This document shows positions 1 through 42,864 of a stretch of DNA of 42,864 bases, in pieces. The position numbers were made by a program, and so were the translations under genes. This stretch comes from Sulfuricurvum sp. (GTDB lineage: Bacteria; Campylobacterota; Campylobacteria; Campylobacterales; Sulfurimonadaceae): assembly GCA_024762585.1 (NCBI GenBank), contig JANTHE010000004.1:1-42864 (forward strand), given 5' to 3'. The notes under the pieces are model-generated. The model did not search any database. It was not told the DNA's origin and saw only the letters and a program-made list of their open reading frames with translations. How positions within the stretch are numbered: position 1 is the first letter of the stretch; every line of letters begins with the position of its first letter.

Positions 1-2
1 CG

Positions 3-2054
3 AAAAGCGGAGTTGCAGGATTTAAAGAGCAGTTTTTAAAAATTGCGGATGATACCAGTTCTTCCAGTGATATCATCATCGGGACGAGTAGAAAGATAAC
101 TAACAATACGACTCTCCTGACACAAACAGAAGCCGAGGCTAAAAACAGTCAGCTTAGCAAGATAGACTGGTGTACCAATGGAATGACGCGTGTTAAAATT
201 TACATTCCACCATATCTGAACAGTTTTCAGGTTGCCATGCAGTATTTGCCAATTAATAACGGCCTGATGTATGCAACATTTAAACCTATCGGAACGATTG
301 ATGAATCCAGCGCTGTATCTGCAGATGAGGCTGGAACGACATTTTATGACCGGTTTTGGGCGGACCATGAGACAATTTTGGTCGCGTTTAAAACAAGTTT
401 CTCATTTGTGATGAACTCTTATGTTATGAATAAATATGGCATAGATAATACGACAGGTGGATATCTGTATTTGTCATTTGTGCAATCGGATAATATCATT
501 TCAGATAAAAAATTCGACCCGCGCTATTCGATGTCATTTTCAATCTACTACGATTTTATCAATCCGCTGACTCCGGAAATGAAACAGCAGATCCTTTCTC
601 AGATTCCGGAAGGCAGAACGGAGCCGGTTGAGATGGATCAGACGTTGATTTCCAATGAATGCAGCCAATACAGTGTTCAAAACGGTGTGGCTAATTTTAC
701 GGCAAACCCTTTCGCCATTCAGGTAGAAGATGGGGTGCCTATCGACCCTCAGCAGGCATGCGAAAGCCAGGGAAGCAGTTACCAGTATATCAATAACAAA
801 TGCTATGACACTTCTTCACAGGTATACACCTGTGAAATTACCGATGGCGGCAGATGGTCGGGCCGCTGTATCTCTCCGGCAGAAGATACCTGTAACGCCA
901 GCAGCCTGACACACTGGTACGTTGGCGGAGAACAGTGTCTCGATACTTATGATCACATCAGCAATGCAGCCAATTTCAGCGATACCCCAAAATCACTGAC
1001 GCTGGTTCAGTCGTCAAACGGTATAGAAGCCGGTGTATTCCAGGCGAACGAAGAGGGGTGGCTGACACAATTGACGCTGAAAAATCTTAGTACAACGGCA
1101 TCAAAGGTTGAAAGTGTCACTATTAACGGCCATGCCGGACAAACTCTTATCGATGCTTTTGATGTAACTCTGCCTGCCAGCAAAAGTAGTATTGTTGAAA
1201 TTAGCAGATCTGGCGGAAAAATGAGTGCCAAAGTTTATGATGAGTCTGGCGTACAGATTTCGGCACATGAAGTAGCAACTTCCGAGACAAATGGCAGTGT
1301 CGTCATTGCAACAGCGTCGTCGGATACGGTCGTTGATTTGGCCTTTGGAACAAATTTGAATAGTGTCGCCGCTTCGCAAAGCGGTGGTGGCAGCGGTGGT
1401 TCGGACGGCTTGGTTATCAATGTTCCTACCAGCAGCTCTTCAAGCTCGACAGCCTCGACAGGAGGTTCTGGCGGTGGTGCGGGAGACGGATTGAGCATAA
1501 CGACGCCGACAAGCAGTACTTCCAGCGCTGCAACTGCAGGTGGAGGCGGTGACAACCTTTCCATTACGGGCCCGACAGCATCCAGCAGCAGTGCCATGAC
1601 CGGGGGTGCTGCCTCTTCTGAAGCAGCTGCACCGGCTCCGGAACCGGCATATGACGCCATTGAAGAGAAGCTGAAAGTGCCGGATGAAACGTTTGAGATT
1701 GCCGGATGGCTTTATCACTATGATTTCAAAGATGTAAATGGTGATTATGATTATGTCTACAACAGTACTAAAAACGGGATGCTTTACCGTCTCAAGCCGA
1801 CTACTGGTGAAGAGTTGAAATGGGCACCAGTAAAAGGGATTACCCTGGAAGCAGATCAGAAAATTCTTGCCTTTGTGCTGGCGGGCGACTGGGACCGTGA
1901 CGGCAAAGGTAAAAATGACTGGGTTGTCATTAAGCCTGAGGAGAAAAAAGCCTATAATTTCAGAGGTAATATCGGTGCCGGCAAAATTGGCTGGGGCAGC
2001 GAGCCGCTGCCGGTGACCATTACGATCGACGGAAGCGAGGTAACGTTCAAGTAG
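3..2054 (+). CDS. Partial (5' end outside window) exported/surface-type protein: Cys-containing middle region, Gly/Ser-rich tandem repeats, C-terminal Asp-rich VCBS/FG-GAP-like domain
   Basis: Frame 3 is open from base 3 through the listed ORF start at 183 (KSGVAGFKEQFLKIADDTSSSSDIII...), so the 183 start is internal. About three imperfect repeats of (G)DGLxIxxPTSSSSS...GGG. C-terminal DVNGDYDYVY and AGDWDRDGKGKNDWVVIKP. Confidence 0.75.
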   Translation, partial: KSGVAGFKEQFLKIADDTSSSSDIIIGTSRKITNNTTLLTQTEAEAKNSQLSKIDWCTNGMTRVKIYIPPYLNSFQVAMQYLPINNGLMYATFKPIGTIDESSAVSADEAGTTFYDRFWADHETILVAFKTSFSFVMNSYVMNKYGIDNTTGGYLYLSFVQSDNIISDKKFDPRYSMSFSIYYDFINPLTPEMKQQILSQIPEGRTEPVEMDQTLISNECSQYSVQNGVANFTANPFAIQVEDGVPIDPQQACESQGSSYQYINNKCYDTSSQVYTCEITDGGRWSGRCISPAEDTCNASSLTHWYVGGEQCLDTYDHISNAANFSDTPKSLTLVQSSNGIEAGVFQANEEGWLTQLTLKNLSTTASKVESVTINGHAGQTLIDAFDVTLPASKSSIVEISRSGGKMSAKVYDESGVQISAHEVATSETNGSVVIATASSDTVVDLAFGTNLNSVAASQSGGGSGGSDGLVINVPTSSSSSSTASTGGSGGGAGDGLSITTPTSSTSSAATAGGGGDNLSITGPTASSSSAMTGGAASSEAAAPAPEPAYDAIEEKLKVPDETFEIAGWLYHYDFKDVNGDYDYVYNSTKNGMLYRLKPTTGEELKWAPVKGITLEADQKILAFVLAGDWDRDGKGKNDWVVIKPEEKKAYNFRGNIGAGKIGWGSEPLPVTITIDGSEVTFK
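1380..1635 (+). repeat. Imperfect tandem Gly/Ser-rich protein repeats in the 5'-end CDS
   Basis: SGGGSGGSDGLVINVPTSSSSSSTAST / GGSGGGAGDGLSITTPTSSTSSAAT / AGGGGDNLSITGPTASSSSAMT. Confidence 0.75.
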
Positions 2055-2069
2055 CGTTACAAAAAGCAA

Positions 2070-2118
2070 TTGGCTCTATAGCCAAATAGAACACTCCAAT
2101 TCGCCGCCTTTCGGCGGC
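2070..2118. terminator. Two adjacent hairpins between convergent genes, candidate bidirectional terminator
   Basis: TTGGCT-ctat-AGCCAA (2070-2085) and GCCGCC-tttc-GGCGGC (2103-2118); located between the stop codons of two convergent CDSs. Confidence 0.5.
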
Positions 2119-2133
2119 TTCCCTATGATAAAT

Positions 2134-3612
2134 TCAGCGCGGATTTCTGCCGCCGCTGTTTCTTCGATTACGGTTGAAATTTCCTCTGCGGCGATTTCCG
2201 CCGCTTCTTCTTCCGCCTTTGTTGTTGCGTTCCATTGCCGACATGATCTTGTCCAGCCGCTGTTTGGAGACCCCGATATTCTGTGGACCTTTGACATTTA
2301 AGCGCTGCATCAGCAGCGAAATAAGCTTGAGCGCAATCTGGGTCTGGTCGATGTCTTCGCCAAGGGCTTCGAGTACATTGAGCGCTTCGTCATAGATTTT
2401 CTGCTTCTCTATCTCTTCGACCAATCGCCCCGTCTGGCGTGACTGTACCTGAGATTTGGTCGGGATGAAGTCATGCGCCATCTGCGTTCCCACGATTTTT
2501 CGAATGCGCTGAAGCTCTTTGAACTCAAGCGGCGTCACCAGTGTAATGGCGACACCCTTTTGCCCCGCGCGCCCCGTCCGGCCAATACGGTGAACGTAGC
2601 TTTCAGGATCGAAAGGGATATGAAAGTTGATGACGTGGCTGACATCGTCAATATGAATACCCCGCGCGGCGACGTCGGTGGCGACAAGGATGTCGACGGC
2701 GTTCTCTTTTAAACCCCTGATGACCGATTCGCGCTGGCGCTGCTCCATATCGCCGTGCAGCCCTTTGGCGTTATAGCCCACCGAGGAGAGAACATTGGCG
2801 AGGCGGTCCACTTCGCGCTTGGTGCGGCAGAAGACGATGGTCTTCTCCAGTTCCTCCGCATCCAGAAGGCGGATGATGGCGTCATCGCGTTCGTTCTCTT
2901 CAATCACGTAGTACTGCTGTGCGATGTCTTTGTTCGTCTTCTCCTCTTTGGTGATGGCGACAAACGCAGGATCGACCAGGATGCGTTCGGCCAGTTTTTT
3001 GATCAGCGGGGGCATGGTGGCTGAAAAAAGCAGGGTTTGGCGGTCGCTGGGAAGGTAGTCGAAAATCTCGTTGATATCGTCTAAAAAACCCATGTCCAGC
3101 ATTTCGTCCGCCTCATCGAGGATGACGGTCGAGGGAGTAAAATCTTCAAGCATATTGCGTTTGAGAATGTCTTTGAGGCGTCCCGGCGTGGCGATGACGA
3201 CCTGCGCACCGCGCTCGATCAGGCCGATCTGGCGATTGTATGAACTGCCTCCATATACGGTGACGGTGTGAATGCCCAGTTTCTTGCCATACTTGAACAG
3301 TTCGTCGCTGACCTGGTTGGCCAGTTCTCGGGTGGGGACGATGATGAGTGCTTCAACTCCGCGGTCAAGCGCCATTTTGTTCAATGTCGGCAGGCCGAAC
3401 GCGGCGGTTTTTCCGGTACCGGTGTGTGCCTGTCCGACAACGTCGCGTCCTTCGAGCACGAGCGGAATGGCCTGCTGCTGGATGGGGCTGGGTACTTTGA
3501 AGCCGGCATAGCGGATGCTCTGCATGATCTCAGGCTTGAGACCGAAATCGTCAAAAGTGGCACTGTTTTCTACTACTGCAGTCTCAGGTGTATCAATGGT
3601 TTGTGGTTGCAT
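2134..3612 (-). CDS. deaD: DEAD-box ATP-dependent RNA helicase with Arg/Gly/Asn-rich C-terminal tail
   Basis: Q-motif, AHTGTGKT, PTRELANQ, DEADEML, SAT, HRIGRTGRAG motifs; start moved to MQPQTID with AGAGAG upstream. Confidence 0.93.
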   Translation of the reverse strand: MQPQTIDTPETAVVENSATFDDFGLKPEIMQSIRYAGFKVPSPIQQQAIPLVLEGRDVVGQAHTGTGKTAAFGLPTLNKMALDRGVEALIIVPTRELANQVSDELFKYGKKLGIHTVTVYGGSSYNRQIGLIERGAQVVIATPGRLKDILKRNMLEDFTPSTVILDEADEMLDMGFLDDINEIFDYLPSDRQTLLFSATMPPLIKKLAERILVDPAFVAITKEEKTNKDIAQQYYVIEENERDDAIIRLLDAEELEKTIVFCRTKREVDRLANVLSSVGYNAKGLHGDMEQRQRESVIRGLKENAVDILVATDVAARGIHIDDVSHVINFHIPFDPESYVHRIGRTGRAGQKGVAITLVTPLEFKELQRIRKIVGTQMAHDFIPTKSQVQSRQTGRLVEEIEKQKIYDEALNVLEALGEDIDQTQIALKLISLLMQRLNVKGPQNIGVSKQRLDKIMSAMERNNKGGRRSGGNRRRGNFNRNRRNSGGRNPR

Positions 3613-3845
3613 TTTCTCTCTTATGCGGACACGCCAAACCATCATGCGACTGCGAGTAACAGATCAAAATTTGTATTTTTGAATATAAAGCAAGAAGAGA
3701 CAGTCTATCGGTGCCCAGTTGTAAATTTTGTGAAATTATAGCAAAACTTTAGTAAAAGCGCGCAAACGCGCAGTTATGTTCGCCCTTTAACTTTGTTTTG
3801 ATAAAATGACTGCCACTTTTCAGGTGGGTTAGGAGTCTCTTTAGG

Positions 3846-4598
3846 ATGATTATCAAAACAATTTTGAGTCTAATACTGCTGCTGTTACTGTGGGGCTGTA
3901 CCAAAGAGCTTGAAGAGTACAATAAACCGGCAGCGTACTGGTATGGCAAGATGATAGATGCCATTTCCAACGGTAACCTTGACAAGGCCGACAACTATTA
4001 CAGCTCACTGCAAAGCGAGCATATCGGTTCTCCTTTGCTGCCCGAAGCAACGATGATTATGGCGATGTCACATCTGCAGTATGAAGAGTATTTGCTTGCA
4101 GAGCACTTTTTGACCGAGTATACCAAACGTTATGCAACACTGCAGGAGCGCGAGTATGCGGAATTCATGAAAGTCAAGGCCAAGTATATGGCTCTGCCCA
4201 ATCCCCGGCGGGATCAGGGGCTGATTGATGCAGCGATCCATGAAGGAGAGACGTTTAAACAGCACTATTCGGATTCGATCTATTATCCGGTCGTTGACAC
4301 GATGGTGACGCGGCTCTATCTGGCCGAAGCGTCGCTTGATGAATCCATTGCCGAGTTGTATGAACGACTGGACAAGCCAAAGGGCGCAGAGTTTTATCGT
4401 GGTAAGCGGCCGGAACCGTGGATAGAGTGGAATAAAGTGGACAGTGCGCAAAGTGCGTGGTATCGCCGTATGTTTGAAGGCGACGGCCACGGCAGCTGGT
4501 ACGCATTCATCATTCCGGACACGCAGAGTGTCGTATCGCGTCATCGTGACAACAGTGCTATGGGGCTCGAGCGAGATATGTCCGATGCGATGCAGTGA
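3846..4598 (+). CDS. bamD: Outer membrane protein assembly factor BamD (lipoprotein)
   Basis: Lipobox LLLLLWGC; TPR-like helical sequence; location upstream of lon. Confidence 0.85.
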   Translation: MIIKTILSLILLLLLWGCTKELEEYNKPAAYWYGKMIDAISNGNLDKADNYYSSLQSEHIGSPLLPEATMIMAMSHLQYEEYLLAEHFLTEYTKRYATLQEREYAEFMKVKAKYMALPNPRRDQGLIDAAIHEGETFKQHYSDSIYYPVVDTMVTRLYLAEASLDESIAELYERLDKPKGAEFYRGKRPEPWIEWNKVDSAQSAWYRRMFEGDGHGSWYAFIIPDTQSVVSRHRDNSAMGLERDMSDAMQ

Positions 4599-4661
4599 AG
4601 CAAAGAATATCTACGCCGCTGGCGCAATAAAACAATTAACAAGTAACAAGGATGAAGAGTG

Positions 4662-7085
4662 ATGCAACTGGATGATTATGCTAGTTTCCCGACAGCACTG
4701 CCGGTCTTATACGAAGATGAGCTATTTTTATACCCGTTTATGATTTCACCGCTTTTTTTAAGCGATGAAGCCAATATCGATGCGGCAACGTATGCGATCG
4801 AAAATGATTCGCTGGTGATTGTCTGCCCTACGAAAGAGGGCAAAGAGGGTGAACGCGATGCCGAGAGTATCTATGATGCCGGGGTCATCGGCTCCATCAT
4901 GCGCAAGGTTTCTTTGCCAGATGGCCGGGTGAAAGTTCTTTTTCAGGGACTTGCGCGCGGCAAGATACTGGGCGAAAGTGATCTGAAGCCGTTGCGGGTC
5001 TTGGTGGATACCATCGATCCTAAACCGCTTAATGAAATCAAGATGGATGCGATTCTTGAAGTCGTGCGCGAGAAGGTAAGAGCCTTGTCGCAGGTAAGCA
5101 ACCTCTTCCCGCCTGACCTGATGCGTACGATTGAGGAGACACAGGAATACAACCGCATCGCAGACCTCATTTGCAGTACGGTCAAACTCCCCAAACAGCG
5201 TGCATACGAGATGTTTGTCGAATCCGACACGGAGAAGCGCCTGCTGCTGCTGATCGATTTTCTGATCGAGGAGATCGAGGCCGGTAAGCTGCAACGGGAG
5301 ATCCGCTCCAAGGTCAACAGCAAAATGGAGCAGATAAACAAAGAGTATTTTCTCAAAGAGCAGCTCAAAGAGATCCAGCAGGAACTCGGGGTCGATAACC
5401 AGCGCGAAGAAGAGATCGAAGAGTACCGCGCACAGCTTGAAGCCAAAAAAGAGGCAATGGGCGAGGAGGCGTACAAAGAGGTCTCCAAGCAGATCGAGCG
5501 CTTTGCGCGGCTGCATCCCGATTCGGCCGATGCAGGGATGATCCAGGGGTATCTGGAGTGGGTACTGGAGATTCCGTTTGGCAAACTCTCCAAAAAGGCG
5601 CTCAAAATCGAAAATGTCGAAAGCCAGCTCGACGCCGATCACTTCTCGCTTGAAAAACCAAAAAAACGGATTGCGGAGTTTTTTGCAGTCAAAGAGCTGA
5701 TGGAATTGCGCGGCAAGAGCGCACAAAAAGGCAGCAGCGCCATCTTGTGTTTTGCGGGCCCTCCCGGTGTGGGCAAGACTTCACTGGCAAACTCCATCGC
5801 CACGGCGCTCAAGCGGCCGCTGGTGCGTATCGCGCTGGGCGGACTGGAAGACGTCAATGAGCTGCGCGGCCATCGGCGCACCTATATCGGGGCGATGCCC
5901 GGGCGCATTGTGCAGGGAATTATCGATGCCAAGAAGATGAACCCGGTGGTCGTGCTCGATGAGATCGACAAGGTCGGCATGTCGCACCGCGGAGACCCGA
6001 CGGCGGTCTTGCTCGAGATTCTCGACCCCGAACAAAACAGCCATTTCCGCGACTATTTCGTTAACTTCGACATCGACCTGAGTCAGATCATCTTTATTGC
6101 CACCGCCAACGACGTGGGGCGCATCCCGGCACCGTTGCGCGACCGGATGGAATTCATCGGGGTCAGCAGCTACACGCCGCAGGAGAAGTTCGAGATCGCC
6201 AAGCGCTACCTCCTGCCGCAAGAGCTGAAAAAGCATGGGCTGAAAAAGCAGGAAGTCACCATCTCTGCGCCCGCGCTCAAGGAGCTGATCCACAGTTATA
6301 CCCGAGAGGCCGGTGTGCGTAATCTCCGTCGCCGGATTGCCGACATTGCCCGAAAATCGGCCAAGATGATTTTGGAAGACCCGTCGATTGTCAAAGTGTC
6401 CGTGTCGGTCAAAAACCTGAAGGATTTCATGGATAAAACCGTGTTTGAAATTGAAAAGACAGACAAAGTGGACCGCGTCGGCGTTGTCAACGGGCTGGCC
6501 TGGACGTCGGTCGGGGGCGATGTGCTCAAGATCGAGACCATTCGGATCAAGGGCAAGGGACAGATGCAGCTTACCGGCAGTCTGGGCGAAGTGATGAAAG
6601 AGTCCGCGCGCATTGCAATGAGCGTGGTCAAGACCCTGATAGACAACGGGAAAGTGAAGGTGGACCATGCCATCATCCCAAAAACCCTCAAAGAGCGCGA
6701 AGAGCAGGTGGTTATCGATGCGAGTGAAGTATATAAACGCTACGACCTGCACATCCATGTGCCTGACGGTGCGACACCCAAGGACGGACCAAGCGCCGGG
6801 ATTGCCATGAGCACGGCGATTGCGTCGATTCTGAGCAACAAGAAGGTGCGCGCGGGCATCGCCATGACCGGTGAAGTATCGCTCAGCGGAAACGTGCTGC
6901 CCATTGGCGGACTCAAAGAGAAGCTGATCGCAGCGCACAAGGCCGGGATGCATACCGCATTGATTCCGAAAAAGAACTATGAACGGGACCTTGACGAGAT
7001 TCCGGATGAGGTCAAGCAGAGCGTCACTATCGTCCCTGTCGAGCGTATCGAAGAGGTGATCAAACTGACGCTTCTGCCGGAGTAG
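4662..7085 (+). CDS. lon: Endopeptidase La (Lon protease)
   Basis: [17 protein letters not shown] Walker [11 protein letters not shown] Walker [16 protein letters not shown] catalytic Ser region; ATG 4662 follows AAGGATGAAGAG. Confidence 0.97.
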
Positions 7086-7135
7086 CCGCCGGAGCGTTTA
7101 CTGCCCCCTAATCATTTTCTCACTATAATCTCTCC

Positions 7136-8524
7136 ATGTCAGAACTCATTGACCCGAATCTTCTTTATTTGCTGTCACTGATGCTGGTACTCGTCATTAT
7201 GGTATTTTACCTCTTGTGGGCGTTGCGACAAAGTGAACGAGTGCGGCGAGAGGAAGATGAGGGGTTCCGCCGACGCGAAGAGGAAATGCTTGCGCGCATG
7301 AATCATTCCGAACAAGAGCGCGTTCGTAATGGCGATGCGCTGATGCGTTCGGAGCAAGAGGCGGCTCAGCTGCGCGAAACAACAGACTCTCTGCGCGGTG
7401 AGCTGGGCCAATCGCAGACAAGGTACGGTGAGCTTGAGCGTGATTTTGCCGTTTTGCATACCCGTTTCGAAGAGGCACAGCGTCAGCATGGCGAACAGAT
7501 TCGGCTGCTTGAAGAGGCCAAGGCGTCTCTCGCATCGCAGTTCGAAAATCTTGCGAACAAAATATTCGAACAAAAATCCAAGACTTTCGATGCTGCCAAT
7601 CAGCAGCAGCTATCGCTGCTGCTTAAACCGTTTCGCGAACAGATCGACACCTTTGCCAAGCAGACGCAAAGCCGCTACATGGAAGAGAGCAGGGAGCGTC
7701 ACTTGCTCAAAAACGAGATCGAACGCCTCAAGGCGCTCAATGAGCGGATTGCCGAGGATGCTCTGAACCTCACCAACGCGCTCAAAGGTGAGAACAAGAC
7801 GCAGGGGAACTGGGGAGAGATCGTGCTCGAGCGCGTACTGGAGAGCTCGGGGCTCCGAGCAGGGCATGAATACGAAACCCAGGGAACCTACAAAGACGAG
7901 AAGGGGAGTATGCTTCGCCCCGACGTGGTTGTTTTCCTGCCGCAGGAGCGCTGTGTGATCATTGATTCCAAGGTCTCTTTGGTGGCCTACGAACAGTTCA
8001 TGAGCAGCGATGATCCTGAGAAAAAGGGCCGGGCGCTGAAACAGCATATTGCCTCGCTGAACGCGCACATCAAAGGGCTTTCGGAGAAACGCTATGAAAA
8101 CCTGCCCGAGATGCGTACGCTCGACTTTGTGCTGCTTTTCATGCCGATCGAGGGGGCGTTTCACCTGGCGCTTCAGCATGATGCAGGCTTTTTCAAGCGC
8201 GCATACGATGCACGCATCATCGTCGTCAGTCCCTCGACGCTGCTGGCAACGCTGCGAACCATCGAAAATATCTGGCGCAGCGAACGCCAGCAGCAAAACG
8301 CTGAGCAGATAGCACGGCAGGCGGAGGCGCTGTATGACAAATTCGTCGGTTTCGTTGAAGACATGGACCGCATCGGGGAGCAGCTGGGGAAAACCCGGGT
8401 ACAGTGGGAAGGGGCGATGAACAAACTGAGTTCGGGCAAAGGCAACCTGATTCGCAGGGCCGAACAGATGAAGAAGCTTGGGCTGAGTCCCAAGAAGTCG
8501 CTGCCGCATCAGGAGGAGGAGTGA
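7136..8524 (+). CDS. rmuC: DNA recombination protein RmuC
   Basis: N-terminal TM, coiled coil, then NWGEIVLERVLESSGL, RPDVVVFLP, VIIDSKVSLVAYE, FMPIEGAF; RmuC family signatures. Confidence 0.93.
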   Translation: MSELIDPNLLYLLSLMLVLVIMVFYLLWALRQSERVRREEDEGFRRREEEMLARMNHSEQERVRNGDALMRSEQEAAQLRETTDSLRGELGQSQTRYGELERDFAVLHTRFEEAQRQHGEQIRLLEEAKASLASQFENLANKIFEQKSKTFDAANQQQLSLLLKPFREQIDTFAKQTQSRYMEESRERHLLKNEIERLKALNERIAEDALNLTNALKGENKTQGNWGEIVLERVLESSGLRAGHEYETQGTYKDEKGSMLRPDVVVFLPQERCVIIDSKVSLVAYEQFMSSDDPEKKGRALKQHIASLNAHIKGLSEKRYENLPEMRTLDFVLLFMPIEGAFHLALQHDAGFFKRAYDARIIVVSPSTLLATLRTIENIWRSERQQQNAEQIARQAEALYDKFVGFVEDMDRIGEQLGKTRVQWEGAMNKLSSGKGNLIRRAEQMKKLGLSPKKSLPHQEEE

Positions 8525-9522
8525 AGCGGCGGCGCAGTGAAACAGTGCTGCTCTGGCTGGTATGGCTGCTGCCCGTGGGTGTAGCGATACTGGCGGCTGT
8601 CATTGGCGATAAAGTTTTTTTGGCTGAGCTTGCACGCCATGAGACGATCCGTCCGCAAGGCTATTGGCGTCCGGCTGTCATGATGATTGCCGGTGTGGCT
8701 GTTGTAAGCGGAGCAGTAGCCGTGTGGATTTGGACAGTGTTACGGCGTTATCGCGAGTTGATTCATCTGCGTGAAAGTGCTCTGCGCGCGTTTAATGTCG
8801 AACGCGAGGCAAAGGTGGAAGAAGAGGTCCGAAAGCAGCGACTGGCGGACAGGATGCTTGTCTGGCAGGCAAAAATGAATGCAATGGCCCGGATGAGCAC
8901 AATGGTTGCAAAAGGGTTGAAAAGCCCGCTTGAAGTCTATTCCCATGCGTCTGAAACGAAACAAGACAGCGCTTCGGTCAACGTACAGAAGAGATTGGAA
9001 GAGATTAGGCAGAGGGTAGAAGGTTACGGTCAAATATTTCATCCTGATACTGAACGCATCGCAGTAGATTTGAAAGAAAGTGTCGAGAAAGTGCTTGCGC
9101 TGCTGGAGTGGGAACTGAAGCAGTACGGCATTGCAGTGGACACTAGGCTGGCGTGTTCGACACCCCTGTTACTGCGCCGAAACGAAGTGCTTCAGATCGT
9201 GCTTGGGGTGATACAAACTGCAATAGAGGCACTGCTCAAGAGCAACATTGAACAGCCGCGCATCGACATCGAATGCTACGAAACCGGTCAGTTTGTCGTA
9301 ATACGGGTTTGCTATCATGGCAGTGGTGACGATTCTGAGAGTATGGATACGGTATTTGACCCCGATTTTACGACAAAAGCGGGCACAGCATCTGGACTTG
9401 AACTTTTCTTGGCGCGTGCTGTTGTCGAAGAACACTGTAATGGCGAATTGACATTTGAAAAAATTGACGGGGATTCCTGTTTTCATATCAAGATCGGCAA
9501 GCATCAGGAAGAGGAAATATGA
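8521..9522 (+). CDS. Membrane protein with degenerate sensor histidine kinase-like domain
   Basis: Two N-terminal TM segments; C-terminal FDPDFTTKAGTASGLELFLARAVVEEHCNGELTFEKI resembles the HATPase_c F-box/C-terminus; GTG start overlapping the rmuC stop (gagGAGGAGTGAAG). Confidence 0.7.
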   Translation: MKRRRSETVLLWLVWLLPVGVAILAAVIGDKVFLAELARHETIRPQGYWRPAVMMIAGVAVVSGAVAVWIWTVLRRYRELIHLRESALRAFNVEREAKVEEEVRKQRLADRMLVWQAKMNAMARMSTMVAKGLKSPLEVYSHASETKQDSASVNVQKRLEEIRQRVEGYGQIFHPDTERIAVDLKESVEKVLALLEWELKQYGIAVDTRLACSTPLLLRRNEVLQIVLGVIQTAIEALLKSNIEQPRIDIECYETGQFVVIRVCYHGSGDDSESMDTVFDPDFTTKAGTASGLELFLARAVVEEHCNGELTFEKIDGDSCFHIKIGKHQEEEI

Positions 9523-9740
9523 AATCCAAGTTACAACTCGAAACTCAGTTTGTCAAGGAGAAGCAGTGGGTACCGACTGCTCATGACGATGCGCTGCGAA
9601 TACTCAAAGAAGAGGTGGGGGATGCCGATCCGCAGGGCGTGTTTGACTATGTACTGAGTACTACGCAAAAGGGAAAAGTCATCACTGTCGGAAGCTGCCG
9701 CTTTAGACAGATTGTCAAGGATGAGGAACTTTCACAGTAG
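9519..9740 (+). CDS. Small conserved-looking hypothetical protein (73 aa)
   Basis: ATGA-type overlap with preceding kinase-like CDS; GAGGAAAT upstream of ATG. Confidence 0.65.
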   Translation: MKSKLQLETQFVKEKQWVPTAHDDALRILKEEVGDADPQGVFDYVLSTTQKGKVITVGSCRFRQIVKDEELSQ

Positions 9741-10269
9741 AGTTGAGCAGCCAGCCGATTGCAGACATCAAGACGATGACGATCAATGCCGGGATAATAT
9801 TGTAGGCACTGAGCAGGTAGACAAGCCAGAGCAAAATGGCACCCAGCGGTGTCGGTACGCCGGTAAAGAACTTTTCTACTTCACCCTCTTCGGCATTGAT
9901 ATTGAACTGAATCAGCCGTCTCAGTCCACTGATGACATAGTAGATACTGACGGCGCTCGCAAGTACGAATAGAACTCCTTTTGTGTCGAGGTATACGGCC
10001 TGAAAAATCAAAAAGACAGGCACGAGTACGAACGAAAGGAAATCGGCAAAGGAATCCAGCTGGATACCAAACTCATTTGAAAGCGTGAATTTGCGAGCAA
10101 TCTTGCCATCGAATATATCGAACGCTCCGCCGATCCATGCAAAGACAATAGCGTTGAAAAAGTTGTGTTGAGAGATAAAATAGACGGCAATCAGTCCGCT
10201 GGCGATGTTGACCATGGTAAACAGGTTGGCGAGATTGAAATGGCTTTGAGCCCGGAACAGAAATGACAT
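9715..10269 (-). CDS. pssA: CDP-diacylglycerol--serine O-phosphatidyltransferase
   Basis: CDP-alcohol phosphatidyltransferase motif FDIFDGKIARKFTLSNEFGIQLDSFADFLSF (DGx2AR...Gx3Dx3D); multiple TMs. Confidence 0.9.
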   Translation of the reverse strand: MSFLFRAQSHFNLANLFTMVNIASGLIAVYFISQHNFFNAIVFAWIGGAFDIFDGKIARKFTLSNEFGIQLDSFADFLSFVLVPVFLIFQAVYLDTKGVLFVLASAVSIYYVISGLRRLIQFNINAEEGEVEKFFTGVPTPLGAILLWLVYLLSAYNIIPALIVIVLMSAIGWLLNSTVKVPHP

Positions 10270-10299
10270 AAAACCCCTTGTATTGTATGTGAAATTATA

Positions 10300-11232
10300 T
10301 CAGTAGAAATGTAAGTTGCGGGAAAATTGATCAATATTGTCGCTGACAATGCGTTCCCGGTCGATGGTATAAATAATATAGCCGACGTTTCGGCTTTTCA
10401 AAAAGCCGAGGGCCTCGTCAACGGGCATGACGGATGCCGCGGTGGCGTAGGCATCCAGATCGGCGCTGCTGCCGTAAGAGAGCAGGGTGACCGAGGCGAG
10501 CCGCTGCTGAGAACGGTGTGTACGGGGGTCGATGAGGTGATTGTTCGTTTTGTCTCCGACATAACGCCGGTAGTTTCCACTGGTTGAGACGGCCAGCCCC
10601 GGACGGGGGCTGTCGAATTTGGCAATGAGGGTATCGTGCTCAAAGGGGTGGGTAATGGCGATCTCGCAGCGGTCGATACAGCGGATATCGCCGCTGAGCG
10701 CGATGCGTCCCCTTGTGACATTGTTGTCACGAAAAACGTCATTGGCCTTGTCGGCTGCGAAGCCTTTGCCCATCCCGCCGAGATCAAGATTGATTTTCCC
10801 AAAAAGCGAGGCCCTGTACCTGTCAAAGCTCAGGCCGTCAAGATTTAGATGGGCGTCGTCAAGCTCCTGTGTGGAAGGGAGCCGCGTTTGTTCACCGAAA
10901 TGAAACCTTTCATGGGTTATGGCACCGACTGCGATATTGAAATAGCCGCTGCTTTCTCGGTAATAGCGTCTGCTTAGCTGTAGAGCCTCGTAGGTGTCCG
11001 GCCCGATCGAGACATTTCTGTCATGATTGAGCCGGTAAATGTCAGCTCTGGGAGCATAACTCGATAGTGCATCTTCGACTTGTTTTATACGATTGAATGC
11101 CTTTTGCAGCACATTGGCTCTTTCAGGCATAACCGATAGAGTCACGATGGTCCCCATCATGACCTGTGAGCGCTGCAGAAGCGGTACGGCACCAAGACAG
11201 ATGGCGAACAGAAGGAAAAATAAAATGTGCAA
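10300..11232 (-). CDS. apbE: FAD:protein FMN transferase (ApbE family)
   Basis: MGTIVTLSV, INLDLGGMGKGFAADKAND, ALSGDIR, YRRYVGDKTNNHLIDPRTHRS motifs. Confidence 0.88.
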   Translation of the reverse strand: MHILFFLLFAICLGAVPLLQRSQVMMGTIVTLSVMPERANVLQKAFNRIKQVEDALSSYAPRADIYRLNHDRNVSIGPDTYEALQLSRRYYRESSGYFNIAVGAITHERFHFGEQTRLPSTQELDDAHLNLDGLSFDRYRASLFGKINLDLGGMGKGFAADKANDVFRDNNVTRGRIALSGDIRCIDRCEIAITHPFEHDTLIAKFDSPRPGLAVSTSGNYRRYVGDKTNNHLIDPRTHRSQQRLASVTLLSYGSSADLDAYATAASVMPVDEALGFLKSRNVGYIIYTIDRERIVSDNIDQFSRNLHFY

Positions 11233-11350
11233 CAGAAGCCTTCATGGCGAATATAATTCAGAGTATAGCGAAGATAGCAGAGCCAAAATTATGAAATTGA
11301 TAGGCGTTATCGATATTTAAGAATAATTATTGCATAATTCCTAATTGAAA

Positions 11351-11365
11351 TGATAATTATAATCA
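11351..11365. promoter_or_regulatory. Predicted Fur box upstream of porin
   Basis: TGATAATTATAATCA versus 7-1-7 consensus TGATAATnATTATCA: one mismatch. Confidence 0.7.
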
Positions 11366-11380
11366 GGAAGGATATTTATA

Positions 11381-12664
11381 ATGATTAAAACCCCTCTGCT
11401 TCTCATACTTATATCTGCTGCGCTTTTGGCAATAGATGCGATTGAAGTTTCAGAAGCAGGGTGGCTACATAGCAAACAGGCGGGACGCTACGGTACTGAA
11501 GAGAGTGAGCCGGAAATGGCACCCTGGCTAGATGGATTCGAAAAAGAGACCACGTTGCGAACGCTCTGGATTGACGATCATATCGGCTCGCAGGAGACGA
11601 CGTCGACGGCAGTCGGCGGGTTTGTTGGTCTGGAATCACCGCAATACTATGGATTAAGCGCCAATGCGGCGCTCTATATCTCCCAGCGGCTGTGGGGGAT
11701 CAACCCGCCGAACAATGCACTGGTCAATACGGCTCCGTATGACAATACAAGCGGATTTATCTATTTCGGCGAAGCAGCGCTTCAGTATACCTATGCGAGT
11801 GTGTTGCTTCGTGCCGGACGGCTGCGGCTACAGACCCCATTTGCAGACGAAGATGATATCCGTATGGCGCCTGACACCTTCGAAGGCGCAGCCGGGACTT
11901 TCAATACGAATGATATGACCGTACATCTGTTGGCGCTACGGCGCTGGGCCGGGTATGACAGTACCGATGATACAGGAAACCAGTCCGACTTTAAGGCGTT
12001 TGCGCAAGGCTCAAAGGGAACGGCGGCGCTCGGCATTGTTTACAGCCCGAATGAGATGAGCGAATTCAACGGTTGGGTTTATGTTGCGGACTTACTATTC
12101 GATCTTGGTTATCTCGAAGCGGCCGGGCACTATTACTTTTCACCGTCGCTGCATCTGGAGTGGGGCGTGCAGTATGCAAAGATGGCAGCGCAAGACGCTT
12201 CGGGGATAGCGGGAAGCGTGTATGGGGCAATGGCGCTGCTGCATGCCAAAAACGTCTATTTCGGCGGAGCGTACAATCGGGCAGATGTTGCTTCGGGAAG
12301 CTTCGTAACCAACGGGTTCGGGGGTGGTCCGTACTATACGTCCCTGGATGAATCGACGATTGCCGGTGTTTCCGAACTGGCTCCCGGTCATAATGTTTCG
12401 GCCTACCGCATCGGCGGCGGGGCGGATATTGCCTGGTGGCGGCACGATGAGGATGAAGGGCTGCATCTTGAAGCGGTATACGGCCGCTTCGATCTGAGTG
12501 ATACGGATATTGCAGTCAAGGAGAGTGATTTTCTGGTCGGGCTTGGATGGGATGAATCGTTTCGGCTCGATGCACTGTTTGCGAATTTCGATATCGATAA
12601 CACTCCCGATCCCGATTACAGCGATTTTCAACGTTACTGGATTCGGGTAGATTACAGCTTTTAG
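11381..12664 (+). CDS. Outer membrane porin-like beta-barrel (Campylobacterota Opr type)
   Basis: Signal peptide; alternating aromatic/polar strands; terminal RYWIRVDYSF ending in aromatic residue; AGGAAGGA upstream. Confidence 0.75.
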   Translation: MIKTPLLLILISAALLAIDAIEVSEAGWLHSKQAGRYGTEESEPEMAPWLDGFEKETTLRTLWIDDHIGSQETTSTAVGGFVGLESPQYYGLSANAALYISQRLWGINPPNNALVNTAPYDNTSGFIYFGEAALQYTYASVLLRAGRLRLQTPFADEDDIRMAPDTFEGAAGTFNTNDMTVHLLALRRWAGYDSTDDTGNQSDFKAFAQGSKGTAALGIVYSPNEMSEFNGWVYVADLLFDLGYLEAAGHYYFSPSLHLEWGVQYAKMAAQDASGIAGSVYGAMALLHAKNVYFGGAYNRADVASGSFVTNGFGGGPYYTSLDESTIAGVSELAPGHNVSAYRIGGGADIAWWRHDEDEGLHLEAVYGRFDLSDTDIAVKESDFLVGLGWDESFRLDALFANFDIDNTPDPDYSDFQRYWIRVDYSF

Positions 12665-12676
12665 CGGAAATTAATT

Positions 12677-12691
12677 TGATATTTATTATCA
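12677..12691. promoter_or_regulatory. Predicted Fur box upstream of feoA
   Basis: TGATATTTATTATCA versus TGATAATnATTATCA: one mismatch; lies between porin stop and feoA ATG. Confidence 0.7.
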
Positions 12692-12705
12692 TCAAGGATA
12701 TCTTA

Positions 12706-12954
12706 ATGCGATTGAAGAGAAAAATGCATACATTGACAGATTGCCCAAGAGGGTGCAGCGCCACAGTGGTCAAGCTTCATGCCAAAGGCCCGCTGAAACA
12801 ACGACTGGTCTCGTTTGGGATTATGAAAGGTGCGCGGGTAGAAGTGATCGGTTTTGCACCGATCAAAAGCACCGTAGAGATCAAGATTGGCCGGATGCGT
12901 CTGGCGCTGCGCAAAGAAGAAGCACAGATGATAGAGATCGATCATGATGCGTGA
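12706..12954 (+). CDS. feoA: Ferrous iron transport protein A (FeoA)
   Basis: Small SH3-like protein with KQRLVSFGIMKGARVEVIGFAPIKSTVEIKIGRMRLALRKEEAQMIEI; AAGGA 7 nt before ATG; overlaps feoB. Confidence 0.9.
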   Translation: MRLKRKMHTLTDCPRGCSATVVKLHAKGPLKQRLVSFGIMKGARVEVIGFAPIKSTVEIKIGRMRLALRKEEAQMIEIDHDA

Positions 12955-15109
12955 AACAGCTCCGGTATGTCCTGTCACTGAAAACCATATCCGTATTGCG
13001 CTGGTCGGTCAGCCAAATGTGGGTAAAAGCATGCTCATCAATGCTATCAGCAACGCTCGCCTGCATGTGGGAAATTTCAGCGGTGTGACGGTTGAAAAAT
13101 CAGAAGTTTTTTTTGATTACAACGATTTTCATTTTACCATCGTTGATCTTCCGGGGACCTATGCATTCACTGACTACTCCATTGAAGAACGGGTAACGCA
13201 TGATTTTCTTACCAACGAGGATTACGACCTGATTATCAATGTCGTTGACTCAACCAACCTCGATAAAAACCTGCAACTGACCGCAGAGCTGATGACCATG
13301 AACAAGAAAATGGTTCTGGCGCTCAATATGAGCGACGAGGCAGAGCGCGAGGGGATCGAAATAGATGCGCCGTACCTTTCGCAGCTGCTTAATATTCCGG
13401 CTGTTAAGGTTTCCGCCGCCGCACATACGGGAATAGAGAAATTGATCGAGACCGTGATCGACACCTACAATCAGCCGATGCGTGAACCCAAGCTGGTCTT
13501 TTCCGAAGCCGTCGAGGAAGAGATAGGCATTATCGAGCGTTATCTGGATGAGCATCACTTTAAAGCGGCTATTTCAAACCGCAACATTGCCATCAACCTG
13601 TTGCAAAACGAGAAGAAGACGTATCGCACTTTGCACGACCTTCCGTTGTGGACGGAACTGCAGCCGCAGCTGATCGAAGCGGACAAACATATCGAGACCC
13701 ATCACGATACCGATGACATCAAGGAGGTTTTCGCCGAAGAGTATGCCGCGTTCATCCGGGGCGTCATCGCCGGAACAGTGCATTACCGTGAGCAGGCATC
13801 GGAAAAGAAGAGCTTGACCGAGCGGGTGGATGATCTGTTGATTCATCCGGTACTGGGCATCCCCATCTTTTTGTTTTTGATGTGGGGACTGTTTCAGCTC
13901 ACCTTCGAGATCGGTAATATTCCTATGGAGTGGATCGACAGCTTTTTCGGCTGGTTCGGCGACGTAGTAGGTGCGACGATCTCCAATGAGGATATCCGCT
14001 CGCTGGTCGTAGACGGGGTGATCGCCGGTGTGGGTGCCGTAGTGCTTTTTACACCTAATATCATTATTCTTTTCATCGGTATCGCGCTGCTTGAATCCAC
14101 CGGTTATATGTCTCGTGTAGCATTTTTACTGGATGGGATATTTCATAAATTCGGACTGCACGGACAGTCGTTCATCCCGTTGGTAACAGGTTTCGGCTGT
14201 TCCATTCCCGCGTATATGTCCGCCCGGATACTGAAAAACGACAGCGATCGGCTGCTGACGCTGTTTATAATCGGGTTTATGAGCTGCGGGGCGCGTTTGC
14301 CGGTGTATGTACTATTTACCGGGGCGTTTTTTGCGCCGGGTATTGCCGGAAACGTGTTGTTCGCCATCTATATTGCCGGAGCGGTTATCGGGCTGATTGC
14401 CGCAAAAGTGCTGAAGATGACGGCATTCAGAGGAGAAGATGAGCCTTTTGTCATGGAGATGCCGAAATATCGGATGCCCTCACTCAAACTTGTGTGGCAT
14501 ACGGTGTTGACAAAAACAGTGATGTATCTCAAAAAAGCGGGTACGTTCATCGCAGGGGCTTCCATGCTGGTCTGGTTTTTGAGCAATTATCCGCATTCTG
14601 ATTCGGTAGCGTTGGAGTATGCGCCCAAGATCGAAGCCGCAGCAGAGCAGACGGAAATGGAAAAGCTCTCCGCTGAAGCAGCTGCAAAGCAGTTGGAACA
14701 GAGCTACCTTGGGCGTATCGGGAAAACCATCGAGCCGCTCTTTGAACCGATCGGACTGGATTGGAAACTGGCCGTCGCGCTGCAGGCAGGGCTGGCGGCC
14801 AAGGAGGTCGTTGTTTCTACGCTGGGTGTCCTCTACAGCGTCAGTGATGAGGCGAGCGAGACAGACAGTTCATTGGTCGGTGCCATTCGTGAACATATTC
14901 CTTTTGCATCGGCCGTTTCATTTATTGTCGTCATTATGCTCTATCTGCCCTGTCTTGCAGCATCGGTTGTCTTTACCCGCGAAGCCGGCGGTATCAAGTA
15001 TTTTTTCTACCTGCTCCTCTTTACATCGGCAACGGCTTATCTATTGGCACTGATTGCATACCGTCTGACACTGCTGATCACCGGTGCATCCGCAGTGTTG
15101 CCTCATTAA
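12944..15109 (+). CDS. feoB: Ferrous iron transport protein B (FeoB)
   Basis: G1 GQPNVGKSMLINAI, G3 DLPGTYAF, G4 NMSD, gate regions GFGCSIPAYMSARIL and FMSCGARLPVYVLFTGAFF. Confidence 0.97.
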   Translation: MMRETAPVCPVTENHIRIALVGQPNVGKSMLINAISNARLHVGNFSGVTVEKSEVFFDYNDFHFTIVDLPGTYAFTDYSIEERVTHDFLTNEDYDLIINVVDSTNLDKNLQLTAELMTMNKKMVLALNMSDEAEREGIEIDAPYLSQLLNIPAVKVSAAAHTGIEKLIETVIDTYNQPMREPKLVFSEAVEEEIGIIERYLDEHHFKAAISNRNIAINLLQNEKKTYRTLHDLPLWTELQPQLIEADKHIETHHDTDDIKEVFAEEYAAFIRGVIAGTVHYREQASEKKSLTERVDDLLIHPVLGIPIFLFLMWGLFQLTFEIGNIPMEWIDSFFGWFGDVVGATISNEDIRSLVVDGVIAGVGAVVLFTPNIIILFIGIALLESTGYMSRVAFLLDGIFHKFGLHGQSFIPLVTGFGCSIPAYMSARILKNDSDRLLTLFIIGFMSCGARLPVYVLFTGAFFAPGIAGNVLFAIYIAGAVIGLIAAKVLKMTAFRGEDEPFVMEMPKYRMPSLKLVWHTVLTKTVMYLKKAGTFIAGASMLVWFLSNYPHSDSVALEYAPKIEAAAEQTEMEKLSAEAAAKQLEQSYLGRIGKTIEPLFEPIGLDWKLAVALQAGLAAKEVVVSTLGVLYSVSDEASETDSSLVGAIREHIPFASAVSFIVVIMLYLPCLAASVVFTREAGGIKYFFYLLLFTSATAYLLALIAYRLTLLITGASAVLPH

Positions 15110-15157
15110 TAGGCCAGATACCGCAGCAGTGTTATCCAAAAGTTAACGGGAGTGGGA

Positions 15158-15163
15158 TAAAAT
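15158..15163 (+). promoter_or_regulatory. Candidate -10 box (TAAAAT) placing the transcript start at or next to the response regulator ATG
   Basis: GGGATAAAATTAAGCCCATG; 7 nt between box and ATG. Confidence 0.45.
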
Positions 15164-15170
15164 TAAGCCC

Positions 15171-15839
15171 ATGAAAAAGATATTGATGATCGAAGACGAT
15201 CTGGAATTGGCCGAGATACTCACGGAGTTTCTCGAACAGTATGATTACGAGATCGAGACGGAAGATGATCCTTTCAAGGCGCTGAGTATTCTTAAGCTCA
15301 AACCTTATGACCTTGTTATTCTTGACCTGACTCTGCCGGGCATGGACGGGTTGGAAGTCTGCGAAGCGATCCGGGAACGTCAGGATATTCCCATCATCAT
15401 CTCCTCGGCCCGCTCGGATGTGACGGACAAGGTCAATGCCCTGGAACTCGGCGCGGACGATTATCTGCCCAAACCGTATGATCCCCGTGAACTCGAAGCA
15501 CGAATCAGTTCTGTGATGCGACGTTACGCCGCCAAAACAGAGGCCAAGAATGCTCCGGAGCATCATAGTGATTTCAAGCTGGACGAAGGGGCTATGCAGA
15601 TCATGTATAAAGGAAGGGTGCTGGACCTGACCAATGCAGAGTACGGTATTTTGGCGTTCATGATCAAAAAAGAGGGAATGGTTGTTTCGCGAGAAGATAT
15701 CATCCTTAACGTCAATGCAATCAATGAGGACTCATCGAACAAAAGTATCGATGTTATGGTTGGACGTATCCGAAACAAGCTCGGAGATAAATCCCTGATA
15801 GAGTCGGTTCGGGGCATCGGATACAAGCTGGTCAAATGA
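15171..15839 (+). CDS. OmpR-family response regulator (ArsR-like of Campylobacterota)
   Basis: Receiver DDLELAE, LDLTLPGMDGLEVCE, KPYDPREL; C-terminal winged helix ending SVRGIGYKLVK. Confidence 0.92.
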   Translation: MKKILMIEDDLELAEILTEFLEQYDYEIETEDDPFKALSILKLKPYDLVILDLTLPGMDGLEVCEAIRERQDIPIIISSARSDVTDKVNALELGADDYLPKPYDPRELEARISSVMRRYAAKTEAKNAPEHHSDFKLDEGAMQIMYKGRVLDLTNAEYGILAFMIKKEGMVVSREDIILNVNAINEDSSNKSIDVMVGRIRNKLGDKSLIESVRGIGYKLVK

Positions 15840-17128
15840 GGCGCAATGCCGTACTGCTGACGATACTCTTCGCTTTCGCAATCACGCTTGTCAGTGTAAC
15901 GTTTACCTTCTGGGAATTTTATAAGAACAATCGACAGCAGTATTTCGATAATATTTTCAACAAGTATACCGTCATTGCACAGATCTATCGCGAACACATG
16001 ATTAAACACACCTCTGATGCTATTTTGGATGCGAATTTGGCGGTGTATGGTCTGACGCGAATCGATGATGTTATCGCGCTCAATGAAGTGTTTGAAAAAG
16101 CTGAAATTCTTAAGCGGGCAGGGGTGCAGGAAATAGTACGCACGATGCTCTTTTCGCCCCAGGCAATGATTGCCCGCAATCGCGTCAGCGACCTGAGGGC
16201 AACCATGCTTGCTTCTCATGGACGGATATACTTTTTTATTGAAGCGCCCGGTGAAAAGTTTTTGCTGATGGATGACAGTTTGCGTCCCTATTTTCCCACC
16301 CATCTGCTTAGCGCATATTTGACAATTGTCTTGATCATTGCAGTATCCATTATTATGATTCTTTATCGAATACGTCCGTTGCGTATTTTGACAAAACGGG
16401 CAATGCAATATGCATCGGGAAACAGAAATGTCTCCTTCCGGATGAAAGGGGAGAATGAGATCGCTATTTTGGCAAATCAGATGGAAAAGGCACGGGAAAA
16501 TATCAATATGCTGATAGAGTCAAGAGATCTGTTTTTACGCAATGTGATGCATGAACTGAAAACCCCGATTGCAAAAGGGCGTATCAGTGCTGAAATGGTG
16601 AAAGATGTTAAGCAAAAAGAGCGCTTTAAAAGTATTTTTATCAGACTGGAAAAACTGATCAATGAGTTTGCACTGATTGAGGAGTTGTCGTCTGGTTTGG
16701 GTCGAACTGAAAAGGGGGATTATAGGCTCATCGATTTACTGGATGAGGCGATTGATCAGGCGATGGTTAACCGGGAGGTTGTGCATGTGAAGGTGGGAAA
16801 TGGCATACGCATACGATGCGATTTTTCCAAAATGGCAACTGCCATAAAGAATATGATCGACAATGGGATAAAGTACTCTCCCGACAAGAGGGTGAACATC
16901 TATGTCGAGGGTGATGCAATCGTATTTGAAAACAGCGGGAAGCCATTAAACCACCCTTTGAATTATTATACCGAACCCTTTGTCAAAGAGCATTCGGCCA
17001 AAGACAGTTTTGGGTTGGGCCTGTATTTGGTAGATGCTATTTTAAAATTGCACGGTATGCAACTGGGCTATGCGTTTGAAAATGGAAAAAACAGATTTGT
17101 ATTCAATCATATCCTTCAGCACAAATAG
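15836..17128 (+). CDS. Sensor histidine kinase (ArsS-like)
   Basis: Two TMs, HAMP-like region, H-box MHELKTPIAKGRISAEMV, N-box IKNMIDNGIKYS, GLGLYLVDAI; 4-bp overlap with response regulator. Confidence 0.92.
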   Translation: MRRNAVLLTILFAFAITLVSVTFTFWEFYKNNRQQYFDNIFNKYTVIAQIYREHMIKHTSDAILDANLAVYGLTRIDDVIALNEVFEKAEILKRAGVQEIVRTMLFSPQAMIARNRVSDLRATMLASHGRIYFFIEAPGEKFLLMDDSLRPYFPTHLLSAYLTIVLIIAVSIIMILYRIRPLRILTKRAMQYASGNRNVSFRMKGENEIAILANQMEKARENINMLIESRDLFLRNVMHELKTPIAKGRISAEMVKDVKQKERFKSIFIRLEKLINEFALIEELSSGLGRTEKGDYRLIDLLDEAIDQAMVNREVVHVKVGNGIRIRCDFSKMATAIKNMIDNGIKYSPDKRVNIYVEGDAIVFENSGKPLNHPLNYYTEPFVKEHSAKDSFGLGLYLVDAILKLHGMQLGYAFENGKNRFVFNHILQHK

Positions 17129-17134
17129 AATACC

Positions 17135-17539
17135 TTAGTGCAGGTCATGAACTTTGTGCAAAGGATTGTTGTCGTACTCTCGCGTCCTCTGTATCGTTTT
17201 TTGACGCCGGTTGAATTTGAACATTTTATAAAATATAATAACTAAAGCCAGTGTGCCGACAATTTCATACCCGATTGCCCATACGGCAACCAGCATGGCA
17301 AGATCAAGTGACATAAAGCTTTCAAAATGAGCTTTGGCGACAAAAATAAATAGAAAAATCAATCCGACAACGTAAGGGATTGTCAAAAAGTAGATGAATA
17401 AAAAAAGTTTTTCATAGCCATCGGGTAATGGAAAAATGGAAGAAAAGTCAACCTCCTGCTCCCCGAATGTTTTTGGCTCTCTTTTTTGTTTGTTCTTTTT
17501 CTTTGGCAAACGAGATGCGGATGCTTTGTTTGAAAACAA
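17135..17539 (-). CDS. Hypothetical membrane protein with basic N-terminus and two to three TMs
   Basis: FLFIYFLTIPYVVGLIFLFIFVAKA and MLVAVWAIGYEIVGTLALVIIFYKMF hydrophobic segments; convergent with histidine kinase. Confidence 0.65.
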   Translation of the reverse strand: MFSNKASASRLPKKKNKQKREPKTFGEQEVDFSSIFPLPDGYEKLFLFIYFLTIPYVVGLIFLFIFVAKAHFESFMSLDLAMLVAVWAIGYEIVGTLALVIIFYKMFKFNRRQKTIQRTREYDNNPLHKVHDLH

Positions 17540-17657
17540 CTATTACTCCTCTTGTAATAAGTGCACTAAATCGCGCTTGCCTCTTCCTTGACGAACCATA
17601 TCATGCACTCTTGCAGATACCGCCTGTTACTTGAGGTGTACTTATAAACTGTGTGGG

Positions 17658-17663
17658 TATAAT
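17658..17663 (+). promoter_or_regulatory. Candidate -10 box for surE chain
   Basis: GTGTGGGTATAATCATACC, about 30 nt upstream of surE ATG. Confidence 0.5.
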
Positions 17664-17693
17664 CATACCATATTACAGCCAGGAAAAAAACTG

Positions 17694-18467
17694 ATGCAAA
17701 ACATTTTGGTTACCAATGATGATGGTTATGAGTCTGAAGGGCTTTTGGCGTTGATAGATTCGCTTCGACCCCATGGCAACGTGACGGTTGTTGCCCCTTC
17801 TAGCGAAAAATCTGCCTGTGGGCATTCGCTGACACTGTCGCATCCGCTCAGTTTTATTGGTGTAGAGGATGATTTTTACAAGCTTGATGACGGAACGCCG
17901 AGTGACTGCATCTATTTGGCGCTTCACTCCATATTTGAAGGCCGTAAACCCGACCTTGTCGTCAGCGGGATCAACAAAGGCTCCAATATGGGCGAGGATA
18001 TCACTTATTCAGGGACGGCAGCCGGGGCAATGGAAGCGGTATTACACGGAATTCCGTCTATTGCAGTATCGCAGGTGATGGATTTTGAAAAGCCCCTTCC
18101 TGACTTTTCGCTGGCGCAGCGCACAGTTTCCATGCTGGTCAAAAAGATTTTTGCTTCCGAATTTCCTTTGCCGCCCCGACAGTTTTTGAACGTTAATATT
18201 CCGCCAGAAGTCGATGATGCAGAGGTGAAAGTAACGTATGCCGGGCACCGTTTTTACGGAAACGATGCGCATCTGCATCGCAATCCGCGCGGAAAGGAGT
18301 ACTACTGGCTGGGACTGCATCCGCTTGAATTCAAGCCACGAGAGGAGCGCGGGGGGCTGTGTGATTTTGAAGCCATAGAGCATGGGTACGTCTCGGTATC
18401 TCCAATAATGTTGGATATGAGTGCGTATGCGTCTATGCATGAACTTGACAAATGGATAGAGGCGTAA
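17694..18467 (+). CDS. surE: 5'/3'-nucleotidase SurE
   Basis: MQNILVTNDDGYESEG, VVAPSSEKSACGHSLT, VSGINKGSNMGEDITYSGTAAGAMEA. Confidence 0.95.
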   Translation: MQNILVTNDDGYESEGLLALIDSLRPHGNVTVVAPSSEKSACGHSLTLSHPLSFIGVEDDFYKLDDGTPSDCIYLALHSIFEGRKPDLVVSGINKGSNMGEDITYSGTAAGAMEAVLHGIPSIAVSQVMDFEKPLPDFSLAQRTVSMLVKKIFASEFPLPPRQFLNVNIPPEVDDAEVKVTYAGHRFYGNDAHLHRNPRGKEYYWLGLHPLEFKPREERGGLCDFEAIEHGYVSVSPIMLDMSAYASMHELDKWIEA

Positions 18468-18470
18468 GCG

Positions 18471-19112
18471 ATGCGATATGAACGTTCCCGGATGCTGCTT
18501 GGCGATGATTTTGAGAAACTTCAACAGGCAAAACTGCTGCTGCTGGGTGTCGGCGGGGTTGGCAGTTTCTGTCTTGACTGTCTGATCCGCTCTGGGGTGA
18601 ATGACATTACAATCATCGATTTTGATACCTACGACGAGACGAATCAGAATCGTCAGATGTGGAGTGAACATCATATTGGGGAATCGAAAGTACATGCGCT
18701 CAAACAGCACTACCCGCAGATTGACGTTATAGAAGCAAAAATAGACGAAGCGTGGGTTTCATCTTATGATTTCGGGCCTTTTGATCTTGTACTCGACGCG
18801 ATTGACGACACGAAAGCGAAACTGGCGCTTGCGCAAAGATGTCATGAAAAACTGATTAGCGCTACAGGTTCCGCGAAACGGCTGGATCCAACAAAAATAG
18901 AGGTTGGCACCATCTGGACGACGCATGGCGACCGCTTTGCAGCCAAATTGAGATACGAATTGAAAAAGAGGAATTTTAACCGGAAATACCCGGTCGTTTT
19001 CAGCAGTGAACCGCCCAGAGTGAAGGTCAAGGGGAGTTTCATGGGGGTTACGGCAGCTTTTGGACTCACAATGTGCTCACTGGCCGTACGCCGTCTTATA
19101 GGATCGAAATAA
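18471..19112 (+). CDS. tcdA: ThiF/E1-like protein, TcdA (tRNA threonylcarbamoyladenosine dehydratase) family
   Basis: RMLLGDDFEKLQQAKLLLLGVGGVGSFCLDCLIRSGVNDITIIDFDTYDETNQNRQ; SATGSAKRLDPTKIEVGTIWTTHGDRFAAKLR. Confidence 0.85.
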   Translation: MRYERSRMLLGDDFEKLQQAKLLLLGVGGVGSFCLDCLIRSGVNDITIIDFDTYDETNQNRQMWSEHHIGESKVHALKQHYPQIDVIEAKIDEAWVSSYDFGPFDLVLDAIDDTKAKLALAQRCHEKLISATGSAKRLDPTKIEVGTIWTTHGDRFAAKLRYELKKRNFNRKYPVVFSSEPPRVKVKGSFMGVTAAFGLTMCSLAVRRLIGSK

Positions 19113-20402
19113 ATGGTAAGAGCACCATCGCTACTGGGTGCAGACTGGATACACGAAGGGGTCGAGGCATTGCAGGCAAACGAAGCAGAAGCAGTGCTGA
19201 TTGATTTTTTCACGTTTGGATGTATTAACTGCATCAATAACCTTCAAACGCTGAATCGTTTACACAAACGGTACAGCGGAGCAGTGGAGGTTGTCGGTAT
19301 TCATTACGGAAAATTTACGTATGAGAAAGAGACGGGTGCTTTGAAACAGGCGATTGAACGTCTCGGTATCAATTATCCGGTGGCGAATGATGTATACGGA
19401 ACACTCATGGAACAGTTCGCTGTCAAAGCATGGCCGACCGTGGTGCTTGTCAATAAGCGAGGGTATATCGAAGCAGAGTTTCGCGGCGAGGGGCAGGGAG
19501 TGGCCATAGAGCTTGCATTGCAGCAACTGGGTTTGAAGCCGGTTGCGCCAAAGGAAGACCCAGGTCTGCTGCACCCCTCTTCGCTCTCTTTTCCCGAAGG
19601 GGCAGTCGTTTTTGACAAGCGTGTATTTGTAGCCAATAGCGGCGGCGGAGATGTCCGCGAGTACACGCTGGAGGGAAGGCTGCTAAGAACATTCGCGCGA
19701 TTCGCTCGACCCTCCTCTCTTGCCTGCATAGATGAGGAACTTTATATCGCCGACCGAGAAGCTGGAACGGTATGCCGCATCGGGTTGCAAGACGAGGTGC
19801 GCACAATACTGCTAGAAAAACTGCGTGCTCCTTCAGCGTTGCTGATCGATGAGCAGACGATCACAGTCGCCGAAGCCGGAGCGCATCGCATTACTGTTTA
19901 CGATCGGCATTCCCTTCAACTGCTGGAGACTTTTGGGAACCGCTTTGAGGCCCTGCGAGACGGAGAAGGGGAATCGGCGCAGCTCGCGCAGCCCATGGGA
20001 CTGGCACGCTGCGACGACGGCACGGTCTGGTTCGTGGATGCGGAAAGCTCGGCTCTGCGCTTTATCGAAGGCAAAGAAGTAGTGACTGTCTTTGGTGAAG
20101 GGTTGTTTACATTCGGAGATTCGAATGAAAAACCTGTTTTGTTGCAGCATCCGCAGGGAGTCGCCTGTGGTCTTGTCGGTGATGGCTGCGGAGGAGGCAG
20201 GCTTTTTGTCTGTGATACCTATAACGGCAAGGTAAAGGTGTATGATCCTCTTGGCGGCAGGATACAAACACTTGTTGAAGGCCTGCATGAACCGACAGGG
20301 ATTTCCAAACGGGGCTGCCACCTTTACATAGCAGAAACCGGGGCGCATCGTATCGTCAAGTTTGATTTGTCTACCATGCGACTGGAAGTTTTTGCGCTAT
20401 AA
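19113..20402 (+). CDS. Thioredoxin-like domain fused to NHL-repeat beta-propeller (NHLRC2-like)
   Basis: FFTFGCINCINNLQTL plus KAWPTVVLVNKRGYIE, followed by repeated NHL units (PSSLACIDEELYIADREAGTVCRI; LAQPMGLARCDDGTVWFVDAES; LQHPQGVAC...FVCDTYNGKVKVYDP). Confidence 0.82.
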   Translation: MVRAPSLLGADWIHEGVEALQANEAEAVLIDFFTFGCINCINNLQTLNRLHKRYSGAVEVVGIHYGKFTYEKETGALKQAIERLGINYPVANDVYGTLMEQFAVKAWPTVVLVNKRGYIEAEFRGEGQGVAIELALQQLGLKPVAPKEDPGLLHPSSLSFPEGAVVFDKRVFVANSGGGDVREYTLEGRLLRTFARFARPSSLACIDEELYIADREAGTVCRIGLQDEVRTILLEKLRAPSALLIDEQTITVAEAGAHRITVYDRHSLQLLETFGNRFEALRDGEGESAQLAQPMGLARCDDGTVWFVDAESSALRFIEGKEVVTVFGEGLFTFGDSNEKPVLLQHPQGVACGLVGDGCGGGRLFVCDTYNGKVKVYDPLGGRIQTLVEGLHEPTGISKRGCHLYIAETGAHRIVKFDLSTMRLEVFAL

Positions 20403-20403
20403 T
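20398..20403 (+). promoter_or_regulatory. Candidate internal -10 box for greA
   Basis: GCGCTATAAT overlapping the stop codon of the NHL gene, upstream of greA TTG. Confidence 0.45.
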
Positions 20404-20426
20404 TCATAAAAAAAACGGAGCATATT

Positions 20427-20927
20427 TTGAGCCAACCACAACCCATGACCCAATTTGGTTACGAACGGCTGCAGGCCGAACTTAATCATCTTAAAATGGT
20501 AGAGCGTCCCGCTATCGTCAAGGCGATCGAAGAGGCGGTGGCACTGGGGGATCTTAAGGAGAATGCGGAGTACCACGCCGCCAAAGAGCGCCAGGGGCAG
20601 ATTGATGACCGTTTGAACGAACTCAGTGATTTGTTGGGAAATGCACAGATTGTCGACCCTTCCACGCTGCAGCATGAACGGGTCAGTTTTGGCTCGACCG
20701 TCGTGCTGTGCGATCTTGATACCGATGAGGAGCAGACCTATACCATCGTCGGCGGCTGTGAAAGCAACCCTGGACTGGGACTGATCTCCTTCAGCTCTCC
20801 GCTTGCCAAACAGTTGCTTGGTAAAGAAGAGGGGGATGAAGTCAAGGCCAAGCTCCCCGGCGGCGAGAAAGAGTATGAAGTGGTCGAAGTTAAGTACCAG
20901 GAGATCGTTTTTGAGTGCCACGATTAA
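20427..20927 (+). CDS. greA: Transcription elongation factor GreA
   Basis: MTQFGYERLQAELNHLK...ERPAIVKAIEEAVALGDLKENAEYHAAKERQGQIDDRL; GLISFSSPLAKQLLGKEEGDEV. Confidence 0.96.
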   Translation: MSQPQPMTQFGYERLQAELNHLKMVERPAIVKAIEEAVALGDLKENAEYHAAKERQGQIDDRLNELSDLLGNAQIVDPSTLQHERVSFGSTVVLCDLDTDEEQTYTIVGGCESNPGLGLISFSSPLAKQLLGKEEGDEVKAKLPGGEKEYEVVEVKYQEIVFECHD

Positions 20928-21918
20928 CGTTGCAGTGATCGGGGCGAGCGGCTATACCGGGGTCGAACTCATCAAGATACTGATTGCGCACCCGCGTTTC
21001 GAACTGAGCTATGTCGCGACGAGCGAGGGCGGCGTACGCCTGAGTGAACTGCACCCTGCTTTGAAAGGGGTTTTCGAATGCGACGTGCAAAAAGCAGATG
21101 CCGATGCGGTGGCTGATGCGGCCGAACTGGCGTTTCTGGCACTGCCGCACAAAACAGCGATGGCATTCGTCAAACCGCTGCGCGAACGCGGCGTCAAAGT
21201 GGTCGATCTCTCAGCCGACTATCGCTTGAAACGCGAAACCTATGAAATGTATTATGTCCCCCATACCGATCCAAATAACCTTGTGCACGCCGTTTATGGC
21301 CTGCCTGAACTGTTCCGAGAGCAGATCAGCAGTGCCGAATTGGTAGCCAATCCCGGCTGCTACCCGACGGCGACTATTTTGGGAGCATTGCCGTTTACGC
21401 GCTATATGCGTCCGAGTGCCCCGGTCATCGTCGATGCCAAAAGCGGTGTCAGCGGAGCAGGCAAGAAGTGCAGCGAAAAGACGCATTTCGTGACCATCAA
21501 TGACAATGCCTTCGCCTACAATCCGCTGGGACATCGCCACGGTCCGGAAATTGCGGAAAAACTTTCCCTTGATGCGGCGCAGGTCCATTTTGTGCCACAT
21601 CTGCTCAGCGTGACACGCGGGATGTTGAGTTCTATCTATCTTCAGGTTGAGGGGGATTTCGATCCGCTGGAGGTGTTGTATGCCTATTACGCAGATGAGG
21701 CCAATGTCCGTGTCCGCTGCGAGCCAGTCACAATGAAGCAGGTCGCAGGCACGAATTTTTGCGATATTTATGCCAAGCGCAGCGGCGATACGCTCTTTAT
21801 TACGTCAGCCATCGACAATCTGTTGCGCGGCGCAAGTTCACAGGCTGTCGCCAATGCCAATCTGATGATGGGGCTGGATGAAAATATGGGCATCCCAAAC
21901 ATCGCTTATGTTCCCTGA
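20911..21918 (+). CDS. argC: N-acetyl-gamma-glutamyl-phosphate reductase
   Basis: VAVIGASGYTGVELIKIL, NPGCYPTATILG, DAKSGVSGAGKK; TTG start overlapping greA by 17 bp. Confidence 0.95.
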   Translation: MSATINVAVIGASGYTGVELIKILIAHPRFELSYVATSEGGVRLSELHPALKGVFECDVQKADADAVADAAELAFLALPHKTAMAFVKPLRERGVKVVDLSADYRLKRETYEMYYVPHTDPNNLVHAVYGLPELFREQISSAELVANPGCYPTATILGALPFTRYMRPSAPVIVDAKSGVSGAGKKCSEKTHFVTINDNAFAYNPLGHRHGPEIAEKLSLDAAQVHFVPHLLSVTRGMLSSIYLQVEGDFDPLEVLYAYYADEANVRVRCEPVTMKQVAGTNFCDIYAKRSGDTLFITSAIDNLLRGASSQAVANANLMMGLDENMGIPNIAYVP

Positions 21919-22651
21919 TGCTTATGAGATTCTTCCCGGAGCACTGATTATCAGCGACGCGCATTATGGCAAGAAACGTCCGCAACTGCTCTCTTTTATA
22001 AAAAGTATCCAGATGGGTTCTCTTGCTGTTCCGCAACTCATTTTGATGGGCGATATTTTCGATCTGCTGTTTGGACAAGTACCGATTACTGCTCAAATGA
22101 ACCATGAAGCGGTAGAAGTGCTGCGCCGGATCAGCGAACACATTCCTGTTCTGTACCTCGAAGGCAATCATGATTATAATCTGGAAACACTGTTTCCTGA
22201 AGCGTATATCGTGCCTCTGCAGCGGCAGCCAATTGCCTGCCGCTGTGAAGAGGTTTCACTTTTGCTGGCCCATGGTGATTTTCATCAGCCATTGCTGTAC
22301 CGGGTCTATACCGCATTCATTCGTAACCCCATTATGCTGGCGGTGTTATGGCAGATCAACAGGCTGCTCGGCAATGCTATCATAGAAAAACTGGAACGCT
22401 ATCTTGAGGGTAAAGATGACTGTTACGTCATGGATGGCTTCGAGAAATTTGTGGCCTTGCACCTTGCTTCATTAGAGCTCTCGAATACGGATGTCTTCAT
22501 TGAGGGCCATTACCATCAGGGTCGCCGATTTGAGATACGAGGCGTACAGTATTTCAATATCGATGCATTTGCCTGTAACCACTGCTATGCTATCGTTAGG
22601 AATGATAAAAACGCATTTACGTTAGACGTGCGAAGATGGGAGGGCGGATAA
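21908..22651 (+). CDS. Metallophosphoesterase, UDP-2,3-diacylglucosamine pyrophosphatase (LpxH)-like
   Basis: ISDAHYG, LMGDIFDLLFG, LEGNHDYNLE, LAHGDFHQP, EGHYHQ metal-binding motifs. Confidence 0.8.
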   Translation: MFPDAYEILPGALIISDAHYGKKRPQLLSFIKSIQMGSLAVPQLILMGDIFDLLFGQVPITAQMNHEAVEVLRRISEHIPVLYLEGNHDYNLETLFPEAYIVPLQRQPIACRCEEVSLLLAHGDFHQPLLYRVYTAFIRNPIMLAVLWQINRLLGNAIIEKLERYLEGKDDCYVMDGFEKFVALHLASLELSNTDVFIEGHYHQGRRFEIRGVQYFNIDAFACNHCYAIVRNDKNAFTLDVRRWEGG

Positions 22652-22656
22652 ACAGT

Positions 22657-23772
22657 ATGGCTCAGATACAGATCGATTATTCTCGGGCGTCGGTTCACGT
22701 TGTCTGTATCGGTCGGTGGCGTGCAACCGAACTCAAATCCGTTGCAGTGGCACTGAGTGACGAAGTGGCTCTTTTGGAAGAAAAATCGGTTATTTTTGAT
22801 TTGAGTGGAATAGAGACGTTGGATACGGCGGGCGCCCTGTTGCTGCAGCGTACCGAAAGAGGCATGAGTGCTGCCGGTTGCCAGGTGCAGTATGTTGGAG
22901 CAGATGATCGCGTGAAACGGATATTGTCAATGACACAGCGTTATGGCCACACTGATGCCACATTTGCTGCGTACTCTCCTGGCATATTGGAAACAATCGG
23001 CCGCCGGACCGAAGACTTTTTTGAAGAAGTGCGTGATATTTTGGCGTTTTTTGGTCATACGTTTTTCTCATTTGTCGGGACACTGTTTAGGCACAGGAGG
23101 TTCAGAATCCGGGAGCTGGCCTACCAGATGATGGAGAGTGCCGTCAAGGCGCTGGGTATTATCGCTCTGACGATGTTTCTGGTGGGTGTCGTAGTCGCTT
23201 ATCAATCTTCTGTACAGTTAAAGACGTATGGAGCCAATATCTTTATTGTCGACGCACTTGGCATCTCCATTTTGCGTGAACTCGCACCAATGCTCACCGC
23301 TATTATTGTAGCCGGACGGAGCGGATCTTCGTTTGCAGCGCAGATTGGCGTCATGAAAATGACAGAAGAGATCGACGCTATGCGTACAATGGGATTCGGC
23401 CCCTATACCTTTTTGGTGCTGCCCCGTATGCTTGCATTGATCATTATGATGCCTATTTTGATCTTTTTTGCAGATCTGTTCGGAGTACTTGGAGGCATGG
23501 TGATCGCCAACACCGAACTGGGACTCAGCACTACACTTTTTCTGGACCGTTTTGTTGAGGCGGTACCGCTCAAACATTTTTGGGTGGGATTGATCAAAGG
23601 ACCATTTTTTGGTGTGTTGATTGCTTCGATCGGTATTTATCGCGGTCTTCAGGTCAAAAACGATACAGAGAGTATCGGAATCAATACGACCAAAAGCGTT
23701 GTTGAGGCCATTTTTGCGGTGATTATCTGCGATGCACTCTTCTCGATCGTCTTTACCAAACTGGGGTTCTGA
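22657..23772 (+). CDS. mlaE: MlaE-family ABC permease with N-terminal STAS domain
   Basis: N-terminal STAS-like (VIFDLSGIETLDTAGALLLQRT); permease LAPMLTAIIVAGRSGSSFAAQIGVMKMTEEIDAMRTMG. Confidence 0.9.
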   Translation: MAQIQIDYSRASVHVVCIGRWRATELKSVAVALSDEVALLEEKSVIFDLSGIETLDTAGALLLQRTERGMSAAGCQVQYVGADDRVKRILSMTQRYGHTDATFAAYSPGILETIGRRTEDFFEEVRDILAFFGHTFFSFVGTLFRHRRFRIRELAYQMMESAVKALGIIALTMFLVGVVVAYQSSVQLKTYGANIFIVDALGISILRELAPMLTAIIVAGRSGSSFAAQIGVMKMTEEIDAMRTMGFGPYTFLVLPRMLALIIMMPILIFFADLFGVLGGMVIANTELGLSTTLFLDRFVEAVPLKHFWVGLIKGPFFGVLIASIGIYRGLQVKNDTESIGINTTKSVVEAIFAVIICDALFSIVFTKLGF

Positions 23773-24527
23773 TGGACAACGCGATTATCGAAGTGGAAAA
23801 CATTGTTACACGCTTTGGAAAACGTCTGGTGCATGATCATGTTTCACTAGAGGTGCAAGAAGGCGAAATTTACGGATTTCTAGGGCCCAGTGGCTGCGGA
23901 AAATCGACATTGATGCGTGAAATTATAATGCTCGAACCGATTCAGAAGGGTTCTATTCGCCTATTCGGTACTCCGTTACACTCACTCTCCTCCAAGGGAG
24001 CACAGCAGCTGAGGCAGCAGTGGGGCGTGTTGTTTCAGTCCAATGCGCTGTTTACCTCGTTGACGGTGGCTGAAAACATAGCGGTAATGCTTTTGGAATA
24101 TACCAAACTGCCGAAGTCTCTGATTGACGAAGTGGTTGCTTTTAAGCTTGAAATCGTCGGACTATCACAACAAGACGGTAACCTGTTCCCCTCGCAGTTG
24201 AGTGGTGGTATGCGAAAAAAAACAGCGCTTGCCAGGGCATTGTCGCTCGATCCGCCGCTGCTGTTTCTGGATGAACCGACGTCAGGGCTTGACCCTGTCT
24301 CTGCGCGCGAATTTGATGCATTGATCTTGAAACTGCGCGACATGCTACAATTGACGGTGGTAATGGTAACGCATGATCGCGAAACGATTGAGTGTGTGCT
24401 GGACCGTATGGCGATTCTGGATGAGCGGAGGATTGTTGCCCAGGGGAGTCTGGAAGAGGTAAAATCGGTGAAGAGCCCGTTTATTCAAACGTTTTTTGGA
24501 GGCGATATTCGTGAATGCAAAAACTAA
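23772..24527 (+). CDS. mlaF: MlaF-family ABC transporter ATP-binding protein
   Basis: GPSGCGKSTL, QLSGGMRKKTALARAL, LLFLDEPTSGLDP. Confidence 0.93.
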   Translation: MDNAIIEVENIVTRFGKRLVHDHVSLEVQEGEIYGFLGPSGCGKSTLMREIIMLEPIQKGSIRLFGTPLHSLSSKGAQQLRQQWGVLFQSNALFTSLTVAENIAVMLLEYTKLPKSLIDEVVAFKLEIVGLSQQDGNLFPSQLSGGMRKKTALARALSLDPPLLFLDEPTSGLDPVSAREFDALILKLRDMLQLTVVMVTHDRETIECVLDRMAILDERRIVAQGSLEEVKSVKSPFIQTFFGGDIRECKN

Positions 24528-25476
24528 TTATACGCTGGTAGGCATTTTTGTACTGCTTTCTTCAGTGCTGATTGTCTTTTTTGTCATCTGGATGCTGCAG
24601 CCTGTCAGTGAACAGGAGATGCAGCGGTATCGCATCGAGTTCGGCGAATCGGTATCCGGACTCAATGTTGATTCACCGGTCAAGTTTCGCGGTGTGACAG
24701 TAGGAAAGGTGAGTTCCATTAGAATCAGTCCGAAAAATATTGAGAAAATCGAGGTTTTGATCGATGTGTGGAAATCTACACCGATTAAGCTTGATACGGT
24801 CGCAAAACTCAAGTCGCAGGGCATTACAGGGCTCAGTTATATCGATCTCAGTCGCGGCAGCGAAGCAGCAAAGCTTCTGAGGCCCAAAAGTAAAACAGCG
24901 ATTCCGCTGATCCCGTCAGAACCCTCGTTTTTTGTTTCGCTTGAGCGGTCGTTTGGTTCTGCGTCGGAAAATATCCCCGAACTGCTGCTGCGCATCAAAA
25001 ACCTGCTCGGTGATGAAAACCAGCAGGAAGTCGCACGCTTTTTACATCACCTTGCCAATGTGTCGGAACGCTTAGAGCTATCGTTGACACCTGAGCGGAT
25101 TGAACACGTTGATACGATGGTAGTAAATATCGGATCACTTGCCCATAGCCTTGAGGCAAAACTGCCTGCGCTGGAGAAACTGGCGATAAGCGGCGATGCC
25201 ATGGCGGTACAGGCCCGTGTGTCATTGGCCTCGTTGCAGCAGAGTTTTGCCTCGATGGCAGAAACGATGCAGGTTATCAACACCCGCAATATAAACGGTG
25301 ACTACAGTGTTAAAGAGACGATGGGACCCGGAATGGCACAGTTTGAGATGACGATGCGCAAGATGGAGCAGAGCCTCATTCTGCTTAACCAGATGCTGCG
25401 CCGGTATGGTGATCGTCCATCAGATATGCTGTTCGAATATCAACCGCCACAGGTGGGACCTGGAGAGAAAAAATGA
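24511..25476 (+). CDS. mlaD: MlaD-like MCE-domain protein
   Basis: N-terminal TM then SVSGLNVDSPVKFRGVTVGKVSSIRISP MCE signature; GTG start after TGGAGGCG. Confidence 0.9.
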   Translation: MNAKTNYTLVGIFVLLSSVLIVFFVIWMLQPVSEQEMQRYRIEFGESVSGLNVDSPVKFRGVTVGKVSSIRISPKNIEKIEVLIDVWKSTPIKLDTVAKLKSQGITGLSYIDLSRGSEAAKLLRPKSKTAIPLIPSEPSFFVSLERSFGSASENIPELLLRIKNLLGDENQQEVARFLHHLANVSERLELSLTPERIEHVDTMVVNIGSLAHSLEAKLPALEKLAISGDAMAVQARVSLASLQQSFASMAETMQVINTRNINGDYSVKETMGPGMAQFEMTMRKMEQSLILLNQMLRRYGDRPSDMLFEYQPPQVGPGEKK

Positions 25477-26111
25477 AACAGTTTGGTTTGGCCGTTTTGA
25501 TCGTCATGCTCATTACGGGATGTTCGCTGACACGCGAAATGCCGCCGGCGCAGAGCTATCACCTCGACACGGCGACACTCAAGCCTCTGACAGCAGCGTA
25601 CTGCAGCGATCGTGTGCTGCGCATTGCGCTCATTCAGGCTCCGGAGTGGATGCAGGGGACAGATATCTATTATACGGGTGAGCAGAACCGGATGTATCGC
25701 TATACACGTGCGCGGTGGGAACAGACCCCTGTCAGTGCGATGCAGCAGATCAGCGAAAAGAGTGTTATCGACAGCGGGCTTTTCAAAGCGGTTGTCCCAT
25801 ATAAGTCGCTGGCCAAAAACGATTGGCTGCTTGAACTGCGTATGGAGACGATGGTGCACCATATCGATGCCGAAAGAAAAGGTCGCACCGAGTTGATGCT
25901 TTACGGTGTTCTGATCGATCAGTACAGCCGCAGAGTCATAGAAAAGAAGCCATTTCGTTATATAGATGAGCGCGATACCGCTACCGTGCAAAGTGCCGTC
26001 GAAGCCTGGAGTTTCGAAACCAAGGCGTTTCAGGGCGATCTTGTAAATTGGCTGAAGCAGGCGTGCAATGCCTACCCAAAACCGGAGCGAAGCCGTGTCG
26101 ATCTTCGATAG
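25473..26111 (+). CDS. ABC-type transport auxiliary lipoprotein (PqiC/DUF330-like)
   Basis: Lipobox VMLITGC; YHLDT... and C-terminal ALNT-like region; follows mlaEFD. Confidence 0.75.
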   Translation: MKQFGLAVLIVMLITGCSLTREMPPAQSYHLDTATLKPLTAAYCSDRVLRIALIQAPEWMQGTDIYYTGEQNRMYRYTRARWEQTPVSAMQQISEKSVIDSGLFKAVVPYKSLAKNDWLLELRMETMVHHIDAERKGRTELMLYGVLIDQYSRRVIEKKPFRYIDERDTATVQSAVEAWSFETKAFQGDLVNWLKQACNAYPKPERSRVDLR

Positions 26112-27267
26112 GGTCACCGACCGAGCAGCGGGCAATGCGGAGAAGTATACCCTTCGCCAAAAGCTCTTCGGTACCGAGGACGTCCTGCCCATGTGGGTGG
26201 CCGATATGGACATCGAAACGCCGCAGTGCGTTCGCGACGCGGTGGCGCGGCGCGCCGCAGAGCCGATCTATGGCTATGAGGAGATGCCGGACAGCGCCTT
26301 CGAGGCGCAGATGGAGTGGATGCAGCAGCGCCACGGCTTAGATTTGCAGCGCGAATGGCTCTTTTATTCGCACTCCGTCGTCGCCTCCATCTCCACAGCT
26401 ATCATGGCTTTTAGCGAACCGGGAGACGAGGTCGTGGTGCAGCCGCCGATTTACCCGCCATTTATGAAACAGGTTCAGCGCCATGAACGTCGTCTGCTTT
26501 TAAACCCGCTGAAACAGGATGCTCGGGGGAGTTGGCACTTCGATCTTGATGACCTGAAAGCCAAAATTTCTCCAAAAACGAAACTGTTGCTGCTCTGTTC
26601 TCCGCATAACCCGGTGGGCTGCGTCTGGGAAAAAAGGGAGCTTGAATCGCTGGCGGCTGTCTGCCTCGAGCATGGTATCAAGGTGTTTGCAGACGAGATA
26701 CACAGCGACTTGGTGTATGCGCCGTACCGGCATATTCCGTTTGCCTCGCTTTCGCCAGAGGTGTGTGGCATCACTGTAACGGCCATCGGTCCGGGCAAGA
26801 CGTTCAACGTGGCAGGACTGGCGATCTCGACCGTCGCTGTTGCAGACGTTGCGATGCGCCGACGTTTCGATGAAGTCTATCAGCAGATCCACTTCGCACA
26901 GGGGACGGTGTTCGGGCATGCCGGTTTTGAGGCGGCTTACCGCGAGGGTGAAGCATGGCTGGAGGCGCTGCTGACATACCTGAAACGCAATAGCGACCGG
27001 CTGGCCAAGGTGCTCGACGGTGTGGAGGGCATCGAGTACCATGCGCCAGAGGGCACCTACCTTGCGTGGCTGGACTGCCGTAAGATGGGATTTGACAGCG
27101 ACAGGGCGCTGCGGGAGTTTTTTATCAAAGAGGCGAAGCTCGGGCTCAGCCCCGGCATTTCGTTCGGACGCGAAGGCAGCGGGTTCATGCGGCTCAATTT
27201 CGCCGTGCCGACACCGGTGATGGACGAGGCGCTGAAGCGGCTGGAAAGCGCATTGGAGAAACGATGA
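26095..27267 (+). CDS. patB: PatB/MalY-type PLP aminotransferase / cystathionine beta-lyase
   Basis: LPMWVADMDIETP, LLCSPHNPVGCVW, VFADEIHSDLVY, GPGKTFNVAGL; GTG start after CGGAGCG. Confidence 0.9.
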   Translation: MSIFDRVTDRAAGNAEKYTLRQKLFGTEDVLPMWVADMDIETPQCVRDAVARRAAEPIYGYEEMPDSAFEAQMEWMQQRHGLDLQREWLFYSHSVVASISTAIMAFSEPGDEVVVQPPIYPPFMKQVQRHERRLLLNPLKQDARGSWHFDLDDLKAKISPKTKLLLLCSPHNPVGCVWEKRELESLAAVCLEHGIKVFADEIHSDLVYAPYRHIPFASLSPEVCGITVTAIGPGKTFNVAGLAISTVAVADVAMRRRFDEVYQQIHFAQGTVFGHAGFEAAYREGEAWLEALLTYLKRNSDRLAKVLDGVEGIEYHAPEGTYLAWLDCRKMGFDSDRALREFFIKEAKLGLSPGISFGREGSGFMRLNFAVPTPVMDEALKRLESALEKR

Positions 27268-27989
27268 AGAAGGTCATGATTTTGAGCGGGGCAGGCCTCA
27301 GTGCCGAGAGTGGCATCCGGACCTTTCGCGACCACGATGGTCTGTGGGAATCGTACAATGTCATGGACGTTTGTTCAACCGAGGGATGGGAAAAGGACCG
27401 GGCACTGGTGGCAAAGTTCTACAATGCCCGCCGTAAAGACCTTGAGGACAAAGAACCGAATCGGATGCACCGCGCCATTGCCGAGCTTCAGCAGCGTTTT
27501 CCGGGCCAGATTTGGAATCTGACTCAGAATGTCGACGATCTGCTCGAGCGCGCCGGATGTGAGGAGGTGATTCATCTGCACGGTACCCTGCGCGACCTGC
27601 GCTGCGAAAGCTGTGGCCATGTCTGGGACATCGGCTACACCGAACAGACGGAACACGACTGCTGCCCGCGCTGCGAAAGCGCCCAGGTGCGTCATAACGT
27701 CGTCATGTTCGGCGAAGCGGCGCCGATGTACAGCAGGATTTACGAAGCGGTGCAGGAGTGTGCTCTTTTCGTCGCGATCGGTACCAGCGGGCAGGTCATC
27801 GATATTGTACCAATTGCTCGCGAATTCGACCGTTCCATCCTCGTAAATCCCAAGCGTGAAGAGTACGTGACCGTTTTTGGTTCGTTTGAACAGAATATCG
27901 ACGAATTTTTTACCGATTTTCTGCAGATGGGAGCGGTGGCTGCAGCGGAACCAATGAGTACATTGATCCGTGAATTTCTCGAAAAGTAA
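27264..27989 (+). CDS. cobB: NAD-dependent protein deacylase (sirtuin, CobB-like)
   Basis: LSGAGLSAESGIRTFRD, FYNARRK, NLTQNVDDLLERAGCEEVIHLHG, CESC...CPRC zinc ligands. Confidence 0.95.
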   Translation: MKKVMILSGAGLSAESGIRTFRDHDGLWESYNVMDVCSTEGWEKDRALVAKFYNARRKDLEDKEPNRMHRAIAELQQRFPGQIWNLTQNVDDLLERAGCEEVIHLHGTLRDLRCESCGHVWDIGYTEQTEHDCCPRCESAQVRHNVVMFGEAAPMYSRIYEAVQECALFVAIGTSGQVIDIVPIAREFDRSILVNPKREEYVTVFGSFEQNIDEFFTDFLQMGAVAAAEPMSTLIREFLEK

Positions 27990-28067
27990 CCTTATTGCAA
28001 TAGAGCCGTAACACCACAGATACAAAGTTTCATTACTATGACAGCACCTTTACCACTAGGAGCGGTT

Positions 28068-28292
28068 GTGAAAGAGACCATCTTTCTGATCCGGCGTTTG
28101 GATAATGGTTGGGACTGGCTTGATATTCACAGTGATGATATCGCGGTACAGTACCTTTGCGAAGAGCTCGAAGTTCCCGAAGAGGTGATCGAGGATGTTG
28201 AGTGCTTTGAGGGGGCGATGAAGCTTTCGCTCGTTCGTGATGTGGCATACAAGCGCGAAGACTGGTATGTCAATCTTCAGCGCGTCGCCTGA
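28068..28292 (+). CDS. Small hypothetical protein (about 74 aa from GTG 28068; ORF open from ATG 28038)
   Basis: AGGAG 5 nt before GTG 28068; acidic small protein MKETIFLIRRLDNGWDWLDIHSDDIAVQYL... Confidence 0.6.
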   Translation: MKETIFLIRRLDNGWDWLDIHSDDIAVQYLCEELEVPEEVIEDVECFEGAMKLSLVRDVAYKREDWYVNLQRVA

Positions 28293-28307
28293 AAAAAGTA
28301 TTCTGTC

Positions 28308-28658
28308 ATGAAAAATCTTACGGTAAAAGCGTATGCCGAGCTGATAGACAAGAGTGAAAAGACGGTTTACAAGATGATTAAAAACGAGACGATTGATGCC
28401 TTCAAGCAAGAGGGTAAGTATCGTGTCAATGTTGACAAAAATCTTTTGAAAGTAATTGACCGTACCCAAAAAGCGCTGGAAGAGGCCAAGGCGGTGCTGG
28501 CCAGTATAGAATCAGCTGCCGCAACTCCCCAACCGATGGTTAAGCCGATGAAAACTGCTGCGAAAAAGCCTGCTCCGAAACAAAAACCGATGAAAAAGAG
28601 CGTCAAGAAAATGATGGTGAAAAAGCCGCCAAAAAAGAGTACGACGAAAAAACGCTGA
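28308..28658 (+). CDS. HTH (excisionase/MerR-like N-terminus) protein with Lys/Pro/Ala-rich tail
   Basis: MKNLTVKAYAELIDKSEKTVYKMIKNETIDAFKQEGKYRVN then KPMKTAAKKPAPKQKPMKKSVKKMMVKKPPKKSTTKKR. Confidence 0.7.
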   Translation: MKNLTVKAYAELIDKSEKTVYKMIKNETIDAFKQEGKYRVNVDKNLLKVIDRTQKALEEAKAVLASIESAAATPQPMVKPMKTAAKKPAPKQKPMKKSVKKMMVKKPPKKSTTKKR

Positions 28659-28671
28659 ATTCCTTTCACGC

Positions 28672-28677
28672 TATAAT
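28672..28677 (+). promoter_or_regulatory. Candidate -10 box (TATAAT) immediately upstream of a 10-codon ORF
   Basis: CACGCTATAATCTCAAAATG; 6 nt between box and ATG. Confidence 0.5.
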
Positions 28678-28683
28678 CTCAAA

Positions 28684-28716
28684 ATGACTACTACAACAAA
28701 GCATTTTGTCGCATGA
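28684..28716 (+). CDS. Candidate leaderless 10-aa upstream ORF (MTTTTKHFVA)
   Basis: ATG ACT ACT ACA ACA AAG CAT TTT GTC GCA TGA; TGA overlaps ATG of the next gene as ATGA. Confidence 0.35.
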   Translation: MTTTTKHFVA

Positions 28717-29126
28717 GCAGGGCTCTGGAGAAAATTGCGGATTTTGCAGGGGAGCATCATGTCTTGACCCTGGCAACCGTGCAAGAGGATATCCCTTACG
28801 CAACTCCTCTTTTTTATGCCTATGACGCACAATCCAATCGTTTTGTTTTTGCTTCGAAAGAGGAAACGGAACATGCCAAGCAGATGCTGCAAAACTTTGA
28901 AGTCGCCGCTGGGATCTATTTGGAGACTAAGATGGTTGGAAAAATTCAGGGGGTTCAGATTCGCGGTGAGATTGTCCCGGCCGATGCTGCGGACGCCAAA
29001 ATCTATTTCGGAAGATTCCCCTATGCTCGCGCAATGCAGCCAAAACTGTGGCGGCTTGAACCGATTTGGATGAAGATGACCGACAACCGGCTTGGTTTTG
29101 GAAAGAAATTGATCTGGGAACGATGA
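28713..29126 (+). CDS. Pyridoxamine 5'-phosphate oxidase-like (YhbP-type) flavin-binding protein
   Basis: EHHVLTLATVQEDIPYATPLFYAYDAQSNRFVFASKEETEHAKQM, PNPOx-like split barrel pattern. Confidence 0.78.
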   Translation: MSRALEKIADFAGEHHVLTLATVQEDIPYATPLFYAYDAQSNRFVFASKEETEHAKQMLQNFEVAAGIYLETKMVGKIQGVQIRGEIVPADAADAKIYFGRFPYARAMQPKLWRLEPIWMKMTDNRLGFGKKLIWER

Positions 29127-29211
29127 AGAGTGGCTCTGATTTATGCATAGGATTATGAGAGCTATCTTGAAGCGGCCAATGGATAGAATGCGAAAAAAAG
29201 AGGAAACCTAA

Positions 29212-29889
29212 GTGGACAGAGCCTTACAGATGTTCCAGTTGCAGCAGCAGCTAAATGACGCGACAAACGGTGTAAACTGGGAAGCGGGTATAACGAAAAA
29301 CGGTAAGCAGATCAACTGGAAGCGCTGCATCTACATGGAGTGCGCGGAGATGGTTGATTCATTTGCCTGGAAGCACTGGAAGAGCATCAATGCCGAACCG
29401 GACTGGGCGAACCTGCAGATCGAGGTGGTTGATGTCTGGCATTTTGTGATGAGCCTTATTTTACAAGAGTACAAACGCCGGGAACTTGGCACGCTTGAAG
29501 ATGCAGCAAAAGCAGTTGCCAACATGCCTTTCTATGATATGATACGTGAGACAGCTGATGGGTTTGCAGAGGAACGTCTGGTGATGGCGCAGGTAGAGTC
29601 GGTAATGAAAGAGTCGCTTCAGGCCAAGCCTGATCTCACTAAACTGTTAGCTGATTTTTTAGAATTGGTCCGTATGAGCAATCTCGATCTTACTACGCTT
29701 TACCGCCTCTATGTCGGGAAAAATATCCTCAATCGGTTCCGCCAGGATCATGGATACAAAGAGGGTACTTACATCAAAATCTGGAATGGCGAAGAGGATA
29801 ATGTTGTCATGAAGCGGCTTTGGGAAGAAAATGGGGATATGACGCCCGACGAACTCTATGGAAAACTGCAAGCAGCCTATACGGGCTGA
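29212..29889 (+). CDS. dut: dUTP diphosphatase, dimeric (all-alpha NTP-PPase) type
   Basis: NWKRCIYMECAEMVDSFAWKHWK and NLQIEVVDVWHFVMS metal-binding motifs of dimeric dUTPases. Confidence 0.88.
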   Translation: MDRALQMFQLQQQLNDATNGVNWEAGITKNGKQINWKRCIYMECAEMVDSFAWKHWKSINAEPDWANLQIEVVDVWHFVMSLILQEYKRRELGTLEDAAKAVANMPFYDMIRETADGFAEERLVMAQVESVMKESLQAKPDLTKLLADFLELVRMSNLDLTTLYRLYVGKNILNRFRQDHGYKEGTYIKIWNGEEDNVVMKRLWEENGDMTPDELYGKLQAAYTG

Positions 29890-29929
29890 TTCGTTGTTAA
29901 TTAATCGTATTTTTATTTCCCTGGCTTCT

Positions 29930-30985
29930 TTATGCCGCTCCTTGGCTGCGCACTGTTGATTCTGTGTTTTTCCGCTCCATGAGGATCAATAGCGCCATAA
30001 AAAAAGCGGTGATTGCAGGACCGAGGATCATGCCCCAGAATCCAAAAGAGGTTAGTCCGGCGAGGATGGCGAAGAAGATGATAAGTTCGTTACGTTTGGT
30101 CTCGGTTTTGGAGAGACGGTTATCGATGCTTTTGATAATAACAGGTTTGATGAAGGTGTCGGCGATCACCGAGATGATCACAATGGTATAGATCGCAATA
30201 AATAGTGCCGTACCGTTGTGTCCCTGCGAAAGCTCATAGAGTGAAAACGGCACCCACATCAGTGCACCACCAACGACAGGAACCAGCGATGCAAATCCGA
30301 ACATAATCCCAAAAAGCAATCCGTTGTAGCCCAAGAAGCTGATAGCGATGCCAAAGAGTGCCCCTTCCAGTGTCGCCGTGAGCAAGATGGAGTAAAAGAC
30401 GATGCTCATGACAGAAGAGACCTCGCTGCCCAACAGCCGTGCATCTTCAGGGGGAAGATTGATGACGCGTTTGAAGTAGGCCACCAGCCTGGGTCCATAG
30501 AGTAGAGCGAAAAAATAGAAGACGATGATCATCAAAGAGTTTTTCACGAACGATGCGCTGACGCTCCCTATGGTGCCAGCATATGAGAATGCTTTTTTAG
30601 CCAGCTCTGATGGATTGAATGTGCCTAGAAAGTCAGAAAACCATGATTTGGAGGTACCAAAAAATGCAGGAGCATTGTCGATGATGGATTGCAGATAGAC
30701 CGTGATATGTTCCAGCGTCGAAGGATCGAAGTGTTGCAACGAAAGGGTCAGCTTGGCAAGAAAGTAGCCCAATGGTGCAAAAAAAAGTGCTGCCATCATC
30801 AGGGTTGAAAGTGTTGAAGCCGTAATGACAGACCCTGTAAATTCACGTATACGATGTTTAAATGAATAGGTTGAAACCGCCAAGAGTGAAGCGATTAGGA
30901 TGCTCATGAGGTAGGGACTGTAGAGCAGGTACATCCAGTACAGCGAAGCTGCCAGCAAAATCATGAAAATTGTCTGCGGTTTCAT
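29930..30985 (-). CDS. AI-2E/PerM family transporter-like membrane protein
   Basis: Multiple TMs; FASLVPVVGGALMWVPF, KPVIIKSIDNRL, FGFWGMILGPAITAFFMALL. Confidence 0.85.
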   Translation of the reverse strand: MKPQTIFMILLAASLYWMYLLYSPYLMSILIASLLAVSTYSFKHRIREFTGSVITASTLSTLMMAALFFAPLGYFLAKLTLSLQHFDPSTLEHITVYLQSIIDNAPAFFGTSKSWFSDFLGTFNPSELAKKAFSYAGTIGSVSASFVKNSLMIIVFYFFALLYGPRLVAYFKRVINLPPEDARLLGSEVSSVMSIVFYSILLTATLEGALFGIAISFLGYNGLLFGIMFGFASLVPVVGGALMWVPFSLYELSQGHNGTALFIAIYTIVIISVIADTFIKPVIIKSIDNRLSKTETKRNELIIFFAILAGLTSFGFWGMILGPAITAFFMALLILMERKNTESTVRSQGAA

Positions 30986-30994
30986 GGCAATTCC

Positions 30995-32005
30995 TTAAAA
31001 CAGTCCCGGCTGTTCGGTCGGAGGGCTCAGGCGAAGGATTTCGTAGCACTTGGGCGTAGCAATCCGGCCGCGCGCAGTGCGCTCCAGGTAGCCGTTGGCG
31101 AGGAGGTAGGGTTCGAGTACGTCTTCGATGGTGCCTTCGTCTTCGCTGAGCGCCGCGGCAATAGTGCTGAGCCCCATGGCGCGGCCTTTGGCCTGTACCA
31201 GCAGTTCCAGCAGCCGAATGTCCATTTCGTCGAAGCCGTGGGCGTTGATCCCCAATTCGTTCAGTGCGTAGATGGTGCGGTCGTGATTGATGGCGCTTTC
31301 ATCGGCGACGTCGGCGAAATCGCGCACCCTCCGCAGTAGGCGCAGGGCGATGCGCGGGGTACCTCTCGAGCGACGTGCAATCTCCAGTGCGGCCTGGTAC
31401 TCGATACTCTTGCCCAGTTTTACGGTGGCCTGGATGATGATGCTGGCGAGCTCTTCGGGCGTATAGAAGTTCATGCGGAAATTCATGCCGAAGCGGTCGC
31501 GCAGGGGATTGCTGAGCATGCCTGCGCGCGTCGTCGCACCAATCAGGGTAAAGCGTGGCAAGTCAATTTTGACGGTTTGCGCCGCCGGCCCGCTGCCGAT
31601 GATGATGTCGAGCCGGAAATCTTCCATACTGGGATAAAGGATCTCTTCCACTGCGGGCGAGAGACGGTGGATCTCGTCAATAAAGAGAATGTCTCCCTCT
31701 TCGAGGTTGGTCAAAATAGCGGCGAGATCACCGCTCTTTTCTATCATGGGCGCGGCAGTTACCTTGATATTACTGCCCATCTCGTTGGCGATGATGAGTG
31801 CCAGCGTCGTCTTGCCCAACCCGGGAGGGCCAAAGAAAAGCGTATGGTCCAGCGCCTCTTCACGCTTTTTGCTTGCTTCGATAAAGACGCCAAGGTTTTT
31901 CTTGATCTGCTCCTGACCGATATAATCACCCCACCCTTCGGGGCGGAGGGAGGTTTCCGTCGTTTCGTCGGCGTTGAATTTTTCGATCTCGACGATGCGT
32001 TCCAT
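30995..32005 (-). CDS. ruvB: Holliday junction branch migration helicase RuvB
   Basis: [72 protein letters not shown]. Confidence 0.97.
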
Positions 32006-32796
32006 CAGTAGGTGTGCTCCTGTGCAGGAAATGCACGGGACTGGACATCGGATTTAAAGGTTTCAACCGCTGCTTTTACTGCTTCGGCACCATCGAGATA
32101 CTGTTTGACGAATTTGGGCACGAACGGTTCATAGAGACCAAGCATGTCGGAAAAGACAAGAACCTGACCGTCCACGGCACTGCCCGCTCCGATGCCGATG
32201 ACAGGGATGGCAACAGCCAGTGCTACGCGTTCGGCGACGTCGGCCTTGACTCCTTCGATCACCAGACAAAATGCCCCGGCGGCCTCAACGGCTTTGGCGT
32301 CGTCGATAAGTGCAAGCGCATTGGTCTCATCTTTTCCTTTGACCTTGTAGCCGCCTTCGCCACGTACAGATTGCGGCAGCAGGCCGATATGGCCGCAGAC
32401 AGCGATACCTTCTGATGTAAGGCGTTCAATGATGTCTGCTTTGCGTTTGCCGCCCTCGATCTTGATGGCGTCGGCTTTCGTATCCTGATAGACCCTGATG
32501 GCGTTTGCCAGTGCCTCTTCGCTCGTCTTGTAGGTGCCAAACGGCATATCGCAGATGATGAAGGTGTCCGGTGCTCCGCTGCAGACAGCCTGAGTATGGT
32601 AGATCATCTGATCGAGCGAGGCGCTGAGTGTATCGGGTTTTCCGGCAAAGCTCATGTTGAGTGAGTCTCCTACGAGAATCATGTCGGCGATAGGGTTGAA
32701 AAGGCGTGCAAACAGGGCGTCGTATGCGGTAATCATCATCAGTGGCGTACTGCCCTTGGCCTTCATGATCGAGGTGACCGTGAGTTTTTTTGGCAT
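32005..32796 (-). CDS. panB: 3-methyl-2-oxobutanoate hydroxymethyltransferase
   Basis: [71 protein letters not shown] before ATG 32796. Confidence 0.96.
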
Positions 32797-32877
32797 AAAA
32801 TGCTCCCTGTTCATATTGAGGGCGATTTTATCCTAAAATGCTACAATTGCGCATAAATATTTCAAAAAAGGGTGTGC

Positions 32878-33621
32878 GTGGAAAAACAACTGGTAGGTTA
32901 TATCACGACCGGATTTCCGGACAAGGATTTTACCATCGACCTGGCACTCTCGCTGGGAGAAAACGGGGTTGATTCGCTGGAGCTCGGCATCCCGTTTTCC
33001 GATCCCGTTGCCGATGGCCCTGTCATAGAGGCCGCCAATTACATCGCGCTGGAGCACGGATTTCGCTTCAAAGATGTTCTGGATGTTTCTCGTGCTGTCG
33101 CTTCGCGTGTCGACACACTGTGGATGGGTTATTTTAATCCGTTTTACCAGTTTGGCATGGATAACGTTCTGCGTGAGGCCAATGATCTCGGTGTCTCGGG
33201 GATGATTATTCCGGACGTGCCGTACGAGGAAGCTCTTGCATACGCCGGCGCATTTAAAAAACATGCGCTCAGCAATATCTGTTTTGTCGCACCTACAGAT
33301 AGCGATGCACGAATCAAAACGGTCGTTTCCGAAGCGCAAAAGTTCATTTATCTTGTGGCATACGCCGGCATTACAGGTGCTGGGAAAAGCGAGGAGCTCA
33401 CCGATACTATCTCATCGATCCGGCGCCATACCAAGACGCCGGTGTATGTCGGTTTCGGGGTAAACGAAAAGACCGCAAAATCCAAGGCACGGGGAGTAGA
33501 CGGTGTTATTGTCGGCTCTGCCTTCATCAATGTCTTGCTGCGAGAAGACCTGTCATTGTCAGAAAAGATCAATCACTGCTGCAGTATTGCTAAAAATATC
33601 AAACAGGCTATCAACGAGTAG
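32878..33621 (+). CDS. trpA: Tryptophan synthase alpha chain
   Basis: GYITTGFPD, LELGIPFSDPVADGPVIEAAN, GMIIPDVPYEEA, VYVGFGVNE, DGVIVGSAFI; two candidate GTG starts (32872, 32878). Confidence 0.95.
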   Translation: MEKQLVGYITTGFPDKDFTIDLALSLGENGVDSLELGIPFSDPVADGPVIEAANYIALEHGFRFKDVLDVSRAVASRVDTLWMGYFNPFYQFGMDNVLREANDLGVSGMIIPDVPYEEALAYAGAFKKHALSNICFVAPTDSDARIKTVVSEAQKFIYLVAYAGITGAGKSEELTDTISSIRRHTKTPVYVGFGVNEKTAKSKARGVDGVIVGSAFINVLLREDLSLSEKINHCCSIAKNIKQAINE

Positions 33622-33663
33622 AATCGTTTCGGTTTTTTAGCCCCACTTTATCGCCGCTCCGTT

Positions 33664-33669
33664 ATAATA
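33664..33669 (+). promoter_or_regulatory. Candidate -10 box of the trpA-purD intergenic RNA
   Basis: CGTTATAATACTTTTATAAGCC; box about 10 nt before the structured region. Confidence 0.5.
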
Positions 33670-33675
33670 CTTTTA

Positions 33676-33826
33676 TAAGCCTGACCGGTTCGAGCTCTCG
33701 CATATCAGGGGGTTCTACAGATTCACGTTACGGATGGGAGTAGACGTTTCCGTGTGCCGGTGATCTCGTTTGAGGGCGTTGCCCGAGAGACCGCCGCCTG
33801 ACGAAACGCTCAGTCTGTATTTTTTT
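33676..33826 (+). ncRNA. ssrS: Candidate 6S RNA (Campylobacterota 'purD RNA' type)
   Basis: Non-coding intergenic stretch directly upstream of purD; closing-stem elements CTGA/TCAG, GGT/ACC (33687-89/33790-92), CTCTCG/CGAGAG (33695-700/33784-89); apical hairpin ACGGA/TCCGT (33730-34/33749-53) with CAC/GTG; unpaired central region; 3' T7 tract at 33820-826. Confidence 0.6.
33798..33826 (+). terminator. Candidate terminator at the 3' end of the trpA-purD RNA
   Basis: CTGACG-aaa-CG(C)TCAG imperfect hairpin followed by TCTGTATTTTTTT. Confidence 0.45.
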
Positions 33827-33956
33827 GGCTTTGAGAACCAAAGCTATCTTGCGGAACGGCCGGCCGGGTGGACGATAGCCATAATCTGTTTTAATGCAAG
33901 TGGAGTCTTCTCTTTTTGCATCAACACAGACACAATCAGTACAAGGATCGGACAGA

Positions 33957-35222
33957 ATGAATATCATGGTCATCGGGAGCGGCGGACGCGAATATGCCAT
34001 CGGACGGGCGCTGTCGCAAGACGCCGCGGTCGAAAAGCTCTATTTCGCTCCCGGGAACGGAGCGACCCCGGCGTTGGGTGAAAACGTGGACATCAAGGAG
34101 TATGACGCGCTGGCGGAGTTTGCCAAGGACCAAGCGATCGATTTGACCATCGTCGGCCCCGAGGCTCCTTTGACGGAGGGAATTGTCGATGTTTTCAAAG
34201 CCAGAGAATTGACCATTTTCGGACCCTCAAAAGCTGCGGCGCAACTGGAAGGTTCCAAGGTCTATATGAAAAACTTCCTGGCCAAGTACGGCATCCCGAC
34301 GGCGAGTTATATCGAAACGGACCATATTGATACCGCGTTCAAATTCATCGACACGCTGGGCACCCCGGTCGTCGTCAAGGCCGACGGGCTTTGCGCGGGC
34401 AAGGGGGTCATCATCGCTCCGACACATGACGAGGCCAAGAAGGCGGCGTCGGAGATGCTCAGCGGCAAGGCATTCGGCGAAGCGGGCAAGAAGGTGATCA
34501 TCGAAGAGTTTCTCGACGGATACGAGCTCTCCATGTTCGCCATCTGCGACGGCGAAGATTACATTCTGCTGCCGGCGGCGCAGGACCACAAGCGGCTTGA
34601 AGACGGTGATCAGGGGCCGAATACCGGCGGGATGGGCGCTTATGCCCCGACGCCGCTGGTAAACGACGAGATCTACGAGAAAGTCAAGGCGAGTGTCATT
34701 CGCCCGACGCTCGACGGTATGCAGGCCGAGGGCGCCCCGTTTGAAGGCGTTTTGTTCATCGGGCTGATGATTGTGAACGGTGAACCGCTGACGCTGGAGT
34801 TCAATGTGCGTTTCGGCGACCCGGAGTGCGAAATTCTGATGCCGCTTCTCGCCACCCCGGCCAGCGAATTGTTTTACAAAGCGGCGACGAAGCAGCTCGA
34901 TACGCTGAAAGTGCAGTTCAAGGACGAATATGCGGTCGGCGTCGTCATGGCAAGCCGTGACTATCCGTATAAAAGCAGCGAACCCGCCGAGATCGTCGTG
35001 GACGAGATCGTGCATACCGAACTGGCCGAGCACTCGCATATTGCCTATGCCGGGGTGAGTGAAATGGATGGGAAACTGTTCGCGACGGGCGGCCGGGTGC
35101 TGGTCTGCGTCGGGACCGGCGAGAGTATCCGCCAGGCGCGCGACCGGGCCTACGCCCTGTGCGGACAGGTCCATTTCGCCGGGAAAAAACTGCGTACCGA
35201 TATTGCTTATCAGGCACTCTAG
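33957..35222 (+). CDS. purD: Phosphoribosylamine--glycine ligase (GAR synthetase)
   Basis: [57 protein letters not shown] upstream of ATG. Confidence 0.97.
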
Positions 35223-35225
35223 ATT

Positions 35226-35675
35226 GTGAACGAGACGATCGAAACGTTGCTTCGGCACCATAATTTTGAGCTGGCATCCATCCCAAAAAGGGGTGTGGCT
35301 TTTATCATCGATGAGCTGTTGCTCAGCATACTGTTTATGTTTGTGCTGTGGGATACCATATCGCAGGCGGATACATTCGAATCTTTTCTTTTTATCACCA
35401 ATGCCTATACGTTGGAGTATCTGGGTGTCAAGATCCTTTACCAGACGATCTTTGTCGCGCTTTACGGCGCATCGCTGGGTAAGATGGCGATGCGTGTTCG
35501 CGTTGTTTCCGTCCTGGACGGTGACATCCCCGGCTGGTCGGCGGCATTCAACCGCGCCGTCTTCCGCATTATCAGCGAGATTATCTTTTATCTTGGCTTT
35601 ATCTGGGCGATGTTCGATCCTGCCAACCAGGCGTGGCATGACCGGACCGCGCGTACCGTCGTAATCAATGGCTAG
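35226..35675 (+). CDS. RDD family membrane protein
   Basis: ASIPKRGVAFIIDELLL and GKMAMRVRVVSVLDGDIPGWSAAFNRAVFRI. Confidence 0.88.
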   Translation: MNETIETLLRHHNFELASIPKRGVAFIIDELLLSILFMFVLWDTISQADTFESFLFITNAYTLEYLGVKILYQTIFVALYGASLGKMAMRVRVVSVLDGDIPGWSAAFNRAVFRIISEIIFYLGFIWAMFDPANQAWHDRTARTVVING

Positions 35676-37824
35676 GGTCGCGCTGCTTTTTTGCATACTG
35701 CTGGCACTTGCCAAGGCAGAGGAACCTATCGAGTTCTATGCCACCCATTTAGACTCGAATCTTACCGGACTGCATGCCACGGGAGATGTCCTTGTACTCT
35801 ACGGAGACTATTATCTGAGTGCGAATGAGGCCCTTTATAACCGCACGTCTAACACGCTCGAACTTTTCGGAAACATTGTGGCGATGCAAGGTTCGGAGTA
35901 CTTTGCGATGGGCGACTACGTTCTGCTGGATGTGCCGAACAAACAGCGTATCTTTTCGCCCTTTTTCATGCTTGACCGTCATACCAATGTCTGGATGAGT
36001 TCGCTGCGTTCCGGTGCTCGCGATAAGAACTTTACGATCAGAAAAGGGATGGTCTCAGGCTGCGATCCGAATGATCCGCTTTGGGTGCTTTATTTTTCAA
36101 GTGCAGATTTTAACAGCGATACGCGCTGGATGAATGTCTATAACGCTTATTTGAAACTGTATGGCATTCCTGTGTTTTATTTTCCATATTTTGGCTACTC
36201 TCTGGATAATCGTCGCCGCAGCGGTTTGTTGGTGCCGTCGTTTGGTATATCCAGTACTGAGGGCTTCTTTATTGAACAGCCAATGTATCTGGCATTGGAT
36301 CCTTCGTGGGACATAGAACTGAAGCCGCAGATTCGAACGGAGCGGGGAGAAGGCGTTTATGGCAGATTACGTTTTGTTGATTCGAACGTATCCAAGGGTG
36401 CAATTAATGTTGGATATTTTCAGGAAAAATCTTCTTATGCAAACGCGTTTGACCTTGCGAATCAGAACCATTACGGCTTTGATCTGGATTATATGAATAC
36501 AGAGGTGCTGCAGCGCTGGCTGGCACTCGATCTGGTCGGCCAATCAGGACTGTATGCTGATATCAGCTGGATGAACGATATCGACTACATCAACCTTGCT
36601 TCCAATGACGCCGTCAATTTTGCGACATCAAATCAGGTCTTGTCTCGTGTGAATCTTTTTTATAATGAAGAAGATGTTTATTATGGAATGAACTTCCGAT
36701 ACTACCTGGATCTGAATAAAAAGAGTAATGCCGATACGCTGCAAAATCTACCGATCTTGCGTTATCATCGCTATATAAATACTTTTTTGGACGAACACCT
36801 TTATTACACCTTCAATACCCGTGTCAACAACCTTTATCGTGAGTCAGGTGTCAAGGCCGTTGAAGGTGATGTTGATCTCCCAGTGACAGTACAGGGTTCC
36901 ATATTTGATGATTACCTTCTGCTCTCGTACAGTGCGCGTTTTAACGGCAAGTATATTACGTTCAGCGGAGAACCGCCGCCATCTAACGTTATTTCGAAAG
37001 GGCAGTATAACACTGGTCTATTCGGACGACTTTACCATGCGTTGAATGCAGGGACACAGATGACGAAAGGCTTTGAAGGTTTCAGTCATACAGTCGGTCT
37101 GGATGCCACCTATACCAAGGCGGGAATTGATGATTCCACGGGATATTATGAGGACAAAAAAGAGATATGCAGCCGGTCGGATGCCTCGAGCAATCCTGAA
37201 TGCGATTTTTATACGATCAGTGATATTCAAGAATCGCTCGATTTGAAGTTCAGCCAGTTTTTTATGAACGATGATGGTGAACAGCTACTTTTTCACCGGG
37301 TGACACAGAGACTCTCGTTCGATAAACTGCAAGATCAGCTCAGTGAACTGGAGAATGAAGTGGACTGGCGTATCCTGCCGCACCTGACGCTCTATTCGGA
37401 TATTTTTTATAACTATCAGCGTAATCTCCTGTCGAAAATGCTCAGTGCCGTGCGCTACGATGATCAGGGCTTCGGAATTGGTATTACGGATCTTTACGAG
37501 GATATTGTCGGCGAGGAGGGGACGGAATATGTCAATTACATGACACTGGATGCGGAATATCGATATAATGACCATTATCGATATTTCGGGCGTTATGCCT
37601 ATGATCTGGAAGCGAGTGTCAAGAAACTGGCTGAGATCGGTTTTAGCTACACCAAACGCTGTTGGGAATTCGGCATGCGGTATGTAGAGAATAATCGGCC
37701 TATTTTGACACAGAATGAGGCTTCTTCAGTCTTTGATCGTTATGTTTATTTCACCATCAAATTGAGGCCGATAGGCGGTACGGAAGTCAATTATAAACTC
37801 AGTGACAGACTGGATGGTTCCTAA
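35668..37824 (+). CDS. lptD: LPS assembly protein LptD
   Basis: OstA-like N-terminus (LDSNLTGLHATGDVLVLYGDYYLSANEALYN), FYFPYFGYSLDNRRRSGLLVPSFG, long beta-barrel region. Confidence 0.9.
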   Translation: MARVALLFCILLALAKAEEPIEFYATHLDSNLTGLHATGDVLVLYGDYYLSANEALYNRTSNTLELFGNIVAMQGSEYFAMGDYVLLDVPNKQRIFSPFFMLDRHTNVWMSSLRSGARDKNFTIRKGMVSGCDPNDPLWVLYFSSADFNSDTRWMNVYNAYLKLYGIPVFYFPYFGYSLDNRRRSGLLVPSFGISSTEGFFIEQPMYLALDPSWDIELKPQIRTERGEGVYGRLRFVDSNVSKGAINVGYFQEKSSYANAFDLANQNHYGFDLDYMNTEVLQRWLALDLVGQSGLYADISWMNDIDYINLASNDAVNFATSNQVLSRVNLFYNEEDVYYGMNFRYYLDLNKKSNADTLQNLPILRYHRYINTFLDEHLYYTFNTRVNNLYRESGVKAVEGDVDLPVTVQGSIFDDYLLLSYSARFNGKYITFSGEPPPSNVISKGQYNTGLFGRLYHALNAGTQMTKGFEGFSHTVGLDATYTKAGIDDSTGYYEDKKEICSRSDASSNPECDFYTISDIQESLDLKFSQFFMNDDGEQLLFHRVTQRLSFDKLQDQLSELENEVDWRILPHLTLYSDIFYNYQRNLLSKMLSAVRYDDQGFGIGITDLYEDIVGEEGTEYVNYMTLDAEYRYNDHYRYFGRYAYDLEASVKKLAEIGFSYTKRCWEFGMRYVENNRPILTQNEASSVFDRYVYFTIKLRPIGGTEVNYKLSDRLDGS

Positions 37825-38462
37825 TGATATTGTTTGAAAACAGAAAAGCCGCTGCACAGGCGATGATTGAAGTATTACCGCGAGAGCAAATGCTGCGCGA
37901 AGAGTGGGTGCTGATAGCGATCTCCGAAGGTGGTGTTATCTTGTGCCAGGAAATCAAGGGACGCAAACCGTTTAAGATTGACTGGTTGATGGGTGCCTCC
38001 GTGATGGCGCCGAACAATCCCGAATGCGAACTCGGACGTGTCAGTGAATTCGAAGAATTGGTGATCATTGATGATCTGGTGAAAGCGTTTGGTGTGCAGT
38101 ATGATTATATTTATGGGGAAGCGCATCGGAAGCATGAAGAGAAAATTCTGGCCAGCATTTACCATTTTCGCAAGGGGCGGCCGCTGAGCGTACTGGAAGG
38201 GAAAAGAGTATTGCTGGTCGATCAGGGGACCGAGAGTGGTCTGAAACTGATGTGCGCAATCAAGACGGTGCTGGCTCAGGGGCCAGAAGCACTGTATGCG
38301 AGTGCACCGGTGATGCCAAGAGAGGTATACAGTGCGGTTGAACCACTCTGTGACGCACTGTTTTGTCCGCATGTGCTGGATGATTATATAGAAACATCAT
38401 GTTATTATTCAGAACTGGAAAGCGTTCCGGATGAGATGATAATCAATATTTTAGGGGAATAG
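37824..38462 (+). CDS. Phosphoribosyltransferase-like protein
   Basis: VLIAISEGGVILCQEI and VLLVDQGTESGLKL (PRPP-loop-like); 1-bp overlap with lptD, abuts pnp. Confidence 0.72.
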   Translation: MILFENRKAAAQAMIEVLPREQMLREEWVLIAISEGGVILCQEIKGRKPFKIDWLMGASVMAPNNPECELGRVSEFEELVIIDDLVKAFGVQYDYIYGEAHRKHEEKILASIYHFRKGRPLSVLEGKRVLLVDQGTESGLKLMCAIKTVLAQGPEALYASAPVMPREVYSAVEPLCDALFCPHVLDDYIETSCYYSELESVPDEMIINILGE

Positions 38463-40640
38463 ATGGATTACGACGTACTGGTAGCCGTAGAGAACAGGAC
38501 CGAGGAGTATGCGCTGCGTTCCGTAGCGCGTCAGGCAAACGGAAGCGCATGGCTCAAGGTCGGCAATGCTGTAGTACTGGCAACGGTAGTCATCGACGAA
38601 ACGGAGTTTGTGGAAGAGGGATTTTTGCCCTTGACTGTGCAGTATATTGAAAAAGCGTATGCTGCCGGAAAGATTCCAGGAGGTTTTATCAAGCGTGAGA
38701 GCAAGCCGAGCGATTTTGAGACATTGACCTCGCGTATCATCGATCGCTCCTTACGCCCGTTGTTCCCAAAAGGATTCGCAAACCCCATCCAGATTACCAT
38801 TATGGTTCTCAGTGCCGATGAAGATGCTGATCTTCAGGTGCTGGGGCTGAATGCGGCATCAGCGGCACTGTATGTTTCCGATATTGATATCAATATTCCT
38901 GTCAGTGCTGTCCGTGTTGCCCGGGTGGATGGCGAAACCGTCTTTAATCCCACTTTATCGCAACTGCACAGCAGTACCCTCGATCTCTTTGTGGCCGGTA
39001 CGAAATCAGATCTTTTGATGATCGAAATGCGTGTTCAGGGTTCTGTTGAAACAGAACTGATCGATACAATGATGGTCGACCCGCTGATCGATCCCGCGCT
39101 CAGTGCCGAAACGATCGCACGTTACAGGAGCAATGCACTTGGTGAAGATGAATTTATTTCCTTGTTGGTTGAAGCCCAGACGTTGCTTGGCACGGCGACT
39201 GCCTCCTATGAAAAAGCGTTTGAACCCTTCAAAAAAGAGACGTTTAAGCTGACCTGTATTGCAGCCGATCCGGATGCATTCCTTATAGAATATGTCCGTG
39301 AACATCATGGTGAGGATATCAATAAGGCGATCATGCAGATGGCGAAGACCGAACGGTCGACAGCGCTACGTAATCTGCGTATTACCATCATGGACGCTCA
39401 TCCGGAATTTGATGAGCATATGCTCAAAAAAGCGATCGAAACGGTCAAGCGGGATACAGTGCGCGCTTCCATCTTGCAGTCAAAGAAACGTGCTGACGGA
39501 CGTGCACCCGATGAGGTTCGGCCCATCAGCATTTTAACCAACGTATTGCCATCTGCACACGCTTCATGCCTCTTTACCCGTGGGCAGACACAGGCACTTG
39601 TAGCACTGACGCTCGGTGGTAACAAGGATGCGCAGATGTATGAAGAGCTCACAGACAGTGCACCGCAGTATGAAAGCTTCATGGTGCATTACAACTTTCC
39701 AGGATTCAGTGTTGGGGAAGCGTCACCGGTACAGCCGCCGCGCCGCCGCGAACTTGGACATGGAAATCTGGCAAAGCGAGCACTGGAACCAGTGCTGGAA
39801 TCGCCGGGACAGACAATCAGACTTGTTTCCGAGATTCTTGAATCCAATGGTTCTTCTTCTATGGCGACCATCTGCGGCGGCTATATGGCACTCAAGGCGG
39901 CTGACATCGAAACGACAGAACCGATAGCCGGTGTTGCGATGGGGCTTGTAAGTGAAGGTGACTTGAATGTCGTACTGACCGATATTACGGGACTTGAGGA
40001 TCATGACGGAGATATGGATTTCAAGGTTGCAGGCTCCAAAGAGGGAATCACGGCACTTCAGATGGATATAAAGCTTGGTGGTGTCTCTTTAGAACTGTTA
40101 AAGACAGCACTTGAGCAGGCAAAATCGGGCCGGGCGCATATCATTGATATCATGGCTGAGGCTGAAGAAACAATTACATTGAGTGAGGGGTTGCCCGGCA
40201 GTGATCTTTTCTATATCGATCCGGAACGCGTGGCAGATGTCATTGGGCAGGCAGGAAAGACTATTCGGGAACTGATTGAGCGTTTCGAAGTTGCCATTGA
40301 TATTGACAAAAAGGCGGGGAAGGTCAAGGTAACAGGAAAGAACCGTGAAGGAGTTCAAAAGGCACGTGAGAAGATCGAGCAGATAGTGGCACTTCCTAAA
40401 GCAGAAAAACCGGAATATCATGTGGGTGATATTGTGAAGGGGCTCGTTAAAAAAATTGTTGATTTCGGTGCTTTTATTGAACTGCCAGGAGGCGTAGACG
40501 GCTTGCTGCATATCTCAAAAATTTCCGATTCGCACGTACGCAATGTCACGGATGTACTGAGCGAAGGTGATCCGATTGATGTAGAGATTCTTGAGTTCAA
40601 AGGCAGTAAAATCAGCCTTGGCCGCGCGCCGGTAGCGTAA
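38463..40640 (+). CDS. pnp: Polyribonucleotide nucleotidyltransferase (PNPase)
   Basis: RPRGFI-like PGGFIKRESKPS, FTRGQTQALV, KH domain VIGQAGKTIRELIE, S1 domain VGDIVKGLVKKIVDFGAFIELPGGVDGLLHIS. Confidence 0.97.
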   Translation: MDYDVLVAVENRTEEYALRSVARQANGSAWLKVGNAVVLATVVIDETEFVEEGFLPLTVQYIEKAYAAGKIPGGFIKRESKPSDFETLTSRIIDRSLRPLFPKGFANPIQITIMVLSADEDADLQVLGLNAASAALYVSDIDINIPVSAVRVARVDGETVFNPTLSQLHSSTLDLFVAGTKSDLLMIEMRVQGSVETELIDTMMVDPLIDPALSAETIARYRSNALGEDEFISLLVEAQTLLGTATASYEKAFEPFKKETFKLTCIAADPDAFLIEYVREHHGEDINKAIMQMAKTERSTALRNLRITIMDAHPEFDEHMLKKAIETVKRDTVRASILQSKKRADGRAPDEVRPISILTNVLPSAHASCLFTRGQTQALVALTLGGNKDAQMYEELTDSAPQYESFMVHYNFPGFSVGEASPVQPPRRRELGHGNLAKRALEPVLESPGQTIRLVSEILESNGSSSMATICGGYMALKAADIETTEPIAGVAMGLVSEGDLNVVLTDITGLEDHDGDMDFKVAGSKEGITALQMDIKLGGVSLELLKTALEQAKSGRAHIIDIMAEAEETITLSEGLPGSDLFYIDPERVADVIGQAGKTIRELIERFEVAIDIDKKAGKVKVTGKNREGVQKAREKIEQIVALPKAEKPEYHVGDIVKGLVKKIVDFGAFIELPGGVDGLLHISKISDSHVRNVTDVLSEGDPIDVEILEFKGSKISLGRAPVA

Positions 40641-40659
40641 GAGTGTCAGGGAAGCCGGC

Positions 40660-41913
40660 GTGGAGATGCTTCCGACACTTCTGGAAAAATTGCAAAATCA
40701 TAAAAATATCTTTTTAACCGGCGGAGCCGGTACAGGGAAAACAACGTTGACGCGGCAGGTGATTGCGGCGTATGGTGCCGAAGGTAAAAAAGTGGCGAAA
40801 CTGGCATCGACAGGGATGGCGGCCGCGCTGATCGGCGGACAGACCCTTCACAGTTTCTTTGACCTTGGCATTGCCACAGACCAAGAGGATCTGGAGCGCC
40901 GGGGAAAGTTTATGCCCAAAAAGAAGATTATAAAACTGGTCCGGGTCATGGAACTGATCATTATAGATGAAATTTCCATGGTCAGTGCCGAAGTACTGGA
41001 CATGGTTCACCTGCGTCTGATGCAGTGCGGTTTTTCCGGTGCAATTATGGTCACAGGTGATTTTCTACAGTTGCCTCCGGTATCTCAGGGCGGTATCCGC
41101 TTTGCTTTCGAAGCGGCCAGCTGGAGACGATTCGATTTTGAGACAGTTTCGTTGACGCACAATTGGCGCAGTGAAGACGAGACATTCAATATGGTGTTGA
41201 ACAAAGTCCGCTATGCTCATGTCGGTGATGCTGAACACGCTTATCTGCATGAACTGATCAAGCCCACGGGCAGCGACTTGTCGCGTTATACATTTCTATA
41301 CGGAACCAATCGCTCTGCGCATAGGCACAATCGTGAACAACTTGACGCCATCGAAGGCGATCTATTCGCCTATGAAACGCAAAGCGTCAGACATAATGCC
41401 AAATTATCGGATCAAGAGATTGTGCGCTTTATGAACGATGCTCGTATTCCAGAGGTATTAGAGCTAAAAGTGGGTGTACCTATCCTCTTCACCAGAAACA
41501 GCTGGAACTATGTGAATGGCGAACGGGGGGTTGTGGTCAAACTGGAGCATGAGCGTGTCTTTGTACGCAAGCATGACGGTGTTGTGATTAAGCTTGAACG
41601 TGTCGGAATAGAAAAAAGCCGATGGGAGGAACGGACCGTTGCGAAGGTAAAGCAGATGATAGAAGTGCCGCAGTTTACACTCTATCAATTCCCGATAACG
41701 CTGGCATTTGCCATTACGATCCACAAATCTCAGGGGATGAGCATTCGGGACCTTGTCATCGATACGACCGAGATATTTGCTCCGTCACAGTTTTATGTGG
41801 CACTGTCACGCGCTGTTTCACCTGATAGCCTGATTCTTAAACAGCCCAGAGTCAATTGGAGTGAGTTGGCTTTTGTGGATTCAAAGGCTCTTTATTGGAG
41901 CAGTAATACGTAA
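40660..41913 (+). CDS. PIF1-like SF1B helicase
   Basis: NIFLTGGAGTGKTTLTR, LIIIDEISMVSAEVLDM, VTGDFLQLPPV, FAITIHKSQGMSIRDLVID, FYVALSRAVS. Confidence 0.9.
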   Translation: MEMLPTLLEKLQNHKNIFLTGGAGTGKTTLTRQVIAAYGAEGKKVAKLASTGMAAALIGGQTLHSFFDLGIATDQEDLERRGKFMPKKKIIKLVRVMELIIIDEISMVSAEVLDMVHLRLMQCGFSGAIMVTGDFLQLPPVSQGGIRFAFEAASWRRFDFETVSLTHNWRSEDETFNMVLNKVRYAHVGDAEHAYLHELIKPTGSDLSRYTFLYGTNRSAHRHNREQLDAIEGDLFAYETQSVRHNAKLSDQEIVRFMNDARIPEVLELKVGVPILFTRNSWNYVNGERGVVVKLEHERVFVRKHDGVVIKLERVGIEKSRWEERTVAKVKQMIEVPQFTLYQFPITLAFAITIHKSQGMSIRDLVIDTTEIFAPSQFYVALSRAVSPDSLILKQPRVNWSELAFVDSKALYWSSNT

Positions 41914-42100
41914 AGAACAGTTTGTAATGAAATAAATCTAGGTTTTCATGAATTTTATTCGAAGTGTTTCAGAGGCTATCATTTTAGTTCACAGCTAAAC
42001 TGAGGTTTTTTATAAATGAGAATATTTTCATTCACTTTTTTTGCCTGCTAAAACTTTCGAAGAGAAAGTAAAGAGGTCTGTTTTTTGTGGAAAGTAGAAC

Positions 42101-42122
42101 GATACAGCCAAATAGCTGTATC
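42101..42122. terminator. Hairpin just beyond the peroxiredoxin stop codon, candidate terminator without a strong T tract
   Basis: GATACAGC-caaata-GCTGTATC perfect 8-bp inverted repeat. Confidence 0.4.
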
Positions 42123-42131
42123 AATGGCTCA

Positions 42132-42728
42132 TTAAAGCTCTTCGGCGTGTTTTGCGAGGTAGTCGGCAACACCTTCGGTATCGGCTTTCATGCCTTCTTC
42201 GCCTTCGTGCCAGCCGGCAGGGCAGACTTCGCCGTGCTCATTGGTAAAGAGCATTGCGTCTACCATACGCAGCATTTCGTCGATGTTGCGGCCGAGCGGC
42301 AGGTCATTGATAACGGCATGGCGAACCGTGCCGTCCGTGTCGATCAGGAAAGACCCGCGCAGGGCAACGCCGCCGTCGAGCAGAACGTCGTATGCTTTGG
42401 AAATCTCTTTGGTGAGGTCAGCGACAAGCGGGTAGCGGACCTGGCCGATACCGCCCTGGTCAACCGGAGTGTTTTTCCATGCAAAGTGACTGAACTGTGA
42501 ATCGATGGAAACACCGATGACGTTGATGCCGCGGTCGTGGAACTCTCCCAGGCGGTGGTCAAACGCGATAATTTCTGACGGACAGACAAACGTGAAGTCC
42601 AGCGGATAGAAGAAAAGGACGGTCCCTTTTTCACCGAAATTTTCATAGAGGTTGAAATCGTCGACGATCTGGTTGTCGCCGAGAACCGTTGTGGCTGTGA
42701 AGTCGGGGGCTTTTTGTGTTACGAGCAT
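42132..42728 (-). CDS. 2-Cys peroxiredoxin (AhpC/TSA family)
   Basis: FFYPLDFTFVCPSEIIAF peroxidatic Cys; HGEVCPAGW resolving Cys; AGGAG upstream of ATG. Confidence 0.95.
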   Translation of the reverse strand: MLVTQKAPDFTATTVLGDNQIVDDFNLYENFGEKGTVLFFYPLDFTFVCPSEIIAFDHRLGEFHDRGINVIGVSIDSQFSHFAWKNTPVDQGGIGQVRYPLVADLTKEISKAYDVLLDGGVALRGSFLIDTDGTVRHAVINDLPLGRNIDEMLRMVDAMLFTNEHGEVCPAGWHEGEEGMKADTEGVADYLAKHAEEL

Positions 42729-42752
42729 GAAGTGATCTCCTGTGTTGTGTGT

Positions 42753-42798
42753 TTAAACGCACGGCTGAAACTGATGGTCGTTTCAGCCGTGCGTTTAA
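42753..42798 (-). repeat. Perfect 19-bp inverted repeat with 8-nt loop upstream of peroxiredoxin
   Basis: TTAAACGCACGGCTGAAAC (42753-71) / tgatggtc / GTTTCAGCCGTGCGTTTAA (42780-98). Confidence 0.9.
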
Positions 42799-42864
42799 TT
42801 GGAGGTATTCTATTCAAATACTCTTTTAAAAAAAATTATCGTTTGCAGATGCGCGTCTCTCTTT

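Follow-up and report, generated by a model that had tools for sequence, protein, structure and literature searches.

Campylobacter jejuni has a discrete, very abundant 6S RNA of 185 nt that is encoded upstream of purD, is among the most highly transcribed, and for which a 13-nt antisense pRNA has been reported (PMC3847290). The same paper cites a 6S RNA of Helicobacter pylori from the equivalent region upstream of purD, as well as an older prediction in which the C. jejuni region was labelled a 'purine riboswitch'. Neither growth phase nor acid shock significantly alters the level of the C. jejuni RNA (PMC3847290), which may therefore play a different role from 6S RNA in E. coli. As to mechanism, PMC8876501 describes the bubble of 6S RNA as sitting in the active site of the housekeeping holoenzyme, where pRNA synthesis on the 5' strand of the bubble unwinds the downstream helix and frees the RNA, release being aided in E. 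coli by a hairpin that forms in the bubble's 3' strand.

We analysed a 42,864-nucleotide stretch of a Sulfuricurvum sp. genome (the window), in which an original prediction, made from the letters alone, had placed a 6S RNA of the purD-motif type between trpA and purD. Its premise, that the purD motif is 6S RNA in epsilonproteobacteria, has been reported for C. jejuni in a paper that refers to a like finding in H. pylori (PMC3847290), and the 6S reading of this locus is supported by a match to the Rfam purD motif (RF01069), by matches of the Rfam 6S model (RF00013) in two relatives, by a covarying rod and by the C. jejuni literature. We consider it highly probable that a single ssrS gene upstream of purD, encoding a promoter-mimicking rod with a predicted pRNA template and release switch, explains the locus; the fold, its conservation, the promoter box, synteny and homology to 6S models are in hand. 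The kind of molecule is known. Our additions are a fold over the full length, corrected boundaries, and a direct link in sequence and structure between the purD motif and the 6S family.

The trpA-purD gap and its promoter

The expected non-coding gap between trpA and purD is borne out by the limits of both genes and their Pfam matches. The locus is summarised below, where R1 denotes a covariance model that we built from the RNAs of 16 relatives, with the window sequence among its seed.

32872-33621, forward strand: trpA (Pfam Trp_syntA), stop at 33621, 5' neighbour of the gap
33663-33668, forward strand: -10 box TATAAT, read from the sequence; expected transcription start about 33675-33677
33676-33869, forward strand: predicted 6S RNA (ssrS), about 190-194 nt; core 33679-33869 set by the closing stem, from alignment, covariation and R1
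33740-33869, forward strand: Rfam purD RNA motif RF01069 (cmscan, 79.5 bits, cut-off 41, E 1e-13 for the window)
33957-35222, forward strand: purD, start codon ATG at 33957, Pfam GARS_N/A/C, 87 nt 3' of the closing stem

The promoter box is present as predicted, one base further left than the 33664-69 first given for it. In 64 of 70 orthologues an exact TATAAT stands 5-15 nt 5' of the RNA, at a near-fixed distance; further 5' comes a T-rich, TTTAAGC-like block. A promoter scan of the window found no consensus -35/-10 pair, which is expected because promoters of the Campylobacterota group lack a standard -35. The conservation of TATAAT suggests that the 6S RNA is transcribed in this host from its own sigma-70-type promoter.

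Two other features of the neighbourhood were seen in passing. The spacer from the 6S RNA to purD contains an inverted repeat, ATGCAA...TTGCAT (33886-33925, forward strand), which at a glance is unconserved in relatives. Further downstream, 3' of purD and of an RDD-family protein, a 718-aa protein with a signal-like N-terminus (35668-37824, forward strand) is without a Pfam match at 1e-3, yet reads like an LptD-type outer-membrane protein.

Comparative fold of the RNA

Folding of 33677-33828 as a single sequence gave a stability no better than that of shuffles (z = -0.23). Lone-sequence folding being uninformative, the structural evidence is comparative, and the relatives' loci were therefore aligned: 16 orthologues of the locus, found via RF01069, form the alignment used for covariation counts (A1), and a model-made alignment (A2), which fragmented the inner helix P2, was left out of pair counting. 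Conserved complementary ends lie outside the 3' boundary of the original prediction, with CCUG(A/G)... behind the promoter and ...UUGGG or ...CCGGG at the end of the Rfam match. RNAalifold on A1 predicts 47 pairs, and 26 of these show compensatory changes. An independent count on the same alignment finds 96.4% of cells paired and 27 pairs, in 115 cells, changed on both sides; none of 500 shuffles scored as high, and sliding the partners lowered pairing to about 40-48%. In a wider set of 20 sequences the outer stem, P2 and apical hairpin hold, with 94.5% of cells paired and 17 double-changed pairs. The comparative evidence thus predicts that the RNA at about 33676-33869 is one rod made of a closing stem, a central bubble and an apical arm:

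33679-33692, forward strand: outer closing stem, 5' strand (GCCUGACCGG, UCG); pairs with 33857-33869, 8 of 13 pairs double-changed, 96.1% of cells paired
33698-33701, forward strand: second closing helix, 5' strand UCGC; pairs with 33851-33854, 4 of 4 pairs double-changed, 90.6% paired
33711-33716, forward strand: inner closing helix P2, 5' strand GGUUCU; pairs with AGAACC at 33834-33839, paired in all 16 near relatives
33717-33729, forward strand: central bubble, 5' strand, 13 nt, from the alignment fold
33730-33818, forward strand: apical arm, from the alignment fold, with the three helices that follow
33730-33734 with 33814-33818, forward strand: apical helix, 5 of 5 pairs double-changed
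33739-33750 with 33803-33812, forward strand: apical helix, 6 of 9 pairs double-changed
33756-33767 with 33787-33797, forward strand: apical hairpin, 3 of 10 pairs double-changed
33819-33833, forward strand: central bubble, 3' strand, 15 nt, containing seven Ts
33828-33844, forward strand: hairpin of the 3' bubble strand, GCUUUG-AGAAC-CAAAGC, candidate release hairpin; its loop carries the 3' strand of P2
33857-33869, forward strand: outer closing stem, 3' strand (CGG, CCGGCCGGGU), from alignment and covariation

With about 191 nt, 47 pairs, a closing stem, a large central bubble and an apical stem, the RNA has the build of a 6S rod (160-200 nt). Most orthologues measure 177-199 nt between equivalent landmarks, a few having been mis-set by the script. 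P2 changes with distance: more distant relatives have GGUCC/GGGCC or GGUCC/GGACC, including a C-G to U-A double change, and the Campylobacter-like group has GAUCC/GGGUC. A search of 61 sequences for P2 arms gave a modest excess for a sequence's own 5' and 3' arms over swapped arms (14.0 versus 12.2); this search is blunt because other short complementarities were often chosen, and the aligned counts are the better test.

A conserved structured RNA in the gap, as originally predicted, is upheld by RF01069 and by covariation over the 16 orthologues; the pairings drawn for it and its 3' end are not. The earlier fold had the RNA end at about 33826 with a rho-independent terminator, and its stems are possible pairings of the window sequence. 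Over the 16 orthologues, however, the 18 pairs of CTGA/TCAG, GGT/ACC, CTCTCG/CGAGAG and ACGGA/TCCGT (CAC/GTG was left out of the count) are paired in 63.2% of cells versus 62.0% in shuffles, without excess covariation, and we rejected these stems as a conserved fold. CTCTCG/CGAGAG moreover competes with a covarying local hairpin, AUCUCG/CGAGAG. The seven Ts (33820-33826) that were taken for a terminator tract belong to the central bubble, on its 3' side, a terminator scan of the window found none, and the closing stem, hence the RNA, reaches about 33869, so that we give this fold practically no chance of being right.

Family models and distribution in Campylobacterota

Of the two Rfam models proposed as checks on the original prediction, that of the purD motif matched and that of 6S RNA, RF00013, found nothing in this genome at a threshold as lax as E 10, which means that Rfam's own 6S family does not claim the sequence. 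At the curators' cut-offs RF01069 was the single match of the whole window against Rfam; the entire model is matched, above its gathering cut-off and at the place upstream of purD in a member of Campylobacterota. A lax Rfam search of 33400-34200 returned nothing notable beyond RF01069, and no 6S match. RF01069 leaves the 5' third of the RNA uncovered: the model starts about 60 nt inside, at 33740, lacks the 5' halves of the closing stem and of the bubble, and is typed Cis-reg. The 3' hairpin that it does model and the closing helix P2 are alternatives to each other.

At its cut-off RF00013 matched in none of 200 genomes of the class, so no second 6S RNA is in evidence. Its only matches in the 200 genomes are below that cut-off, one in each of two relatives (per-genome E 8.3e-5 and 3.0e-4); both run end to end and coincide exactly with the purD RNA, and the closing stem and P2 align in register. 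The cut-off of RF00013 sets the limits of this Rfam model; it does not delimit 6S RNAs as a kind of molecule. R1 scores 163.5 bits over the full length of the window RNA, a sequence included in its own seed. Run against a 401-base stretch, it found its best match in E. coli ssrS (988-1162, where the annotated ssrS is 984-1166 of L093), a weak match of 11.2 bits resting on the closing stem only. The RF00013 and R1 cross-matches, each weak alone, agree with synteny, architecture and the published data.

Nearly all of the 200 class genomes carry the RNA upstream of purD; RF01069 itself matches in 191 of them and in none of 14 controls. In four of the nine genomes without an RF01069 match (G006, G028, G040 and G044) R1 clearly finds the RNA. 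In another, G041, the closing stem and the promoter box can be made out by eye and model matches are only weak or partial, and G159 has a partial model match only. Two genomes of family f6, G007 (L096) and G117 (L095), carry strongly diverged copies upstream of purD, beyond the reach of RF01069, which we recognised by closing stem, promoter and position. In G174 (L094) there is apparently only a decayed 5' part, ACCCATGAGTGAAG...ACCGTATAATGAGGGTCTAG, between roughly 150 and 50 nt 5' of purD and without the apical arm or 3' strand; in its congener G165 (L068) the RNA is intact. The 6S RNA may have been lost from G174, a genome of 1.5 Mb.

pRNA synthesis, release and the link to purD

In this organism polymerase binding, the pRNA start and the release switch are predicted from the fold and from known 6S RNAs. 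The rod, with its closing stem (33679-33716 with 33834-33869), bubble (33717-33729 with 33819-33833) and apical arm, would mimic an open promoter and occupy the housekeeping RNA polymerase holoenzyme. The bubble's 5' strand would serve RNA polymerase as template, with the start probably opposite C33718, a position taken from P2 as aligned with RF00013 and from the known place of the pRNA in E. coli and B. subtilis. The predicted pRNA is 5'-GUAGAACCCCCUG-3', templated from 33718 to 33706; it would begin 5'-GUAGAACCCCC, with 5'-GUAGAACCCC as the expected start of reads antisense to 33706-33718. As it grows, the pRNA would displace the inner helix P2, the AGAACC strand so freed would allow the 3'-bubble hairpin (33828-33844) to form, and the RNA would be released. 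Because the loop of this hairpin carries the 3' strand of P2, hairpin and helix are mutually exclusive. Across 16 relatives 88.8% of the hairpin's cells are paired, with hardly any covariation, and of 61 sequences nearly all can form a local hairpin there, stronger than in composition shuffles (14.1 versus 10.7). A release switch of the E. coli type is likely here.

The bond with purD admits other readings. In 64 of 70 loci PurD starts 8-120 nt 3' of the closing stem, and this place just upstream of purD, across a short gap, would suit a purine riboswitch or leader acting in cis on purD, as would the Cis-reg type of RF01069 and the older riboswitch label in C. jejuni. We think such an element very improbable: the RNA is a closed rod with an outer stem and its own promoter, RF00013 matches it end to end in two relatives, its C. 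jejuni counterpart is a discrete and very abundant species of 185 nt (PMC3847290), and RF01069 omits the 5' third that closes the stem. A further proposal adds to the 6S reading and is no competitor of it. Modelled on E. coli ssrS-fau (ygfA), it makes the 6S RNA also the 5' part of a dicistronic ssrS-purD transcript, with purD expressed by read-through and 6S RNA released by processing; at E. coli ssrS, read-through and 3' processing were reportedly described by Chae in 2011, a paper cited in PMC8687705. The tight, conserved ssrS-purD linkage and the lack of a terminator in the window favour this arrangement, as does the spacing in Campylobacter-like loci, where only about 11-25 nt separate the closing stem from purD and leave no room for a promoter, so that read-through into purD is likely in that group. 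In the window, by contrast, 87 nt between the RNA and purD are enough for a separate promoter, and we see the chances of a dicistron as evenly balanced.

Beyond this dicistron, the 6S RNA of Campylobacterota could be the 5' part of an obligate ssrS-purD unit that couples polymerase sequestration with purine synthesis, which we hold to be unlikely. If it were true, a G-initiated pRNA would sense GTP and purD would be made by read-through, and the coupling would account for the survival of the ssrS-purD linkage in a class marked by heavy gene reshuffling. In any case the conserved linkage raises a question, open to test, on purine supply and the sequestration of polymerase.

For the 6S RNA reading that we prefer, the identity of the purD motif in this organism is settled, and a full-length, covariation-backed 6S fold is now available across Campylobacterota, for which Rfam has a truncated cis-regulatory motif and a near-silent 6S model. 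With a full-length model such as R1, annotators could give 6S RNA its correct name in the class.

Among known systems, RF01069 is matched over the whole model, which differs from our RNA in its missing 5' strand and its Cis-reg type. RF00013, the 6S family of the E. coli and B. subtilis type, is silent in this genome at E 10 and sub-threshold in two relatives; its members share the architecture, with a closing stem that carries CCUG...UUCG...CGGC...GGG. The 6S RNAs of C. jejuni and H. pylori (PMC3847290) are strongly diverged in sequence, P2 being GGUUCU/AGAACC here versus GAUCC/GGGUC in the Campylobacter-like group, and trpA is the upstream neighbour here. They are alike in length (185 nt as measured in C. 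jejuni; about 190 nt predicted here), in their place upstream of purD with a promoter just 5', and in the succession of closing stem, central bubble and apical fold.
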